Assembly (NCBI RefSeq): GCF_000214355.1
Contig: NC_015577.1
Coordinates: 186,001-250,000, forward strand
DNA length: 64,000 bases
Source of the DNA: Leadbettera azotonutricia ZAS-9
GTDB lineage: Bacteria > Spirochaetota > Spirochaetia > Treponematales > Breznakiellaceae
Direction of reading: 5' to 3'
Below the pieces are notes generated by a model. It did not search any database. It saw only the letters and a program-made list of their open reading frames with translations, and was not told the DNA's origin. Made by a program: the position numbers and the translations under genes. Positions 1 through 64,000 of this stretch are shown here, in pieces; position 1 is the stretch's first letter; every line of letters begins with the position of its first letter.

Positions 1-419
1 CCCAAATCGCCAAGGGCAATTCGGCATGGGTTTCTGCAAAGACCGTGGCGGTAAAATCGTCCACCGGATTTTTTGCGTCAAAGCGCGGAACCCTGGCGTA
101 TGGGGATCAGGTATCGGTGCTGCAGGTTAAGGGCAGCTGGGCCGAGATCCGTTCGTCTAACGGAGCGGTCACAGGCTGGATTGCCACAAGCAGCCTGAGC
201 GCCCGGCGCATAGTTGCCACTGGTTCGGGCAGCGGCGCCTCGGCAAGCGAAGTGGCCCTTGCGGGAAAAGGCTTTAACCAGGAAGTGGAAAATGCCTATA
301 AGGCCGATGGCGATCTCAATTACGCCGATGTGGACAAGACCGAAGCCATAACGGTTGCGGAAGACGTGCTTCTCAAATTCATAACCGACGGCCATCTTTT
401 TGCGGGGGAACAGCAATGA
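1..419 (+). CDS. SH3-domain protein, 3' part only
   Basis: The reading frame is open back to the window edge (first full codon at position 3), so the 5' end is missing. The visible part reads like one bacterial SH3b domain: short beta strands with K-G-S-W-A-E-I and T-G-W-I, the usual ending of such domains. A low-complexity Ser/Gly/Ala linker and about 45 charged residues follow. SH3b domains usually bind cell-wall peptides or other proteins in the periplasm. Its stop overlaps the start of the M48 peptidase lipoprotein by 4 bases (ATGA), so the two are translationally coupled and probably act together at the envelope. The GTG at 45 is unlikely to be the start because it lies inside the SH3 fold. 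Confidence 0.7.
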   Translation, partial: QIAKGNSAWVSAKTVAVKSSTGFFASKRGTLAYGDQVSVLQVKGSWAEIRSSNGAVTGWIATSSLSARRIVATGSGSGASASEVALAGKGFNQEVENAYKADGDLNYADVDKTEAITVAEDVLLKFITDGHLFAGEQQ

Positions 420-1336
420 AATTGCGCACTATTAAACTTTACCTTCCTATTATGATAAGCGCTTTGGTTGCGGTGGTTTTCTTTTCTTGCGCGGGCATTG
501 GCGCTGCCGCAGGCATTGGCGCCCAGATCGCAAGCAGCGCCGGTCTCATCAGCCAGAACACCGCCGATGCCATCATCGTAAGCGGACAGGCAGCCGACAA
601 GGCTTTTGAGAATATCACCCCGGAGCAGGAATATTACATTGGCAGGGCAGTAGCGGCCAATATACTCACCACCTATAAACTGTACAATGGAAGCCCCGGC
701 CTCACAGCCTATCTTAACCGCATTGCCAACACTATTACGGTTAATTCATCCCGGCCTGAAATTTACAACGGCTATCACCTCAATATACTGGACAGCGACG
801 AGATTAACGCCTTTGCCACTCCCGGCGGGCACATCTTTATTACCCGGGGCCTCATAGCCTGTGCCGATTCTGAAGATGCCCTTGCTGGCGTTATAGCCCA
901 TGAAGTGGGTCATATACTGCTCCAGCACAGCCTCGAGGCCATCAAGAAAAGCCGCAATAACCAGGCCTTTATGACTGCCCTTGTCGCAACTGGCGGCGCT
1001 GCCACCAACACCGATGTAAAACAGCTCACGGAAGTCTTCAATGCGTCCATCGGCGAGGTTCTCAACACCATGCTGAATTCAGGTTTTTCCCGGGATCAGG
1101 AATTCGCCGCCGATTCAATCGCCCTCAGCCTCATGGCTGGTTCAGGCTATGAGCCCTCCAGCCTTATAGAAATGCTCCACTCCCTTGAGAAGAACCAGGC
1201 AAGCCATGCGGGGGGATTCAACAAGACCCACCCCACACCGGCGCAGCGTATTGCGAGCGCGGAAAAGTCTGTCTCCCAATATACAGTGGCCGACACAAGG
1301 TCTTTCAGGCAAGCACGGTATAAGGCAGTGAAGTAG
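416..1336 (+). CDS. M48-family zinc metalloprotease lipoprotein
   Basis: 306 residues. A hydrophobic N-terminus ends in a lipobox (F-F-S-C, Cys about 25), so this is probably a lipoprotein facing the periplasm. The zinc site HEVGH lies at about 162-166 and a likely third ligand Glu in SRDQEFAADS further on, as in M48 (Ste24/BepA/LoiP-like) peptidases. The family degrades or helps fold misassembled envelope proteins. The Asn/Ala-rich C-terminus ends with an H-P-T-P-A-Q-R motif, typical of M48 'TPR-less' short forms. It overlaps the preceding SH3-domain gene by 4 bases. The substrate cannot be read from the sequence. Confidence 0.88.
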   Translation: MKLRTIKLYLPIMISALVAVVFFSCAGIGAAAGIGAQIASSAGLISQNTADAIIVSGQAADKAFENITPEQEYYIGRAVAANILTTYKLYNGSPGLTAYLNRIANTITVNSSRPEIYNGYHLNILDSDEINAFATPGGHIFITRGLIACADSEDALAGVIAHEVGHILLQHSLEAIKKSRNNQAFMTALVATGGAATNTDVKQLTEVFNASIGEVLNTMLNSGFSRDQEFAADSIALSLMAGSGYEPSSLIEMLHSLEKNQASHAGGFNKTHPTPAQRIASAEKSVSQYTVADTRSFRQARYKAVK

Positions 1337-1400
1337 GGAGCCGGCAATTAAGGGGAATTTGGCCCCTTAACCGGCTGCCATAAAAACTTTTCCGATTCCC

Positions 1401-1427
1401 TAAAGCTTATTTTTTAAACACCGATAT
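1401..1427 (+). promoter_or_regulatory. Sigma-28 (FliA)-type promoter of flaB
   Basis: TAAAGCTT, 11 bases, then ACCGATAT. This nearly matches the flagellar sigma-28 consensus TAAAGTTT-N11-GCCGATAA and lies upstream of the flagellin gene. The start of transcription would be near 1434, giving a 5' leader of about 220 bases. Confidence 0.75.
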
Positions 1428-1446
1428 TTATAATGAAAGTGGACTA

Positions 1447-1569
1447 GATCCGTGCGCCCGTTGGGCCTCCGCGGATCGGGACACGTATCCTCACCCTTCC
1501 GGGAACGGGTGGGTCGAGGGTTCAAAGGCACAAATCTCTCGATTTCTGAGTATCCCTATAGGAGTACTC
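1447..1569 (+). promoter_or_regulatory. Structured 5' leader of flaB
   Basis: Between the sigma-28-type promoter and the flaB start lie three hairpins: GATCCG at 1447-1452 pairing with CGGATC at 1472-1477 (with an inner CCC/GGG stem), CACCCTTC at 1492 pairing with GAA-c-GGGTG at 1503-1511, and GAGTATCC at 1548-1555 pairing with GGAGTACTC at 1561-1569. A leader this long and structured is more than ribosome binding needs and may carry post-transcriptional control. I do not recognise a known riboswitch class. Confidence 0.45.
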
Positions 1570-1652
1570 GGAATGTTTACGGCATGGATGCCGCGGTGTC
1601 GGCCATGGCCATTGGGGCTTTTGGTGCACCGGAAATGCCAAAGGAGTGTTTT

Positions 1653-2513
1653 ATGATTATTAATCACAACTTAAGCGCAATGTTTGCCGACAGGTCCCTC
1701 AAGGAAACCCAAGTGTTCCTGACAAAGAACATGGAAAAACTGTCTTCAGGCTTGCGGATCAACCGCGCCGGCGATGATGCCTCAGGACTCGCTGTTTCTG
1801 AGAAGCTTAGAAGTCAAATCCGTGGTTTGAACCAGGCGTCTACAAACGCCCAGAACGGTATTTCGTTCATTCAAACTACAGAGGGCTATCTTCAGGAATC
1901 TGAGGACATCATTCAGCGCATGCGCGAACTGGCTGTCCAGTCTTCGAACGGTATCTATTCCGACGAAGACCGGATGTACATCCAGGTTGAAGTTTCGGCG
2001 TTAATCGACGAAATAGACCGGATTGCGTCCCATGCCCAGTTCAACGGAATGAACCTCCTCACCGGAAGGTTCGGCCGGCTGATTGGTGAAAACGTGGTTA
2101 CTGCTTCCATGTGGCTCCATATCGGCGCCAATATGGATCAACGCGAGCAGGTATTCATTGGTACCATGACCACTAAAGGCCTTGGTCTCAGGAATATCGG
2201 CGACGATTCCATTCTTTCGATGTCCGCTCCGGACAGCGCCAACCGTGCCATTGGAACCCTCGACGAGGCGATTAAAAAGATCAACAAACAACGTGCTGAT
2301 CTTGGCGCCTACCAGAACCGCCTGGAACACGCGATCCGCGGCTTGGACGTGGGAGCCGAAAATATGCAGGCTTCCGAATCCCGCATCCGCGATACCAACA
2401 TGGCTAATGAGACTGTGGCTTACACCAAAAACCAGATTCTCACCCAGGCTGGAACCGCAATGCTTGCCCAGGCCAACCAGAGAGGTCAAACGGTTCTTCA
2501 GCTCTTACAGTAG
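1653..2513 (+). CDS. flaB: Flagellin FlaB (periplasmic flagellar filament core)
   Basis: 286 residues from ATG at 1653, preceded by AAGGAG six bases upstream; the frame stays open upstream to 1452 but that part does not look like flagellin. The N-terminus [14 protein letters not shown] and the C-terminus ending [15 protein letters not shown] are the conserved D0/D1 coiled-coil regions of spirochaete FlaB, with almost no variable central domain, as usual for flagella that rotate inside the periplasm. There is no signal peptide, in keeping with export through the flagellar type III apparatus. It is driven by the sigma-28-type promoter at 1401 and closed by a strong terminator at 2545, so it is a single-gene unit. 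Confidence 0.96.
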
Positions 2514-2544
2514 CAGTACTAAGAAGAGACGTGAACGGAAAGGC

Positions 2545-2579
2545 GCCGTTCCGGGTAATACCGGAACGGCTTCTTTTTT
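2545..2579 (+). terminator. Rho-independent terminator of flaB
   Basis: A perfect 10-bp stem (GCCGTTCCGG / CCGGAACGGC) with a 6-base loop at 2545-2570, followed by TTCTTTTTT. It lies 31 bases after the flaB stop. Confidence 0.93.
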
Positions 2580-2605
2580 GTCCAAAAATCAGGTATACTA
2601 ACTTT

Positions 2606-3670
2606 ATGAAAAGAATCATGTCCATTCTATCCTTTCTCCTGGGGGCAGTTATTGTCCTGGGAGGTCTTGGGGGCTGCCGGAAAAACAGCAGAACTGTATT
2701 GAACGGGGAAGTGGCGGAAAAGCCGGGTAAAATAATAATCTATTTTATCCCGAAAAATCTGGGGAACCCCTATTTCGATGCTCTCAGTTCCGGTTTTTAC
2801 AATGCAATTGCTCAGCTTGGGGAAGATAATTTTCAATATTATTATACCGGGCCGGATACCGCAGAAGCGACAAGCCAGATCCCCTACGTGGAGGAGGCCC
2901 TGCGGAACAAGGCCGATGCCGTGTTCATCGCCGCCAATTCCAATGATGCCCTGAATGGCATTTTTGATCGGGCCAGGCAGCAGGGTACCCGGATTTACAT
3001 CATTAATCAGGATATACCCGGAAGCGAATCCCATCGGAACGCGGCGATTTTGCCGGTTAATTTCGATACCATCGGCAATTCCCTTATGGAACAATTCGGG
3101 AAGCTGATGGACTACGAGGGGAAGTTCGCCATCCTTTCCGCCACTGATGACGCCCCGGATCAAAACACCTGGATCAGCCTGATAAGACAAGAGCTGGCAG
3201 CCGACCCTCAGTATAGCCGGATGGAACTGGTCGAAGTGGCCTATGGGGACGATCAGTACGAAAAGTCCGTGGCCGAGACTGAGGCCCTCCTTGCCAGGCA
3301 CAGCGATCTCAAGGGCCTCATAGCCCCCACCGCTGTGGGGCTTCCTGCCGCCGCCGCGCTGATCCGGGAAAAGGGGCTTTCGGAGAAAATCAGAATCACC
3401 GGCCTTGGGCTGCCCTCGGAAATGCTGGAGTTTGTGCTGGACGGAACCTGCGAAAGGTTCCAGCTCTGGAACCCTCCCTACGAAGGCTATCTCGGGGTCT
3501 ACCTCATTTGGGCTGAAAAACGGGCCGGATTTGTGCCTGTTCCGGGAGCTGTCTTTACCGCCGGGAGGCTGGGGGAATATACCATCCTGCCCAACGGCCA
3601 AATCCTGACGCTCCAAACCCCCATGGTTTACGACCTTTCAAATATCAGGGAATACGCCATCCTGTTTTAA
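2606..3670 (+). CDS. Sugar-type periplasmic binding lipoprotein (RhaS/LsrB/LuxP-like)
   Basis: 354 residues from ATG at 2606, chosen because it begins a lipoprotein signal (MKRIMSILSFL..., lipobox G-G-C). The mature part is a type I periplasmic binding fold: NLGNPYFDAL, the YYTGPDTAEATSQIPYVE stretch and an AANSNDAL segment match the rhamnose/autoinducer-2/LuxP subgroup of ABC sugar-binding proteins. No permease or ATPase gene is next to it, so it is an orphan; it may feed a distant transporter or present a ligand to a sensor kinase. It converges on the hybrid histidine kinase gene with overlapping stop codons (3667-3670). Ligand unknown. Confidence 0.82.
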   Translation: MKRIMSILSFLLGAVIVLGGLGGCRKNSRTVLNGEVAEKPGKIIIYFIPKNLGNPYFDALSSGFYNAIAQLGEDNFQYYYTGPDTAEATSQIPYVEEALRNKADAVFIAANSNDALNGIFDRARQQGTRIYIINQDIPGSESHRNAAILPVNFDTIGNSLMEQFGKLMDYEGKFAILSATDDAPDQNTWISLIRQELAADPQYSRMELVEVAYGDDQYEKSVAETEALLARHSDLKGLIAPTAVGLPAAAALIREKGLSEKIRITGLGLPSEMLEFVLDGTCERFQLWNPPYEGYLGVYLIWAEKRAGFVPVPGAVFTAGRLGEYTILPNGQILTLQTPMVYDLSNIREYAILF

Positions 3671-6240
3671 ACCCTCTGGGCCGCATTTAGGTACTGACGG
3701 AGCTTTCTCATCACTTCGCTGATATCAATGGGTTTCCCCACATGATCGTTCATGCCGCTGGCAAGGCATCTTTCGATATCCTCCCTAAAGACATTGGCGG
3801 TCATTGCGACAATTGGCACACGCTTCGCGGACGCCATGCCCTCGAAGCGTTTTTCCTCGAAAGCGCGGATGCAGCGGGTAGCTTCGAGGCCGTCCATCTC
3901 GGGCATCTGGACATCCATAAAGATCATGGCGTATTTATCCGGGGCTTCGCTGAACATTTTTAACGCCTCGACGCCGTTGCTGGCGCAGTCGATAACCAGA
4001 GCGGTGGGCTCCAGGAGGGCCAGGACAATTTCCCGGTTGATCTGCACGTCTTCCGCAAGGAGTATGCAGAAACCTTCGAAACAGCCTGAATCGTCATCGG
4101 CTTCTTTCTTCTGGGCGAGATGGTGATCCAGGCCCAGATATTCGTTGATGTAATCCACGATAGATGAAGGGAAAAAAGGCTTGGAAAGGAAATGTTCCAC
4201 TCCGGCGTTCTTGGCTTCGTTCTCTATCATGCTCCATTCTGTAGCGGAGATCATTATCACTACCGTCTTTTTCGGCGGCGATGCAGCCTCCTGGGTTTCC
4301 CTTTCTTTTATCCACTTGGAAAGCTCGATGCCGTTAATTCCGGGCATCTTATAATCAATAAAGTAGAGGGAATAGGGGCCGTTTTTTTCTATCAACCCCT
4401 GGGCTTCCTCCGCGCCGGAAGCCAGATCGCAGGTGAAGCCGTAATGGAGCATAATCTCGCCGAAGTATTCCCGGGTCTCAGGATCGTCATCCACTGCCAG
4501 CACTTTAAAGGATTTCCGATCCGTTACGGGTATTTCCGGGGCCGTTGCTGCTTTGGAAACCTTGACGGCCTCAATGGTAAAGATGAAGGCGGAACCTTTG
4601 CCCAATTCCGATTCAATCCAAATCCTGCCGTTCATCATCTCCACGATCCGCTTCGAGATAGCCAGTCCCAGGCCGGTACCGCCGAACTTCCGGGAGGTCG
4701 CGCTTTCTGCCTGGGTAAAAGAGGTGAAGAGCTTGGCCTGCTGTTCCGCACTGATGCCGATTCCCGAATCAGTTACGGAGATCTCAATAGTACAGATCCC
4801 ATCCTGTTCCCCAATCCATTTGGCGTCCAGCCAAACCGAACCCCGCTCGGGGGTGAATTTTACCGCATTGGAAAGCAGGTTTGCGATCACCTGGGTAAGA
4901 CGCTGGTCGTCCGCGATGAGGAAGGGGGGGATGTTCTTGTCCACCCTGACCCTGAATTTCTGCTGCTTTTGATCTACCCGGAAGCTGATCACGTTCACCG
5001 TCTTCTGAAGCATCTTTTCAAAGTTGAATTCCACCGGGCTGAGATCGAATTTGTTGGCCTCGATCTTGGACATGTCCAGAATATCGTTGATCACCCCCAG
5101 GAGATGGGTGGAGGCGTCTTCGATCTTGGAAAGGCAATAGTCCTTCCGCTCTATGGCATGAGAGGTCTTGGCGATGGAAGTCATGCCGATAATGGCGTTC
5201 ATGGGGGTCCGCATCTCGTGGCTCATGTTGGAGAGGAAATCGCCCTTGGCCCGGCTGGCGCTTTCCGCTGTTTCCCGGAGTTCCGCCAGGCGGACATTCT
5301 GCTCCTGGATCTTTTTGAAGGGGATGACGATAAAATTGGCCGCCACAAAGGCTGCGAGTATCCCCAGGCTCATAAAGATCGCCGCGGAAATAAGAAGGAT
5401 ATTCCGGTTCATGGCTCCGGGACTCTCGTCGATGGGGGCCGCCACAATGAGAGTCCAGTCGTCAGAACCGCTTACCGGCATATAGGCTCCTACCCGAGGC
5501 ACCCCTCCGTAGCTGTAAATTCCGGCGCCCGCCTCCCCTGTCCGGATTCCCCGAATAAACCCCTCCCTTTCCTCGCCCTCAGGGCCGGGGTCCATTACAT
5601 CCAAGAGGATATGCCGTTCTTCGACCAGGAAAGGACGGATGTTGGCGATAATGACCCCTTCTCCGTCCAGGAGAAGGATGTTGCCGGAGTTCCAAATACG
5701 GAAATCGTCGAGGATGTCCGAAAGTATCATCCCCGGCAAGGTAGCCACCAGGATCCGGGACCCCATAGGCACGCAAATCCGGATGACCAGTTCCCCGCCG
5801 GGGTCAAGTTCCGTGGTAGTAATCACCCGTTCGCCTACAAAGGCGCGCCGGGCATAGGCGCTCCGGACAAAGTCCTGCCCCGGAACAGGGAACCCGTAGG
5901 AAGCCACTGCCCCACGGGAGCTCAGAATCGCGAGGGAGAGGTAATTATGCTCCTGCGCCTGGTCTGTCAGAGCCATCTTGAGGATCTGTCCCTCCGAGGA
6001 CGCCGCATCATTCATGGCCGCCTTAAGGATCTCCGCCGCCGCCACATCAGCCTCGATCTTCATCAGCCGCAGGTTGGTAGCCACCAGTTTTTCGGCTATC
6101 CGGCTCACCACCGTCATGTCGCTTTTGATGGTTTCCACCAGATGGAGCCGGTCAAAGTACAGGCTTATAACAAAACTGGAAGCGGTAATCAGCGCAACAA
6201 TCGAGGCTATAATGAGGACAATCTTTATCCGAATGGACAC
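3667..6240 (-). CDS. Hybrid histidine kinase with two receiver domains
   Basis: 857 residues from GTG at 6240. Order: membrane segment (about 7-27), an extracytoplasmic Cache-like sensor (about 30-275), second membrane segment (about 280-304), HisKA with phosphorylated His341 in NMSHEMRTPMNAIIGM, HATPase with N454/N458, D491-S-G-I-G and GGTGLGL near 520, receiver 1 with Asp629, receiver 2 with Asp776 in FMDVQMPEMDG. It has no HPt domain and no output domain, so phosphoryl transfer must go through a separate HPt protein and regulator. One of three closely related kinases in the window, and the only one with two receivers. The convergent sugar-binding lipoprotein could present its ligand; that is inference. 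Confidence 0.93.
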   Translation of the reverse strand: MSIRIKIVLIIASIVALITASSFVISLYFDRLHLVETIKSDMTVVSRIAEKLVATNLRLMKIEADVAAAEILKAAMNDAASSEGQILKMALTDQAQEHNYLSLAILSSRGAVASYGFPVPGQDFVRSAYARRAFVGERVITTTELDPGGELVIRICVPMGSRILVATLPGMILSDILDDFRIWNSGNILLLDGEGVIIANIRPFLVEERHILLDVMDPGPEGEEREGFIRGIRTGEAGAGIYSYGGVPRVGAYMPVSGSDDWTLIVAAPIDESPGAMNRNILLISAAIFMSLGILAAFVAANFIVIPFKKIQEQNVRLAELRETAESASRAKGDFLSNMSHEMRTPMNAIIGMTSIAKTSHAIERKDYCLSKIEDASTHLLGVINDILDMSKIEANKFDLSPVEFNFEKMLQKTVNVISFRVDQKQQKFRVRVDKNIPPFLIADDQRLTQVIANLLSNAVKFTPERGSVWLDAKWIGEQDGICTIEISVTDSGIGISAEQQAKLFTSFTQAESATSRKFGGTGLGLAISKRIVEMMNGRIWIESELGKGSAFIFTIEAVKVSKAATAPEIPVTDRKSFKVLAVDDDPETREYFGEIMLHYGFTCDLASGAEEAQGLIEKNGPYSLYFIDYKMPGINGIELSKWIKERETQEAASPPKKTVVIMISATEWSMIENEAKNAGVEHFLSKPFFPSSIVDYINEYLGLDHHLAQKKEADDDSGCFEGFCILLAEDVQINREIVLALLEPTALVIDCASNGVEALKMFSEAPDKYAMIFMDVQMPEMDGLEATRCIRAFEEKRFEGMASAKRVPIVAMTANVFREDIERCLASGMNDHVGKPIDISEVMRKLRQYLNAAQRV

Positions 6241-6350
6241 CAGGGAACCCCGTTTTTAATATCTTGGGAATAGTATAGTTCGTTTCGAATGAAATCTCAA
6301 GGAGTTTGCGCTATTCTGCTTTTAGGGCCCGAAAAATGCAAAAAATTTCT

Positions 6351-6388
6351 GATCTATCAATCAATGATAGATCTACCATCCTATACTA
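6351..6388 (+). promoter_or_regulatory. Palindromic operator and -10 box of the LRR-AAA/WYL pair
   Basis: GATCTATCA (6351-6359) and TGATAGATC (6365-6373) form a perfect 9-bp inverted repeat with a 5-base centre, suited to a dimeric repressor. TATACT at 6383-6388 is a good -10 box, so the palindrome covers the -35 region; no good -35 hexamer is seen. The WYL regulator encoded second in the same unit is the obvious candidate to bind here. Transcription would start within a base or two of the chosen ATG at 6394, so the message may be leaderless. Confidence 0.55.
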
Positions 6389-6393
6389 TCAGC

Positions 6394-8463
6394 ATGAATA
6401 TAAACGAAGCGTTTGCGGACATAGAAAAGCGGATGAACGGCGTGGAAGAGCTCATGAAGTATTGCCGCAAATCCGGCGGCAAAGAACTGGATCTTTCCGG
6501 CAAAGATCTTGAAGAAATCCCTCCAGCTCTGGCCGACCTGAAGGGCCTTGTGGTGCTGGATCTCAGCAATAATAAGCTCAAAGAGCTTCCGGATTTCATG
6601 GGCAGCCTTGCTACCCTGGCATACCTGAACTTGAGCCATAATAGGCTGTGCACCCTGCCCGAGTCAATGGAGAGCCTTGACGATCTTGAGACCCTCAACC
6701 TTTCCCACAACCGGTTTAAAGAGCTGCCTAAATTTATCGGGGTACTTCCTGCTTTGGAAACCCTGAATATCGATGACAATAACCTGGAGGGAGTCCCGGA
6801 ATTTCTGGATGATTTAAACGTCGGCAAGGAACTCAACCTGCTGGATCATATCGAAAAAATCATAAATCTTTCGAAAAAGAACGGGCTGAGCAGGATTTTT
6901 TACCGCATTGCCGACAGCCATATCAAATTTGTTGCGGAAAAACTTGGCATAACACCCCTGCAGGCAGTATTGTTTTCCCATTTTATCGATAACTGCGAAG
7001 ACAATAATATATTGATAAGCCAAATCGGAAAGGCAATTGATGTCAGCAATACCAAAATTCTGCAATACATGAATGAACTTGAGGTGCTAGAAAAGAAAAA
7101 GCTCATCCGCTGCAAAAAAGGCGACAGCATCACCTACCGTGTGCCCCGTGAAGTGTTGACCGCCTTCAGGAAGGATACAGAATTCAAGCCCGCAAACCAC
7201 GCGAATATCCATATCGAGGAGTTTTTTACCGTCGTGGAGGATTTATTTGTCCAGCGGAACAATGATGAATTGACCCTCGAAAACCTGGACGAGGAATTGA
7301 ACCTCCTGCTGGAAGAGAACATGCAGCTTGTCTTTTCGCAAAAGATAAAAAACGCCGATTTTAATACAATGGACAGGGTCCTCTTGATCTGTTTCTGCCA
7401 TCACTTTGTGAACAACAACGATGACAATATCAGGGAGCATGATTTTGGATTTGTCTACAGTGACGACCGGTATTTTTTAAGCGAGATTAAGCGGGCCCTG
7501 AAAAACGGTAATCATATACTCATGGAAGCGGGACTGATCGAGAATGCCGTCAGCGATGGGTTTGCCGAATCGGATGCCTATAAGCTTACCGATAAAGCAA
7601 AAAAGGAATACCTTGGGGAACTGAATATCAAGTCCAATCTGAACAAGAACAAAAAAAACCTCCTGTTATCCGATACCCTTGCGGAAAAAAAATTATTTTA
7701 TAATGACAAAGCAACTCAAAGTATTGAGCAGCTGGCTTCTTTGCTGGAGGAAGAAAATTTCAAAACTGTGCAAAAACGCCTTGAAGACCAAGGCATGCGG
7801 AAAGGATTTACCTGCCTCTTCTATGGCCCTCCCGGCACAGGAAAGACCGAGACAGTGTACCAGATAGCCCGCCGGACCCACCGGGACATCATGGCAGTGG
7901 ACATCGCTGAAACAAAGAGCTGCTGGTTTGGTGAGAGCGAAAAGAAGATAAAGGAAATCTTCACCGGCTATAAAGCCCTGGCGGAAAATGCCGAAACAAC
8001 ACCTATCCTGCTCTTCAACGAAGCCGATGCGGTTATTAGCAAACGCATGGAGCTGGGCAAAAACAGCGGATCGGTTGCGCAAACCGAAAATGCCATACAG
8101 AATATCATCCTCCAGGAGCTGGAAAATCTCGATGGCATATTGATAGCCACCACCAACCTTACCGGGAACATGGATAAAGCCTTTGAGCGGCGCTTCCTCT
8201 ATAAAATTGAATTCGAAAAGCCCGACAATAACGCCAGGCAGGCTATTTGGAAGGCAATTATACCGGAATTATCCGATGCTGATGCAATGGAATTGGCCAC
8301 CAGGCATGATTTTTCCGGAGGGCAGATAGAAAATATTGCCCGCAAGCGCATTGTCAGCAGCATCATCACCGGAACAGCCCCTACCCTTGATTCGCTCATT
8401 TCTTTCTGTCAGGATGAAATAGTGTCCAACGAAAAGGAAAAGAAAATAGGGTTTTCAGTATAG
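6394..8463 (+). CDS. Leucine-rich-repeat, winged-helix, AAA+ ATPase fusion
   Basis: 689 residues from ATG at 6394; the frame is open back to 6289, but those codons precede the -10 box and lack a ribosome binding site. Residues about 30-140 are four to five bacterial leucine-rich repeats (LDLSNNKLKELP, LNLSHNRLCTLP, LNLSHNRFKELP). Residues about 155-260 look like a winged-helix segment (SQIGKAIDVSNTKILQYMNEL). The C-terminal part is an AAA+ module: Walker A GPPGTGKT at 479-486, Walker B ILLFNEAD near 538-545 (Asn replaces the usual Asp), sensor ATTN near 585 and Arg pair FERRF near 598. The layout, ligand-sensing repeats joined to an ATPase, recalls NLR-type sensors, though the ATPase is classic AAA rather than STAND. 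Coupled to the WYL regulator 2 bases downstream. Confidence 0.8.
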   Translation: MNINEAFADIEKRMNGVEELMKYCRKSGGKELDLSGKDLEEIPPALADLKGLVVLDLSNNKLKELPDFMGSLATLAYLNLSHNRLCTLPESMESLDDLETLNLSHNRFKELPKFIGVLPALETLNIDDNNLEGVPEFLDDLNVGKELNLLDHIEKIINLSKKNGLSRIFYRIADSHIKFVAEKLGITPLQAVLFSHFIDNCEDNNILISQIGKAIDVSNTKILQYMNELEVLEKKKLIRCKKGDSITYRVPREVLTAFRKDTEFKPANHANIHIEEFFTVVEDLFVQRNNDELTLENLDEELNLLLEENMQLVFSQKIKNADFNTMDRVLLICFCHHFVNNNDDNIREHDFGFVYSDDRYFLSEIKRALKNGNHILMEAGLIENAVSDGFAESDAYKLTDKAKKEYLGELNIKSNLNKNKKNLLLSDTLAEKKLFYNDKATQSIEQLASLLEEENFKTVQKRLEDQGMRKGFTCLFYGPPGTGKTETVYQIARRTHRDIMAVDIAETKSCWFGESEKKIKEIFTGYKALAENAETTPILLFNEADAVISKRMELGKNSGSVAQTENAIQNIILQELENLDGILIATTNLTGNMDKAFERRFLYKIEFEKPDNNARQAIWKAIIPELSDADAMELATRHDFSGGQIENIARKRIVSSIITGTAPTLDSLISFCQDEIVSNEKEKKIGFSV

Positions 8464-8465
8464 CC

Positions 8466-9461
8466 ATGAGTACCAGAAAGAATGCATCCAAACCGGCATT
8501 GGACAGGTTCTATCAAATTGATGAAGAGATCGCCTCGGGAAAATACCCCAGCGCCAGGAAGCTGGCGGAGACGATAGGGTTCAGCGAGGCTACGATTAAT
8601 CGGGATTTGGCTTTTATGCGGGACAGGCTTTATGCCCCCATTGAATACAGCGCCATTCACCGGGGCCTCTATTATTCGGAAAAGCCTTATCGCCTGCCCG
8701 GCGCGTTCACCTCCATGGAAGATATGCAGGCCCTGGGGATGGCGAAAAACCTGCTTTCCCTTTACCATGACACCCCTCTTTACGATGCAGCAAAGAACCT
8801 TCTGGATAGCTTTACCGCCCCCCTGGCAAGCGACAAGAACCCCGGCTGGTACGAAGACCGCATCATAGTTCCCCCGGTAGCGTCGGCCCCTGTTTCAGAG
8901 GAAACATGGAAGGTCATCACTGCGGGGCTCAAAGAAAACAAGGCCATCATCTTTGAGTATCAGGGCGCCTGGGACGAAGAATTCAAACCCCGCCGGGTGC
9001 GGCCTTATCAGCTCCTTTTTGATACAGGGGTATGGTATCTTTACGCTTATGCCGAAGAACGCAAAGCCATACGCATTTTTTCGCTCCCCAGGATAAAAAA
9101 CCCGGTGCTCACCAAGGACACTTTTACCCTTCCAAAGGATTTCGATTATTGTTCCAATGCAGACGGCAGCAATTTCGGGGTTTTTGCGGGGGAAAAGAAA
9201 TGCCGCTTCGCCATTGCGATTTATGGCGAATCGATCCCCTGGGTCCAGGAGCGGAAATGGGCTGCGGATCAGGCGACTAAAGAAACAGATGATGGGATCA
9301 TTATAAGCTTTACCAGCACCCAATACGGCAAGGTGCTGGAATGGGTGCTTTCCAAAGGCTGCAACGCAATGCCCCTTGGCCCAAATGAACTGGTGCAGGA
9401 CTGGAAAATTCATATCAATTTAATGAAAAAGATGGCAGGCAAATCAACAAACCCGCTCTAA
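8466..9461 (+). CDS. WYL-domain transcriptional regulator
   Basis: 331 residues. Residues about 10-60 are a helix-turn-helix (KLAETIGFSEATINRDLAFMRD); residues about 125-205 contain a WYL domain (WYLYAYAEERKAIRIFSLPRI), followed by a C-terminal WCX-like extension. WYL regulators such as CapW and BrxR repress phage-defence operons and respond to nucleotides or nucleic acid. The ATG lies 2 bases after the stop of the LRR-AAA gene, so the two form one unit, and the palindrome at 6351 is its likely site. A bidirectional terminator follows. Confidence 0.88.
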   Translation: MSTRKNASKPALDRFYQIDEEIASGKYPSARKLAETIGFSEATINRDLAFMRDRLYAPIEYSAIHRGLYYSEKPYRLPGAFTSMEDMQALGMAKNLLSLYHDTPLYDAAKNLLDSFTAPLASDKNPGWYEDRIIVPPVASAPVSEETWKVITAGLKENKAIIFEYQGAWDEEFKPRRVRPYQLLFDTGVWYLYAYAEERKAIRIFSLPRIKNPVLTKDTFTLPKDFDYCSNADGSNFGVFAGEKKCRFAIAIYGESIPWVQERKWAADQATKETDDGIIISFTSTQYGKVLEWVLSKGCNAMPLGPNELVQDWKIHINLMKKMAGKSTNPL

Positions 9462-9474
9462 AAGCGGGGAATTA

Positions 9475-9517
9475 AGCCCCTTTTTTAAGGTGTAGCGAAA
9501 TCGTGTAAAAAGGGGCT
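9475..9517. terminator. Bidirectional terminator between the WYL regulator and brnA
   Basis: AGCCCCTTTTTT at 9475-9486 and AAAAAGGGGCT at 9507-9517 form a 12-bp inverted repeat with T-runs on both strands, between two convergent genes. Confidence 0.65.
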
Positions 9518-9520
9518 GGG

Positions 9521-9832
9521 TTATCGGACTTTTGAGAGGATCTCGGGGTTATTTGCTGCATAGTTCAGCACGTCCGCCATAATGCTCGTGTACCCTTTGC
9601 CCAGGCTCTTGTATTTTGCCACGTCATCCGGGGCAAGCCTGAGAGTTACCACCTGCCGTTTCTTTTTCTGGTCTCGCTCGGCTGCCATGTGTGCAAATTC
9701 TTTGAGGGCCTCCGGAGATAGCTCTGGGGCGGCTTCAAGGTTTATCGGATATTTTGCGGCTTCTTTTATCCGCCGTAAAGCTTCTTTAGGTGGCTTTTGT
9801 CCAGCCTTCCCCTTCGATTTGGTAATAGCCAT
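9521..9832 (-). CDS. brnA: BrnA-family antitoxin
   Basis: 103 residues from ATG at 9832 (MAITKSKGK); the frame extends to 9904 but that overlaps the toxin gene without gain. The basic N-terminal half is followed by the BrnA signature: KKRQVVTLRLAPDDVAKYKSLGKGYTS, a ribbon-helix-helix DNA-binding region. BrnA neutralises BrnT and represses the shared promoter. The gene begins 47 bases before the end of brnT, the usual toxin-first overlapping order. Confidence 0.88.
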   Translation of the reverse strand: MAITKSKGKAGQKPPKEALRRIKEAAKYPINLEAAPELSPEALKEFAHMAAERDQKKKRQVVTLRLAPDDVAKYKSLGKGYTSIMADVLNYAANNPEILSKVR

Positions 9833-10103
9833 TGTATGACCTCCGTTCTTTTTTGGTAGCAATACGAGCGGTAATAATCCGTTTTGCATTGCCCCTTTCG
9901 GCATAAACTACAAAAAGCGTTTTACCCACCATGCCCAGGGTTTGCCAGCGTTCTTCCCCTGAGGTATTGCCCTCGCTTTTATCCTCGCGCTCTAAACGGT
10001 TTCCATCCCAGAAGATATATTGAGCATCTTCAAAATCGACATGATGAAGACGCTTATTTGTTGCGTTCTTTTCATCATCCCAGTCTATGCCGTCTAGTCG
10101 CAT
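9786..10103 (-). CDS. brnT: BrnT-family ribonuclease toxin
   Basis: 105 residues from ATG at 10103. Diagnostic pieces are IDWDDEKNATNKRLHHVDFEDA at the N-terminus, GEERWQTLGMVGKTLFVVYAE in the middle and RIITARIATKKERRSYNGYY, the region with the catalytic Arg residues of the RelE-like BrnT fold. BrnT cleaves RNA when released from BrnA. It is the first gene of the pair and has its own consensus promoter at 10110-10138. The C-terminal 15 residues overlap the antitoxin gene. It appears intact. Confidence 0.88.
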   Translation of the reverse strand: MRLDGIDWDDEKNATNKRLHHVDFEDAQYIFWDGNRLEREDKSEGNTSGEERWQTLGMVGKTLFVVYAERGNAKRIITARIATKKERRSYNGYYQIEGEGWTKAT

Positions 10104-10109
10104 GATTAA

Positions 10110-10138
10110 AATGTATTACTTTTTGTATGCTCTGTCAA
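10110..10138 (-). promoter_or_regulatory. Promoter of brnT-brnA
   Basis: On the minus strand: TTGACA (10138-10133), 17 bases, TACATT (10115-10110), with the brnT ATG seven bases on. Leader is extremely short. BrnA would be expected to repress here. Confidence 0.7.
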
Positions 10139-10142
10139 GCAA

Positions 10143-10265
10143 TTACGGCATTATGTAGGTTTTCTTGTTTGTCTTTTCCCCGATTCCATTTAATGACCTT
10201 AATTTTTCGATAGTGGTTCCCATGAGTAAAATATCATTTATGGTTTTGGCTGCCTTACCATTTTT
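10143..10265 (-). pseudogene. Relic of a winged-helix C-terminus
   Basis: An open stretch of 40 codons without a plausible start (stop upstream) reads GKAAKTINDILLMGTTIEKL and then an R-S-L-N-G-I-G stretch before a terminal T-Y-I-M-P. The helix-turn-helix-wing pattern resembles the last domain of RecG-like or Fic-like ATPases and adenylyltransferases. It is probably what remains of a deleted gene just upstream of brnT. Identification is by pattern only. Confidence 0.3.
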
Positions 10266-10342
10266 TTACAGTGTAAAGATGCTAAGCGCCGGTTTTTCCG
10301 GTAGCTTTTTGCTATTTCCTTATGACATAAGGATTTAACTAT

Positions 10343-10415
10343 TAGCAGGAGTAGGACTCGAACCTACGACCTCCGGGTTATGAGCCCGACGAGCTGCCAA
10401 CTGCTCTATCCTGCG
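10343..10415 (-). tRNA. Initiator tRNA-fMet (CAT anticodon)
   Basis: The minus strand folds as a full cloverleaf: acceptor CGCAGGA/TCCTGCT, D stem GAGC/GCTC, anticodon stem GTCGGG-CTCATAA-CCCGG with the three G-C pairs that mark initiators, and T arm GTAGG-TTCGAGT-CCTAC. Position 1 is C and position 72 is T, so the first pair cannot form, another initiator hallmark (C-A in E. coli). CCA is not encoded. Confidence 0.93.
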
Positions 10416-10427
10416 TCGTGTTTTAAG

Positions 10428-10456
10428 AATATAGCCTTTTGGCCGGAAAGTGTCAA
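10428..10456 (-). promoter_or_regulatory. Promoter of the initiator tRNA
   Basis: Minus strand TTGACA (10456-10451), 17 bases, TATATT (10433-10428), 12 bases before the mature tRNA end. Near-consensus housekeeping promoter. Confidence 0.85.
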
Positions 10457-10529
10457 CTGCCTCTTCTATGCCATAAATTTATAGGGTATAGTAAGATCAG
10501 AGTAAATTTGCATTCCAGGGAGCTTCATA

Positions 10530-10952
10530 ATGGCTATAAAATACGAAAATAAAGTCCTTTTTATCATTGTTTGCTTATTGTTAGCTGTTATGAACAGTTC
10601 CTTCGGACAAGAAACCCAGTCATTTGAAGGTGAATGGACAAATATTACTTCAACCATGCTTGCATATCAGTTCTTCCTAAATGACAATGGGGAAATATCG
10701 GCAACTATGCTTGTTTTTTCAGGAAACAAGTGTGCCATTAAGTCTATGCAAGGCATTTTAGGTTTTGGGACACAAACGACATGGGAAGGAACATTCAAGG
10801 TAAATATTGGAAATAAGACGATTGACCTTATTGATGATTTTGGTGATGCCGATAGGTATAGATATGTATTTTCAGAGGACGAAGAAAACTTTATTTTAAA
10901 ATTGAAAGACTCGGATGGCGATATTACAACCTGGTATAAAAGGAAGTCCTAA
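10530..10952 (+). CDS. Small secreted protein, lipocalin-like
   Basis: 140 residues. An N-terminal signal peptide (hydrophobic about 9-24, cleavage near S-F-G-Q) is followed by an about 110-residue all-beta domain: F-E-G-E-W at the start and a closing I-T-T-W-Y-K-R-K. This pattern resembles lipocalin-like small periplasmic domains found in many host-associated bacteria. A GGGAG sits nine bases before the ATG. Low GC compared with its neighbours. Function unknown. Confidence 0.65.
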   Translation: MAIKYENKVLFIIVCLLLAVMNSSFGQETQSFEGEWTNITSTMLAYQFFLNDNGEISATMLVFSGNKCAIKSMQGILGFGTQTTWEGTFKVNIGNKTIDLIDDFGDADRYRYVFSEDEENFILKLKDSDGDITTWYKRKS

Positions 10953-10977
10953 ATTCGGGGGACACGTCCACTCTCCA

Positions 10978-10996
10978 GGCCAGAGATGCTCTGGCC
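10978..10996. other. Hairpin without T-run downstream of the secreted protein
   Basis: GGCCAGAG-ATG-CTCTGGCC, a perfect 8-bp stem with a 3-base loop. The flanking GGGGGACACGTCC text does not belong to either neighbouring gene and may be the edge of a lost mobile element. No function assigned. Confidence 0.35.
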
Positions 10997-11039
10997 GAGG
11001 TCTACCGCTGCCTGTATAACTAACCCTGCCTAAATCAAT

Positions 11040-11372
11040 TTAGGACTTTCTCTGCGTATCCTGCTGTAATTCTTTTAGCCTGGCAGCCATGACGTTTTCT
11101 ATATCCTGCAGAACCTGTTCCTCAAATTTTTTTATAGCATCCGGGGAATAATCCTTTTTGGAAAACAAGTCCGGAGAATCAATCGCAAGGGCTGCGGCAA
11201 TACGTTCCAGCATCTCCGGGGAGGGGAATTTTTTGCCTGTTTCTATCATCCCAATATAATGAGTGGATGTATTTACCTTTTCTGCGAGTTTTGCCTGGGA
11301 AATGCCGGAAATTCTCCGTTGCTCCTTCATATTGAGGGCTAATAAAGCTCTAAGACTTGTCATAACCTTCAA
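11040..11372 (-). CDS. XRE-family helix-turn-helix regulator
   Basis: 110 residues from TTG at 11372, which has GGAG seven bases upstream; an ATG three codons in (11363) is the alternative. Residues about 14-70 are a Cro/C1-type HTH (GISQAKLAEKVNTSTHYIGM with IETGKKFPSPEMLERIA next). The C-terminal 40 residues are a charged helix. It is divergent from the lipoprotein cluster and its upstream region overlaps the promoter at 11414, so it may control that cluster; no operator has been identified with certainty. Confidence 0.85.
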   Translation of the reverse strand: MKVMTSLRALLALNMKEQRRISGISQAKLAEKVNTSTHYIGMIETGKKFPSPEMLERIAAALAIDSPDLFSKKDYSPDAIKKFEEQVLQDIENVMAARLKELQQDTQRKS

Positions 11373-11413
11373 TAAATAGCTCCATTCCTAAAGTCTTAGA
11401 GACATCCAAGGAC

Positions 11414-11443
11414 TTGACAACTTCCTGTAAAGAAATAGATAAT
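11414..11443 (+). promoter_or_regulatory. Promoter of the first surface-lipoprotein cluster
   Basis: TTGACA (11414-11419), 18 bases, GATAAT (11438-11443). The surrounding sequence is repeated nearly base for base at 21939-21968 in front of the second cluster. Confidence 0.75.
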
Positions 11444-11541
11444 ACTTTCTATTAGGCAGTAATAAAATGATGATTTTCAGAGTTTTTTTACTTTCTTAAG
11501 AAAACAATGCCGGCGGGCCTGGTACGTAAAGGAGTTCTATT

Positions 11542-12585
11542 ATGAAGAAAAGCTTGTTTCTGCTCAAAGCCTGGGTGCTGCTTAGCGTAGCTTTTGCATT
11601 GACGGGATGCCTCCTGGCAACCGATGATTCCGGGGATAAGGATGAAGTTCCGGCAAAGTACAAGGAGTTTTTCAATTACCCTGACGGGAGGAAAAATTCT
11701 ACCGGCTTTCTGGAAATAAGAAATTCGGTAGCGTCTCCTGCCTTGTTGTTTACTGATTCTGTGCTGCCCGCTAATTATATAGGCACGGTGGACAGCCTTT
11801 CGACTATAAAAGTCAAATTACCGGAACAAAAATTCTACACCATTGTGGCAGTTGATAAGGCGCTCTATGAAGAACGGGGAACCCAGGCATCCCAATACAG
11901 CGATCTGACCTTTTATTCCAATACCCAGCCGTATTCCATGGCGGTAACAGCAAGCAATACCTGGGGGGGCGGTACATGGATCATCAATAACAATACCACT
12001 TACTGGGTTTCTCTGCGTAAATCCGATCTCAGCGGTACCGTTTATGCGGTTGCAGCTCCCAACGCCAAAAGGGTATCTGTTCCCATTCAAATCGGGCAAA
12101 ACTTCGATTATATCCCCCATTTTTATAAAGAACTAAAATACGATGGAAGGGTGATTGCCTTGGTTGAAAGCGATCAATTAAAAAGCGCCGATACGGTTGC
12201 AACCACCGAGGCGCAGTCAACATTTACGACAGACATTGCGCCGACAACGGTACCAAGCGCCAGTATTAAGCCGGCGATATTGTTCACCAATAGCAGCGAT
12301 AAAACTGTCCGTGTTTATTCCGGGCAGAATAATCAATTAAGCAACGGCGCTTCACAGGATTTTGCCTTGGCTTCAGGCAGTACCCAGATGTTTACGAACT
12401 ATGTTGATGCAGGCAGCAATACAAATAGTATCAATTTTGCTTCCATCGCCTGGTCTAACAGAGTTCCCGTTACCCAGAATATGGTAATGCAAATTAATAA
12501 GGTGTATCGAATTGTCCTTGGCGGGGCAAATGATAGTTATACAACCACCGTAACAGAGGAAGACGCATCGGCTTACTTTAATTAG
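11542..12585 (+). CDS. Lipoprotein of the surface-protein cluster
   Basis: 347 residues. Signal MKKSLFLLKAWVLLSVAFAL with lipobox L-T-G-C (Cys 23). AAAGGAG lies seven bases before the ATG. The mature protein is rich in Ser, Thr, Asn and short beta strands, with no catalytic motif I recognise; two similar halves may be present (LLFTDSVLPANY and ILFTNSSDKTVRVY stretches). It is the first of three consecutive lipoprotein genes (11542, 12622, 15060) transcribed together from the promoter at 11414, so it is probably a component of the same cell-surface assembly. Its first codons are also found fused to the second adhesin at 22027. Confidence 0.7.
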   Translation: MKKSLFLLKAWVLLSVAFALTGCLLATDDSGDKDEVPAKYKEFFNYPDGRKNSTGFLEIRNSVASPALLFTDSVLPANYIGTVDSLSTIKVKLPEQKFYTIVAVDKALYEERGTQASQYSDLTFYSNTQPYSMAVTASNTWGGGTWIINNNTTYWVSLRKSDLSGTVYAVAAPNAKRVSVPIQIGQNFDYIPHFYKELKYDGRVIALVESDQLKSADTVATTEAQSTFTTDIAPTTVPSASIKPAILFTNSSDKTVRVYSGQNNQLSNGASQDFALASGSTQMFTNYVDAGSNTNSINFASIAWSNRVPVTQNMVMQINKVYRIVLGGANDSYTTTVTEEDASAYFN

Positions 12586-12621
12586 TCTCCGGCGGGTACG
12601 GGCCCAATGGGGGGAGGATAT

Positions 12622-15048
12622 ATGAAAAAAAACGCTGTCATGGTTCTTATGGCCGGAATATTATTGGCCTTGGCGGGCTGCAGTAATCCTTCCAGTTCGG
12701 GATCGCCGGATACAGGTCCAGAGGACAAACCCAAAACCTATGTCCGGCTCATTAACCCCAATGTTTTTCCGGTCAGCCTGTACAGCGATTTCTCGCATTT
12801 GACCCTCATTGCCCGTATCGGCGCCAGGGAATCTTCCATTGCGCTCGAACGGGATGCCAACCCCCAGGGAGCCCAATTTTTTCCTGTCTACCATATTTCT
12901 CTTGAGGGGGTAGAATTCCCCTATGACGGGACTGCCTTTATAGCCCGTATAGACGCGGGCACTACCACAGATATACCTATTCCCAATTTATCCGAAGTGC
13001 CTGAGACAGATCGGGCAAGGCCCCTTGTCGGTAATGCCTACCTAAAGGTACAAAACGCCGGCGCTTCTTCCCTAACCCTGCGCCGGGGAAGCACGGAAAT
13101 ACGGCCCGAGGGTATGCAGTCAACCATCCTGAACGGAGGCGAAACAGGGCTTTACGTGGTATCACCGGGGCCTGTTTCTTCTTATTCATTCAGGAAGAAC
13201 ACTGTCGAACAGGTGGACTTCCCCGCCGGGATAACTGAATTTACCGCCGGGCATTTTTATTCTTTCCAATTTAACGGCGCTGCGCTTATTGTAGTTGCCG
13301 ATAGAATCCTTACCATAGATGAAGCCCTGAATGAGGCGGAGAACGATGACCCTGGCCAGCAGAACATAGCGCCTGCAATGCCTGCGGTAATTGCGGGGGA
13401 CGGCTTTATAACCATAAGCTGGAACACCACAGCGGGCGCTGTTGGCTACGAAGTTTATTATGGTACAGGAAATACACCGCCAGCAGTACCGGCCAAAACC
13501 GTACAGACTGCCACCACAGTAATAAACGGCCTTGCCAATAAAACAATTTATTATGTCTGGGTAAAAGCTGTTTATGCCGCCGAAAAGAGCGATTACAGTC
13601 CCATGGCCCAGGGGACGCCCTGGCCGGGCTTAGAAAGACCTGAAGTACCAGGCGCCCTCAGGATAATATCCGGTGTAGAACAGCTTACCATTAATTGGGA
13701 CGAATCCGGCGGCGCTGCTTTTTATGATGTGTACATCAACGTAAACCCATCGCCCCCATCAGCATACCGGCTTAGGGTAACGGAAGCATCGGCGGTGCTA
13801 AATGCACTCGCAAATGGAACCATTTACTATATATGGGTAAAGGCGGGAAACAGCAGCGGCACAAGCGGCTTTAGCCCCATGGAAGCCGGGACGCCTTCAT
13901 TGCCTCTTTCGCCTCCGGCTGTTCCGGCAGCGCCGGTCGTTATACCGGGAAGCGGAGAATTATCCGTACAGTGGCTGCCGGTAGAAATGGCAACAGCCTA
14001 CGAAGTTTGGGCCGGTACATCCAATAACCCCTCGTCGGCAATAAAGCAGGGCGCCGATATTCCGGCCAGCGGCGAACTGGGAACGACCATTACCGGGCTT
14101 ATTAACGGAACCGTTTATTCAGTATGGATAAGGGCGAAAAACAATGTCGGTACAAGCGGTTTCAGCCTCCGTTCCATGGGAACACCCTCGGCATTTGCGG
14201 CGGCGCCGGCCGCCCCCGATGGGCCTGTGCTAACAGCAGGGTACAGCATGCTTACCCTGACATGGGCGCCCGTAGAAGGAGCGCTGTATTATGAAGTACT
14301 CATCGGCGTAAGTCCTTCCATAACCAATGCGCATACCTACCAGGACGCTGTTGATTCTGTAAGCCTAACCATAAACGGACTTACCAACGGAACCCGGTAC
14401 TATGCATGGGTTATTGCAAAGAACAGCGCAGGGACAAGCGGCCCCAGCCCCGCTGCATCGGAAGCCCCTTCTGTCTATTTGGCAGTGCCTGAAACACCCG
14501 GAACACCGGTAATTAACACCGGAAATACCCAGCTTTTGGTAAGCTGGAACGCAGCGCCCGGGGCAGAAGAATACGAAGTGTATTACGGGACCGGAACCCC
14601 TTCTACCCTGTGGGGAACAGTAAGCGAAACTTCTGCCCGTATCAGCGGCTTAACCAACGGAACAGCTTATACGGTACGGATACGATCCAAAAACAGAACC
14701 GGAGTATCCGATTGGAGCGGGACCGCAAGCGGAATTCCATCGGGAGCCGGAATCCTTTCTGTTGTTGTGGGTTTTAATTACGGACAGATAACCATTACGG
14801 GGAACAGCGGAAATAACGGCATCTCCAAAAGCAGCGCAGACGGAATGTCCGGCAGCCTTTCCCTGAGCGCTGTAGGATACACCAATGTTGTCTGGTATGC
14901 GGACGGAGACACCACTCAACCCATTACCGGCGGGAGCATTACCCTGGATGCAGCAAATTACGATATACAGCTCCACTATATAACCTTTACGGGAAATCGA
15001 AACGGCGTTCTTTACTCCCGGGAAATCAACTTTACCGTTTTTGACTAA
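12622..15048 (+). CDS. Multi-Fn3 lipoprotein
   Basis: 808 residues from ATG at 12622, preceded by GGGGGAGG; lipobox L-A-G-C. The first 240 residues are a beta-rich region unlike the rest. About five fibronectin type III domains follow (roughly 245-335, 340-425, 430-520, 525-615, 620-705), each with a W near the start, Y-E-V-Y-Y and a closing N-G-T-x-Y-x-V/I-W-V. The last 95 residues form another beta domain common in treponeme surface lipoproteins, with V-V-W-Y-A-D-G. Fn3 arrays act as spacers or carbohydrate- and protein-binding modules. Second gene of the lipoprotein cluster, 36 bases after the first. Confidence 0.83.
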   Translation: MKKNAVMVLMAGILLALAGCSNPSSSGSPDTGPEDKPKTYVRLINPNVFPVSLYSDFSHLTLIARIGARESSIALERDANPQGAQFFPVYHISLEGVEFPYDGTAFIARIDAGTTTDIPIPNLSEVPETDRARPLVGNAYLKVQNAGASSLTLRRGSTEIRPEGMQSTILNGGETGLYVVSPGPVSSYSFRKNTVEQVDFPAGITEFTAGHFYSFQFNGAALIVVADRILTIDEALNEAENDDPGQQNIAPAMPAVIAGDGFITISWNTTAGAVGYEVYYGTGNTPPAVPAKTVQTATTVINGLANKTIYYVWVKAVYAAEKSDYSPMAQGTPWPGLERPEVPGALRIISGVEQLTINWDESGGAAFYDVYINVNPSPPSAYRLRVTEASAVLNALANGTIYYIWVKAGNSSGTSGFSPMEAGTPSLPLSPPAVPAAPVVIPGSGELSVQWLPVEMATAYEVWAGTSNNPSSAIKQGADIPASGELGTTITGLINGTVYSVWIRAKNNVGTSGFSLRSMGTPSAFAAAPAAPDGPVLTAGYSMLTLTWAPVEGALYYEVLIGVSPSITNAHTYQDAVDSVSLTINGLTNGTRYYAWVIAKNSAGTSGPSPAASEAPSVYLAVPETPGTPVINTGNTQLLVSWNAAPGAEEYEVYYGTGTPSTLWGTVSETSARISGLTNGTAYTVRIRSKNRTGVSDWSGTASGIPSGAGILSVVVGFNYGQITITGNSGNNGISKSSADGMSGSLSLSAVGYTNVVWYADGDTTQPITGGSITLDAANYDIQLHYITFTGNRNGVLYSREINFTVFD

Positions 15049-15059
15049 GGGGGAAGAAC

Positions 15060-18000
15060 ATGAAAATTGCCAGCAAATTTCTTTTAGCGGCCCCGATGCT
15101 GCTCCTGCTCTGCTTTGCCGGATGCGAAAACCCTTTTACGCAGAAACCATTTGTCCTGGAATCCTCAAGCCAAGGGTATGTTGCGGTACACTTTGAAACC
15201 CCCCAGGAAGTTTATGGGGAAAACACCGGCGAAGGCAAAGAACGCACCCTTTACCCCGAATTATCCGCATTTACCAAATACGAGCTGAGCTTCAGCAACG
15301 GCCCGGAAGCCCGGCCCCCGTTTACCGTACAGCCTGGCGGCAATAGTGTCATTGAGCTTGCAGTGGGCAGCTGGACGATTACCGCTATTGCCTATAGCGG
15401 CTCCGAAGGCTCCTACACCGAAGCCGCCCGGGGAAGCGCATCGCCTGTAACCATAAGCATTGGCCAAACCGCCACCGCGGACATTGCCCTTATCCCCTCC
15501 GCCGGAGGCATAGGCTTTTTTAACTACACTGTCGATCTGCCTCCCGGCGCGGCGGGAAACCTTGTTGTTGCCACCCCGGAAGGGGGAAGCGTAAACGGCG
15601 GAAACATACCCCTGGATAACTCCGCTGTTAACGGAACCTTAAATTTGCTTTCTGGCCAGTACATCATGAGCCTGACCCTGGCATTGGACGGGAAACGCAG
15701 CGGCAGAACCGAGATTCTCCATGTGTACCCCAATCTGACCAGCCGGGCGGCGTACGCTTTTTCCGAATTCGACTTCCGGGCGGTAATGGATTTAACCCAT
15801 AACACCTGGATCCCCAGGATTTTAGTAAACCCCGGCGACACCCAGTGGTATGCATTCAACGCCGAAGCGGGCAAAACCTACCAGATACAGTGGAACGACG
15901 CCGTTCAGGGCGACGCCTCCAAAAGCCTGGATATAGAAGTTTCCGCAGTAAGGGGCGACGGCACGGCCATTTTTACAAACCGCGACAGCGGGTGGAATTC
16001 GCCGGAAACGATTTCCGGCCTTTCTGGCCCGGTATACATAGCGGTCCAGGGGAAAAGCGGCAGCTCAACGGGAACATACGCCATAAAGTACTATGATACG
16101 GATGCAGTGGTTCCCCAGGGGATCATGGCCATCGGCTCGGTGAATACGTCCCTCATACCGGCGGCCATTATTTCGTGGAACTCTGTGGAAGAAGTGAGCG
16201 CGTACCGCCTTTACCGCGCGCTCCTGAGCGGCGGCCCCTATACCAAAATCGCCGACCAAAGTTCCACGGTTTTTACCGACGAAAATGTCATGGGGAATAT
16301 TACCTATTATTACAAGGCTGCCGCGTACAACGCCAACGGAGAAGGAGAGCTATCCCCGGCGGCGTCCGGCACCATGCCCGCTTCGCATCCAGCGGCTATA
16401 ACAGCCCTTGCAAACAATGCCTGGACGGGGGGAACCATAGGCGCGGCGGGCGTTGTCGGCTGGTATAAGTTTACCGCCGAAAGCGCCAAGACTTATTATA
16501 TCCAGTGGAACGACGCCGTTCAGGGTGACGCCTCCAAAAGCCTGGACATAAAAGTTAGCGCCTATTCCGCCGCTGGGGACGTGCTCTTTGAAAACGAAGA
16601 CAGCGCCTGGATGGTTCCGAAGACCATTTCCGGCCTGAACGGGATGGTCTACCTTAAAGCCGCAGCCCAGAACGGCAGTAATACAGGAAGCTACAGCATC
16701 AGGCAGCATGATCTTGATAATTCGATTGAGCAGATTCCTGAAAATGTAACTGTCAGTGCAGGAAGTGAACAACTTACAGTAAGCTGGACAGGGATATCCG
16801 AAGCTGATAATTATGATATTTACTACACGAACGATACAAATATGCCGACATCGCCATCGTTAACGGTAACAGATCCTTCCGTCGTAATCACCGGACTTAC
16901 TAACGGAATAACGTACAGCATCTGGGTAAAGGCAAGAAACGCGACAAGTGCAAGTAACGCGAGTTCTGTTGCAACCGGCAAACCCATTGGAACCATGGGA
17001 GCAGTTACGGTGAGTCCCGGGGATGGACAGCTGAATTTATCCTGGGCCGCTGTTGCGGGGGCCGATGAGTACGAGGTTTATTATGATACCACCCCGGTTT
17101 GCCCGGAAAGTCCGGCACAGACAGTTACCGTTCCGACAGCGCTTATTGACGGCCTAACCAACGGTATAGTGTATTATGCGTGGGTGAGGGGTAAAAACTC
17201 AAACGGAAGCGGTACAAGCGAAATGGTTACCGGGAAGCCCTTGGGGACACCGGGAACACTTACCATAAACGATACCGGAATAAGCCAGCTTACAATTACC
17301 TGGGGTGTAGTTTCTGGCGCCGATGAATATGAAGTTTATTACGGAACAGGTACGCCAACAACCCTTTGGAATACTGTAAGCGGTACTGCTGTAACAATTA
17401 CCGGGCTTACCAATGGTATAAGCTATACAGTACAGATACGGGCAAGAAACACCACAGGGGTTTCAGTTTTCAGCCCAACAGCAGCAGGAACCCCGTCAAT
17501 ACGGCCGGGATTGTTTGACGGAACTATAGACGGCGCTTTTTACATCGGTCCCCATACGATAGCATTATCCGCATCGTATCTTTCCGCAAACGCAGTCAAC
17601 GGTCATGATTACCTGATAATAATAGGAGAGGATGAATCCCTTGCGCCTCTTACCCTATCGTATCCGGATAAAACCATCGGCATTGCACTTATGGGACTTG
17701 GAGACGAGCGAACTATTTCCTTAAATGCAAACGGCAGTATGTTTACGGTTTCCCAGGGAGTTACCCTTACTTTAAAGGATAATCTTGTTCTTGCAGGACG
17801 AACAGCAAACAATGCTTCTCTTATACGAATTAATGATAGCGGCAGCTTTACCATGGAAGGGGGGACCATCAGCGGGAATACCTCCTCCTCCTACAGCAGC
17901 GGCGGCGGCGTGTATGTTTCTAGCGGCAGCTTTACCATGGAAGGGGGAACCATCAGCGGGAATACCTCCTCCTCCTACAGCAGCGGCGGCGGCGTGTATG

Positions 18001-18890
18001 TTTCTAGCGGCAGCTTTACCATGGAAGGGGGGACCATCAGCGGGAATACCTCCTCCTACGGCGACGGCAGCGGCGTATATGTTTTTAGCGGCAGCTTTAC
18101 CATGGAAGGGGGGACCATCAGCGGGAATAAATCATCATCATCTTCTTCTTACGGCGGCGGCGTGTATGTTGATTCTAGCGGCAGCTTTACCATGGAAGGG
18201 GGGACCATCAGCGGGAATACCTCCTCCTACGGCGGCGGCGTGTATGTTTATTCTAGCAGCAGCTTTACCATGAAAGAAGGCAGCATCAGCGGGAATACCT
18301 CCTCCTCCTACGGCGGCGGCGTGTATGTTGGTTCTAGCGGCAGCTTTACCATGGAAGGGGGGACCATCAGCGGGAATACCTCCTCCTCCTACGGCGGCGG
18401 CGTGTATGTTGGTTCTAGCGGCAGCTTTACCATGGAAGGGGGGACCATCAGCGGGAATACCTCCTCCTCCTACGGCGGCGGCGTGTATGTTTCTAGCGGC
18501 AGCTTTACCATGAAAGAAGGAAGCATCAGCGGGAATTCCGCCTCCTCCTCCTACAGCAGCGGCGGCGGCGTGTATGTTTATTCCAGCGGCAGCTTTACCA
18601 TGGAAGGGGGAACCATCAGTGGAAATTCTGCCTCCTCCTCCTCCTCCTCCAACGGCGGCGGCGGCGTGTATGTTTATTCTAGCGGCAGCTTTATCAAGAG
18701 CGGCCCCTCGGTAATCTATGGTGATACCGACACAACCCATACCGCTGGAGCTAATGAAAACACTGCATTAAATGGGCGTGGCCATGCGGTTTATTGGAGT
18801 GCAAGTCCCAAACAGCGTCAATCCACTTTGGAGGCGAATGTAGATCTAAGCACCAACCCAGCGGATGCCGGGTATGCCAATTGGGATTAG
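15060..18890 (+). CDS. Large adhesin-like lipoprotein A (Fn3 and beta-helix repeats)
   Basis: 1276 residues. Signal ends L-C-F-A-G-C-E-N-P-F. Order: beta-rich region (about 40-230), pre-peptidase-like module (about 240-335, W-Y-A-F-N-A-E-A-G-K-T-Y), Fn3 (about 345-430), second such module (about 435-540), three Fn3 domains (about 545-820), a beta domain (820-920), ten copies of a 27-30 residue repeat centred on F-T-M-E-G-G-T-I-S-G-N...G-G-G-V-Y-V (about 925-1208), and a conserved tail ending in N-W-D. The G-G-T-I-S-G-N repeats match the coils of right-handed beta-helices, as in chlamydial Pmp adhesins, and suggest surface binding. Third gene of its cluster; paralogue of the protein at 22027. 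Confidence 0.85.
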   Translation: MKIASKFLLAAPMLLLLCFAGCENPFTQKPFVLESSSQGYVAVHFETPQEVYGENTGEGKERTLYPELSAFTKYELSFSNGPEARPPFTVQPGGNSVIELAVGSWTITAIAYSGSEGSYTEAARGSASPVTISIGQTATADIALIPSAGGIGFFNYTVDLPPGAAGNLVVATPEGGSVNGGNIPLDNSAVNGTLNLLSGQYIMSLTLALDGKRSGRTEILHVYPNLTSRAAYAFSEFDFRAVMDLTHNTWIPRILVNPGDTQWYAFNAEAGKTYQIQWNDAVQGDASKSLDIEVSAVRGDGTAIFTNRDSGWNSPETISGLSGPVYIAVQGKSGSSTGTYAIKYYDTDAVVPQGIMAIGSVNTSLIPAAIISWNSVEEVSAYRLYRALLSGGPYTKIADQSSTVFTDENVMGNITYYYKAAAYNANGEGELSPAASGTMPASHPAAITALANNAWTGGTIGAAGVVGWYKFTAESAKTYYIQWNDAVQGDASKSLDIKVSAYSAAGDVLFENEDSAWMVPKTISGLNGMVYLKAAAQNGSNTGSYSIRQHDLDNSIEQIPENVTVSAGSEQLTVSWTGISEADNYDIYYTNDTNMPTSPSLTVTDPSVVITGLTNGITYSIWVKARNATSASNASSVATGKPIGTMGAVTVSPGDGQLNLSWAAVAGADEYEVYYDTTPVCPESPAQTVTVPTALIDGLTNGIVYYAWVRGKNSNGSGTSEMVTGKPLGTPGTLTINDTGISQLTITWGVVSGADEYEVYYGTGTPTTLWNTVSGTAVTITGLTNGISYTVQIRARNTTGVSVFSPTAAGTPSIRPGLFDGTIDGAFYIGPHTIALSASYLSANAVNGHDYLIIIGEDESLAPLTLSYPDKTIGIALMGLGDERTISLNANGSMFTVSQGVTLTLKDNLVLAGRTANNASLIRINDSGSFTMEGGTISGNTSSSYSSGGGVYVSSGSFTMEGGTISGNTSSSYSSGGGVYVSSGSFTMEGGTISGNTSSYGDGSGVYVFSGSFTMEGGTISGNKSSSSSSYGGGVYVDSSGSFTMEGGTISGNTSSYGGGVYVYSSSSFTMKEGSISGNTSSSYGGGVYVGSSGSFTMEGGTISGNTSSSYGGGVYVGSSGSFTMEGGTISGNTSSSYGGGVYVSSGSFTMKEGSISGNSASSSYSSGGGVYVYSSGSFTMEGGTISGNSASSSSSSNGGGGVYVYSSGSFIKSGPSVIYGDTDTTHTAGANENTALNGRGHAVYWSASPKQRQSTLEANVDLSTNPADAGYANWD
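17841..18682 (+). repeat. Ten in-frame 84-base beta-helix repeats, adhesin A
   Basis: Ten units of about 84 bases each begin GGCAGCTTTACCATG and end in GTGTATGTT. Units differ mainly in a serine linker coded by runs of TCC (six in a row at 18633-18650), so unit number and linker length could change without loss of frame. Confidence 0.9.
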
Positions 18891-18931
18891 GAACGGGTAG
18901 AAAATATGAAGGTTCATTGGAGGTACGCTAA

Positions 18932-19552
18932 ATGGGCAATATGTGTTACATAAATGTAAACGCACTAAAGAATATATTTGAAATACTGGCCCTCATTGTT
19001 TCTATTGCAGCTCTTATTATTGCCTGTTGTATACCCCACAGGGTCATGGTGAACCAAATCTATGCAGATTTATTGTCACAATACAGAAGTACCGAAATGG
19101 GCGCCGCTATATTCTCGGTATTCCAATTTTATGTCAATGAATGTAAAAGGAATCCAGCCCTTATTGCTGAAAAATATAAAAAAAGGTATAAGGAAGAGAT
19201 AAAAGATAAGCTGCCAAAATCTGATGCAGAAGAGAATTGCGGAAATGAATACCAGGAAATTAATTTTCAAAATACGCTGCATTTCAAACGCCGCCTGATT
19301 GAACAATGGTATTTTCACCTGGCTACCCTGCGCTACGATTACAAGTTCATGAATTTGAGGGCTCGTAAACTAAAAGAAGATTTTACCTATGTAGAATCCA
19401 GATTGCTGCTCATTATTTATTATATGGGTCTTGCGGCAAAGGGCCTGTTTGAAGATTCCGGAGATATTGATCCACCCATAGATTGCGGCGATACAAATGG
19501 AATTGAGCAAAAAATCTATAAATTATATGAGGAGTCGGTAAATTGGGAATGA
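18932..19552 (+). CDS. Small membrane protein linked to adhesin A (orfX)
   Basis: 206 residues; GGAGG lies eight bases before the ATG. One membrane segment (about 12-35, IFEILALIVSIAALIIACCI) is followed by a cytoplasmic helical, highly charged domain of unknown function (LLSQYRSTEMGAAIFSVFQF). I do not recognise the family. It is low GC relative to the adhesin and follows it by 41 bases. A shredded copy lies behind adhesin B at 26172. The next gene overlaps its 3' end by up to 10 bases, so they are coupled. Confidence 0.7.
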   Translation: MGNMCYINVNALKNIFEILALIVSIAALIIACCIPHRVMVNQIYADLLSQYRSTEMGAAIFSVFQFYVNECKRNPALIAEKYKKRYKEEIKDKLPKSDAEENCGNEYQEINFQNTLHFKRRLIEQWYFHLATLRYDYKFMNLRARKLKEDFTYVESRLLLIIYYMGLAAKGLFEDSGDIDPPIDCGDTNGIEQKIYKLYEESVNWE

Positions 19553-20211
19553 AACGGTTAATAGTATTTTTCTTATTTATTTATGCCATGCTCGGAATTC
19601 TCTCTGTTATAGTGTTCGTTATATGTGCTCTGAATTTAGATAAATGGCTATTGGCGATAATTGCAGGAGGTCTTTTAGGAGGAATTATCGGATGGCTTAT
19701 TTTATTGCTCATAATTCATCTTGATCATGCGTTCTCAAAGCATAATCGCTTTGTCCCAACTGTTAAAGTTTCTGCGCGTAAGATTCATGGGAAAGACGAA
19801 AACGTTAATATGGATTATAAACGGATAACCGAGACAGAGTTTTATGTTGTATTTGAAATCGCTATTGCAGCCAATGGCTTTTTATGGAAAGTGTTTAATA
19901 ATAAAATCCCTTTCAAAATATATCACTCTAAAAATATACTGGTCGCTAAAAAACAAAAGTTTACAGTACAGCTCCATGATGCAAATTGTGTATCCGGGAT
20001 AGAAATTGAAGAGAAATCACTAAATGAGTATACGTATAATGAATTTTATGCAGTTGCTTCTAAACGGCCTAAAAAAGCTGAAATTATTTATTACTGTAAA
20101 CATGATCCGCCATTATCAAACAAGACACCATTTCAATTTTATGTGCTTTTTGAGAAACGAATCCACAAAGCATATTCTACAATGATAACATTGGGCTTCG
20201 CCAAACCATAG
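19543..20211 (+). CDS. Membrane protein of unknown function (orfY)
   Basis: 222 residues from TTG at 19543 (AGGAG eight bases upstream) or 220 from ATG at 19549. Two adjacent membrane helices (about 5-29 and 34-59) precede a soluble domain with many Lys and aromatic residues. No family recognised. Coupled to orfX. A 41-base piece of its coding sequence (19817-19857) is repeated at 20399-20439. AT-rich, like orfX, suggesting both were acquired together and separately from the adhesin. Confidence 0.65.
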   Translation: MGMKRLIVFFLFIYAMLGILSVIVFVICALNLDKWLLAIIAGGLLGGIIGWLILLLIIHLDHAFSKHNRFVPTVKVSARKIHGKDENVNMDYKRITETEFYVVFEIAIAANGFLWKVFNNKIPFKIYHSKNILVAKKQKFTVQLHDANCVSGIEIEEKSLNEYTYNEFYAVASKRPKKAEIIYYCKHDPPLSNKTPFQFYVLFEKRIHKAYSTMITLGFAKP

Positions 20212-20309
20212 AGAAGACGTGCGGCCCCATGGTATCTACCTATTTTATCAATTGTAATCGACAATTATCTTGAGTAAAACCGGAGCAGGGTTTATAGCAT
20301 AATCATGCT

Positions 20310-20398
20310 TTATTTAACACTTTCCGATATTATACAGTATGACTTATTTTTTTTTATTTCTATGGTCTTTATGAGATTCATTCCGTTTTCGACAGTCA
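20310..20398 (-). pseudogene. Relic: 3' end of the methyltransferase gene
   Basis: Read on the minus strand this encodes TVENGMNLIKTIEI, then K-K-N-K-S-Y-C-I-I-S-E-S-V-K and a stop. It is nearly identical to the region at 26306-26390 within the methyltransferase gene, and here carries what seems to be the original end of that gene. The remainder of the gene is missing. The region 20212-20304 upstream holds nothing I recognise apart from a 6-bp inverted repeat near 20258. Confidence 0.65.
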
Positions 20399-20439
20399 AT
20401 AAACGGATAACCGAGAAAGAGTTTTATGTTGTATTTGAA
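20399..20439 (+). repeat. 41-base repeat of orfY coding sequence
   Basis: Matches 19817-19857 except for one base (AAACGGATAACCGAGA core). It joins the methyltransferase relic directly, marking a recombination boundary. Confidence 0.75.
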
Positions 20440-20490
20440 TCCCTATACTTTGAATATCAGCAACAATCTTCACTCGATTATATAAAACAA

Positions 20491-20519
20491 TTGACAAACA
20501 GATATTTCCTTCATATAAT
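20491..20519 (+). promoter_or_regulatory. Perfect consensus promoter of the DUF4143-type ATPase
   Basis: TTGACA (20491-20496), 17 bases, TATAAT (20514-20519): every base matches the housekeeping consensus. The ATG at 20527 is seven bases beyond the -10 box, so the message starts at or next to the initiation codon. Confidence 0.85.
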
Positions 20520-20526
20520 TATAGAT

Positions 20527-21774
20527 ATGATAAACAGACCGGAATACCTGGCGGAACTGCTCAGGTGGAAAGATAAGGATGACCTCATAAAAATCATTAC
20601 CGGGGTCAGGCGCTGCGGCAAGTCAACCTTGCTCATGCTATTCCAGGATTATTTAAAGAAAAACGGCGTTAAAGATAGCCAAATTCTGGACATCAATCTT
20701 GAAATGGCGGCTAACGATAATTTACTGGACTGGAAAGCGCTTCATCAATATATAGAAAGCCATGCGGCAAAAGGCAAAAAGACCTACGTTTTGCTGGACG
20801 AAATTCAGATGGTGAACGATTTCCCAAGGGCGGTAAACAGTCTGCGGCTCAAAAAAAATATTGATGTGTATGTGACAGGTTCCAATGCTGCCATGCTTTC
20901 AAAAGATATAAAAAATGTTCTGGGCGGCCGGACTATCGAAATCCGGATGCTGCCATTCTCATTTAGGGAATACCTCTCATCGTTTCCCGGGAATGAGCAG
21001 ACAGAGCTGGACAAGAAATATAATGACTATGTGACCCGCGGTTCCTTTCCCCAAACAATAGAATTTTATACGGCTAACGCGGTATATGATGAGCGGGCAT
21101 GGCATACCTATATGGACAGTGTGTATAACACTATCATTGTTAAGGATGTTCTATCCCGGCAGGGGGTTCAGGAATTCTCCAAACTGGAACAGGTTATCGC
21201 TTTCATGTTCAGCAATATCGGAAACGAGACTTCTATCAATAATATGGGAAACATCATTAACAATGATATGAGGGGCAGACAGACAAATAGTAAAATCCAT
21301 GCGCAGACCATCGAAAAGTACCTTGAAAACCTGCTTGACGGCTATGTGTTTTACAAGGCCAATCCGAATTACCTGAAGGGCAGGAACCGGCTTCGCAACA
21401 ATGCCAAATATTATGCGGTAGACGTGGGCCTCCGGTACTTCCTTTTGGGAGGTACTTCAATAGATGATTCGGGTCACATACTCGAAAATGTGGTGTACCT
21501 GGAGCTGCTTCGCCGGGGCTATGATGTAGAATTTGGCAAAGCCGATGACGCAGAGATTGATTTTGTCGCCCGGAAACCCGGCGGAAAAATTGAATATTAT
21601 CAGGTAACACAGACCTTGATGGATAAAAAGGTTCTGGAGAGGGAATTGAAGCCCTTACAGCAGATAAAGGACAATTACCCAAAATTCATATTGAGCCGCG
21701 ATTATGATAGCAGCAATTTCGCCGGTATCCGGCATATCAACGTGCTTGAATGGCTGACCAGCCTGTCTATATAA
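20527..21774 (+). CDS. ATPase of the AAA/DUF4143 family
   Basis: 415 residues from ATG at 20527 (MINRPEYLAELLRWKDK); the frame is open back to 20305, but the extra part codes through rearranged relics. Walker A is GVRRCGKST (about 26-34), Walker B VLLDEIQMV (about 88-96), then the arginine-rich R-T-I-E-I-R segment and a C-terminal DUF4143 half (about 200-400) with E-N-V-V-Y-L-E-L and E-I-D-F-V, which contains a nuclease-like D/E-D-F core. These proteins are common in accessory regions and are often duplicated; function mostly unsettled. Lies between the two adhesin copies, with an ideal promoter and a probably leaderless message. Confidence 0.87.
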   Translation: MINRPEYLAELLRWKDKDDLIKIITGVRRCGKSTLLMLFQDYLKKNGVKDSQILDINLEMAANDNLLDWKALHQYIESHAAKGKKTYVLLDEIQMVNDFPRAVNSLRLKKNIDVYVTGSNAAMLSKDIKNVLGGRTIEIRMLPFSFREYLSSFPGNEQTELDKKYNDYVTRGSFPQTIEFYTANAVYDERAWHTYMDSVYNTIIVKDVLSRQGVQEFSKLEQVIAFMFSNIGNETSINNMGNIINNDMRGRQTNSKIHAQTIEKYLENLLDGYVFYKANPNYLKGRNRLRNNAKYYAVDVGLRYFLLGGTSIDDSGHILENVVYLELLRRGYDVEFGKADDAEIDFVARKPGGKIEYYQVTQTLMDKKVLERELKPLQQIKDNYPKFILSRDYDSSNFAGIRHINVLEWLTSLSI

Positions 21775-21938
21775 CCGATTTTGCAATTCAAAAATGCTCA
21801 GTTGAGGCACGCCCTTTATAAAGATCCTTAATGCGTGGTTACCCTTGATAAACATTGGTCAAGTTCCGTTGAAGGGGTAAGACACGTTTATCTGCCTGAT
21901 TTCCTGCTTATGAAGAGGTATTAGTTTACCCTGCCGAC

Positions 21939-21968
21939 TTGACAACTTTCTATAAAGAAGTAGATAAT
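21939..21968 (+). promoter_or_regulatory. Promoter of adhesin B, duplicate of the one at 11414
   Basis: TTGACA (21939-21944), 18 bases, GATAAT (21963-21968). The flanking sequence from GACTTGACAACTT to GGCGGGCCTG matches that upstream of 11542, less about 40 bases. The rest of the 252-base gap (21775-21938) shows no feature. Confidence 0.75.
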
Positions 21969-22026
21969 ACTTCCTATTAGACAGAAAAAATGATACTGGC
22001 GGGCCTGATACGCAAGGGGTTTTAAT

Positions 22027-25000
22027 ATGAAGAAAGGTTTGTTCCTGGCTGGGAAGAACATGAAAACCGCCTGCAAATTTCTTTTATCGATACTGCTCCT
22101 GCTCTGCCTTGCCGGATGCGAAAACCCTTTTACGCAGAAACCATTTGTCCCGGAATCCTCAAGCCAAGGGTATGTTGCGGTACATTTTGAAACCCCCCAG
22201 GAAGTTTATGGAGAAAACACCGGCGAAGGCGGGGAACGCACCCTTTACCCCGAATTGCCCGCATTTACCAAATACGAGCTGAGCTTCAGCAACGGCCCGG
22301 AAGCCCGGCCCCCGTTTACCGTACAGCCTGGCAGCAATACTGTTATTGAACTTGCAGTGGGCAGCTGGACGATCACCGCTATTGCCTATAGCGGTTCCGA
22401 GGGCTCCTACACCGAGGCCGCCCGGGGAAGCGCATCGCCTGTAACTATAAGTGCCGGGAATACCTCCGTTGCAGATATTAGCCTTACCCCCTCCGCCGGA
22501 GGCATAGGCTTTTTTAATTATACCGTTAATCTGCCTTCAGGCGCAGCGGGAAACATTGTTATTACCAATCCGGAAGGGGGAATGGTAAACGGAGGAAACA
22601 TAACCCTGAATAACTCCGCTGTCAACGGAACTTTAAATTTACTTTCGGGCCAGTATATCATGAGCCTGATCCTGACATTAAACGGGAAACGCAGCGGCAG
22701 GACCGAGATTCTCCATGTGTACCCTAATCTGACCAGCCGGGCGGCGTATACTTTTTCTGAATTCGACTTCAGGGCGGTAATGGGTTTAACTCATAACGCC
22801 TGGGCCTCCAGGACTCTGGCAAACCCCGGTGATACCCAGTGGTATACATTCAACGCCGAAGCAGGCAAAACCTACCAGATACAGTGGAATGACGCGTATG
22901 AAGGGGACGCCTCCAAAAGCCTGGATATAAAAGTTTCTGCCGTAAGGGGCAATGGCGCCGCCATTTTTGCAAACCGCGACAGCGGGTGGAATTCGCCGAA
23001 AACAATTTCCGGCTTTTCGGGCTCGGTATATATAGCGGTCCAGGGGAAAAGTAACAGTTCAACCGGAACATACGCCTTAAAGTACTATGATACGGTCACG
23101 GTGGTTCCCCAGGGGATCATGGCTATCAGTTCGGTGAATACGTCCCTCATACCGGCGGCCATTATTTCGTGGAATTCGGTAGAAGAAATAAGCGCGTACC
23201 GCCTTTACCGCGCGCTCCTGGGTGGCGGTCCCTATACCCAAATCGCCGACCAACGTTCCACGGTTTTTACCGACGAAGATGTCGTGGGGAATATTACCTA
23301 TTATTACAAGGCTGCCGCGTACAACGCCAACGGAGAGGGAGACGCGTCCCCGGCGGCGTCCGGCACCATACCCGCTTCGCATCCAGCGGCTATAACAGCC
23401 CTTGCAAACAATGCCTGGACCGGGGGAACCATAGGCGCGGCAGGCGCTGTCGGCTGGTATAAGTTTACCGCAGAAAGCGCCAGGACTTATTATATCCAGT
23501 GGAACGACGCCGTTCAGGGTGATGCCTCCAAAAGCCTGGACATAAAAGTTAGCGCCTATTCCGCTGCCGGGGATGTGCTCTTTGAAAACGAAGACAGCGC
23601 CTGGACAGTTCCGAAGATCATTTCCGGCCTGAGAGGGACAGTTTTCCTTAAAGCCGCAGCCCGGAACAACAGTAGTACAGGCACCTACAGCATCAGGCAG
23701 CATGACCCCCTGTCGGTTATTCCTGAAGTTCCCGAAAATGTAAGCGCCGGTTCCGGGAACGGCCAGATCACCGTGAACTGGAATGGGGTGCTGGACGCTG
23801 TCGAATACGAAGTGTATTGCGGCGAAGGGACAGCAATACCTTCGGCGCCTTCCGCTGTTACCGGCAATACTTCCGCAGTAATAAGCGGCCTAAGCAACGG
23901 CATAAATTATTCTATTTGGGTAAAGGCAAAAAACCTGGTCGGTCTAAGCGGGGCCAGCGCCAGGGTAAGCGTAAAGCCTATTGCCGGTATGGGAGAAGTT
24001 ACGGTGAGTTCCGGGAATGAACAGCTGAATTTATCCTGGGCCGCTGTTGCGGGGGCTGATGAGTATGAAGTTTATTATGGCACAGGAACAACAATACCCG
24101 GAACACCGGCTCAGACTGTCTCAACAACATCCGCGTCCATTACCGGGCTTGTGAATGGTACATCCTACAATATCTGGGTCAAGGGGAAAAATTCAACCGG
24201 CAAAGGCGGAGCCAGCGCCATGGCAAGCGGGAAGCCCTTGGGAACGCCGGGGACACTTACCGTGAATGAGGGAATCGGTGAATTAACGATAAGCTGGGCT
24301 ACGGTTCCCGGCGCCGATGAATATGAAGTTTATTACGGAACCGAGACGCCAACTAACCTCTGGAATATAGTGAGCAGCACGACGACAACGATTACCGGGC
24401 TTACCAATGGTACATTGTATAATGTACGGTTACGCTCCAAGAACGCCACGGGAGTGTCTGATTGGAGTAACGTTGCAACCGGTAAACCCATTGGAACCAT
24501 GGGATCGGTTACGGTAAGTTCCGAAGATGGAAAACTGAATTTATCCTGGGCTGCCATTGCAGGTGCTGATGAGTATGAAGTTTATTATGGCACAGGAACA
24601 GCAATACCCGGAACGCCGGCTCAGACTGTCTCAACAACATCCGCGTCCATTACCGGGCTTGTGAATGGTACATCCTACAATATTTGGGTCAAGGGGAAAA
24701 ATTCAACCGGCAAAGGCGGAGCCAGCGCAATGGCAAGCGGGAAGCCCTTGGGAACGCCGGGGACACTTACCGTGAATGAGGGAATCGGTGAGTTAACGAT
24801 AAGCTGGGCTACGGTTCCCGGTGCCGATGAATATGAAGTTTATTACGGAACCGAGACGCCAACTAACCTCTGGAATACAGTAAGCGGTACTACGGCGACG
24901 ATTCCCCTTGCCAATGGTATTAGCTATACAATGCGGATACGGGCAAGAAACGCCACAGGTTCAGTTTTCAGCCCGATAGCGACAGGAACCCCGGCAATAC

Positions 25001-26130
25001 GGCCGGGATTGTTTGACGGAACTATAGACAGGGCTTTTTATATCGGTCCCCATACGATAACATCATCCGCATCGTATCTTTCCGCAAGCGCGGTCAATGG
25101 ACATGATTACCTGATAATAACCGGGGAGGATGAATCCCTGGCGCCTCTTGCTCTATCGTATCCGGGTAAAACCATCGGTATTGCACTTATGGGACTTGGA
25201 GCCGAGCGAACTATTTCCTTAAATGCAAACGGCAGTATGTTTACAGTTTCCCAGGGAGTTACCCTTGCTTTAAAAGATAATCTTATTCTTGCAGGACTAA
25301 CTACAAATGATTCTCCTCTTGTACGAATTAATACTAACGGCAGCTTTACCATGGAAGGAGGAACTATCAGCGGGAACTCCTCCTCCTATAGCGGCGGCGG
25401 TGTTTATTCTAGCGGCAGCTTTACCATGAAAGGGGGAACCATCAGCGGGAACTCCTCCTCTTTTTCTTCCTCCTCCTCCTCCTACGGCGGTGGCAGCGTG
25501 TATGTTTCTTCTAACGGCAGCTTTACCATGAAAGGGGGAACCATCAGCGGGAACTCCTCCTCCCACGGCGGTGGCGTGTATGTTACTTCTAACGGCAGCT
25601 TTACCATGGAAGGGGGAACCATTAGCGGGAACTCCTCCTCCTATGAAGGCGGTGGCGTGTATGTTACTTCTGACGGCAGCTTTACCATGGGAGGAGGAAC
25701 CATCAGCGGGAACTCCTCCTCTTCCTACGGCGGCGGCGGTGTGTATATTTATTCTAACGGCAGCTTTACCCTGAAAGGTGGAACCATTAGAGAAAACACT
25801 GCCTCCAGCAGGGGCGGTGGCGTGTATGTTTATTCTAGCGGCAGCTTTACCATGGAAGGAGGAACCATTAGCGGGAACTCCTCCTCCTATGAAGGCGGCG
25901 GCGTGTGTGTTAGTTCTGACGGTAGCTTTACCAAGAGCGGTACTTCGATAATCTACGGTGATACCGACACGACACATACCGCTGGAGCTAATGAAAACAC
26001 TGCATTAAGTGGGCAAGGGCATGCGATATATTGGTATGCAAGTCCCTCAAAACAGCGTCAATCCACTTTGGGGGCGAATGTAGATCTAAGCACCAATACG
26101 GCTGATGCCGGGTATGCCAATTGGGATTAG
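22027..26130 (+). CDS. Large adhesin-like lipoprotein B (paralogue of A)
   Basis: 1367 residues. The first eight codons match the start of the first cluster lipoprotein (MKKGLFLA versus MKKSLFLL) and then run into the gene start of adhesin A (GKNMKTACKF...), a fusion scar; the ATG at 22060 is the alternative start. Lipobox L-A-G-C. The first about 550 residues are nearly identical to adhesin A; then about six Fn3 domains, two of which are a recent tandem duplication, then seven beta-helix repeats with F-T-M-x-G-G-T-I-S-G-N, and the same tail ending N-W-D. Probably a second surface adhesin. Expressed from a copy of the cluster-A promoter. Confidence 0.85.
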   Translation: MKKGLFLAGKNMKTACKFLLSILLLLCLAGCENPFTQKPFVPESSSQGYVAVHFETPQEVYGENTGEGGERTLYPELPAFTKYELSFSNGPEARPPFTVQPGSNTVIELAVGSWTITAIAYSGSEGSYTEAARGSASPVTISAGNTSVADISLTPSAGGIGFFNYTVNLPSGAAGNIVITNPEGGMVNGGNITLNNSAVNGTLNLLSGQYIMSLILTLNGKRSGRTEILHVYPNLTSRAAYTFSEFDFRAVMGLTHNAWASRTLANPGDTQWYTFNAEAGKTYQIQWNDAYEGDASKSLDIKVSAVRGNGAAIFANRDSGWNSPKTISGFSGSVYIAVQGKSNSSTGTYALKYYDTVTVVPQGIMAISSVNTSLIPAAIISWNSVEEISAYRLYRALLGGGPYTQIADQRSTVFTDEDVVGNITYYYKAAAYNANGEGDASPAASGTIPASHPAAITALANNAWTGGTIGAAGAVGWYKFTAESARTYYIQWNDAVQGDASKSLDIKVSAYSAAGDVLFENEDSAWTVPKIISGLRGTVFLKAAARNNSSTGTYSIRQHDPLSVIPEVPENVSAGSGNGQITVNWNGVLDAVEYEVYCGEGTAIPSAPSAVTGNTSAVISGLSNGINYSIWVKAKNLVGLSGASARVSVKPIAGMGEVTVSSGNEQLNLSWAAVAGADEYEVYYGTGTTIPGTPAQTVSTTSASITGLVNGTSYNIWVKGKNSTGKGGASAMASGKPLGTPGTLTVNEGIGELTISWATVPGADEYEVYYGTETPTNLWNIVSSTTTTITGLTNGTLYNVRLRSKNATGVSDWSNVATGKPIGTMGSVTVSSEDGKLNLSWAAIAGADEYEVYYGTGTAIPGTPAQTVSTTSASITGLVNGTSYNIWVKGKNSTGKGGASAMASGKPLGTPGTLTVNEGIGELTISWATVPGADEYEVYYGTETPTNLWNTVSGTTATIPLANGISYTMRIRARNATGSVFSPIATGTPAIRPGLFDGTIDRAFYIGPHTITSSASYLSASAVNGHDYLIITGEDESLAPLALSYPGKTIGIALMGLGAERTISLNANGSMFTVSQGVTLALKDNLILAGLTTNDSPLVRINTNGSFTMEGGTISGNSSSYSGGGVYSSGSFTMKGGTISGNSSSFSSSSSSYGGGSVYVSSNGSFTMKGGTISGNSSSHGGGVYVTSNGSFTMEGGTISGNSSSYEGGGVYVTSDGSFTMGGGTISGNSSSSYGGGGVYIYSNGSFTLKGGTIRENTASSRGGGVYVYSSGSFTMEGGTISGNSSSYEGGGVCVSSDGSFTKSGTSIIYGDTDTTHTAGANENTALSGQGHAIYWYASPSKQRQSTLGANVDLSTNTADAGYANWD
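24028..24872 (+). repeat. 510-base tandem duplication of two Fn3 units in adhesin B
   Basis: The stretch near 24028-24362 recurs at 24538-24872 at a spacing of 510 bases with only scattered changes (for example ACAATACC at 24091 versus GCAATACC at 24601). It adds two Fn3 domains relative to adhesin A. Confidence 0.85.
25339..25920 (+). repeat. Seven in-frame beta-helix repeats, adhesin B
   Basis: Seven units of about 83 bases starting GGCAGCTTTACC, with serine linkers coded by TCC runs (five in a row at 25468-25482). Three units fewer than adhesin A. Confidence 0.88.
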
Positions 26131-26171
26131 GAATGGGTAGAAAATATGAAGGTTCATTGGAGGTACGCTAA

Positions 26172-26305
26172 ATGGGCGCTGCCATATTCTCAGTATTTCA
26201 AACGCCGCCTGATTGAACAATGGGATTTTTGCTTTGCTGCTCATCATTTATTATATGGGACTTGCGGCAAAGGGCCTGTTTGAAGATTCCAGAGATATTG
26301 ATCTG
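26172..26305 (+). pseudogene. Shredded copy of orfX
   Basis: The ribosome binding site and ATG at 26172 match those of orfX at 18932, but three deletions, at least one at the shared word AAATGGGC, join fragments corresponding to 19097-19130, 19283-19305 and 19407-19480 out of frame. The last fragment reads L-L-L-I-I-Y-Y-M-G-L-A-A-K-G-L-F-E-D-S. It then runs into the 3' end of the methyltransferase on the other strand. Confidence 0.8.
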
Positions 26306-26916
26306 CCCATGCCCGATATTATACAGTATGACTTATTTTTTTGGATTTCTATGGTCTTTATGAGATTCATTCCGTTTTCGACAGTTAATTGTTCCAATTC
26401 CTCTAGGGAAAATTTATTAAAACCATATTTTGTATAGACAATTTTATCCAAATATTCTTTGGTATATATGACATTGAGGAAGACGCCATTTTGTTTCAAT
26501 ATCCTTTTTATTTCGGTAAAACACTTGTCCGGTTCTTTCCAGAAATAAACAGTATTTACGGTATAGACTTTATCAAATGTGTCGCTTCTAAAAGAGGTTT
26601 TAGAAATATCCTCTAAAGATAATTTTAATGAACCATTGCCGATTTTTCCAACATTTCTCTCTTTTACTTTTTCCAGCATATCTTTTGATATTTCTATCCC
26701 ATAAATAATTGGATTCTTGTTTTTAAATAACTTCTCTATCAGATAACCATTCCCAAAGCCAATATCCAAAACAGTATCTTTTGACTCTATGTTTTCCAGC
26801 ACAGTCTTATATTGTTTTTGATTAATGACATTCATTATTTTGGTGGATATTTTTCCGCCAATTCCGTTGGGATTTCCGAAATTTTTTCCAACATATCTTA
26901 TAAACTTGTTAAACAT
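26251..26916 (-). CDS. SAM-dependent methyltransferase with rewritten C-terminus
   Basis: 221 residues. Class I methyltransferase fold: VLDIGFGNGYLIEKL (motif I, about 50-64), Y-G-I-E-I-S (motif II acidic residue), Y-T-V-N-T-V-Y-F-W (motif IV region) and LKQNGVFLNVIY. Resembles small UbiE/COQ5-type or tellurite-type methyltransferases. The last 20 residues (from G-M-G-R-S-I-S) are encoded antisense to the orfX relic; the native end, S-E-S-V-K and stop, is preserved at 20310. AT-rich. The substrate is unknown. The enzyme is probably still active because the catalytic core is intact. Confidence 0.75.
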   Translation of the reverse strand: MFNKFIRYVGKNFGNPNGIGGKISTKIMNVINQKQYKTVLENIESKDTVLDIGFGNGYLIEKLFKNKNPIIYGIEISKDMLEKVKERNVGKIGNGSLKLSLEDISKTSFRSDTFDKVYTVNTVYFWKEPDKCFTEIKRILKQNGVFLNVIYTKEYLDKIVYTKYGFNKFSLEELEQLTVENGMNLIKTIEIQKNKSYCIISGMGRSISLESSNRPFAASPI

Positions 26917-26955
26917 TGCTATGCTTATTCCCCCGGATTGCCGCAGGGTTGTTGA

Positions 26956-29394
26956 TTAAGAACCGCTCAGGTAGAGCCGCAGCTTTTCGATGAGGGCGTC
27001 GTAATCCAGGGGTTTTCCCAAATGGTCATTCATGCCGGCCTTGATGCATCTTTCTATATCTTCGCGGAATACATTTGCGGTCATTGCCACAATTGGTATT
27101 TTGGCGGCCGCGATGGGGAGCGCGCGGATACGGCGGGTAGCTTCGTATCCGTCCATTTCGGGCATTTGCACATCCATCAGTATTATATCGTATTTCTCCG
27201 GCGTTTTTTGGAACATCTCCAGGGCCTTTTCTCCATTTTCCGCAAAGTCTATGGTCAAAAGCGTCGGCTCCAAAAGGGCCTGCACGATTTCCCGGTTGAT
27301 ATCCACATCTTCGGCAATAAGCGCCGTATAGCCCTTAAAGGCGCCGGCAATGTCCGTCTGCGCCCCGTCCTCAGGCGCATCATTCTTGGGAGACGCATCA
27401 AGCCCACGCCTAAGCAGCAGGGTGAAATAAAATTTGGAACCATTCCCCGGCTCGGAATCCACCCCGATTTCACCGCCCATCATTTCGACAATGTTTTTTG
27501 AAATGACAAGGCCAAGGCCGGTACCGCCGTATTTGCGGGACGTGTCGCTTTCGGCTTGCTGGAAAGCATGAAAAAGGCGGGCCTTTTGTTCGGGGCTGAT
27601 GCCGATCCCGTCGTCTTTCACGCTCATCTGTATACGGCAGGCGCCGTTTTCTTCCCCAAGCAAAGATGCGCTTAAGCGGATACTGCCGCCTTTCGGCGTG
27701 AATTTGACGGCGTTCCCCAAAAGGTTTGTCAGAACCTGGGAAAGACGCTGGTCGTCCCCGTGCAGACTGTGGGGTATGGCCTCGTCAATTTGAACATCCA
27801 ATACCTGTTCTTTTTCGACAATCCGGAAATTGATGATATTGAGGATATTCCGGATCATTTTTTCAAAATCAAAATCCACGTTGGCCAGTTCAAGTTTGCC
27901 CGCTTCGATTTTTGACATATCGAGTATGTCGTTGACCACTCCGAGAAGATGCCGGGAAGCGCCCTCGATTTTATTGAGACAGTCGTCCTTCCGCGCCGAA
28001 TCCTGGGAAGATTTCGCGATGGATGTCATGCCGATGATGGCACCTATGGGCGTCCTGATTTCATGGCTCATATTGGAAAGGAATTGGCTCTTGGCAATAT
28101 TCGCCTGCTGTGTCGCTACAAATGCTTCGCTGATGGGCTCGGCGATTTTTCTGGAAAGGAACCGGGATACAAATATTGAGACAAAGATGACAAGCAATAG
28201 CAGGGCGGCCCAAATCACGGTGATAATCCGGATAGTTGAATCGACGTTGTCCGCGATGGATTTTGCCAGCCGCAAGACCTCTCCGCTGGTATTGTTCGCA
28301 AGCCCTGCAATATCCTGCACACGGAGAATATAGACAAGGGTCCAGCCTGTCAGCTCAATGGGCGCCCACATGATGTATGAATCAATTGACTCTCCATTGC
28401 GGCTTATGAGGGCGCGTGCAGCGCCGAACTTTTCCGCCCGCATCCCCGCAATAAGGCTTTCTGCGTCTTTTCCAAAAAAATCAGAAATGCCATATTCTTC
28501 CATGTCATTCAGGCCGGGGGCTGAAATGATCTTTGTATTGCTTGCCGTACTTTTCAGCAAAACCGCATAGCCGTTTTCGCCTATCACGGTAGACTGTATA
28601 TTTTTATCCAAATTCTCAATTTTGATATCAAACCCGGCGGCACCCTTAAAGACGCCGTCTTCCCCATAAAAAGGGGTTGAAATGGAGATAGCAAGCCCGC
28701 GCCCTGCCGAATCCCGTTCGGTGTCGGAGATAAAAACAGGGCTCCCGTCCCGGACAGCGGTGTACCAGGGCCGTTCCCGCATGACCGGCATATATTCGAT
28801 AGGTATGGCGGCCTTGTACGCGCCATCTTTGTCATATTGAATATTTTGCCCTGAGGCTGTAGTGATGAACATGGTGTAGATATCGGGATTTTCTTCCATA
28901 ATGAGGGAAAACAGCCATTCAATATTGCTAAGCAGATAAGTTTCTTCCAACAAACCCGTACGCTCTAAATCGCTCCGGTCAAACCGGGGATCTTCTAGCA
29001 TGGTGGAATCAAAAAACCAATGGAGCCTAAGCTGTCCCTTCGGAACATCCCTGTAATTGGGGACAGGGTTAAGCCTGAAGGTTTTCTTTTCCCGGTATAT
29101 TTTCTCGATGGAGCTTTTTATCATGGCGACGCTCTTGGTTATGCCTCCCATATCGCCGTTGATACTCCGGGCATTCACCCTGACAAGGCTGGAAGTATCG
29201 ACGATCCCCTGATCCAGCAGGGAAACCATGATACTATCCGCCGCTATGCGGCCTATATCAAACTTGCCGTTTGATGTAGCGGCGCGGATATTCACCAGTG
29301 CGACAACAACCAACACACCGCTGATAAGCAAGGCAGCAACACAGGGCATCAGTATAGCGTAGAGCATCCTGTTTTGTAGCGAACTATTTTTCAC
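26956..29394 (-). CDS. Hybrid histidine kinase with dCache sensor
   Basis: 812 residues from GTG at 29394. Membrane segment about 12-34, a large extracytoplasmic double-Cache sensor (about 40-385; the P-W-Y-T-A-V-R-D and G-A-A-G-F-D stretches are typical), membrane segment about 390-410, HisKA with H444 (NMSHEIRTPI), HATPase with D-D-G-I-G and GGTGLGL near 622-630, one receiver with Asp741 (LMDVQMPEMDG). It has no output domain. Related to the kinases at 3667 and 41914. Double-Cache sensors usually bind small organic acids or amino acids. It stands alone between the methyltransferase and the radical SAM gene. Confidence 0.93.
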   Translation of the reverse strand: MKNSSLQNRMLYAILMPCVAALLISGVLVVVALVNIRAATSNGKFDIGRIAADSIMVSLLDQGIVDTSSLVRVNARSINGDMGGITKSVAMIKSSIEKIYREKKTFRLNPVPNYRDVPKGQLRLHWFFDSTMLEDPRFDRSDLERTGLLEETYLLSNIEWLFSLIMEENPDIYTMFITTASGQNIQYDKDGAYKAAIPIEYMPVMRERPWYTAVRDGSPVFISDTERDSAGRGLAISISTPFYGEDGVFKGAAGFDIKIENLDKNIQSTVIGENGYAVLLKSTASNTKIISAPGLNDMEEYGISDFFGKDAESLIAGMRAEKFGAARALISRNGESIDSYIMWAPIELTGWTLVYILRVQDIAGLANNTSGEVLRLAKSIADNVDSTIRIITVIWAALLLLVIFVSIFVSRFLSRKIAEPISEAFVATQQANIAKSQFLSNMSHEIRTPIGAIIGMTSIAKSSQDSARKDDCLNKIEGASRHLLGVVNDILDMSKIEAGKLELANVDFDFEKMIRNILNIINFRIVEKEQVLDVQIDEAIPHSLHGDDQRLSQVLTNLLGNAVKFTPKGGSIRLSASLLGEENGACRIQMSVKDDGIGISPEQKARLFHAFQQAESDTSRKYGGTGLGLVISKNIVEMMGGEIGVDSEPGNGSKFYFTLLLRRGLDASPKNDAPEDGAQTDIAGAFKGYTALIAEDVDINREIVQALLEPTLLTIDFAENGEKALEMFQKTPEKYDIILMDVQMPEMDGYEATRRIRALPIAAAKIPIVAMTANVFREDIERCIKAGMNDHLGKPLDYDALIEKLRLYLSGS

Positions 29395-29474
29395 ACCCTT
29401 ATTACCTCTTCATAAAACTGCAACAGGCAGTTAAGCTTAGCACATGCGAGGCATCGCAGCTATAGTGCAAAATA

Positions 29475-30992
29475 TCATCCTTCCAAAACACGCCGCAATT
29501 CCTTCCGGTCAATACCCCAATTTTTGCCAAATTGTGTTAGCAATTTATCCGAAAGCTCCATAAAACAGGAAAACACTGGCGCTCCCGGAGGGAAAAGCTT
29601 TTCCGCTAAATCGGGAAAACTGTTCCGGTTTACGATAATCTCCCAAAACCGGGCAAAGTTTTTTATGCGGTCAAGTTGGGAGGCGGGAAGGGCAGCGGTT
29701 TCCAAAACCTCATAGGGCGGCTCAGTACCGTAGCATATACCGTAAGCCCCTGTGCGGCGGCCAATGGGCGCGCCCGGAAGGAGCTTGAGTATGCCGAGCT
29801 GGATTTCCACACGGGAAAGAGTGTTGCTAAATGGCGAAGTTTCTTCCCAGGCTTGCCCCCCGGTCAGGGCAATCCACAGCCGGTCAAAACCTTCGCCGAA
29901 TGACGCGAGGTCCTCGCCGGGGAGGCCGGCGATTAAATCGGCGTGGACAATTGCGTTAGTCTTGGTTCGCAAAAACCGCAAGACTTCCAGTTCTTTTTCC
30001 GCGTCCCAGGGCCTGCCTATGAGCTTTGAGGTTTCGGGGTTTAATGTCTGTATCCCCACTTCAAGCCTTAAAGATCCCGCAGGAAATTTGCAGAGCAAAT
30101 TTTTAAGTTCATCAGGGAAGCGGGAGGGAACCATTTCAAAATGCACGCAGAGGGGGGTATCGTCCTGGGGATTTTTCAATTTGTCCAGAAAAAATTCCAT
30201 AATCGCCGTAGCGCGTTTAATATCAAGGTTAAACGTGCGGTCGAGAAATTTAAAAATTTTTACACCGCCTTTTACCAGATCATCCATGGTTGAAAGAAAT
30301 TCATCCAGGGGGAATTCCCTTACGCGGCGGGCTTCTTCGCTCCCTGCCGCACTCAGGCAAAATTCACAGCCAAAGGGGCAACCCCGGCTGGCCTCCACAT
30401 AGACCAGTTTGCGTCGGAGATCTTCGCTGCTATACAAATGATAAGCTGTTTTAATCAGCGAAAGATCTTCGGGCAAAGAATCGATGAATTCCGGTAAATT
30501 TGCGGCTTTCCGCGATGATTTTTCCGTTTTCATCGATGAATTTGAGGGATCCATCCCCTCAAAAATACGCAGGCAGAGTGTTTTGAATGCGGTCTCCCCC
30601 TCTCCGCGAATTGCATAATCCGCATAGCGGAATATCTCCGCATCCCCGGGCAGCCATGAAACCTCGGGGCCGCCGAGAACAATCAGGGGCTTTGTGAATC
30701 CCGGTGATGCTTCCGCATTGCGGGTCTGCCAATATTCATACAAGCCTTTGAGCAATTCCAGCGTTGCTTTATGATTCCATATCGAAACGGAAATGCCCAA
30801 AATGCTTGGATTCGCTTCAAGCAGGGGATCGATTTTTTCCTTCAATGGCTGGCGCAGGGCGAATTCAATTATTCGGCAATGGGGTTCCAATTCTCCTAGA
30901 TTGGCCTTGAGGAGGCGGAGGGCAAGGGAAGGGTGTATCCATTTCGCGTTGATGGTGGCGAGAAGTATATCGGGGCGATCTTGCCTAAGCAT
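29475..30992 (-). CDS. B12-binding-domain radical SAM protein
   Basis: 505 residues from ATG at 30992; the frame is open to 31052 but that overlaps the preceding gene. The N-terminal about 165 residues form a cobalamin-binding-like Rossmann domain (DILLATINAKWIHPSLALRLL, V-L-G-G-P-E-V-S). The radical SAM core follows with the cluster motif C-P-F-G-C-E-F-C near residue 205, then a TIM-barrel region and a C-terminal DUF4080-like portion. Such proteins carry out B12-dependent methylations or related radical reactions, but the substrate here is unknown. Last gene of the unit glgX - phosphatase - this. Confidence 0.85.
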   Translation of the reverse strand: MLRQDRPDILLATINAKWIHPSLALRLLKANLGELEPHCRIIEFALRQPLKEKIDPLLEANPSILGISVSIWNHKATLELLKGLYEYWQTRNAEASPGFTKPLIVLGGPEVSWLPGDAEIFRYADYAIRGEGETAFKTLCLRIFEGMDPSNSSMKTEKSSRKAANLPEFIDSLPEDLSLIKTAYHLYSSEDLRRKLVYVEASRGCPFGCEFCLSAAGSEEARRVREFPLDEFLSTMDDLVKGGVKIFKFLDRTFNLDIKRATAIMEFFLDKLKNPQDDTPLCVHFEMVPSRFPDELKNLLCKFPAGSLRLEVGIQTLNPETSKLIGRPWDAEKELEVLRFLRTKTNAIVHADLIAGLPGEDLASFGEGFDRLWIALTGGQAWEETSPFSNTLSRVEIQLGILKLLPGAPIGRRTGAYGICYGTEPPYEVLETAALPASQLDRIKNFARFWEIIVNRNSFPDLAEKLFPPGAPVFSCFMELSDKLLTQFGKNWGIDRKELRRVLEG

Positions 30993-31018
30993 GTTTGGTT
31001 TAATCCGGAGGTTCCGGT

Positions 31019-31621
31019 TTAAGCAAAAAGCCCCATGGTTCCGGTCTGCCATTCTTCACGGGCTTCCATTACCAGGCGTTCTACGTCCTGCCAGGTGTCG
31101 GCCCGTGGGCCGGGAAAATCGCGGTTGGTGGAATTGCTGAACACGATGGTTCTGCAGCCCTGGCTGCGGAGGAGCCTGATGTTGGAAGGGGCGTCGTCGA
31201 TGTAGACGTGGGCGCCTACGGCTACCTTGTCGGCCATGAAGCAGATGTCCCAGTAGGGGATGTCCCAGTTGTCGAGCCATTCAACAGTTTGAATGACGCT
31301 GGTCTTGTGGGAGTATTTTAAAAAAAGCCTGTGGGTGATGATCCTGATGCCTTTATTGGAAAGCTTGCGCAAAACAGCAGGGGCGTCCTTGATGGGCTTC
31401 ATGTCGAGGAAGAGGTTGCGCTGTGTAACTGCAAAACGATGGAGCCTGTCGTAGCCGCCGTATTCGGCAATGCCCCATTCGTCAAGGCCGTAGGATATAT
31501 CCGGGGTAAGGGCTTCGAGGGGCCTGGAAAGCCATTCCGCAGCAATGCTGCGCATGGCGCCGTAAAAATCGCCCACCACGCCGTCAAGATCAACGCCAAG
31601 TATAAAACTGCTTTCGTCCAC
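31019..31621 (-). CDS. HAD-family 5'-nucleotidase-like phosphatase
   Basis: 200 residues from GTG at 31621. HAD motif I is VDLDGVVGD (about 10-18; catalytic Asp in D-L-D-G), motif II lies in IITHR and motif III/IV in V-Y-I-D-D-A-P-S-N. The overall pattern fits the 5'(3')-deoxyribonucleotidase group, which dephosphorylates deoxynucleotides. It starts 9 bases after the stop of glgX and ends just before the radical SAM gene, so all three are likely co-transcribed. Confidence 0.8.
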   Translation of the reverse strand: MDESSFILGVDLDGVVGDFYGAMRSIAAEWLSRPLEALTPDISYGLDEWGIAEYGGYDRLHRFAVTQRNLFLDMKPIKDAPAVLRKLSNKGIRIITHRLFLKYSHKTSVIQTVEWLDNWDIPYWDICFMADKVAVGAHVYIDDAPSNIRLLRSQGCRTIVFSNSTNRDFPGPRADTWQDVERLVMEAREEWQTGTMGLFA

Positions 31622-31630
31622 TTTATGCCC

Positions 31631-33787
31631 CTAATATAAAATTCTTGAAAGAAGTATCACCATGCTCCGTCCGTTGACAGTATAGGTGTCAGGGTTATCC
31701 AGGGCCTTTTCATTCCCTGGCGTATAAATGTCATCAGGGGAAGGCTGGGCAGTATCCACGGCGCGGAACCAGCGTTTGCCCTCCAGGGGGTCGCAAATGG
31801 CAAAGTCCACAGGATTTTCGCCTGCATTGAACATGATGAAAAAGTCGTTATCGTCCCGGTCCGCAAGGATTTCCGCCCTTGAGCCGTCGAGCCTCATGGC
31901 AAGACAGGAGCCAAGGCCATCCCAGTCGGGGGGGTCCCCTTCTTCGTTAAACCAGGTGATGTCGGGGATGGCGTTGTAGTTGCCGTCCCTGCCGGTGTAA
32001 AACTCGGGACGCATAAAACCGTGATGGCGGCGGCGGAAGGCGATTATCTCTTTGATAAAGCGGTAGTAACCGGCGTTCTTTTCTTTTTGAGTCCAATCAT
32101 GCCAGGAGATTTCATTGTCCTGGCAGTAGGCATTGTTGTTGCCCTGCTGGGTGCGGCCTAATTCGTCGCCCCCGAGTATCATGGGCGTGCCGAGGGCAAT
32201 CATCATGCTGGCAATAAAATTTTTAGTGTACTGCTGCCTCTTTGCCTCAAGAACAGGATCATCGCTGATGCCTTCGTAACCGTAGTTATAGCTCAAGTTG
32301 TTGTCGTTGCCGTCGCGGTTGTTTTCGCCGTTGCCCTCGTTGTGCTTCTGGTTATAGGAAACAAGATCCCGCAGGGTAAAGCCGTCATGGCTGGTGATAA
32401 AGTTGACCGAGTGGAAAGGCTTGCGCCCGTCCCGCAGATACAGATCGCTGGAGCCCGAAAGACGGGTGGCAAGGTGGCGGGTATGGGCAGGATCGCCCCG
32501 CCAATAAAGGCGGAGTTCGTCCCTGAAGCGGTCGTTCCATTCTGCCCAGCGCCCGCCGGGGAACCAGCCCACCTGATAGGCGCCGCCTGCATCCCAGGCT
32601 TCGGCAATGAGCTTTGTGCTGCTCAGCACCGGATCTTCCGCAATGCGTTCCAGCACCGGAGGGTTCTCCATGAGATGGCCGTCCTGGTCGCGTCCAAGAA
32701 TAGAGCCCAGGTCGAAACGGAAACCGTCAACGTGCATTTCTATTACCCAGTAGCGGAGACAGTCGAGAATAAAGCTGCGCACCACCGGGTGATTGCAATT
32801 CACCGTATTGCCGCAGCCCGAATAATTTTGGTAGAAGCGTTTGTTTTCGTTCAGTATATAATAGATGGTGTTGTCCAATCCCCTGAAGGAAAATGTCGGC
32901 CCCATCTCGCTGCCCTCGGCAGTGTGGTTAAAAACTATGTCCAGTATTACTTCTATCCCCGCTTTGTGGAGTTCCCTCACCATCTCCTTGAATTCCCTCA
33001 CCTGTGCGCCCGGGGCAGCATCCGAAGCGTAAGAACCTTTGGGGGCAAAAAAGGCGACCGTGGAATAGCCCCAATAGTTGGTCGCTTTTTTCCCCGTATT
33101 CGGGTTAATATTTGAAAGCTCGTTCTCGTTGAATTCCTGAATGGGGAGAAGCTCAAGGCTTGTGATCCCCAGATCCTTAAAGAAGGGGATCTTCTCGGTT
33201 ACCCCTTTGTAAGTTCCCGGATGGGCAACCCCGGAATTGGGGTTTTTGGTAAGCCCCCGGACATGGGTTTCGTAAAGCACGCTGAAGCGCAGGGGGTAGT
33301 TGAGAGGCACATCGCCCTGCCAGTCAAAGCGGTCGTCCACTACCACGCAGCGGGGCTGGTTATAGGCATCATCCTTGTATGAATAGGAAAGATCCGTGGA
33401 AGCCTCGCCGGGTATATAGCCCAGGCAGGCTTCAAAATCCCAGTGTGACAGATCCGTCAAAGCCTTGGCGTAAGGATCGATGAGTGTCTTGTTGTAATTG
33501 AAGCGCATTCCCTTTTCGGGTATGTATGGCCCGTCCGCGCGGTACAGGTAAAGAGCCCCTGCCTTGAGGGAACGGATATGGCAATGCCAGATATCCCCGG
33601 TTTTATGCCTGTTTTTATCAAGCTTAACCTCTTCGAAAGGGCTGTCCGCCCCGTCTGTCTCGAAGAGTATAAGGGTTATTGCCGTCGCATGCCGTGAAAA
33701 GAGCGCGAAATTCACCCCTTCATCGGTAAGGGCGGCCCCCAGAGGCTGGGCCCGCCCAATATCAACAGCAAAATTTCCAAAAGCCAT
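31631..33787 (-). CDS. glgX: Glycogen debranching enzyme (GlgX-type)
   Basis: 718 residues, close to the family length. N-terminal CBM48 (about 10-110), then a GH13 barrel: D-I-V-F-N-H-T, G-F-R-F-D-L-G (catalytic Asp), L-I-A-E-A-W-D (catalytic Glu) and FITSHDGFTLRDLV (third acid), then the E-N-N-R-D-G insertion typical of GlgX/isoamylase. It hydrolyses alpha-1,6 branches of glycogen or limit dextrins in the cytoplasm. First gene of the three-gene unit. Its upstream gap (33788-34005) holds a promoter and antitoxin relic on the other strand. Confidence 0.95.
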   Translation of the reverse strand: MAFGNFAVDIGRAQPLGAALTDEGVNFALFSRHATAITLILFETDGADSPFEEVKLDKNRHKTGDIWHCHIRSLKAGALYLYRADGPYIPEKGMRFNYNKTLIDPYAKALTDLSHWDFEACLGYIPGEASTDLSYSYKDDAYNQPRCVVVDDRFDWQGDVPLNYPLRFSVLYETHVRGLTKNPNSGVAHPGTYKGVTEKIPFFKDLGITSLELLPIQEFNENELSNINPNTGKKATNYWGYSTVAFFAPKGSYASDAAPGAQVREFKEMVRELHKAGIEVILDIVFNHTAEGSEMGPTFSFRGLDNTIYYILNENKRFYQNYSGCGNTVNCNHPVVRSFILDCLRYWVIEMHVDGFRFDLGSILGRDQDGHLMENPPVLERIAEDPVLSSTKLIAEAWDAGGAYQVGWFPGGRWAEWNDRFRDELRLYWRGDPAHTRHLATRLSGSSDLYLRDGRKPFHSVNFITSHDGFTLRDLVSYNQKHNEGNGENNRDGNDNNLSYNYGYEGISDDPVLEAKRQQYTKNFIASMMIALGTPMILGGDELGRTQQGNNNAYCQDNEISWHDWTQKEKNAGYYRFIKEIIAFRRRHHGFMRPEFYTGRDGNYNAIPDITWFNEEGDPPDWDGLGSCLAMRLDGSRAEILADRDDNDFFIMFNAGENPVDFAICDPLEGKRWFRAVDTAQPSPDDIYTPGNEKALDNPDTYTVNGRSMVILLSRILY

Positions 33788-33874
33788 GGATGATTATATC
33801 ATTTTTTGGAAAGGATAACCATAAGTACGTGTTTACCCTGTTGCTGTTGCCGGACAAGGCGGCGACGAAATTTC

Positions 33875-33903
33875 TTGACATGTATATCAATAAGATATAT
33901 GTA
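33875..33903 (+). promoter_or_regulatory. Promoter in front of the antitoxin relic
   Basis: TTGACA (33875-33880), 17 bases, TATGTA (33898-33903). The -35 is perfect; the -10 is weak. It precedes the ribbon-helix-helix relic by about 20 bases. Confidence 0.45.
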
Positions 33904-33920
33904 TCACTTGGAGAAAAAAT

Positions 33921-34002
33921 ATGGCAACAACTGAAAAACGATCGCAAAGCACAACCACGATTCGGTTTTAATGATGATTATACCCGCCAGGTCATTGATT
34001 AA
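33921..34002 (+). pseudogene. Frameshifted start of a ribbon-helix-helix antitoxin
   Basis: GGAG lies eight bases before the ATG at 33921. The first 16 codons read M-A-T-T-E-K-R-S-Q-S-T-T-T-I-R-F, then a stop. One base too many in the run GGTTTTAAT; in the next frame the text continues N-D-D-Y-T-R-Q-V-I-D-stop. T-T-I-R-F-N-D-D is the standard opening of ribbon-helix-helix antitoxins. The remaining helices are gone. Probably a broken antitoxin whose partner may have been lost. Confidence 0.5.
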
Positions 34003-34005
34003 AAG

Positions 34006-34701
34006 TCAAGGCAATTGACGGCCAGTACCCTCGAAATAATTAATAAATTCGGCGTATACATCCTGGGCTGAACGGCAGGTATCCAGGAGGTAACCGGGTG
34101 TATGTTCAAACTCTTTGAGGCCGCGGTAATAAAAAAGTTTGTGTTCTTCGTCGATGATGAAGGGGGTGATGTCATTTTTAAGACACTCTTTAAAGATGAT
34201 AAGCCGCCCGACCCTGCCGTTACCATCCTGGAAAGGGTGTATTCTTTCAAACTGATGATGAAAATCTACAATGTCTTCAAAAGCGGCTGTTGGTTTTGCG
34301 TTATAGCTTATGAGCAGTTTTGCTATTGTCTCTTGAACTTTTGCAGGAGCCGTTGTTTTGGTATCGCCTACGACATTTGGTTTTATTTTATAGTCGCCAA
34401 CCTTGAACCATTCTTTTCTGCTGTCGGAAGTTCCGGTTTTTAGAATCCGGTGGAACTCCTTGATAATTTCCTCTGACAATGGTTTGTCTGACACGGTAAG
34501 GAGGTAATCGAATGCTGCAAAATGATTTACGGTTTCGACAATATCATCTACATTGGCGGTCTCGCCATCGGGAATATCTATGGTGTTAGTTTCAAAAATA
34601 TACCGGGTTTGGTCTTCGGTTAAGCGGCTGCCCTCGATACGGTTTGAGTTATAGCAGAGTTTTATCTGGGTGACGTGATATAAACCGCCCTTGAGACGCA
34701 T
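34006..34701 (-). CDS. Fic-domain AMP transferase with N-terminal inhibitory helix
   Basis: 231 residues. The Fic motif HPFQDGNGRVGR begins at His155 and is complete, so the enzyme should transfer AMP (or act as de-AMPylase) on a hydroxyl of a target protein. The N-terminal S-N-R-I-E-G (19-24) matches the inhibitory helix motif that places its Glu in the ATP site, so this is a self-inhibited class II Fic. It lacks an obvious C-terminal winged helix. Downstream of a ribbon-helix-helix relic on the other strand. The target is unknown. Nothing is seen in the 202 bases between it and the next gene. Confidence 0.88.
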   Translation of the reverse strand: MRLKGGLYHVTQIKLCYNSNRIEGSRLTEDQTRYIFETNTIDIPDGETANVDDIVETVNHFAAFDYLLTVSDKPLSEEIIKEFHRILKTGTSDSRKEWFKVGDYKIKPNVVGDTKTTAPAKVQETIAKLLISYNAKPTAAFEDIVDFHHQFERIHPFQDGNGRVGRLIIFKECLKNDITPFIIDEEHKLFYYRGLKEFEHTPGYLLDTCRSAQDVYAEFINYFEGTGRQLP

Positions 34702-34903
34702 TTTTTTTCTTCCCGAAACAGGGAAAGGAGATTTATCATAAAAGAGAACCCCTCATATTGCCTAAAGACACCTGCTATTTGCGTGGTCGCCATAGGCAGC
34801 CCCTGCCGTAAATATAGCTCATTTCCGGCTTTTCGGAAAGACGCCAATGGGTAAAATGTGAGATTTATCACGTTTTTACCGGGGAATAATAGGCAAACAG
34901 CAC

Positions 34904-35611
34904 TTAAACTGGCCAAAACCGCTCCATAAATTCATCCCTGCCAATCTCCCTGGCCCCCAGGGTAAGCTTGTAATCCAGGGGCATGCCAAGATCCCAAAAG
35001 GCAAAGCCATGATTCTCAAGGTACTTCGAGGTAAGTACCATTTGTACTGTCCCTGTGTTGTCTTCCTCATAATAGCCCGAGTAGCTCGTGTAGACTTTGC
35101 CTGCAATGATCCCGAATTCTCCGGCCCGGAGTTTTCCATCCCGGTAAAGGCCGAAGGAAACGGGCCGCGCGGGGAGGGATGCATCCTTTCGCATGTCCCT
35201 TATCACCTGCACAAGGGGGGCGGTGAGCCAGCCGTCGCCGTGGGTCGCAAGGCACTTGTCAATAATAAGATCGAAGTTGGTGTCGAAGCGCAGTTCATAA
35301 CGGGAAAGCAGGGGGCGTATGCTTTTTTTGATGTGCAACTCGGGGAAGAAAAGACAGGAACGAATCAGGTGATGCTTGGGAAGCAGGATGAGAAAGCCGG
35401 GTTCACCGGGGGTGTCGCTTACAATATATTCGGACATCACAAGGAAACCGGACGCCATGAGATCCGCAATAAAGGGAACGTCAAAATCGCGGGCCAGGCA
35501 GAATTCTTCATTGTACCCGGTATCACGCAGAGCGCGGGCAGCGGCCTGGCAGTCATCATCGGGATCGAGAAACACATAACCTGCCTGGGTGTAGCGAAGG
35601 GGATAGGGCAT
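34904..35611 (-). CDS. Leucyl/phenylalanyl-tRNA-protein transferase-like protein
   Basis: 235 residues; GAGGAAATA precedes the ATG at 35611. The order of elements fits Aat: a 'leading' arm with LHIKKSIRPLL, then the central SFGLYRDGKLRAGEFGIIAG stretch and a C-terminal W-D-L-G-M-P-L-D-Y-K-L-T-L-G-A-R-E-I-G-R-D, equivalent to D-C-Q-x-x-x-x-H-x-x-S-L-G-A in E. coli. Aat adds Leu or Phe to N-terminal Lys or Arg to target proteins for ClpS-ClpAP. The conserved G-E-S-M-F motif is replaced by Y-S-G-Y-Y, so substrate use may differ. Possibly co-transcribed with the glycan-active gene 20 bases upstream. Confidence 0.75.
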   Translation of the reverse strand: MPYPLRYTQAGYVFLDPDDDCQAAARALRDTGYNEEFCLARDFDVPFIADLMASGFLVMSEYIVSDTPGEPGFLILLPKHHLIRSCLFFPELHIKKSIRPLLSRYELRFDTNFDLIIDKCLATHGDGWLTAPLVQVIRDMRKDASLPARPVSFGLYRDGKLRAGEFGIIAGKVYTSYSGYYEEDNTGTVQMVLTSKYLENHGFAFWDLGMPLDYKLTLGAREIGRDEFMERFWPV

Positions 35612-35632
35612 TATTTCCTCTATGCAATAAGC

Positions 35633-37492
35633 CTAGTAATCGCCGTCAAAAAATTTGAGGGCGTAGTAGAGGCCCCAATCCTGATCATTGGCCCAGGGGT
35701 CAAGAAAATCAGCCGGGGCGCCGTTCACCTTGAGGGGATAGAGGCGGGCGCAAGAAGCGCTGCCGTCCGGGGCAAAGAGGCCCAGCACCCCGCGCAAAGA
35801 ATGCTCGGCAATATCGAGGGCTTCTGTATCGCCCGAGGCTTTGTATAGCTGGGCATAGGCCATGCCCGTAAGGGCGCTCCAGTAATGGGGAAAGGTATCG
35901 CCGTAAAGCTGCCTTTTCCCGAACCAATAGCCGTCCCAATGGCGTATGGCTGTTTCATAGAGGCGGGAATCGGGCTGCCTCCCGTTAAAGAGGGCGAGTG
36001 TTTCCAGCTGCTTTTTGGCTCCTTCCAGGTACTTGGCTTCTTTGGAAATCCGGTAAGCCTGGAAGAGTATATCCGCCGCGGACGCAACTATGCTCTGCTC
36101 GTATTTGACTTCGTGGGCTGGGTAATCAAGGCCGTTCTGCAAAATCGCATCGGCGTGGGCAAGGAAATAAACCTTAAGCCTTTCGGCTTCTGCGGAAAGG
36201 CCGGCTTCTTCAAGCTTGGCAAGGCTTTCCGCCATGGGTATGCCAATGGCATAGAAATGCTGCCCTCCCCTGACGTAAAAGTCGTTCAGGGCTTTGAACA
36301 TATAGCGCAGGTAGGCGCTTTCTTTCCAGAGTCCGTTGAGCTCCAAAAGAAAGCGGGCAAACCAGGGGTAATTGTAAAGGCGCTGGCAACTGTCGTCCCT
36401 GTTGATGTCATTGAACACAGTGCCGTTTTCGGAATCGAAAAGCTCGCGAAGCGCATAGGCGACGTATTTTTTAAGGCTGGCTTCAAAATCGGCGTTGGGC
36501 CTGCGCCGGAGGTAGCGGGCTATGAGAACCCCCATGGCTATGCGTTCCCTTCCGCCGTTATGATCGTTGCGGTGCCCGTAATAGGAATGGCCTTCTTCGT
36601 TATCATAAATGAGGTAGGCGCCGTCCAGGGGGCTTCCCAGCCCATAGTGCTGCTGGTTTTTTACTATATAAGCACAGCGCTTTTCGGCCAAATCCCAGAG
36701 GGGCGGCAGTTTATGGATGCGGCACCAGGCTTCAACCCCGCTGCCCCGGGCTGTATAGCGCTGTTCCCCGAAGCTTCGCTCGCTTTGTTCCGCTGCTTCA
36801 TTTTGGGGCAGAAGCTCCAGTTTGGGCTGGTTGTCCCGTTTTTTGATGCCCAGATTGCTCTTTTCGCCTTCAAAAATCACAAAATGATCCGCCTCTATCT
36901 CAATAAAAGAAGGGTATTCCCTCAGCTTGCGGTAAAAATCATCCTTGCCTTGATGCCAAAAAAGCTCCCAGCTTAGGGTATAGGTCTCGCCGCTTTCGAG
37001 CTTTATGGGCGCAGGGTGAAGTATGAAATCCCCCCTGTCGTTGCTGGAGAGGGAAAGATCCCGCTCTACGCTGTAAGCCCCAAGGCTGCCTTTGGTAAGG
37101 ATGAGCCCAAGGTGGGGGCCCTGGCCGTTCATGCGCAGGCACATCGCATAGCTTGAAGTGCCGCCGCACCAGATATGGGCATGGCAGCGGTTTTTCAGGC
37201 AGATGGAGGCTTCATCGTAGCTGTCATTGAAAGGGGCATAGATCCCAATATCGCCCAGCACGGTAAAAACGGGGAATTTGGCAGTATTGGCAAAAGTATA
37301 GCTTTCCTTTACGGCGCCGGCCGGGGTGATTTCCCTGGACTGGGCGGAACTGATGCCTTCGGGGCTTATGATGGTACCCCAGGGCTTTGAGCCTTCGATC
37401 CAGTTCATGGCATAAGAATCGCCAGGATGGCGCAGGGCTGTGAGAAAACTGCCCTGGGTTTCAAGCGTAAAAGTATCAGTCCTGTTCTCCAT
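35633..37492 (-). CDS. Glycan-active protein, (alpha/alpha)-barrel type
   Basis: 619 residues from ATG at 37492 (MENRTDTFTLETQGSF). No signal peptide. The N-terminal 200 residues are beta-rich; the C-terminal 400 residues show helical repeats (GRERIAMGVLIARYLRRRP; A-L-T-G-M-A-Y-A-Q-L-Y) with aromatic and acidic residues at helix ends, as in six-hairpin glycoside hydrolases and related epimerases. I cannot assign a family or substrate. No catalytic pair is certain. It is divergent from rpmH and ahead of the Aat-like gene. Confidence 0.6.
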   Translation of the reverse strand: MENRTDTFTLETQGSFLTALRHPGDSYAMNWIEGSKPWGTIISPEGISSAQSREITPAGAVKESYTFANTAKFPVFTVLGDIGIYAPFNDSYDEASICLKNRCHAHIWCGGTSSYAMCLRMNGQGPHLGLILTKGSLGAYSVERDLSLSSNDRGDFILHPAPIKLESGETYTLSWELFWHQGKDDFYRKLREYPSFIEIEADHFVIFEGEKSNLGIKKRDNQPKLELLPQNEAAEQSERSFGEQRYTARGSGVEAWCRIHKLPPLWDLAEKRCAYIVKNQQHYGLGSPLDGAYLIYDNEEGHSYYGHRNDHNGGRERIAMGVLIARYLRRRPNADFEASLKKYVAYALRELFDSENGTVFNDINRDDSCQRLYNYPWFARFLLELNGLWKESAYLRYMFKALNDFYVRGGQHFYAIGIPMAESLAKLEEAGLSAEAERLKVYFLAHADAILQNGLDYPAHEVKYEQSIVASAADILFQAYRISKEAKYLEGAKKQLETLALFNGRQPDSRLYETAIRHWDGYWFGKRQLYGDTFPHYWSALTGMAYAQLYKASGDTEALDIAEHSLRGVLGLFAPDGSASCARLYPLKVNGAPADFLDPWANDQDWGLYYALKFFDGDY

Positions 37493-37545
37493 ATAGCCTA
37501 TTTTAGCACAGCTTGCCCTATTGCGCCACACTATTTCCTGTATGC

Positions 37546-37574
37546 TTGACCACTTTCCCCAAATCCCCTATACT
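37546..37574 (+). promoter_or_regulatory. Promoter of the rpmH-rnpA-yidD-yidC-jag cluster
   Basis: TTGACC (37546-37551), 17 bases, TATACT (37569-37574), about 50 bases before the rpmH start. AGGAGA precedes the ATG by seven bases. Confidence 0.75.
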
Positions 37575-37627
37575 GATCTTCTATTAATTTGCGTTCATGA
37601 ACCTTTATATAAACAGGAGAAGATCCC

Positions 37628-37783
37628 ATGAAAAGGACTTATCAACCCAGCAAAGTTAAGCGCAACCGGAAGTTTGGTTTCCGGGCGCGGATGAAAACAA
37701 GGGGCGGAAGGCTGATACTCAAGCGCCGCAGGGCCAAAGGCCGGATTAAACTGACAGCTTCTGACGAAAAGAAGCCTTATTAG
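37628..37783 (+). CDS. rpmH: 50S ribosomal protein L34
   Basis: 51 residues beginning [20 protein letters not shown], the invariant L34 sequence, with a Lys/Arg-rich middle ([15 protein letters not shown]) and an acidic-basic short extension ending K-K-P-Y. L34 binds 23S rRNA in the large ribosomal subunit. First gene of the unit, 20 bases before rnpA. Too short to be found by a length-filtered ORF search. Confidence 0.98.
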
Positions 37784-37802
37784 GCTAGCCGGAGGGCCGG
37801 AT

Positions 37803-38180
37803 ATGAAGGGGAAAGGCGATTATAGCTTCCCCAGGCAGGAACGGCTAAAGGGAAGGGATGAGATACGGGAGGTATTCAACCGGAGAAAGGCTGTTTCCTG
37901 CGCAGGCGCTAAGCTCCTGACGCTGAAAAACGGGCTTGACCATAACCGGGTTGCGTTCACCTTTTCCCGTAAATTTGGCTGCGCAGTGGAACGGAACCGG
38001 GCCCGGAGACAAGGAAGGGAAGCCTACCGCCATCTTCGGGGGGAGCTAAAGACAGGTTTTGACCTGGTTCTGCTGGTTTACCCAGGGAAGGATGATTTCG
38101 CTTCCCGAATGCAGCAGCTTACCGAGCTTTTCCGCCGTGCAGGGCTCTTTGAGGGGCCCAGAATTCAGGAACATTCATAA
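37803..38180 (+). CDS. rnpA: Ribonuclease P protein component
   Basis: 125 residues; starts [13 protein letters not shown] and carries the RNA-binding motif [12 protein letters not shown], matching the usual R-N-R-x-K-R-x-x-R. It assists the catalytic RNA in trimming pre-tRNA 5' ends. Its last base overlaps the yidD start (TAATG), so it is translationally coupled with it. Similar length to the family. Confidence 0.94.
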
Positions 38181-38398
38181 TGGCAGTTTTTCGGAGGATA
38201 ATCCTCCTTTTGATACGCTTTTATCGATCCTTTGTTTCACCCCTTTTCCCCGCCTGTTGCCGCTATACCCCCAGCTGTTCTGCCTACGCCTACGAGGCGG
38301 TGGAGAAGTACGGCGTGTTTAGGGGGCTCTTTCTGGCGTTGAAACGCATACTCCGGTGCCATCCCTTCCATGCGGGCGGCTTCGATCCGGTACCATAA
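38180..38398 (+). CDS. yidD: Membrane protein insertion efficiency factor YidD
   Basis: 72 residues with the family signature R-F-Y-R-S-F-V-S-P...[11 protein letters not shown] and [11 protein letters not shown]. It is a small amphipathic helix-containing protein at the inner face of the cytoplasmic membrane that helps YidC insert proteins. One-base overlap with rnpA and 12 bases before yidC. Confidence 0.95.
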
Positions 38399-38410
38399 AA
38401 AGGAAATTTA

Positions 38411-40258
38411 ATGGAAAAAAGAACCTTACTGGCTGTAGTGCTTTCGGTAGTGGTTATTTCAGGGTTTTATCTGGTTCAGGGCCTCTTGTTCCCCCCAAAA
38501 TCCCCGGCGGATCTTCCTGTGGGAATCCCCACGGAGTCAAGCCAGGGGGTAACGCCGGCATTGGGCGCGGGCCCCTCCGCAGGGGCTGAAGCCCAGACAG
38601 GGACCATCCTTGCGGAAACCGCCCAGCCTGCGGCCCCGGTTGCGCCGGCATCGGCTGCTGTCCAGGCTGCTAACGAGCCCAGTGCCCAGTCGGTTACCAT
38701 CGATACCAACCTTATCAAAGTGGTTCTCACCAATGCCGGAGGGGATATCAGCTCCTATCAGCTTAAGGAGCATAATGACCATGGAGATCCGGTGGATATG
38801 GTTCTGTCGGGAAATGCGGCGGCCCATGCCTTCAATATTGCCTTTGGCAGCCGCGACGACCTCCTTGCAAAACGGGTTAAACCCATCGACGCTTTTTTCA
38901 GGGTACGGCGTGTTTCAGACTATATAGTAGAATTCTCCCGGGATTTTGCTTTGGCGGACGGCGGGCAATTTACCCTGATCAAACGCTACGAGTTCAAGCC
39001 CAATGAGTACCTCTTTCAGCTTGATATAGTTCTGAATGGGGGGCAGTCAGTCCGGGGCTTTGACTTCCAGGGTGCTGCCTATACCCTGTCTTTCGGCCCT
39101 CAGATGGGCCCCAAGTTTGAAAAACTGGATCAGCGTTACGAGTACCGCCACTATATCACCTATAAGGGCAAGCTCAAAAACGAAAAAGTGAACGACAATG
39201 GCCCTACAGTCATTTCCACCCAGCCTTCCTGGGCATCCATTGCGGGCAAGTACTTTACATTCATTGCCTATCCCTATGTAAACCAGTTTGATATAGCCTT
39301 CTCTACCCAGGCTGAGCCGGGCCTCCCTGCTGCCTCAAGGTTCCTCATCACAAGGCCTTCCTCGAGTTCTTCGGTTGTCGAAGACAGGTATCAATTCTAC
39401 CTGGGCCCCAAGAATCAGGAAATACTTGGCAAATACAACACCGCCGACAACGATTGGAAGCTCAAGGACACCGGCTTTATCGAAGTAGCCAATACCCGCG
39501 GCTTCCTTGCCCCCCTTGAGACTTTGCTCAAGTGGATACTCATGTTCTTCCATAGGATAGTCCGCAATTACGGTGTGGCTATTATCCTTGTTACCTTGCT
39601 GGTAAAACTCATCATGTTCCCCCTGACCAAGAAGGGCTCCGAATCGACCATGCGCATGCAGACCCTTTCGCCCAAGATCAAGGAGATACAGGAAAAGTAC
39701 AAGGACAACCCCCAGAAGATGAACGCGGAAATGGCGGCGTTCTACAAGAAGGAAGGTTACAATCCCCTTTCGGGCTGCCTCCCCATGATTATCCAGATCC
39801 CTATTTTCTTCGCCATGTACAACCTCTTCAATAACCACTTTGACCTCCGGGGCGCCATGTTCATTCCCGGGTGGATTCCCGACCTCTCCCTCCCCGAATC
39901 GGTGTACAATTTTGCGCCCTTCAAGCTTCCCTTCCTGGGCTGGAGCGACATCAGGCTTCTGCCCTTTATCTATGTGGGTTCCCAGCTGCTCTACGGAAAG
40001 GTAACGCAGACACCGGATCAGCAGGGCAATGCCCAGATGAAACTCATGCTCTACGCCATGCCCATCGTGTTCTTCTTTATACTTTACGATGTGCCGTCGG
40101 GACTGCTTATCTACTGGATCATGTCCAATGTGCTGACTATGGTGCAGCAGGTGAGCATCAACAAGTTCATTGCAAAGAAGAAGGCTATCGCGGCTGCGAA
40201 TGCGCCGCCCGAGCCCAAGCCGGTTATTGCGCCGCCGAAGAGAAAGAAGCGAAAATAA
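38411..40258 (+). CDS. yidC: Membrane protein insertase YidC
   Basis: 615 residues. N-terminal membrane helix (about 6-25), a Pro/Ala-rich linker (about 30-85), a large periplasmic beta-sandwich (about 90-365; long form of Gram-negative type), and the conserved core of five helices from about 380 (V-R-N-Y-G-V-A-I-I-L-V-T, P-L-T-K-K-G-S, G-C-L-P-M-I-I-Q-I-P-I-F-F-A-M-Y). The tail is basic with Pro-rich and Lys/Arg-rich stretches, as in spirochaetes, which helps ribosome binding. It inserts and folds inner-membrane proteins. Followed by jag after 22 bases. Confidence 0.97.
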   Translation: MEKRTLLAVVLSVVVISGFYLVQGLLFPPKSPADLPVGIPTESSQGVTPALGAGPSAGAEAQTGTILAETAQPAAPVAPASAAVQAANEPSAQSVTIDTNLIKVVLTNAGGDISSYQLKEHNDHGDPVDMVLSGNAAAHAFNIAFGSRDDLLAKRVKPIDAFFRVRRVSDYIVEFSRDFALADGGQFTLIKRYEFKPNEYLFQLDIVLNGGQSVRGFDFQGAAYTLSFGPQMGPKFEKLDQRYEYRHYITYKGKLKNEKVNDNGPTVISTQPSWASIAGKYFTFIAYPYVNQFDIAFSTQAEPGLPAASRFLITRPSSSSSVVEDRYQFYLGPKNQEILGKYNTADNDWKLKDTGFIEVANTRGFLAPLETLLKWILMFFHRIVRNYGVAIILVTLLVKLIMFPLTKKGSESTMRMQTLSPKIKEIQEKYKDNPQKMNAEMAAFYKKEGYNPLSGCLPMIIQIPIFFAMYNLFNNHFDLRGAMFIPGWIPDLSLPESVYNFAPFKLPFLGWSDIRLLPFIYVGSQLLYGKVTQTPDQQGNAQMKLMLYAMPIVFFFILYDVPSGLLIYWIMSNVLTMVQQVSINKFIAKKKAIAAANAPPEPKPVIAPPKRKKRK

Positions 40259-40280
40259 TTTTAATCGCCAGGAGCGAATT

Positions 40281-41048
40281 ATGGTATACGAATTTGAAGG
40301 CCGCACCGAGAAAGAAGCAATTGACCGGGCGGCAGAGGAATTGGGTCTTCAAAAAGACGATTTTGATGTGGAAATTCTGGAGACCCAGCGTTCGGGGCTG
40401 TTCAAAAAGGGCTTTGTAAAAATCCAGGTCCACACAAATCAAAACCCCACAGGGGCTGCGGCTGTCCAGGGCCCTTCCGACGGTGAAAGCGCCCAGACTC
40501 CTTCAGGGGAACCCCGTGTTTCACGCCCTGCGGAGGGTTCGGGCGAATTCAGCCAGGCAGTATTCGGCGACCCGGAAGCCAAGAACGATTTTGAAAAAAA
40601 GATGGTTGCCTTTACCGAGGGCCTCATCGAGCGCATGGGCTATCCCGGCAAGGTGTCGGTGCTCTTCAGGGAAGAAAAAAAGATCGGCCTCAAAATCGAT
40701 TCTGAACATTCCTCCATCCTCATCGGCAAAAAGGGGAAGAACCTGGACGCCCTCCAGCTCCTTGCCAACATCTACGCTGGCCGCCAAGGCCGCGAGGATA
40801 TGCGGGTTATCCTGGACAGCGAGAACTACCGCATACGCCGCGAAGAATCCCTGGTACGCCTTGCCTACACCGTGGCAGAAAGGGTCCGCGAAAGCCGGGG
40901 CTCCATACTCCTCGAACCCATGAACCCCTTCGACCGCCGCCTCATTCATACCACCCTCAACGATATTGCCGATGTTGAAACCAAGAGCGAAGGCGAGGGC
41001 CTTTACAAGCAGGTGCGGGTGTATTATAGAGGATTAAGAAGCAATTAA
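40281..41048 (+). CDS. khpB: RNA-binding protein Jag/KhpB
   Basis: 255 residues from ATG at 40281 (AGGAG seven bases upstream), not the upstream start at 40170 which would run through yidC. Residues 1-50 are the Jag N-terminal domain (YEFEGRTEKEAIDRAAEELG), an acidic/Pro linker follows, then a KH domain with I-G-K-K-G-K-N-L-D-A-L (about 145-200) and an R3H domain (about 200-255; R-R-L-I-H-T-T-L). In other bacteria it acts with YidC and binds RNA for envelope control. Last gene of the conserved cluster. Confidence 0.92.
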   Translation: MVYEFEGRTEKEAIDRAAEELGLQKDDFDVEILETQRSGLFKKGFVKIQVHTNQNPTGAAAVQGPSDGESAQTPSGEPRVSRPAEGSGEFSQAVFGDPEAKNDFEKKMVAFTEGLIERMGYPGKVSVLFREEKKIGLKIDSEHSSILIGKKGKNLDALQLLANIYAGRQGREDMRVILDSENYRIRREESLVRLAYTVAERVRESRGSILLEPMNPFDRRLIHTTLNDIADVETKSEGEGLYKQVRVYYRGLRSN

Positions 41049-41091
41049 TGGGCTGGTAACTTCGGATGCGGAGAAAGGTTTATATATAAGC

Positions 41092-41877
41092 ATGAAAAAA
41101 TTATTTCTGGTTTTATTAACCCTTTCCGCAGCAGTTTCTGCTTTTTCCATTCCTCTTGAAGAATTAATAAGCCCTGACAAAATCAGGGTGCTGCTGGCCG
41201 GAGAGCGGCCTACTGAGATTCAGTTCAAGGATCTTTCCCCCCATCTTATCCCCAATCATTCGGGGCTTAAGCAGCTCCTTTCCCGCATTCAAACTGAATT
41301 GGGGCCAAGCGTGATGGTGGAAACCCTTTATCTGTATAAAAAACCTGCGGGGGCAGGGGATTGGACCCGGGCTGAACAGGCCGACCTTTATAACCAGGCA
41401 TTGGCTTTAAGCACCCTGGCGGGGCTGCAGTATTACTCCGCCACCAGGGGGTCCATGCGTACTTTTTATGAAACATCAACTGTCATAGACAGCCCTTCCG
41501 GCAAAAAGCCCCAGGGCGATCCGCTCTATACCGTTCCCCCTGCCGAGCTTACCATTTATGCCAGGCAGAAGGATCTTACCTTTGGGGAAAATATTTACCA
41601 GTACAACTACCATGTTATCCCCGGCGCCATCGTCTTTATTCAGCAGAACCTCACTAGCATGACTGCGGGCATTATCCCTGCAGTAGGCAAAAACAAGCTG
41701 CGCTCGGCCGTGGCTGTCATAGACGCAGGGGGTTATCTCCTGGTCTACGCCGCTTCCATGGCCAAGGCAGCAGCTTTACCGGGTATACGCGACCGTATCG
41801 GCAATTCCTTCTCCAACCGCGCTGAAGCTATACTTACCTGGTTTTCAGGGCAGGCGGATAAGGTGTTTGCGCAATAA
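41092..41877 (+). CDS. Secreted protein, conserved in treponemes but of unknown function
   Basis: 261 residues; signal peptide MKKLFLVLLTLSAAVSA with cleavage near A-F-S. The mature domain has L-P-A/I-T-x-x-F-K-D-L-S-P at the start and repeated aromatic strands (YYSATRGSMRTFYE, NIYQYNYHVIPGAIVFIQQN), suggesting a beta-barrel or beta-sandwich rather than an enzyme. It sits 43 bases after jag and 36 before the third hybrid kinase. No lipobox. Function unknown. Confidence 0.65.
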   Translation: MKKLFLVLLTLSAAVSAFSIPLEELISPDKIRVLLAGERPTEIQFKDLSPHLIPNHSGLKQLLSRIQTELGPSVMVETLYLYKKPAGAGDWTRAEQADLYNQALALSTLAGLQYYSATRGSMRTFYETSTVIDSPSGKKPQGDPLYTVPPAELTIYARQKDLTFGENIYQYNYHVIPGAIVFIQQNLTSMTAGIIPAVGKNKLRSAVAVIDAGGYLLVYAASMAKAAALPGIRDRIGNSFSNRAEAILTWFSGQADKVFAQ

Positions 41878-41913
41878 AAAAAAGATTCGTCAAGGTACAT
41901 TGTTGGAGGATGC

Positions 41914-43914
41914 ATGCGTCAGGCAAAGAAGATGAAAAGGCTATTCTACGAAAACACCCCGGTAATTTTCTTTTCTGCGGCGGCCTTTCTGGTTTTGGTT
42001 ATCGCCGTTTTTACCAGCGTTCTGATAACATCCCTTTCATCCTACCTGCGGGACAATATTGAGGAACGGCTCAAGGCCGCCGGCCGCGAGGCTTCCCATT
42101 TAATAAGCGAAGATGAGCTGGCGGAACTGGTTGTTCCCGAGGATATGGAAAAACCCCTTTTTGCTGAAATCCGGCATCGGCTTTTCCGCTTCGCCAAAGA
42201 AGCCGATGTGCTTTTTGTCTACTATTACCGGGTGACCGATGATTATTTGACACAGGCGATTGTGGACAATGACGAGACGGAGGATGCCTATAACCTGGAG
42301 ACGCCGCCCCTTGAAATGGAGCCCCTGGTCGAACAGGCGTACCTTGATGGAGTTACGGTCACTACGGACTTGGGGGATTATTCCGTGGGTTATGGGGGGC
42401 TTCTGTCTGCTTTTTCCCCCATATTCGGGCGGGACGGAACCGTGATCGGTATTGCAGGGGTGGATATTCCCGATGCCCGGTTATTAAAGACCCGGAACCA
42501 AAGCTTTGCCCTCTCTGTTTTGCTCCTGGTTTCAATGGCTTTTCTTATTGCCGCAGGATTTGCCAGTTTTTCGGCTTTCCGTAAGAAGGAAGCTGAAGTG
42601 GAGGCGGCCCGGGCGCAGGCGGAGAAGGCAAGCCTGGCAAAAGGCAATTTTCTTGCCAACATGAGCCACGAGATGCGTACCCCCATGAACGCCATTATCG
42701 GGATGACCTCCATTGCCCAATCTTCAGCTGACCAGTCTAAAAAAGAATACTGCCTGAAAAAAATCAGCGAAGCATCCACCCATTTGTTGGGGGTCATCAA
42801 CGACATTCTGGATATGTCAAAAATCGAGGCGAATAAGTTTGAGCTTTCCCTGGACGACTTCGACTTTGAAAAAGTGATACAGAAAGTTGTCAATGTGATC
42901 AGCTTTCGGGTCGAAGAAAAAAAACAGATCCTTACGGTCTGCCTTGATAAAAACATTCCTCGTTTCTTCCACGGGGATGATCTGCGCCTTGCCCAGGTGA
43001 TCGCCAACCTGCTTTCCAATGCGGTAAAGTTTACCCCCGAATCGGGAACCATCAAGCTGGATGCCCGGCTGGTGTCCTCCGCTGGACGCGAAGCGCGAAG
43101 TCCTGACGGAGTGCATGGCATTTTTACCTTGCAGATAAGCGTTACGGATTCGGGTATTGGAATCAGCGCGGAACGGCAAGGCCGGCTCTTTTCGTCCTTT
43201 GAACAGGCCGAGTCCGGTACCTCCCGTAAGTTCGGCGGCACTGGTTTGGGGCTGGCGATCTCCAAACAAATCGTGGAAATGATGGGCGGTTCCATCCGGG
43301 TAGAGTCGGAACCGGGCAAGGGAGCGGCCTTTATCTTTACGGTGCAGATGGAAGCCATGCCGGATAATCAGGAACGCATCCTCAACCAGGGTTCGGACAC
43401 TACTGCCGGCTTATCGCCTGCCGCTGCGGAACATTCAGCTGAGCTGCGGGCACGGAGCGAAAGTCCCCTCCCGGATAATTTTACCGGATACCGCATCCTT
43501 CTGGCGGAAGACATAGAAATAAACCGGGAGATCGTGATCACCCTGTTGGAACCGACATCCATTATGATAGACTGCGCCGAAAATGGCGCGGAAGCGCTGC
43601 GCATCTTCTCGGATAATCCGGAAAAATATGACATTGTTTTTATGGATATCCAGATGCCCGAAATGGACGGCTACGAGGCCGCCCGTACTATACGTGCCTT
43701 TGAAAAAGAGCGTGCGGCGGAATTTGCCGCACAAAACCCTGAACAATTATTGAAACCTGTAAAACCGGTCCCAATAATTGCAATGACCGCCAATGTCTTT
43801 CGGGAAGATATTGAGAAGTGCCTTGCCGCAGGGATGAACGGTCATGTAGGAAAACCGCTTGATTTTGAGGAAGTGCTGGGGATACTGAGAACCTATTTGC
43901 TAAATAGTACATGA
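41914..43914 (+). CDS. Hybrid histidine kinase, short sensor
   Basis: 666 residues; GGAGG sits five bases before the ATG. Membrane segment about 17-42, a 130-residue extracytoplasmic sensor (L-F-V-Y-Y-Y-R-V and G-V-D-I-P stretches, Cache-like), membrane segment about 198-220, coiled coil (EVEAARAQAEKA), HisKA with H252 (NMSHEMRTPM), HATPase with D-S-G-I-G and GGTGLGL, one receiver with Asp578 (FMDIQMPEMDG). It lacks an output domain. The catalytic core is very close to that of the kinase at 3667. A short insert (G-R-E-A-R-S-P-D-G) in the ATPase domain is unusual. Confidence 0.93.
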   Translation: MRQAKKMKRLFYENTPVIFFSAAAFLVLVIAVFTSVLITSLSSYLRDNIEERLKAAGREASHLISEDELAELVVPEDMEKPLFAEIRHRLFRFAKEADVLFVYYYRVTDDYLTQAIVDNDETEDAYNLETPPLEMEPLVEQAYLDGVTVTTDLGDYSVGYGGLLSAFSPIFGRDGTVIGIAGVDIPDARLLKTRNQSFALSVLLLVSMAFLIAAGFASFSAFRKKEAEVEAARAQAEKASLAKGNFLANMSHEMRTPMNAIIGMTSIAQSSADQSKKEYCLKKISEASTHLLGVINDILDMSKIEANKFELSLDDFDFEKVIQKVVNVISFRVEEKKQILTVCLDKNIPRFFHGDDLRLAQVIANLLSNAVKFTPESGTIKLDARLVSSAGREARSPDGVHGIFTLQISVTDSGIGISAERQGRLFSSFEQAESGTSRKFGGTGLGLAISKQIVEMMGGSIRVESEPGKGAAFIFTVQMEAMPDNQERILNQGSDTTAGLSPAAAEHSAELRARSESPLPDNFTGYRILLAEDIEINREIVITLLEPTSIMIDCAENGAEALRIFSDNPEKYDIVFMDIQMPEMDGYEAARTIRAFEKERAAEFAAQNPEQLLKPVKPVPIIAMTANVFREDIEKCLAAGMNGHVGKPLDFEEVLGILRTYLLNST

Positions 43915-43961
43915 TATTGCACCTTCGGCCTTCCATGGCTATACTTAAGCTGGAGGATAAA

Positions 43962-44600
43962 ATGTCCGAAGCATTTCAAATGGATTACCCTGAACATTTT
44001 CCCAAAAAGACGCGCTATACCTATGCGGATCTGGCAGAATGGCCTGAATCCATCAGGGCTGAGTTGCATGGGGGGGAACTGCGTATGCTGGCAGCCCCTT
44101 CTCCGGCGCACCAGGAAATCTCCATGAACCTGTCCCGAATATTAAGTACCTTCCTCTTAGAAAAGCCCTGCAAGGTCTATGCGGCGCCTTTCGATGTCAG
44201 GCTCTTCCCCAGGGAGGATCTGAGCGACAATATCGTGGTACAACCGGATTTGTCTGTTGTCTGTGACAGTTCCAAGATAGACAAGCGGGGCTGTGCGGGC
44301 GCGCCGGACATGGTCATCGAAATCCTTTCCCCCGCAAACACCAGCTATGACATCCTTTACAAATACGACCGGTACCTCAATGCGGGGGTTCGGGAATACT
44401 GGGTTATAGACCCGGAAAAGAAGCTGCTCACCGTTCATCTCCTGGAGCAGGGGCGCTATGCGGTTTCCTACTACGGCCTCAAGGATAGCGGAATCCCCTA
44501 CCCGAAAGATGCCGACATTGAAAATTTTTCCCGCGATATAGCGCCGGTCTCGGTACTTCCGGGTCTCGTGATCGATCTCAAGACGATTTTCCCGCTCTGA
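43962..44600 (+). CDS. Uma2-family nuclease
   Basis: 212 residues from ATG at 43962, preceded by GGAGG, rather than from 43911 inside the kinase gene. Uma2/DUF820 (PD-(D/E)XK-type) signature: R-A-E-L-H-G-G-E-L, the V-Q-P-D-L-S-V-V acid, E-I-L-S-P-A-N-T and K-Y-D-R-Y-L-N-A-G-V-R-E-Y-W-V-I-D. These small putative DNA endonucleases are widespread in cyanobacteria and many spirochaetes with unclear roles. Single gene, 47 bases after the hybrid kinase stop; convergent with the permease. Confidence 0.87.
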   Translation: MSEAFQMDYPEHFPKKTRYTYADLAEWPESIRAELHGGELRMLAAPSPAHQEISMNLSRILSTFLLEKPCKVYAAPFDVRLFPREDLSDNIVVQPDLSVVCDSSKIDKRGCAGAPDMVIEILSPANTSYDILYKYDRYLNAGVREYWVIDPEKKLLTVHLLEQGRYAVSYYGLKDSGIPYPKDADIENFSRDIAPVSVLPGLVIDLKTIFPL

Positions 44601-44613
44601 ACAGGCTTTTGCC

Positions 44614-45849
44614 TTATTCTTCTTTTTCCTGCGGTAAAACCAGATTGAGAATAATACCGACAATGGCAGCAAACGCAATTGATGTTAAAAGAGGATAGGT
44701 GCTTCCCGGAAGCTGAAACACTGAACCGCCGCATCCAAGAATGAAAATCACCGAAGCGATAATCAAATTACGTTTTTTATCAAAATCAACTTTGTTTACA
44801 ACCAATTGCTTCAAACCGTTTACGGCAATTGTTCCGTAAAGGAGAATGCACAAACCGCCCAAAACATGGGAAGGAATGGTCTGCAATACCCCGCCGAGTT
44901 TTCCGAAGATGGATAAAATGATTGCCAATGCCCCGGAGAAGATAAAAACAAACACTGAAAATACTTTTGTCGTTGCCATTACCCCAAGACTTTCACCATA
45001 CGTTGTATTTGCTACGGAACCAAATAAACCGGCAACTCCGGTTGCAAGACCATCGCCAAGAATAGTCCTGTGAAGGCCCGGATTCTTTACGACATCTTTA
45101 TTAATAATTTGACCGGTTACAATTGTATGACCAATATGCTCGCATATTGTTGCAAATGATACCAGTGAGAATACCAGAATAACCGTGCCGTTGAACTTTG
45201 GCACAATAAAAATTGGTATATTTATAATAGGAGCGTTTGTAATTGCCGAATAATCCACTCTGCCGAATATTGCGGACAGAAGATACCCGCCGGCCAACCC
45301 AATAACTATGCTGATACTTGAAATGAATTTATTTTTGATGAACATCGCTATGATTGTTATTACAAGCGTTGCGAGGGCCAATAGCATTGCAGTAAAATCA
45401 CCGCCCTCAGTTGCGCCAGCCATTGAAATGGCTGTTCCGGCCAATGAAAGACCAATTACGGCTACAACCGGACCTATAACAACAGGCGGCAGAACCTTGT
45501 TGATCCAGCCTGATCCGGCCTTCCAGACGAGGAACGCAATAATTGTATAAAAAACTGCCGATACTATGGCTCCACCGGCCAAATATTCAGGACCGTATGT
45601 CTTTAAAACCATTATGGCGCATCCGATGAATGCAAATGACGATCCGACAAAGTTTGGCACTTTGAATTTTGTAATAAACAAATACAACAAAGTACCTATA
45701 CCGGCGCTAAATAATGCGTATAATGGGTTGATCCCAACCAGCATTGGCACGAGTACCGTAGCGCCAAAGCATGCAAGCAGGTGCTGTAATCCGTAAAATA
45801 GCGATTTAGCGAAAGGCGGCCTTTCTTCAACATCATAAATTGGCTTCAT
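44614..45849 (-). CDS. Uracil/xanthine permease (UraA-type)
   Basis: 411 residues from ATG at 45849 (AGGAGAAT directly upstream). Nucleobase:cation symporter 2 family: Q-H-L-L-A-C-F-G-A-T near the N-terminus, P-V-V-I-G-P-V-V-A-V-I-G-L-S, and T-T-Y-G-E-S-L-G-V-M-A-T-T-K-V, the substrate-binding N/E-G-E region. About 12 to 14 membrane segments. Imports uracil or xanthine with protons; a uracil role fits the pyr genes at 56-64 kb. No riboswitch is recognised in the 96 bases before it. Confidence 0.9.
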   Translation of the reverse strand: MKPIYDVEERPPFAKSLFYGLQHLLACFGATVLVPMLVGINPLYALFSAGIGTLLYLFITKFKVPNFVGSSFAFIGCAIMVLKTYGPEYLAGGAIVSAVFYTIIAFLVWKAGSGWINKVLPPVVIGPVVAVIGLSLAGTAISMAGATEGGDFTAMLLALATLVITIIAMFIKNKFISSISIVIGLAGGYLLSAIFGRVDYSAITNAPIINIPIFIVPKFNGTVILVFSLVSFATICEHIGHTIVTGQIINKDVVKNPGLHRTILGDGLATGVAGLFGSVANTTYGESLGVMATTKVFSVFVFIFSGALAIILSIFGKLGGVLQTIPSHVLGGLCILLYGTIAVNGLKQLVVNKVDFDKKRNLIIASVIFILGCGGSVFQLPGSTYPLLTSIAFAAIVGIILNLVLPQEKEE

Positions 45850-45945
45850 ATATTCTCCTGTTATAAAGCTTAATAACATTTTTTTGAGAAAACATCAACT
45901 ATGCCTAAAGCCGCCTCCGGAGTTACGGATACACCTAAACAGACG

Positions 45946-47301
45946 TTAAGATTCCCTGGTCAATTTCTTCATCCAATTCCATTTATGCAGTTTTACTACC
46001 GCTACAGAGCATTTAAAGATTTGATCGCATTTGAGGCAGGCGAAGACCACTACCGGCGGGAAATGGAACACGAAGGCCGAAAGCAGGGCGGAGGGTATGA
46101 CCACTACCCATACCCAGAAAAGATCGTTCAACAATACAAAGCTTGTTGCGCCCCCCGCGCGGACTATGCCGGTGAGGACTGACATCTGGTAGGACGTGCC
46201 CACTATGGTAATGGAGAAAACCGTCAGAAACTGAATGGCATAGCTGTGGGCCTCGGGGGAAATGGCCTTGAACCCCAGAGCCAGAATAAAATCTTTTAGC
46301 AGGAATATTATTATGCCGGTAACAAGGCCGAAGCAGATAAAAATTTTCTGCAGGGTTTTGGAATAGGCTTTGACTTTTTCTATATCTCCCGAACCGACCG
46401 TTCTTCCTATGATTACACCGGAAGCGCCGGCTATGGCGTAGACTATTACACCTAATAGCTGATGGAGATTGGCAGCAATAGTGTTGGCTGCCAGTACTTC
46501 TGCGCCCAGACGTCCGAGGATCGCTACCTGCACAGTCCCGGCAATACCCCAGATGATATCCCCGAGGATCACAGGGAAGCCGTATTTGAAGAAATCCCCC
46601 AGGAGCAGTTTGTTCCAGAGTCTGAGGTCTGCCAGGCGGAAAGCCAAGATTTTATCCCCAAAGCGCGCATAGCAGAAGGCCACTGTAAATTCGCTGGCCC
46701 TGGCTATAACGGTGGCAATAGCCGCGCCTTTAACGCCCAGGACAGGCATGCCCAAATGGCCGAATATCAAAACCCAGTTTAAAAACACATTGACGCAAAA
46801 ACCGGTGAGGGAGCTCAAAAAACCGATTTTTGTATTCTGAACGCAGCGCATGGATGCCAGCAGCATATTGGAGCAGCAGAAGAACACATAAGAAAAACAT
46901 ACCACGCCTATGTACTTCATGCCTTCCGCTATCACCGCCTGGTCTTCGGTAAAAAGGCCAAGTATGGCCCTGGGTATGAAGAGGACAACAACAGTCAGGG
47001 CAAGGCCAACAGCAAACGCGATTTTGAGGGTGATGTTGATCACTATCTTTGCGTTTTTGATATCCCCTTTCCCAATGTACTGGGCAGCCAGGACCACCAT
47101 GGCGGCGCTGAGGCCGGCGCAGAGCATTTGGAGTATCCATTGTACCTGGTTGGAAAGGAAAACACCCGACAGGGCAAGATCCCCAAGGGAGCCAACCATG
47201 AAATTGTCGGCAAGCCCAATGCCGAAAGTAATGAGGTTCTGGAGCGCCAGGGGCAGGGCAATCTTTGCCAGGGTGCTGTAAAACGAGCGATCTTTAACCA
47301 T
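45946..47301 (-). CDS. MATE-family multidrug exporter
   Basis: 451 residues and about 12 membrane helices in two halves (A-L-P-L-A-L-Q-N-L-I-T-F, L-S-A-A-M-V-V-L-A-A-Q-Y-I-G in the first; V-I-Y-A-I-A-G-A-S-G-V-I-I-G in the second). Sodium- or proton-driven export of cationic drugs or toxic metabolites is the family role. It overlaps the M16 peptidase stop by one base (TAATG), so the two are co-translated. The C-terminal tail is basic, as usual. Confidence 0.9.
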   Translation of the reverse strand: MVKDRSFYSTLAKIALPLALQNLITFGIGLADNFMVGSLGDLALSGVFLSNQVQWILQMLCAGLSAAMVVLAAQYIGKGDIKNAKIVINITLKIAFAVGLALTVVVLFIPRAILGLFTEDQAVIAEGMKYIGVVCFSYVFFCCSNMLLASMRCVQNTKIGFLSSLTGFCVNVFLNWVLIFGHLGMPVLGVKGAAIATVIARASEFTVAFCYARFGDKILAFRLADLRLWNKLLLGDFFKYGFPVILGDIIWGIAGTVQVAILGRLGAEVLAANTIAANLHQLLGVIVYAIAGASGVIIGRTVGSGDIEKVKAYSKTLQKIFICFGLVTGIIIFLLKDFILALGFKAISPEAHSYAIQFLTVFSITIVGTSYQMSVLTGIVRAGGATSFVLLNDLFWVWVVVIPSALLSAFVFHFPPVVVFACLKCDQIFKCSVAVVKLHKWNWMKKLTRES

Positions 47302-50165
47302 TAATTCATCCCAACCGGGTATAAAATGATCCGGGCTGGGCCTCCCTCAAGGAGCCTGGCTGCGGTGTCCTGAATATCCCTGTGTTTTACAGCTTGATAC
47401 AAAGCGGGCCTTCTGTCCATACGGCTCAAGGGCGCATTGTAGATGACCGCCGAATTCGCATAGCTCTGGGCTATGTAAAGGTTGCTCTGCACCGATTCCT
47501 CCTGGCCTTTGAGCAGGGCTTCTATGGATTTGGCAAAGGCATCATCGTTAATTGTACCGTCGGCAATCTCCTGTATTTGCAATACTGCCGCAGCGCTGAG
47601 TTCGGCCGATCGCCTGGGATCGCAGATGAAGTAAACGCCGCATGACAATTCGCCCCTGGGAATAGGGGAGACAGAAACCGTGGCCGATATGGAATAGACG
47701 CCCCCGAGGCTTTCGCGGATTTCATCGTTCAAAACTATGTCGAGGTATTCGTTGAGCACCGCGCTTGCAGCATAGGCTTCTTCGGAATAGGGCATAGGGA
47801 CGAACCAGGCAATGCCTACCACGCTCCGCTCTTCCCTGCCTTTCAGTACTTCTTTTTCAACTTTGCCGGGTCTCTGGTAATCCGCATCAGCCCATTGGTT
47901 GAAGGGTTGTCCTGGCGGGATCGATGCAAGATAAGTTTCGGCGAGATCGCGGAATTGCGCTGTATCGATATTGCCGGTAAATACAAAGGTGTAATCAGAG
48001 GGGTTGCAGCAGGCTTCTATAAAAGCCATAGCGTCATCAAGGTTGACCTTGTCGAGATCATTCAATTCGATGGAATGGAAGCGGGGATTGCCGTAAACAG
48101 TACGATTCACTTCCTTTGAAAAAACCGCATTGGGATCTTCAGCCTCCTGTATCAGCCTGGTCCGCCTGTTGTCCAGCAGAACCTGAACCGCATCAGGATC
48201 AAAACGGGGCTGGGTAAAGCCTAAATAGATCATTTCAAAAAGGGTAGAAATATCCCCGCTGGCTGCCGATCCCTGGAAGCCCCTGATAAAGTTCGAAGCC
48301 CAGAACGAAAAGCTCACCTGCTTGTCCGCAAGTTTCTTCACGAGTTCGCTCTGCGTGTAAGGGCCGAGCCCCGAAGCATTCCGCATTTCGGCTGCAAGGG
48401 TGGCGGAAATATCCTGATCCGGCGGGACATTATAGGTGCCGCCCCTTGCCTGGGCATAGAGGGAAATTTCGTTGTTGCGGTTTTTGGTCTCTTTGAGGAT
48501 AAGCTCCATGCCGTTGCTGAGCTGCCATATCAGGGCGCCGGTATCACTGTCGGTATGTTCAGAAACAATATGCCCCGCCTGGGGAATCCTGTCCAGGAGT
48601 TCCCCGCTTACTGCAGCGGTCTGGGGCTTTTCAATCTTTGCCTTGCGTATCTCTTTAACGATAGCCCCGATTTGCTCTTTAGCGGGGAGGCTCCCCTGCT
48701 CGGATTCAGGGGCGCTTATGAATACTGTTAAATCATCATCGGTAAAAGTGTTTTTAATTGAAGCATTGATTTCTTTTAATGCAATGCCGGGAAGCAGTTT
48801 TTGTATTGCATCATATTCCCATTCGATATCGATGGCCATTTCGCCTGTAGTAAAATGATTGGTAAAAGCTCGAATATAGGAATTGGACTCCTGCCTGTCT
48901 TTTTCTGCTACCATCTGTTCCATGTCCGAAAGAAGGGAACGGCGGGCAATGTCCGCCTCGGTTTCGGTAAAGCCGTAACGCACCAGGGATTCTTTTATGG
49001 TGAGGAGTTCGCGGAGCGTAGCCTCTGCGGCCCCTGCCTTGGCCTGGCCTACCAGGGCATAATAACGGGAAGTATCGCCGTAACGGACATTCCCCGCGCC
49101 TGCGGCCATGTAGGGGGTTTCGGGCTTTGAACGGGCTTCCTCAAAACGGAGGTAGAGCATGGTGCTCGCAAGGTAATCCACGATATCCTGGCGGTAGCCG
49201 GCCAAATCTGTCCGCGGGGCCATAGCCTTCAGCTTATAGTAAAGATCCACACGGGTCTGGGAGAGTTCCGCGTCGGCAAGAACCAGGGCTTCGAAATTTC
49301 CTTTTTTGGGCTGGGGCAAGTTATAGCGGGGCCGCTTAAAAGCTTCGGTAGAAGCAGGGATGGTAAAATGGCTTCCAAGGGAGGCTTCCAGGGCAGCGCC
49401 GTCAAAATCGCCTACAAATATGAGGGCCATGTTTTCGGGCTTATACCATTTTTCGTAGAAACCCTCGAGCCTCGAGGCAGGGGCATTTTCGATGATCTCA
49501 GGGAGTCCTATGGGAAGCCTGTCGGCGTAGGGCGAGCCCTTAAAGAGCACAGGCAGCATCTGCCGGCGTATACGCTCGGAAGCCCCAAGGCGGGAACGGT
49601 ATTCTTCCATTATGATGAGCCTTTCGTCATCCACATCTTTTGGGGCAAAGGTGATGGCATGAGTCCAGTCGTCAATAATAGCCAATGCCCTGTCGGGGAT
49701 GGCATTGCGCCCGTTTGCGTCGGCCTCCACCGTGGTTTCGATGCCGTAAACTGTCTCATCGTAGGAGGTGTAGGCATTCACTTCCGGGCCAAAACGCATC
49801 CCCAGGGAGCGGAGATAGCTTATAAGCTCCAGTTCGGGGAAGCGGGTAGTTCCGTTAAATGCCATATGCTCCACAAAATGCGCCAAGCCCCGTTCGTCTT
49901 CGGTTTCGAGCACCGAACCAGCGTCCACAGCCAGGGTCAGGAAGGCGCGCCCTTCAGGCTTGGAGTTTTCGAGTATATAGTACCGAAGCCCCGAAGGGAG
50001 GGTGCCGGTACGGGCTTTTGCCATGAACGGCACAGGATCGGAGGGCTTTCCAAGGCCGCTATAGACAGCCTTCCCCGCTGATTGGCAGGAAGCAAGGCAA
50101 GCCAGGGCAAAAGCCGCGCAGAAAGCAAAAACGGAGATAATGGGAAATCGTATGGGTTCTTTCAT
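47301..50165 (-). CDS. M16-family zinc peptidase lipoprotein
   Basis: 954 residues from ATG at 50165; the lipobox C-L-A-S-C makes it a lipoprotein facing the periplasm. Inverted zinc motif H-F-V-E-H near 88-92 in GLAHFVEHMAFNGT with the distal Glu in N-A-Y-T-S-Y-D-E-T. Two M16 half-domains (about 50-480 and 510-940); the second lacks the HxxEH pair, as in single-chain PqqL-type enzymes. It likely degrades short peptides or processes outer-membrane material. Upstream of and coupled to the MATE gene. Confidence 0.9.
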   Translation of the reverse strand: MKEPIRFPIISVFAFCAAFALACLASCQSAGKAVYSGLGKPSDPVPFMAKARTGTLPSGLRYYILENSKPEGRAFLTLAVDAGSVLETEDERGLAHFVEHMAFNGTTRFPELELISYLRSLGMRFGPEVNAYTSYDETVYGIETTVEADANGRNAIPDRALAIIDDWTHAITFAPKDVDDERLIIMEEYRSRLGASERIRRQMLPVLFKGSPYADRLPIGLPEIIENAPASRLEGFYEKWYKPENMALIFVGDFDGAALEASLGSHFTIPASTEAFKRPRYNLPQPKKGNFEALVLADAELSQTRVDLYYKLKAMAPRTDLAGYRQDIVDYLASTMLYLRFEEARSKPETPYMAAGAGNVRYGDTSRYYALVGQAKAGAAEATLRELLTIKESLVRYGFTETEADIARRSLLSDMEQMVAEKDRQESNSYIRAFTNHFTTGEMAIDIEWEYDAIQKLLPGIALKEINASIKNTFTDDDLTVFISAPESEQGSLPAKEQIGAIVKEIRKAKIEKPQTAAVSGELLDRIPQAGHIVSEHTDSDTGALIWQLSNGMELILKETKNRNNEISLYAQARGGTYNVPPDQDISATLAAEMRNASGLGPYTQSELVKKLADKQVSFSFWASNFIRGFQGSAASGDISTLFEMIYLGFTQPRFDPDAVQVLLDNRRTRLIQEAEDPNAVFSKEVNRTVYGNPRFHSIELNDLDKVNLDDAMAFIEACCNPSDYTFVFTGNIDTAQFRDLAETYLASIPPGQPFNQWADADYQRPGKVEKEVLKGREERSVVGIAWFVPMPYSEEAYAASAVLNEYLDIVLNDEIRESLGGVYSISATVSVSPIPRGELSCGVYFICDPRRSAELSAAAVLQIQEIADGTINDDAFAKSIEALLKGQEESVQSNLYIAQSYANSAVIYNAPLSRMDRRPALYQAVKHRDIQDTAARLLEGGPARIILYPVGMN

Positions 50166-50277
50166 GGTTTTAGTATACAGAAAAATCATCGGTCTAGGAA
50201 TTCCACTCTGCCATACTTGAAAAAAAGCTCCATAAGGGATAGGTTTAGTAGTAAATTAAGGATAGAGGGTGGTTCAT

Positions 50278-51195
50278 ATGAGATTACTAACCAGATCGGA
50301 TTTTGACGGCTTAGCCTGCGGCGCCCTTCTCCTCTATATGGGGGTTGTGGACGATTGGAAATTTGTGCACCCCAAGGATATTCAGGACGGCCTTGTAGAA
50401 GCAACAGACAACGACATCCTGGCAAATATTCCTTATATCCCAGGCTGCAAGCTCTGGTTCGACCATCATTCCAGCGAGACCGAAAGGCTGGGCAAAAAAA
50501 CTTACTTCGAAGGCGTTTCCCGCAAAGCCCCCAGCTGCGCCAGGGTAGTCTACGAATACTACGGCGGCGATGAAAAACTTGGCCGCTTTGCCGAAATGGT
50601 GCACTATGTAGACAAGGTGGATTCAGGGGACCTCACTTCAGACGAGATCGTCGATCCCCATGGCTGGATACTCCTGGGCTTTCTCATGGATCCCCGTACA
50701 GGCCTTGGCCGCTTCCGGAATTTTACCATCAGCAATTACGATTTGATGAAGGAGCTTGCCCTTGCCTGCGCCACCAAGGACATCAGCCAGATCCTTGCCA
50801 TGAAAGACGTCAAGGAAAGGGTGGATATTTATTTTGAGCAGGATAAGCTCTTCAGGGAGATGCTCTCCAAGTACGTCAAAATAGAAGGCAAGGTCCTCGT
50901 GGTAGACCTCAGGGGAGTGGAAACCATCTATGCCGGAAACCGCTTCATCATGTACACCCTGTACCCGGATCAGAATATCTCGGTCTGGACCGTGGACGGC
51001 AGGAACAAAATCAACTGCGCCATCACCGTCGGCTACAGCATCATAAACCGTACAGCCACAGTCGATGTGGGCAGCATGCTCTACAAGTATGGCGGAGGCG
51101 GACACCACCAGGTCGGTACCTGCCAGGTTCCTTACGCCGATGCCGATCGCATTATCAGGGAAATTGTGGAGCAGTGCAAGGCTGAGGTTTCATAA
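50278..51195 (+). CDS. DHH-family phosphoesterase
   Basis: 305 residues from ATG at 50278 (AGAGGGTGG upstream). N-terminal T-R-S-D-F-D-G-L-A-C-G and D-H-H-S-S motifs (about 5-80) provide the metal-binding acids and His of DHH enzymes; the DHHA1 end carries G-G-G-G-H-H-Q-V-G. Length and order resemble single-domain exopolyphosphatase or cyclic-dinucleotide/nanoRNA hydrolases. The exact substrate is not readable. Single gene between two convergent-divergent units. Confidence 0.87.
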   Translation: MRLLTRSDFDGLACGALLLYMGVVDDWKFVHPKDIQDGLVEATDNDILANIPYIPGCKLWFDHHSSETERLGKKTYFEGVSRKAPSCARVVYEYYGGDEKLGRFAEMVHYVDKVDSGDLTSDEIVDPHGWILLGFLMDPRTGLGRFRNFTISNYDLMKELALACATKDISQILAMKDVKERVDIYFEQDKLFREMLSKYVKIEGKVLVVDLRGVETIYAGNRFIMYTLYPDQNISVWTVDGRNKINCAITVGYSIINRTATVDVGSMLYKYGGGGHHQVGTCQVPYADADRIIREIVEQCKAEVS

Positions 51196-51223
51196 AAGCA
51201 GATAAGACAACTATTAAGCAAAA

Positions 51224-52048
51224 TCACCTAATCGTATCATACCGGTTTCCTGATACCAGGGGCCGGTTTTTTATTGCTGCAAGCTGGCTTACGGACATTA
51301 TCCAAAAACCCCTGGCCCGCAGATGGTCTATCATATCGGAGAGGGCAAAAACAGTCGCAGGGGCTGTGTTGGTTTCGTGGAGGCTAATGATGGCGCCGTC
51401 TTCCGCGCTGATGAGTATATTGTTTACGATTTGCGCTGCTTTGATGCCGCTTTCGTAATCCTGGCCTATGCTGCTTGCGCCTATAATTGCCATGTGCGAT
51501 TCGATGCATATTTTCTTAAGTGAATTTCCATAGGCTAGATCAGGGGCGCGGAACACAACAGGATCCCGTCCTGTTATTTCATGAATTTTTTGGGAGGTTC
51601 TTTGCAGTTTTGATCTAACGGTTCTTTCGCTGACTCTTCCGTCCAGCCTGTCGCTGTCCCATGAATGATTTCCCAATTCATGGCCTGCTTCGAATATGGC
51701 CTTTGCATGCTCGGGAAATTGTTCAATGTTTTCACCAATAAGAAAAAAAGTGGCTGTAACGTACTTTCCCTCCAGAATTTTCAGAAGCATCGCGGTTCCC
51801 GGGCCCGCAGGGCCATCATCAAAAGTAATGGCAATATATTTATTTGGCCTGCTTCTGTAACCAAGGTATTGCCAGCTTGCGTCAATTTGATATTGAATTT
51901 CTTCGGCACTGTAAAGGTCTCCTACAGGGGCCGGCTGAATGTCTATGTCCAAAGAATCAGAAGTGGCGCAGCCTAAAAAAAGTAAAATTGAAAGGGCTTT
52001 GACAAAAAACAATGCGTTATTTCCAAGAGGGTTTGTTTTTTTCTGCAT
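51224..52048 (-). CDS. Polysaccharide deacetylase lipoprotein (NodB domain)
   Basis: 274 residues from ATG at 52048; short signal followed by a lipobox (F-L-G-C). NodB motifs: T-F-D-D-G-P (metal Asp), G-H-E-L-G-N-H-S-W-D (His pair), R-A-P-D-L-A-Y-G, and L-H-E-T-N near the C-terminus. These remove N-acetyl groups from chitin, peptidoglycan or xylan. Starts one base after the pseudouridine synthase stop (TGATATG), hence coupled. Confidence 0.87.
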   Translation of the reverse strand: MQKKTNPLGNNALFFVKALSILLFLGCATSDSLDIDIQPAPVGDLYSAEEIQYQIDASWQYLGYRSRPNKYIAITFDDGPAGPGTAMLLKILEGKYVTATFFLIGENIEQFPEHAKAIFEAGHELGNHSWDSDRLDGRVSERTVRSKLQRTSQKIHEITGRDPVVFRAPDLAYGNSLKKICIESHMAIIGASSIGQDYESGIKAAQIVNNILISAEDGAIISLHETNTAPATVFALSDMIDHLRARGFWIMSVSQLAAIKNRPLVSGNRYDTIR

Positions 52049-52049
52049 A

Positions 52050-52811
52050 TCACACCCCAAAAGATCCCCCTGCGGTTTTTTCCATTTGATTGACAAGGGC
52101 TGCCATATCCCTGGGCAGGGGCGCTTTTAAGTTAAGCCCTTCCTTTTCTGCGCCTTCCCTGGAATAGTCCGGTATAAAAAGTTCGGCAGCATGCAAGCCC
52201 AGCCGGGTTAAGAGGGGTTTCTCGTCCAGGGGATTTCCACGCCATCCCCGTTTTATGGCAGAAAGAAACACCGGTTTGGCATTGCCATAAAATTCGTCGC
52301 ACACAATGGGGTAACCCAGGTTTGCAAGATGCACCCGTATCTGGTGGGTGCGGCCTGTTTCGGGAATTGCTTCAATGACGCTGTAATTCCCCGCGCTTCC
52401 CAAAAGCCTGAAATGGGTGAGGGATTTCTTCCCCTTGAATTTATCCACAATAGTATGGTGCTGCTTATTGCCATTTGGCACCAATGCAAGATTGCAGTCT
52501 ATCTCCTCCCATGAAGGGCGGCCATTAATTACTGCAATATATCGTTTGTGTATGCTGCGGTTTTCAAAAGCTTCTGAAAGCAATTTGTGGGTTTCTTCAT
52601 CTTTGGCAAAAACTATAAGGCCCGATGTGTCGCGATCAATACGGTGGACTGTGTAGATCCTTTCAAGGTTGAGGAAGGCCGATACAAGGCGGTCAAGCCT
52701 TTCTTTGCTTTCATCCCAGCGATCCGGGCTTATGGCAATACCTGAAATTTTATTCACTGCCACGATGCGATCATCTTCATATATAATAGTGAAAGGGTTT
52801 TTCTGTTTCAA
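52050..52811 (-). CDS. RluA-family pseudouridine synthase
   Basis: 253 residues from TTG at 52811 (GGGAG five bases upstream). Catalytic motif H-R-I-D-R-D-T-S-G-L with Asp near 61, and G-R-T-H-Q-I-R-V-H-L-A-N-L-G-Y-P-I. No S4 domain at the N-terminus, unlike RluC/RluD, so closer to RluA. It isomerises uridine in rRNA or tRNA. First gene of the pair with the deacetylase. Confidence 0.92.
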   Translation of the reverse strand: MKQKNPFTIIYEDDRIVAVNKISGIAISPDRWDESKERLDRLVSAFLNLERIYTVHRIDRDTSGLIVFAKDEETHKLLSEAFENRSIHKRYIAVINGRPSWEEIDCNLALVPNGNKQHHTIVDKFKGKKSLTHFRLLGSAGNYSVIEAIPETGRTHQIRVHLANLGYPIVCDEFYGNAKPVFLSAIKRGWRGNPLDEKPLLTRLGLHAAELFIPDYSREGAEKEGLNLKAPLPRDMAALVNQMEKTAGGSFGV

Positions 52812-52823
52812 ATCCGCTCCCGG

Positions 52824-53915
52824 TTACTTAATTTTTACTGCCTGCATTTCTGCCTTTACGCTGAGTTCAGCCGCCTTGAAGCAATGCTCCTGGGTCATGG
52901 CATTCTCGCTGCGCTCAAGGCAATCCAGGATGAGCTGCCCAAAGTAGGGGTATCCTACCTTTCCGCTGACATTATAATAGGTTTCTTCTTTTTTGTTTGC
53001 AAGGAAAAGATGATCGCCCCCGGAATTCTTAATCCCAAGGTTGAGGTATTTGCGCTGTTCAATGAAGCCTTCGGTCCCCAATATGAATGAACGCCCATCG
53101 CCCCAGTTCTGGAGGCCATCGGGGGTGAACCAGTCCAATCTGAAATAATGGGCCGCGCCGTTGTCGCCCACCAGGGTGGCATCGCCGAAATCTTCAAGCT
53201 CCGGGTATTCGGGATGGTTGTAATTCCCCACCTGGGCATGCACCACTTTTGCGTCTTTGCAACCTGCATAAAAAAGGAACTGCTCGATCTGGTGGCTTCC
53301 GATATCGCAGAGTATGCCGCCGTATTGGGCTTTTTTATAAAACCAGCCAGGCCGCGATTTAGGATCCCCTATGCGATGGGGGCCCATGCCCAGAACTTGT
53401 ATTACCTGTCCAATGGCGCCCTGGGCTATGAGCTCTCCTGCGAAGACGGCGCTTTCGACATGGAGACGTTCACTGTAGTAACACATGTATTTCTTTTTGG
53501 TTTTTCTCGCCATGGCCTTGGCGGCTTTTAATTGTTCAAGGCTGGTGAGCGGGGCTTTATCGGTAAAGTAATCTTTGCCTGCAGCCATAGTCCTGAGGCC
53601 CAATGCGCAGCGTTCTGAAGGGATCCCAGCCCCTGCTACAAGTTTTATTTCAGGATCCGCAAGGATTTCTTCTTCATTGCGGGCTTTTTTCGCCTGGGGG
53701 AATTTTTCGAGGAAGGCTTTTGCTTTTTTGGGATCAGGATCGTAGACCCATTTAAGATCAGCCCCTGCCTCGATGAGGCCGTTGCACATGCCATAGATGT
53801 GCCCATGATCCAGGGCTACCGCTGCAAAGGCAAAATCCCCTTTCTTGATTACCGGCCGGGGTTTGCCCTTGGGCGCATAGTTCATTCCTTCAGACATCTT
53901 TGCCATGTTCCCCAT
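52824..53915 (-). CDS. Gfo/Idh/MocA-family oxidoreductase
   Basis: 363 residues from ATG at 53915 (GGAAG 12 bases upstream); ATGs at 53906 and 53897 are equally possible. An N-terminal Rossmann domain (A-V-A-L-D-H-G-H-I-Y-G with the L-K-W-V-Y-D-P-D-P loop) binds NAD(P); E-K/T-D-K-A-P-L in the middle has the catalytic Lys; GGILCDIGSHQIEQFLFYAG carries the conserved D-I-G-x-H. Oxidises or reduces a sugar or inositol. Divergent from the GH1 gene 54 bases away, so perhaps part of the same sugar pathway. Confidence 0.87.
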   Translation of the reverse strand: MGNMAKMSEGMNYAPKGKPRPVIKKGDFAFAAVALDHGHIYGMCNGLIEAGADLKWVYDPDPKKAKAFLEKFPQAKKARNEEEILADPEIKLVAGAGIPSERCALGLRTMAAGKDYFTDKAPLTSLEQLKAAKAMARKTKKKYMCYYSERLHVESAVFAGELIAQGAIGQVIQVLGMGPHRIGDPKSRPGWFYKKAQYGGILCDIGSHQIEQFLFYAGCKDAKVVHAQVGNYNHPEYPELEDFGDATLVGDNGAAHYFRLDWFTPDGLQNWGDGRSFILGTEGFIEQRKYLNLGIKNSGGDHLFLANKKEETYYNVSGKVGYPYFGQLILDCLERSENAMTQEHCFKAAELSVKAEMQAVKIK

Positions 53916-53969
53916 ATTATAATTACTTCCCGTTTTATGCTACCATGCTTATTTATACAGGGGGGGCTT

Positions 53970-55319
53970 ATGCCGTTCAGAAAAGATTTTATATGGGGAG
54001 GCGCCAGCGCTTCCTACCAGGTTGAAGGGGCGGCGCACGAAGATGGCAGGGGCCCCTCGGTATGGGACATGTTCTGCAAACAGGAAGGCAAAGTCCTGAA
54101 CGAAGCGTCAGGCGACATGGCCTGCGATCATTACCACCGCTACCAGGAAGATGTTGATATAATGAAGGAACTTGGCTACAAGGCCTACCGTTTTTCCATT
54201 GCCTGGCCCAGGATCATCCCCGATGGCGACGGCCCGGTAAATTCCAAAGGCCTCGATTTTTACGACCGCCTCCTGGACAGCCTTCTCAAAGTCGGCGTCA
54301 CCCCCTATGCCACCCTTTTCCACTGGGACTACCCCTACGCCTTGTTCCGCAAGGGCGGCTGGATGAACCCCTCAAGCCCCCAATGGTTCGCCGATTACAC
54401 CTCTGCAGTGGCAAAGCGCCTGGGTGATAGGCTCAAAAATTACTTCACCATGAACGAGCCCCAGTGCTTCATAGGAATTTCCTACGATACTACCGAGCAT
54501 GCCCCGGGCATACACTTCCCCATTTGGGATACACTCCTCATGGCTCACAATGTGCTTCTGGGCCATGGCCGGGCAGTGCAGGCCCTGCGGGCCCTTGTCC
54601 CTGACGCCAAAATCGGTTACGCCCCCACAGGCAGCGCCCATTATCCCGCAAGCGATGATCCCATGGACAGGGAAGCCGCTCGCAAAGCCTACTTCGCGGT
54701 AGAAGAACGGACCTTCTGGTCTGTTTCCCTGTGGAGCGATCCGGTCTTCCTGGGCAAATACCCCGACGAGCTTTTGGCCCGCCACGGCCAGCACATGCCG
54801 AAAATCGGCCCCGAGGATATGAGCATCATTTCCCAGAAGATCGACTTCCTCGGCCAAAATATTTACAACGGCGCGCCTGTGCGCTGCGACGGCAAGGGCG
54901 GCTACGAGTATGTGCCGCGCAAGCAGGGCTACGCCTTTACCGCAGCCAAATGGCCCGTCACCCCCGAAGCCCTTTACTGGGGCCCCACCTTCCTCTGGGA
55001 ACGCTACAAGACGCCGATCTTCATCACCGAGAACGGCCTTTCCTGCCAGGACGTGGTTTCCCTGGACGGCAAAGTCCACGACCCCAACCGCATCGACTTC
55101 CTCAGCCGCTACCTCCGCTGCCTGCGCAAAGCCTCCGAAGACGGCGCCGACATACGGGGCTATTTCCACTGGTGCGTCACCGACAACTTTGAATGGGCCA
55201 AAGGCTATACCGACCGTTTCGGCATGGTCTACTGCGACTTTGAAACCCAAAAGCGCATCATCAAGGATTCGGGCTACTGGTACAGGGATATGATCAAGGT
55301 TAATGGGGAGAATTTGTAG
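53970..55319 (+). CDS. Family 1 beta-glycosidase
   Basis: 449 residues from ATG at 53970 (GGGGGG upstream). GH1 signature: FIWGGASASYQVEGAAHEDG, acid/base Glu in F-T-M-N-E-P (about 163), nucleophile Glu in I-F-I-T-E-N-G-L (about 355), and F-E-W-A-K-G-Y near the end. Length fits beta-glucosidases and beta-galactosidases; no clear 6-phospho-sugar motif (S-x-x-x-N-x-x-Y-K is not seen). It acts in the cytoplasm because it lacks a signal peptide. Hydrolyses short beta-glucosides, such as cellobiose, taken up from plant polymers. Confidence 0.94.
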   Translation: MPFRKDFIWGGASASYQVEGAAHEDGRGPSVWDMFCKQEGKVLNEASGDMACDHYHRYQEDVDIMKELGYKAYRFSIAWPRIIPDGDGPVNSKGLDFYDRLLDSLLKVGVTPYATLFHWDYPYALFRKGGWMNPSSPQWFADYTSAVAKRLGDRLKNYFTMNEPQCFIGISYDTTEHAPGIHFPIWDTLLMAHNVLLGHGRAVQALRALVPDAKIGYAPTGSAHYPASDDPMDREAARKAYFAVEERTFWSVSLWSDPVFLGKYPDELLARHGQHMPKIGPEDMSIISQKIDFLGQNIYNGAPVRCDGKGGYEYVPRKQGYAFTAAKWPVTPEALYWGPTFLWERYKTPIFITENGLSCQDVVSLDGKVHDPNRIDFLSRYLRCLRKASEDGADIRGYFHWCVTDNFEWAKGYTDRFGMVYCDFETQKRIIKDSGYWYRDMIKVNGENL

Positions 55320-55357
55320 CCTGGTCTGCTACCGTTAGCGGCAGCAGAACTACGCTC

Positions 55358-56314
55358 CTAAAGCCCCATCATAAATTCAAAGCTGAGGTCGCTGCTGTCG
55401 GGAAGCCACTCGTGACCAAAATCAGGGTAAAATTTTACCTGCTTCGGCGAATTGATCTTGTTGTAAGCAGCGAACTGTGACGAGGGCGGACAGATAGTAT
55501 CCATGAGGCCGGTGAACATGAGCACCTCGGCCTTGATGCGGGATGCGAGGAACTGGAGATCAATATAGCCAAGGCGGGTAAAGACCTCTTCCTCACGTTC
55601 GTGGCGGGGATCAAAATGGCGGAAATAATCCTGCAGTTCCTGATAGGCCCCTTTGGCGAGATCCATTTCCCATACCCGGCGGTAATCGCAGAGGAAGGGG
55701 TAGCAGGGCGCGGCCCGTTTAATCTCGGGGGAAAGGCTTGCGCAGGCCAGGGTAAGGCCGCCGCCCTGGGAACTGCCGAAACAGCCCAGGCGGTTTTTGT
55801 CAACTTCGGGCAGCTTTGAAACAACACGGACAAGCTGGGCGGTATCCAGAAAGATATGACGGAAAAGCATATTATCAGGCTCGTCATCAAGGCCGCGGAT
55901 TATGTGGCCCTGGTAAGTGTTTCCTTTGACGCCGCCTGAATCTTCGCTTAAGCCACCCTGGCCCCGACAGTCCATGGCCGCTATTGCCATGCCTGCTGCG
56001 GCAAAGGGGAGGAGATTAATCCAGTCGCCGGAACTCCCTGTATAACCATGAAACACAAATACTGCGGGGATCTTCCCTTCAATTTTTTTCGGCTTGATAA
56101 ATTTCGCATAAACACGGGCGCCTCTGACTCCCGTATAATAAAGATCAAAGCAATCCGCAAAAGGGGCACTGAATTTGGCGGGCTTGAATTCCGGCTCGGG
56201 ATTCACCGTATCCAGTTCCTTCAAGGCGCGATCCCAGTACGCGTCATGATCCGCAGGCTTGGGATTAAGGCCCTGCCATTTCATTAATTCAGGTACTGTT
56301 AAATCAATCAGCAT
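55358..56314 (-). CDS. Acetyl xylan esterase/cephalosporin-C deacetylase family
   Basis: 318 residues. AXE1-family alpha/beta hydrolase: V-F-H-G-Y-T-G, D-C-R-G-Q-G-G, nucleophile in G-S-S-Q-G-G-G (Ser near 182), Asp in F-T-G-L-M-D and catalytic His in G-H-E-W. No signal peptide. Removes acetyl groups from short xylan fragments. Preceded by AAGGGAAAATT and a palindrome at 56327. Together with the GH1 and oxidoreductase genes it suggests use of hemicellulose breakdown products. Confidence 0.9.
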   Translation of the reverse strand: MLIDLTVPELMKWQGLNPKPADHDAYWDRALKELDTVNPEPEFKPAKFSAPFADCFDLYYTGVRGARVYAKFIKPKKIEGKIPAVFVFHGYTGSSGDWINLLPFAAAGMAIAAMDCRGQGGLSEDSGGVKGNTYQGHIIRGLDDEPDNMLFRHIFLDTAQLVRVVSKLPEVDKNRLGCFGSSQGGGLTLACASLSPEIKRAAPCYPFLCDYRRVWEMDLAKGAYQELQDYFRHFDPRHEREEEVFTRLGYIDLQFLASRIKAEVLMFTGLMDTICPPSSQFAAYNKINSPKQVKFYPDFGHEWLPDSSDLSFEFMMGL

Positions 56315-56326
56315 AATTTTCCCTTG

Positions 56327-56358
56327 TTAAGATGTAATACAAATTGTATTACGCTTAA
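56327..56358. promoter_or_regulatory. Long palindrome between pyrE and the acetyl esterase
   Basis: GTAATACAA-A-TTGTATTAC (56334-56352) is a perfect 19-base palindrome, flanked by TTAAG and CTTAA that extend the pairing. It overlaps the pyrE stop and lies about 15 bases before the esterase ATG. Without a T-run it is more like an operator than a terminator, but it could do either. Confidence 0.45.
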
Positions 56359-56942
56359 AATTTTCTTGATCCCGGTTTGACTGCCGGTATGCCTTTCTTG
56401 CAAAGATCGCACTCTGCCGGGTCCCAGTTTGAAGCCTGAACTTTTGCCGCAGCATAAAGGGGCCATAAAAGAGGTACGCCGTCTTCCCTGCGGTCCACCA
56501 CGCAGGCCAGGGCCGTAATTTTTGCCCCTTTGGCTTCGAGCACTTTTGCGCTCTCTCCCGAAGACTTGCCCGTGGTAACCACATCCTCGGCAATGAGTAT
56601 ATTCTGCCCTTCCCTCACTTCGAAGCCCCTGCGAAGAGTCATGGCCCCGGTGTCGTCCCGCTCGGTGAAGAAAGCGGGGAGGCCAAGCTGGCGGCCCAAT
56701 TCGTAGGCTACCACAATGCCCCCCATGGCAGGTCCGACTATGACGTCGATTTTAAGCTTCCCCGAAGCCATGTCCGCCTTGAGCCGTTCCACAACTCCTG
56801 AAAGGGCAGCGGCAGCCCGATCAGGGTACTGCAGAAGCCGGGCGCACTGGAAATAACGGTCGCCGTGACGGCCCGAGGAGAGGAGAAAATGCCCTTCCAA
56901 AAGGGCGCCTGATTCTTTCATTAAAGTTAGGGTGTCGCTCAT
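56355..56942 (-). CDS. pyrE: Orotate phosphoribosyltransferase
   Basis: 195 residues from ATG at 56942; a start at 56960 adds six residues. PRPP-binding loop I-L-I-A-E-D-V-V-T-T-G-K-S (about 115-127), the flexible loop region with R-D-D-T-G-A-M, and S-S-G-R-H-G-D near the N-terminus. It joins orotate to PRPP in pyrimidine synthesis. A terminator at 57021 separates it from pyrD, so it may have its own promoter. No ribosome binding site is evident for either start. Confidence 0.93.
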   Translation of the reverse strand: MSDTLTLMKESGALLEGHFLLSSGRHGDRYFQCARLLQYPDRAAAALSGVVERLKADMASGKLKIDVIVGPAMGGIVVAYELGRQLGLPAFFTERDDTGAMTLRRGFEVREGQNILIAEDVVTTGKSSGESAKVLEAKGAKITALACVVDRREDGVPLLWPLYAAAKVQASNWDPAECDLCKKGIPAVKPGSRKF

Positions 56943-57020
56943 GAAATGAGCATAGCGCAAAAGGATTATTTAGAACAATTCCCCGCCGGCTTGTTAAAAA
57001 CTGCGCAGATCTAAGCATTT

Positions 57021-57052
57021 TTTAAAGAAAAACTGCAGACATGGGCGCAGTT
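57021..57052 (-). terminator. Possible terminator after pyrD
   Basis: On the minus strand: AACTGC, 10-base loop, GCAGTT followed by TTTCTTT. The stem is only 6 bp and includes the pyrD stop codon region, so the call is tentative. Confidence 0.45.
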
Positions 57053-58010
57053 ATTTTCCGGGATTTTTCCTGATATCCAACTCTCTCAATTCCAGGAATC
57101 CCTTTTGCCTCATGTAATCGCCTATGCCACTGATGATTTCGTTCATGGCCGGGGGATGGGCGAAGGTAGCCGAGCCCACCTGTATCGCAACAGCCCCTGC
57201 CATAAGAAACTCGAGGGCATCCTCCGCTGTCGCGATGCCTCCCAGCCCCACAATGGGAACGCGGACGGCATCGCAGAGTTCCCATACCATGCGGAGGGCT
57301 ATGGGCCGTATGGCAGGCCCTGAAAGCCCTGCACTGATATTTTCAAAAACAGGCTTTCTCATTCGGATGTCGATAGCCATTGCCTTAAACGTGTTTACAA
57401 GGGAGAGGGCGTTCGCCCCTGCTTTGACACAGGCCCTTGCTACTGCGGCCAAATCCGGCGCATTGGGGGAGAGCTTTACCATGAGGGGCTTATTGGGCGC
57501 AGAACGCCTCACAGGTTTTATGACATCGAAAGCAGCTTCGGGATCAAGACCGAAGGCCATGCCCCCGGCTTTCACGTTGGGGCAGGAGATATTGAGCTCT
57601 ATCATATCAATAGAAGACGAATCCAAAAGCGCCGCCCCTTTGGCGTACTCTTCTATGGAAGAACCCGAAAGGTTTGCAATGACCGCAGGCCCCAGTTCCC
57701 GCAGGGCAGGAAGTTCTTTTTCGATAAAGGCTTCTATGCCGGGGTTCTCAAGACCAATGGAGTTAAGGAGACCCGAAGGGGTTTCGTGGATGCGCGTGCC
57801 TTCGTTTCCCGGCCTGGGTGCGAGGGTGAGACCTTTTGTGCATATACCCCCGAGTTCTGCAATTTCCAGCAGGCCACGGTACTCTTTTCCATAACCGAAA
57901 GTTCCCGAGGCTGCTATTACAGGGTTCCGCAGCTTTATGCCGGCGATGTTCACAGAAAGATCAGGATCATTCAGGGCTGGACTGATGCGGGAGACAGGAA
58001 ACTTGTTCAC
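57051..58010 (-). CDS. pyrD: Dihydroorotate dehydrogenase, catalytic subunit (class 1B)
   Basis: 319 residues from GTG at 58010, which overlaps the pyrK stop as GTGA and has GAGGTGG upstream; a TTG one codon earlier is less likely. FMN-binding barrel with A-A-S-G-T-F-G near the start, catalytic Cys in N-I-S-C-P-N, K-L-S-P-N and G-L-G-G-I-A near the end. The class 1B form transfers electrons to NAD through PyrK. Translationally coupled to pyrK. Confidence 0.95.
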   Translation of the reverse strand: MNKFPVSRISPALNDPDLSVNIAGIKLRNPVIAASGTFGYGKEYRGLLEIAELGGICTKGLTLAPRPGNEGTRIHETPSGLLNSIGLENPGIEAFIEKELPALRELGPAVIANLSGSSIEEYAKGAALLDSSSIDMIELNISCPNVKAGGMAFGLDPEAAFDVIKPVRRSAPNKPLMVKLSPNAPDLAAVARACVKAGANALSLVNTFKAMAIDIRMRKPVFENISAGLSGPAIRPIALRMVWELCDAVRVPIVGLGGIATAEDALEFLMAGAVAIQVGSATFAHPPAMNEIISGIGDYMRQKGFLELRELDIRKNPGK

Positions 58011-58765
58011 CAAACCACCTCTACCGCATTGAAGATAGGGCCGTCCGCGCAGCAGCGTCTGTTGCCTGTCCTGGTTTTAACTGTGCAGCCCAGGCAGGCG
58101 CCGGTCCCGCAGGCCATATGCCGTTCCATGCTGATATAGCAGGGCACTCCCGATTCTTCGCAGATGGCTGCAACAGTTTTAAGCATGGGTACAGGTCCGC
58201 AGGAGAAAACTATGCTGTATCCCTTGGGGGAAAAAAAATCGGGAATCCTTCCCTCTAGTCCTTCGGAGCCGTCTTCTGTCGCGATGACCAGGGAACGGGG
58301 TTTTACATTTTCAAGGCCGTAAGGCCTGTTCTTGAACCCTGCGTAGAAATCATAGGATCGTTTGCCCAGTTCAGGGGCATAACAGGCCAGGGGGGCCACT
58401 CCGACTCCTCCTGAAATAAGGGCAGCAGGCCCTTCGGGGATAACAGCCCCCGCATCGGCCCAGCAGTTCCCCAAAGGGCCTGAGAGTTCAGCCCTATTCC
58501 CCGGTCTGAGATTCATGAGTTCTTCGCTGCCCCTGCCCCGTCTTGCAATGATGAAGCGCAAAATGCCCGGCGCTTCCCAGCCTGCCGTGCTGATGGGCCT
58601 ACCCAGGAATACGCCGCCAAATTCTGCTTTCATCATAAAGAACTGCCCTCCCCTGGGCTGAGGGCCGGGCCAGGAAAATTCGAGGCTGATGGTCTCTTCG
58701 TTTATTTCGTCATAGCTTAGGCACTCGCAAAGAAAGCACCGTTTGGCAGCAGGGAATGAACTCAT
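58007..58765 (-). CDS. pyrK: Dihydroorotate dehydrogenase, electron transfer subunit
   Basis: 252 residues from ATG at 58765 (AAGG eight bases upstream); the ATG at 58771 is the alternative. FAD-binding part with L-G-R-P-I-S, G-G-V-G-V-A-P-L in the NAD-binding domain, F-S-C-G-P-V-P-M, and a C-terminal [2Fe-2S] cluster with C-G-T-G-A-C-L-G-C...C-C-A-D-G-P. Pairs with PyrD to pass electrons to NAD. The 4-base overlap with pyrD shows they are coupled. Divergent from cstA. Confidence 0.94.
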   Translation of the reverse strand: MSSFPAAKRCFLCECLSYDEINEETISLEFSWPGPQPRGGQFFMMKAEFGGVFLGRPISTAGWEAPGILRFIIARRGRGSEELMNLRPGNRAELSGPLGNCWADAGAVIPEGPAALISGGVGVAPLACYAPELGKRSYDFYAGFKNRPYGLENVKPRSLVIATEDGSEGLEGRIPDFFSPKGYSIVFSCGPVPMLKTVAAICEESGVPCYISMERHMACGTGACLGCTVKTRTGNRRCCADGPIFNAVEVVW

Positions 58766-58889
58766 GTGCATGCCTTAACGTATATTGGCCGAAATTTTCG
58801 AATTTGAAAGAAAAAGCTTTCTTTATCCATAAATGTGTAGTATCATTATATCGACTTTTCAGCTTAATTTCAATGATTTGGAGGTTTTT

Positions 58890-60392
58890 ATGATTTCTTT
58901 TATCGTCGGGATCGTGGCCCTGATTCTGGGCTACCTGATCTATGGCAAAATTGCGGAAAAAATATTCGTAGTCAAGCCGGAAAACAAAACACCTGCTGTG
59001 CGTATCGCTGATGGCGTTGACTATGTGGAGATGAGCTGGCCCAGGGCTTTGCTCATTCAGCTTCTCAATATTGCCGGAACCGGGCCCATTTTCGGCGCTA
59101 TCATGGGCGCTTACTTCGGGCCGGCAGCCTTTGTGTGGATCGTTTTCGGCTGTATCTTTGCCGGCGCTGTCCATGACTACTTTGTCGGTATGCTCTCGGT
59201 CAGGAACGACGGGGCCAGCATTTCCGAAATTGTAGGCAAATATCTGGGGAAGGCCCCCCTTTACATCATGCGGGTATTCTCCGTGGTGCTTCTGATCCTC
59301 GTTGGGGTTGTCTTTGTATATACCCCTGCCCAGGTGCTGAGGGAAATGTTTACCGGGGGATGGACTCCCGAGAAGAAACAGATTTTTTATTTTATCGTTC
59401 TTGGGGTTATTATCCTTTACTATATCCTGGCTACCATGCTGCCTATAGATAAGCTCATCGGCCGTGTCTACCCCATCTTCGGCGCCTGCCTCCTTATCAT
59501 GGCCTTGGGCCTTACGGTTATGCTGTTTATCACCGGCGAAATCAGGAATGTCCCCGAATTTGCCTTTCAGAACCTGAATCCAAACCAGGGCAAAAACATT
59601 ATGGCCCATATTTTTCCATTCCTGTTTATTACCATAGCCTGCGGGGCTATTTCCGGTTTCCATGCAACCCAGTCGCCCCTGATGGCCCGGTGCCTTAAGA
59701 ATGAAAAGGACGGCCGCAAGGTGTTTTACCTTGCTATGATCCTGGAAGGGATTATCGCCATGATCTGGGCCGCTGTTGCCATGGGTCATTTTGGAACTGT
59801 AGAAGGGCTTACAAAAGCCGGAAGCGCAGCTGTGGTGGTTACCAGATCATCGGTGGACCTCATGGGCTGGGTAGGGGGTATTCTTGCAGTATTCGGCGTT
59901 GTCGCCTGCCCCATCACTTCCGGGGATACGGCATTCAGAAGCGCCAGGCTTACCATTGCAGACTCCCTTAAATTTGATCAGAAACCCATTAAGAACCGTT
60001 TTGTGGTTGCCATTCCCCTCTTTGTGATAGGCATCCTTCTGGTATTATTCGCAACCCAGAATACCGCGAGCTTTAACCTGGTGTGGCGTTACTTCTCATG
60101 GTCCAACCAGACCCTGGCGACCATAGCCCTTTGGGCCGCTGCCGCTTATCTGGCAAAGACGGGCAAGCAATACTGGATCACCCTGTGCCCTGCCGTTTTC
60201 ATGACCGTGGTAGTCACCGCCTACTTTTTGTCCGCCGGCGAGTGCCTTGGGCCGCTTCTCACCAAGATCACCGGCAGTGCGGATGCAACCTATACCATTG
60301 GCATCATCATTGGGTTGGCACTGGCTGTAGCGTTATGCTCCCTGTTTGTATCCCTTATCGGAATTAAGCAGAAGAACACGATTAAAGATTAG
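58890..60392 (+). CDS. cstA: CstA-family peptide/pyruvate transporter
   Basis: 500 residues from ATG at 58890 (GGAGG six bases upstream). About 13-14 membrane segments; conserved C-x-x-G pieces include N-I-A-G-T-G-P-I-F-G-A-I-M-G, G-A-V-H-D-Y-F, A-C-G-A-I-S-G-F-H-A-T-Q-S-P and C-P-I-T-S-G-D-T-A-F-R. Shorter than the E. coli protein (about 700), as typical of anaerobe homologues. The family imports peptides or pyruvate during carbon starvation. Single gene with its own terminator. An inverted repeat AAAGAAA-AAGC-TTTCTTT (58807-58824) lies upstream. Confidence 0.92.
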   Translation: MISFIVGIVALILGYLIYGKIAEKIFVVKPENKTPAVRIADGVDYVEMSWPRALLIQLLNIAGTGPIFGAIMGAYFGPAAFVWIVFGCIFAGAVHDYFVGMLSVRNDGASISEIVGKYLGKAPLYIMRVFSVVLLILVGVVFVYTPAQVLREMFTGGWTPEKKQIFYFIVLGVIILYYILATMLPIDKLIGRVYPIFGACLLIMALGLTVMLFITGEIRNVPEFAFQNLNPNQGKNIMAHIFPFLFITIACGAISGFHATQSPLMARCLKNEKDGRKVFYLAMILEGIIAMIWAAVAMGHFGTVEGLTKAGSAAVVVTRSSVDLMGWVGGILAVFGVVACPITSGDTAFRSARLTIADSLKFDQKPIKNRFVVAIPLFVIGILLVLFATQNTASFNLVWRYFSWSNQTLATIALWAAAAYLAKTGKQYWITLCPAVFMTVVVTAYFLSAGECLGPLLTKITGSADATYTIGIIIGLALAVALCSLFVSLIGIKQKNTIKD

Positions 60393-60427
60393 TTTGCCGC
60401 CGTTAAAACGGCACAAACTAATCCGGG

Positions 60428-60465
60428 TAGACGCCATGCTTCTTTGCATGGCGTCTATTTGTTTT
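60428..60465 (+). terminator. Rho-independent terminator of cstA
   Basis: Perfect 12-bp stem TAGACGCCATGC / GCATGGCGTCTA (60428-60457) with a 6-base loop, followed by TTTGTTTTA. Confidence 0.85.
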
Positions 60466-60562
60466 ATTGTCTTGTCATGCAATAAACAATGCATGTCTAA
60501 TAATAAAGTAATGCCTTCATCAAAAGTATTTTCATTTTCAGTCCAGCTTTCTGGTATATACT

Positions 60563-60775
60563 TCATTTATCCGGCAATTTGTTAAAAATTACAGATTTTT
60601 CCTTTAAAGAAATTTTCCCGACTTCATATCCATATTCTATAAGCTCTTTTTTATATTTTAGAAAAGAGTGGTCAATTTCAATGCCTAAGATTTCTTTAAT
60701 CTCGGCAAAAGATAATTTGATTGTTGTATTGCCATCTTTCTTAACGTATGCCCATAGGGTATTAAATTTACTCAT
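60563..60775 (-). CDS. Small uncharacterised protein
   Basis: 70 residues from ATG at 60775. MSKFNTLWAYVKKDGNTTIK is followed by L-S-F-A-E-I-K-E-I-L-G-I-E-I, resembling a small family in which an N-terminal 'L-W-x-Y' and 'L-S-F-x-E-I-E-x-I-L-G' pair form a compact helical unit, seen in many bacteria as a stand-alone domain or fused to DNA-binding proteins. No ribosome binding site is evident. AT-rich. Lies 30 bases before pyrF's end on the same strand. Confidence 0.5.
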   Translation of the reverse strand: MSKFNTLWAYVKKDGNTTIKLSFAEIKEILGIEIDHSFLKYKKELIEYGYEVGKISLKEKSVIFNKLPDK

Positions 60776-60804
60776 TGTATTTTATTTCTTTTTTTGGGCA
60801 GGCC

Positions 60805-61686
60805 CTAAATACTGGAACGGATTGCATCCCGCATGTCCCTGGCTGCCTTCGCGGCGGCCTGGGCCGCGAGTGTGTTGTCTGCGTTATCCGGCGGAGGAAG
60901 AACCCCTGCCGACCATGCTTTGAGTATGGAGCGGGAAGCATTCACTACCCCGCCGTTTCCTTCCCGCAGGAGCAGTGCCGCATCTTCCGCTGCCCCTCCT
61001 TGCGCGCCGTAACCGGGGATGAGGAAGAAAAGGCTGTCCCGCCTGGCCCTGATGGCAGCGGCTTCTTCCCGCTCAGTGCATCCTACCACCGCGCCGAAAG
61101 CGCCGTAGCCGTGCTTGCCGGGATGGGCAGAAGCCAATGCTGAAAGTTTATCCCCCACAGTATCGTAAAGCTTGGCGCCATCCTTTAATTCGAGATATTC
61201 AAAATCCCTCATGCCCTTATTGCTGGTACGCATAAGCACAAAGGCGCCTTTGCCCTTGTTTTCTGCCCATTCAATCCATGGCTCTATGGAATCCATACCC
61301 ATATAGGGCGAGAGGGTCACAAAGTCAGCTTCAAAGTCGCCTTCAAAGTGGGCTTTGGCATAACGCTTTGCGGTATCCGCAATATCCCCGCGTTTGATGT
61401 CGGCAATGATGAGGGCGCCTTTTTCCCTTAAATACTTCAGGGTTTTGGAATAGGCTTCGAGACCGGCCAGACCAAGCGCTTCATAATAGGCAATCTGCAC
61501 TTTGTAACAGGCTGCGAATTCCAGAGTGGCATCGATAATAGCCCTGTTGTATGCCAGCACCGCTTCGGCTTCGGAACGAGACCGTTTTAGTTCAAGGGCC
61601 GGGATATAATCGACGGCTGTATCAAGCCCCACGCATACATGGCCTTTAGACTGTACAGTTTCGAAAAGTTTGTCTATATTATACAT
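60805..61686 (-). CDS. pyrF: Orotidine 5'-phosphate decarboxylase (long form)
   Basis: 293 residues, the type 2 length. Substrate binding V-G-L-D-T and the catalytic D-I-K-R-G-D-I (about 97-103), then M-R-T-S-N-K-G and F-L-I-P-G-Y-G-A-Q-G for phosphate binding. Converts OMP to UMP in the cytoplasm. Divergent from the aldo/keto reductase gene 29 bases away. The pyr genes here are in several separate units, all on the minus strand. Confidence 0.94.
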   Translation of the reverse strand: MYNIDKLFETVQSKGHVCVGLDTAVDYIPALELKRSRSEAEAVLAYNRAIIDATLEFAACYKVQIAYYEALGLAGLEAYSKTLKYLREKGALIIADIKRGDIADTAKRYAKAHFEGDFEADFVTLSPYMGMDSIEPWIEWAENKGKGAFVLMRTSNKGMRDFEYLELKDGAKLYDTVGDKLSALASAHPGKHGYGAFGAVVGCTEREEAAAIRARRDSLFFLIPGYGAQGGAAEDAALLLREGNGGVVNASRSILKAWSAGVLPPPDNADNTLAAQAAAKAARDMRDAIRSSI

Positions 61687-61715
61687 GAATTAAAATATAG
61701 CATTAAGGAAATAAA

Positions 61716-62873
61716 ATGCAATACCGTGAAGATAAAGTTTCCGGAAATAAACTTTCCATATTGGGCCTTGGCTGTATGCGGTTTTCCCGGAATATGGCCG
61801 AAACTGAGCGTATGATTTTAGCAGCTATTGACGGGGGCGTGAATTATTTTGACACTGCCTATATGTACCCCAACAGCGAGGAAACACTGGGGACGATTCT
61901 TGGGAAGCATAAAAAACGCGAATCCGTTTTTATCGCCACAAAATTGCCCTTGATTATGTGCAAAGGCCCCAAGGATTTTGATAAATTTTTTGATAAGGAA
62001 CTTGAACGGCTTCAAACCGGTTATATTGATTATTATTTGATGCATATGATAACCGACTTTGCCCAATGGGAGCAATTTTGCAGTTGGGGGATAGAGCAAT
62101 GGATAGCAGAAAAGAAGCAGGCAGGGAAAATACGCCAGGCAGGTTTTTCATTCCATGGGGGTTATGGGGAATTTATAAAAGTACTCGATGCCTATAAATG
62201 GGATTTTTGCCAAATACAATACAATTATTCCAATGACAATTTCCAGGCAGGCAAGGAAGGGCTAAAAGCCGCGTCGGCAAAAGGAATACCGGTTATAATC
62301 ATGGAGCCCCTGCTTGGCGGGAAACTTGCCACAGGATTGCCCAAAGAAGCTGCCGCATTGTTTTCCAGGGCCGAGCCTTCCTGCTCCCCTGCAGCCTGGG
62401 GTTTCCGCTGGCTTTGGAATCAAAGCGAGGTAACTTGTGTGCTAAGCGGGATGAATACTGCCGCGCAAATGGAAGAAAATCTCCGCACTGCCGAAAATGC
62501 CCGGACTCTGACGAATGATGAATTGGCGGTTTTTGCAGAAGTAATCGGTTTATTCAACAGGGCCTACAAAATCCACTGCACGGGCTGCAATTACTGCATG
62601 CCTTGCCCAAAAGGGATAAATATCCCCGGCTGTTTTGCCGCTTACAATTCAAGTTTTGCCCAGGGTTATACAATTGGAATGCAGCAATTTCTTACCAGTA
62701 CTGCAGTGATGAGCAAAAAACCAGGCGGCCCAAGGCTTTGCATTGAATGCGGCAAATGCGAAAGCCATTGCCCCCAGCATCTGCCGATTCGTACAGCGCT
62801 CAAACAAGTAGCAGGCCGTATGGAACCTCTGCCAATCCGCGCAATCATATCCATTGTCAAGCGATTTTTTTAA
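61716..62873 (+). CDS. Aldo/keto reductase with C-terminal iron-sulphur domain
   Basis: 385 residues; AAGGA six bases before the ATG. AKR barrel (G-L-G-C-M-R-F-S, catalytic Asp/Tyr in F-D-T-A-Y-M-Y, Lys in I-A-T-K-L-P, His in Y-L-M-H), then two 4Fe-4S motifs: C-T-G-C-N-Y-C-M-P-C-P and C-I-E-C-G-K-C-E-S-H-C-P. Such ferredoxin-like fusions are common in anaerobes and reduce sugar or aldehyde substrates with electrons from Fe-S clusters. The substrate is unknown. Followed by a secreted protein after 10 bases. Confidence 0.9.
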   Translation: MQYREDKVSGNKLSILGLGCMRFSRNMAETERMILAAIDGGVNYFDTAYMYPNSEETLGTILGKHKKRESVFIATKLPLIMCKGPKDFDKFFDKELERLQTGYIDYYLMHMITDFAQWEQFCSWGIEQWIAEKKQAGKIRQAGFSFHGGYGEFIKVLDAYKWDFCQIQYNYSNDNFQAGKEGLKAASAKGIPVIIMEPLLGGKLATGLPKEAAALFSRAEPSCSPAAWGFRWLWNQSEVTCVLSGMNTAAQMEENLRTAENARTLTNDELAVFAEVIGLFNRAYKIHCTGCNYCMPCPKGINIPGCFAAYNSSFAQGYTIGMQQFLTSTAVMSKKPGGPRLCIECGKCESHCPQHLPIRTALKQVAGRMEPLPIRAIISIVKRFF

Positions 62874-62883
62874 GGTGGATTGT

Positions 62884-63402
62884 ATGAAAAGAATATTTTT
62901 GGCCATTATTGCATTCCTCATTTCGGGCGCTGTTTATTCCCAGGCAAATATTGCAATTAATGCGTACCAATTCAGCAGCAACCAGATTGCTATACAAATA
63001 AAGGTTGCCAACAATAATAGGAACGATATTTTAATCCCCGGCTACGCATCCCAAAAATGCGAGGTCATTAATAACACCTTGCATATAACCTTTTCTTACG
63101 ATCCCCGCACCTTGCCCGGGGATCCCGGATCATCGGGGTTTTCTCCTGGCTATGTTGTGCGGGCGGGAGAAATACTTAATTATTCAATATTCCTGGAGAG
63201 CAAAGCCATTGATGGGCTGAAATATTCGGTTATAGATGGTTTTAGTATTTATATGGGGATAATTGAAAAGCCCAATGACACTATAAACAGCAATAAATAT
63301 TCATTTTCTTTCGGCAGGAGCGAATTAAGGATGGTTGCCCTGGAGTGCGTATTGGATAAAACCCAGGTGCTTAATTACAGAAATATCGAAATGGGGTATT
63401 AA
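62884..63402 (+). CDS. Secreted beta-rich protein of unknown function
   Basis: 172 residues from ATG at 62884 (AAGGTGG upstream). Signal peptide MKRIFLAIIAFLISGAVYSQ with a signal peptidase I site. The mature part alternates hydrophobic and polar residues (IAIQIKVANNNRNDILIPGY), like an Ig-like beta sandwich; the segment Y-V-V-R-A-G-E-I is near the middle. No family recognised. Co-directional with and 10 bases after the aldo/keto reductase gene. Confidence 0.65.
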   Translation: MKRIFLAIIAFLISGAVYSQANIAINAYQFSSNQIAIQIKVANNNRNDILIPGYASQKCEVINNTLHITFSYDPRTLPGDPGSSGFSPGYVVRAGEILNYSIFLESKAIDGLKYSVIDGFSIYMGIIEKPNDTINSNKYSFSFGRSELRMVALECVLDKTQVLNYRNIEMGY

Positions 63403-63417
63403 AACAAAAACCCGGAT

Positions 63418-64000
63418 TTACAAAGAGCTGAATACTATCCGGCCTTTATGCAGGGTCATCAAAATTTCCCCCGGAAGTATGCATCCATTAAAAGGAGAGT
63501 TCTTCCCCCGCGATTTTGCCCTATCAGGATCCGCTTTCCACCGGCTCTCGGGATCAATGAGCACCAGGTCGCCTCTAAAGCCCTGGGCAAGGCGCCCGCG
63601 TCCCTCGGGCCCTTCATTGCCAAAACCAATCAGACGGGCCGGTTTTGCGCTCATAAGGGAAGAAAGCCTTTGAAGGCCAATCTCCCGGGTCTTGCATAGT
63701 TTTGCATAGCACACTGAAAAGGCGGTCTCCAAACCAGTAAAGCCCGGCGCCCCTTTTTCTTTGTCTGTGTCGGAGTGGGGGGCATGATCCGTGGCAATGG
63801 CGTCTATAGTGCCGTCAAGAAGGCCCTCGATTATTGCCTGCCGGTCAGCTTCGGTTCTGAGGGGAGGGTTCACCCTGCCCCAGGACTCATCGCCTAATGC
63901 GCGGGCATCTTCTTCGGTGAGCGCTATATGGTGGGGCATGGCCTCGCAGCTTATTCTAAAGGGCGGCTGGGGATTTTTTTTCGCTTCCCTGATCGCTTGA
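63418..64000 (-). CDS. pyrC: Dihydroorotase, C-terminal part
   Basis: The frame stays open to the window edge, so the 5' half is missing; about 194 residues are present. The class I dihydroorotase signature I-A-T-D-H-A-P-H, with the metal-binding Asp, lies near the middle, preceded by R-I-S-C-E-A-M-P-H-H and followed by G-A-P-G-F-T-G-L-E-T-A. The ATG at 63939 is internal. It cyclises carbamoyl aspartate to dihydroorotate. Confidence 0.92.
   Translation of the reverse strand, partial: QAIREAKKNPQPPFRISCEAMPHHIALTEEDARALGDESWGRVNPPLRTEADRQAIIEGLLDGTIDAIATDHAPHSDTDKEKGAPGFTGLETAFSVCYAKLCKTREIGLQRLSSLMSAKPARLIGFGNEGPEGRGRLAQGFRGDLVLIDPESRWKADPDRAKSRGKNSPFNGCILPGEILMTLHKGRIVFSSL

Follow-up and report, generated by a model that had tools for sequence, protein, structure and literature searches.

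Several transcription regulators that combine a helix-turn-helix (HTH) with a WYL domain have been described as activators. DriD binds a 20-bp pseudopalindrome which overlaps the -35 region at a single distance from the -10 box, and it activates when single-stranded DNA (ssDNA) occupies its WYL domain; its promoters have few conserved bases, one of which is G-14 of the extended -10 (PMC12340889). SiwR activates from a 19-bp palindrome located between -35 and -10 (PMC10693628), and PafBC is an ssDNA-dependent activator that works by sigma adaptation (PMC11804915). Two WYL regulators linked to defence, BrxR and CapW, are repressors: the BrxR site is an 11-bp inverted repeat with a 5-bp spacer (PMC9122601), and CapW binds palindromes of 19-24 bp that overlap the -10, maintaining repression until the cell is infected (PMC9122588).

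On the side of the ATPase, the relevant comparisons are with IetA of the IetAS system, with the AAA proteins Vps4, spastin, PAN and FtsH (and TRIP13 in CBASS), and with bNACHT, CARD-NLR and Avs proteins, which combine a repeat domain and an NTPase in one chain. Kaur et al. 2020 (PMC7159879) described MoxR-vWA conflict systems, and the AAA family considered here does not appear in the part of that paper covered by a term search. Phage defence has been little studied in Spirochaetota, and a search of open-access journal papers found no published description of the AAA family, the operator or the regulon reported in the present work.

The locus analyzed here resembles DriD, SiwR and PafBC in encoding an HTH-WYL protein, and DriD and SiwR in having a palindrome of about 19-20 bp over the -35 position at a fixed distance from the -10; it differs from all three in its cargo, which consists of island-borne conflict and repeat proteins rather than repair genes, and in its promoters, which are predicted to be leaderless. 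It shares with BrxR an inverted repeat with a 5-bp spacer, and with both BrxR and CapW a likely autoregulation and neighbours of the defence type. It departs from BrxR and CapW in the position of the operator relative to the promoter, in sequence, the similarity being weak (7tb5, 6.8e-6), and in the number of operators, which are many and scattered here and one or two there.

The gene pair and its neighbours

The window is a stretch of 64,000 nucleotides from the closed genome (3,855,671 bp) of Leadbettera azotonutricia ZAS-9, a termite-gut spirochaete. A first-pass annotation of this DNA had pointed to coupled genes for a leucine-rich repeat (LRR) ATPase and a WYL regulator, preceded by a palindrome over the promoter and situated near a toxin-antitoxin system and an initiator tRNA, and all of these elements were recovered. 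The pair is carried on the + strand by open reading frames at 6289-8463 and 8466-9461, which are separated by 2 nt, and LRR, AAA and WYL domains are all matched by Pfam. The start of the first gene should be the ATG at 6394 and not 6289, because the frame from 6289 crosses the operator and because the 22-nt gap between the operator and the ATG at 6394 matches the family norm of 21-22. The predicted product (6394..8463, + strand), delimited using the open reading frames, Pfam, the family start spacing and AlphaFold2, is an ATPase of 689 aa with the domain order LRR-wHTH-wHTH-AAA. The second gene (8466..9461, + strand) encodes an HTH-WYL transcription regulator of 331 aa, in which the WYL domain occupies residues 147-212 (PF13280, 2.2e-15) and the HTH match is weak (HTH_50, 0.0012). 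Its closest solved relative by sequence is PafBC (5.5e-9), followed by 7tb5.

The convergent neighbours, which lie outside the system, are a BrnA antitoxin gene (9521..9832, - strand; PF14384, 9.9e-9), the end of which is 59 bp from the WYL gene, in agreement with the 60 or so bases first noted, and a BrnT toxin gene (9786..10103, - strand; PF04365, 4.6e-24); the BrnT and BrnA domains stand in tandem beside the pair, as in a BrnTA system. A tRNA-Met(CAT) gene follows at 10343-10415 on the - strand, its anticodon stem, as read off the sequence, being initiator-like (CGGGCTCATAACCCG). The open reading frames and Pfam give the neighbours of the ATPase gene as the WYL gene, BrnA/BrnT, a histidine kinase and a sugar-binding protein.

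The operator and promoter cassette

The palindrome at 6351..6373 is an exact 9+9 inverted repeat with a 5-nt spacer, GATCTATCA-ATCAA-TGATAGATC. The 3.86-Mb genome has no second copy of it at 0 mismatches, and within the window 9+9 inverted repeats with spacers of 3-8 occur in 4 of the 1278 100-bp tiles. Its inner part, TCTATCA-N5-TGATAGA (6353-6371), is conserved across genera, with TCTATCA-N5-TGAYAGA as the broader family core. The exact 14-base core is found at 24 sites in 16 of 200 Breznakiellaceae genomes, a set in which the present genome is the sole representative of the genus Leadbettera, while the reversed pattern is found at 0; ten of the 24 sites have a WYL homologue no more than 5 kb away, compared to an expected 0.04. 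A chance palindrome can be rejected in view of this recurrence across genera and the zero matches of the reversed control, and an RNA hairpin is unlikely, since many sites read TCTATCA...TGACAGA, which mispairs. Among loci fetched by protein homology, the operator (with up to 2 mismatches) heads 16 of 35 WYL genes and 13 of 74 AAA genes, compared to 27 of the 691 remaining genes.

The alignment of the family places a -10 box, TATACT, at 6382..6387 on the + strand, 10 nt past the operator core, with no -35 box; the operator occupies that place. In the aligned upstream regions the common cassette consists of the operator, 9 or 10 nt, a TAYANT -10 box that in most cases has TGn in front of it, a further 6-7 nt and the start codon. 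The gap between the operator core and TAYANT is 9 nt in 26 and 10 nt in 15 of 41 promoters, and at other distances TAYANT occurs at about the shuffled rate of about 0.9 per position, so that the palindrome lies over the -35 with a near-fixed gap to the -10, as at DriD promoters. When the -10 hexamer is set to positions -12 to -7, the operator spans about -40 to -22 with its centre at -31 or -32, on the usual -35 site, and it contains no -35 consensus because the 5-nt spacer there is variable. Since only 6-7 nt separate the -10 box from the start codon, transcripts should be leaderless; the ATPase mRNA, with its ATG 6 nt after the -10 box and no Shine-Dalgarno sequence, is probably of this kind. 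The window's cassette is not the most typical, since its gap is 10 nt and its TATACT is not preceded by TGn.

Operator and -10 box together are found at 23 sites in 18 of the 200 family genomes, with 0 for the reversed control, and a WYL homologue is present in 15 of these 18 genomes compared to 55 of the 200 overall (Fisher p = 3e-7). A sample of 393 Spirochaetota genomes contains 21 sites in 14 genomes, all of the class Spirochaetia, with a control count of 0. The cassettes mostly precede WYL homologues and AAA/LRR genes, they precede WYL homologues also in Treponematales outside Breznakiellaceae and in other families, and at one locus the cassette lies between the AAA gene and the WYL gene. 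The present genome has one true operator, and the regulon there is therefore the operon itself; a regulon extending beyond the operon was rejected, as the three sites with 1 mismatch head no gene at the usual spacing.

Domains, motifs and fold of the ATPase

Pfam matches the first gene to LRR_8 (7.7e-15) and to AAA (PF00004, 7.3e-23). The AlphaFold2 model, built from a 42-sequence alignment, has a mean pLDDT of 86.5, and a separate model of the core was also made. The leucine-rich repeats form five strands with a 23-residue period in residues 30-145 (6481..6828, + strand; Pfam and AlphaFold2), the five-strand solenoid of the model covering residues 30-125. Between them and the AAA module, where a winged helix had been suspected, the models predict two in tandem: a winged-helix domain at residues about 174-250 (6913..7143, + strand) and a winged-helix-like domain at residues about 313-398 (7330..7587, + strand).

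The AAA module (residues 438-683; 7705..8442, + strand) has as its closest folds PAN and the 26S proteasome ATPases, FtsH, spastin and Vps4 (Z about 21), with TRIP13 from CBASS also among the matches, and Foldseek concurs. The features of a classical AAA protein are invariant or nearly so in the 42 homologues: the Walker A motif GPPGTGKT (residues 478-485; 7825..7848, + strand), in which G478, G481, T482, G483 and K484 are invariant, the sensor-1 Asn588, the two Arg fingers Arg599/Arg600, and a pore-loop region K-S-C-W511-F512-G-E-S-E-K with its aromatic residues, which we take to be of the Vps4 kind. The exception is the Walker B motif ILLFNEAD (8005..8028, + strand), where the usual Asp of hhhhDE is replaced by Asn542. 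The replacement was initially thought to be possibly a family trait, and it is one: Asn542 and the catalytic Glu543 are invariant in 42 of 42 homologues. The protein thus has the AAA fold, Walker A, sensor-1 Asn, paired Arg fingers and aromatic pore loop of Vps4, spastin, PAN and FtsH, and differs from them in the family-wide Asn and in its N-terminal LRR and tandem winged helices; it is a classical AAA ATPase of the Vps4/PAN type and not a STAND ATPase. The architecture would be an unusual means of fitting a protein-threading motor with a target-recognition solenoid.

The nearest PADLOC and NCBIfam match of the AAA region is IetA (8.4e-29 and 8.5e-27, respectively), but the score of 94.2 bits is far below the NCBIfam cut-off of 510, the N-terminal domains differ, and no subtilisin-like IetS is adjacent at the locus.

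Distribution of the AAA family

The AAA family is present in 76 of the 200 Breznakiellaceae genomes, frequently in multiple copies, which bears out the earlier view of the locus as accessory rather than core. It is also found in Bacteroidales, in one Gastranaerophilales genome and on Bacteroidota plasmids. The commonest form is about 550 aa long and lacks the LRR, as do most homologues; forms fused to an LRR are spread over several genera. The tree requires five changes under parsimony, and the well-supported branches force at least 2 gains or losses, so that a single origin of the fusion is not supported. The nearest LRR-AAA relatives, which are 55-59% identical, have neither an adjacent WYL gene nor the operator, and a paralogue at 396207-397838 in the same genome has neither the LRR nor an adjacent WYL gene.

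Most AAA homologues are without an adjacent WYL gene, and many stand alone amid housekeeping genes. A WYL homologue is nevertheless located within 5 kb of 14 of 106 AAA genes, compared to an expected 0.2. When other genomes are searched for the LRR-AAA/WYL pairing, it is the AAA-WYL linkage that recurs; the exact pair has been seen only here. The first-pass annotation put the pair forward as its best candidate for an undescribed system; the pair does not stand alone but belongs to a wider WYL regulon.

Operator islands and their cargo

In related genomes the operators form clusters, with six in 12 kb, five in 10 kb and four in 8.5 kb in three genomes and further clusters in three others. The genes of these islands, in a list of proteins that was chosen by eye, include a full GmrSD, three dynamin-like GTPases matching LeoA, a PD-(D/E)XK protein matching PDC-S26, an SduA-like C-terminal domain, a HEPN protein with an MNT-like neighbour, DEDDh exonucleases, endonuclease/exonuclease/phosphatase proteins, tyrosine phosphatases, LRR, TPR and DUF4116 repeat proteins, LRAT, and FlhA and FliG look-alikes. 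The GmrSD, LeoA-like, PD-(D/E)XK and HEPN/MNT genes agree with the defence-like setting initially suspected. In a less selected set of 20 genes, which either follow an operator directly or are neighbours of such genes, PADLOC matches 6, some of the matches being generic, compared to 1 of 10 control genes, which is suggestive of known defence families among the direct targets of the operator. Much of the regulon (the TPR, DUF4116, LRAT and flagellar look-alike proteins) does not belong to known defence families. The cassette provides a sequence handle with which genomes can be scanned for candidate induced defence genes, including families of no known function.

Proposed mechanism and alternatives

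The reading favoured here, for which the odds seem to us slightly better than even, is that the locus is a transcription unit of a WYL-controlled regulon, in which a ligand-gated WYL activator would induce itself and a protein-threading LRR-AAA protein against invading DNA or the damage that results from it. The WYL protein, presumably a homodimer, would bind the 19-23 bp operator of its own operon in place of a -35 box, with a constant gap of 9-10 nt to the -10 box, which in many cases is an extended one (TGnTATAcT). A signal, which is ssDNA in the best-studied WYL activators, would reach the WYL domain, and the signalled protein would recruit RNA polymerase to the promoter that has no -35 box, where the leaderless mRNA would begin; the regulator would thereby stimulate its own expression and induce the LRR-AAA gene along with it. 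The LRR-AAA protein would form an AAA ring, presumably a hexamer, that threads or remodels proteins by means of the Vps4-like pore-loop residues W511-F512 and the arginine fingers R599/R600, with targets selected by the LRR and winged-helix domains, and it may serve to respond, once induced, to phage or plasmid DNA entering the cell or to the damage that such DNA causes. The regulatory half of this reading is well supported, the sequences themselves showing the operon, the operator, its conservation, the geometry of the promoter and the linkage of AAA and WYL genes, and the regulated function, including a role of the pair against phage, is one that we infer from the company of genes and the kind of regulator. 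More tentatively, and at somewhat less than even chances, Spirochaetia may possess a dedicated WYL-activated immune regulon in which exchangeable island genes are marked by a portable cassette made up of a 19-bp operator, a -10 box and a leaderless start, these genes including AAA machines with swapped recognition domains (LRR, winged helix, transmembrane); the window would then hold this regulon in its minimal form, reduced to one operon and with an LRR fused to the AAA. The gene network is apparently undescribed and inducible, with one member here.

Activation is judged roughly twice as probable as repression: the operator geometry fits the activators DriD and SiwR, PafBC, the nearest solved relative, is an activator too, and the sites used by the repressors BrxR and CapW are located downstream of the -10 or overlap it. 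If the same regulon were controlled with the opposite sign, a repressor of the BrxR/CapW type would occlude the promoter and leave it when infection yields a ligand, which is a real possibility, though one that we expect to prove wrong: the BrxR site has the same layout as the present operator and the extended -10 of many cassettes could function without a -35 box, but the near-invariant gap of 9-10 nt and a site over the -35 that lacks a -35 sequence fit a polymerase-touching activator such as DriD or SiwR. From the geometry one would thus predict that a WYL protein associated with defence-like genes activates; BrxR and CapW, the defence-linked examples compared here, both repress. The regulon could also be one that answers to DNA damage or stress in Spirochaetia generally and has no phage-specific role, the LRR-AAA protein being a quality-control unfoldase, a reading almost as probable as that of a repressor. 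PafBC, DriD and SiwR do respond to DNA damage or genotoxic stress, and many regulon genes are outside the defence families, but against this reading stand a distribution that is patchy, multi-copy, and island- and plasmid-borne, and a cargo that is of the defence type, with no recognisable repair genes in what was scanned.

Two further alternatives concern the ATPase. Its tandem winged-helix-like domains, if they bind DNA, would make it a transcription factor or a DNA-remodelling ATPase in its own right, which is improbable, since winged helices mediate protein contacts too and the AAA module groups with protein-threading AAA proteins and not with the DNA-acting clades. The likeness to NLR immune receptors that was first remarked upon, in which the LRR would sense an invader and the NTPase would oligomerise as a signalling switch, draws on the presence of an LRR and a P-loop NTPase within one chain, as in bNACHT, CARD-NLR and Avs, but it does not hold as homology and is very improbable as mechanism. 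The NTPase belongs to another clade, that of the classical AAA proteins with a pore loop and arginine fingers; no Pfam model of a STAND-clade NTPase (NACHT, NB-ARC) matches at E 0.01; and the domain order differs, the LRRs being N-terminal and dispensable in the family, with no effector domain in the chain. The protein-threading role remains the preferred reading of the ATPase.

Relatives on viral contigs and plasmids

AAA relatives occur on 12 IMG/VR contigs, the phage nature of which is only putative, with no WYL homologue beside them at the threshold used; no WYL relatives were found in IMG/VR. One IMG/VR contig contains a cassette-like match among phage-like genes, without WYL or AAA genes, which is probably due to chance. 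The association of AAA and WYL genes extends to plasmids of Segatella, Chryseobacterium and Aliarcobacter (Bacteroidota and Campylobacterota), the proteins of the latter two sharing the AAA part only. The AAA gene lies near a WYL gene on the Aliarcobacter plasmid, near WYL, PD-(D/E)XK and 3'-5' exonuclease genes on the plasmid of Segatella hominis, and near genes for WYL, an exonuclease, two DUF262 proteins and LeoA on that of Chryseobacterium.

The operator cassette (palindromic core, -10 box and start codon) also stands before genes in other genomes whose products carry leucine-rich repeats and lack an AAA module, either directly upstream of the gene or at the head of the operon to which the gene belongs (loci L208:1909-4918, L276:4242-4895 and L084:138-1550, each in its own coordinates). 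From these AAA-less genes under the same cassette, LRR and AAA look as if they were cargo that can be exchanged or fused. The cassette likewise precedes an AAA protein of a different type with a BCS1 N-terminal match (L227:79-1524), and an operator lies 22 nt upstream of the gene for a 346 aa AAA homologue (L124:9154-10194) in which a hydrophobic, transmembrane-like N-terminus replaces the winged helices.

Genome G002 has two copies of the AAA gene (L140/L141), adjoining ParA- and ParB-like genes and with a DUF4116-cluster gene upstream, and these neighbours suggest that the copies are on a mobile element. Relatives of the AAA core, at 28-69% identity, are encoded on 12 IMG/VR contigs (L215-L226), which are only putatively viral.

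The WYL islands, clusters of operator-led genes in relatives, include flagellar look-alikes: a full FHIPEP (FlhA) protein (L193:6724-8757), a shorter FHIPEP protein immediately 3' of an operator cassette (L013:940-1755) and a FliG_C protein (L195:17780-18928). Two more island genes begin with FliM-like 'LTQ(E/Q)E(I/V)D' motifs, spotted by eye; neither has a Pfam match.

Elsewhere in the window, a large ORF of 1276 aa (15060-18890) contains fibronectin-like stretches and SFTMEGGTISGN repeats in a tandem array.
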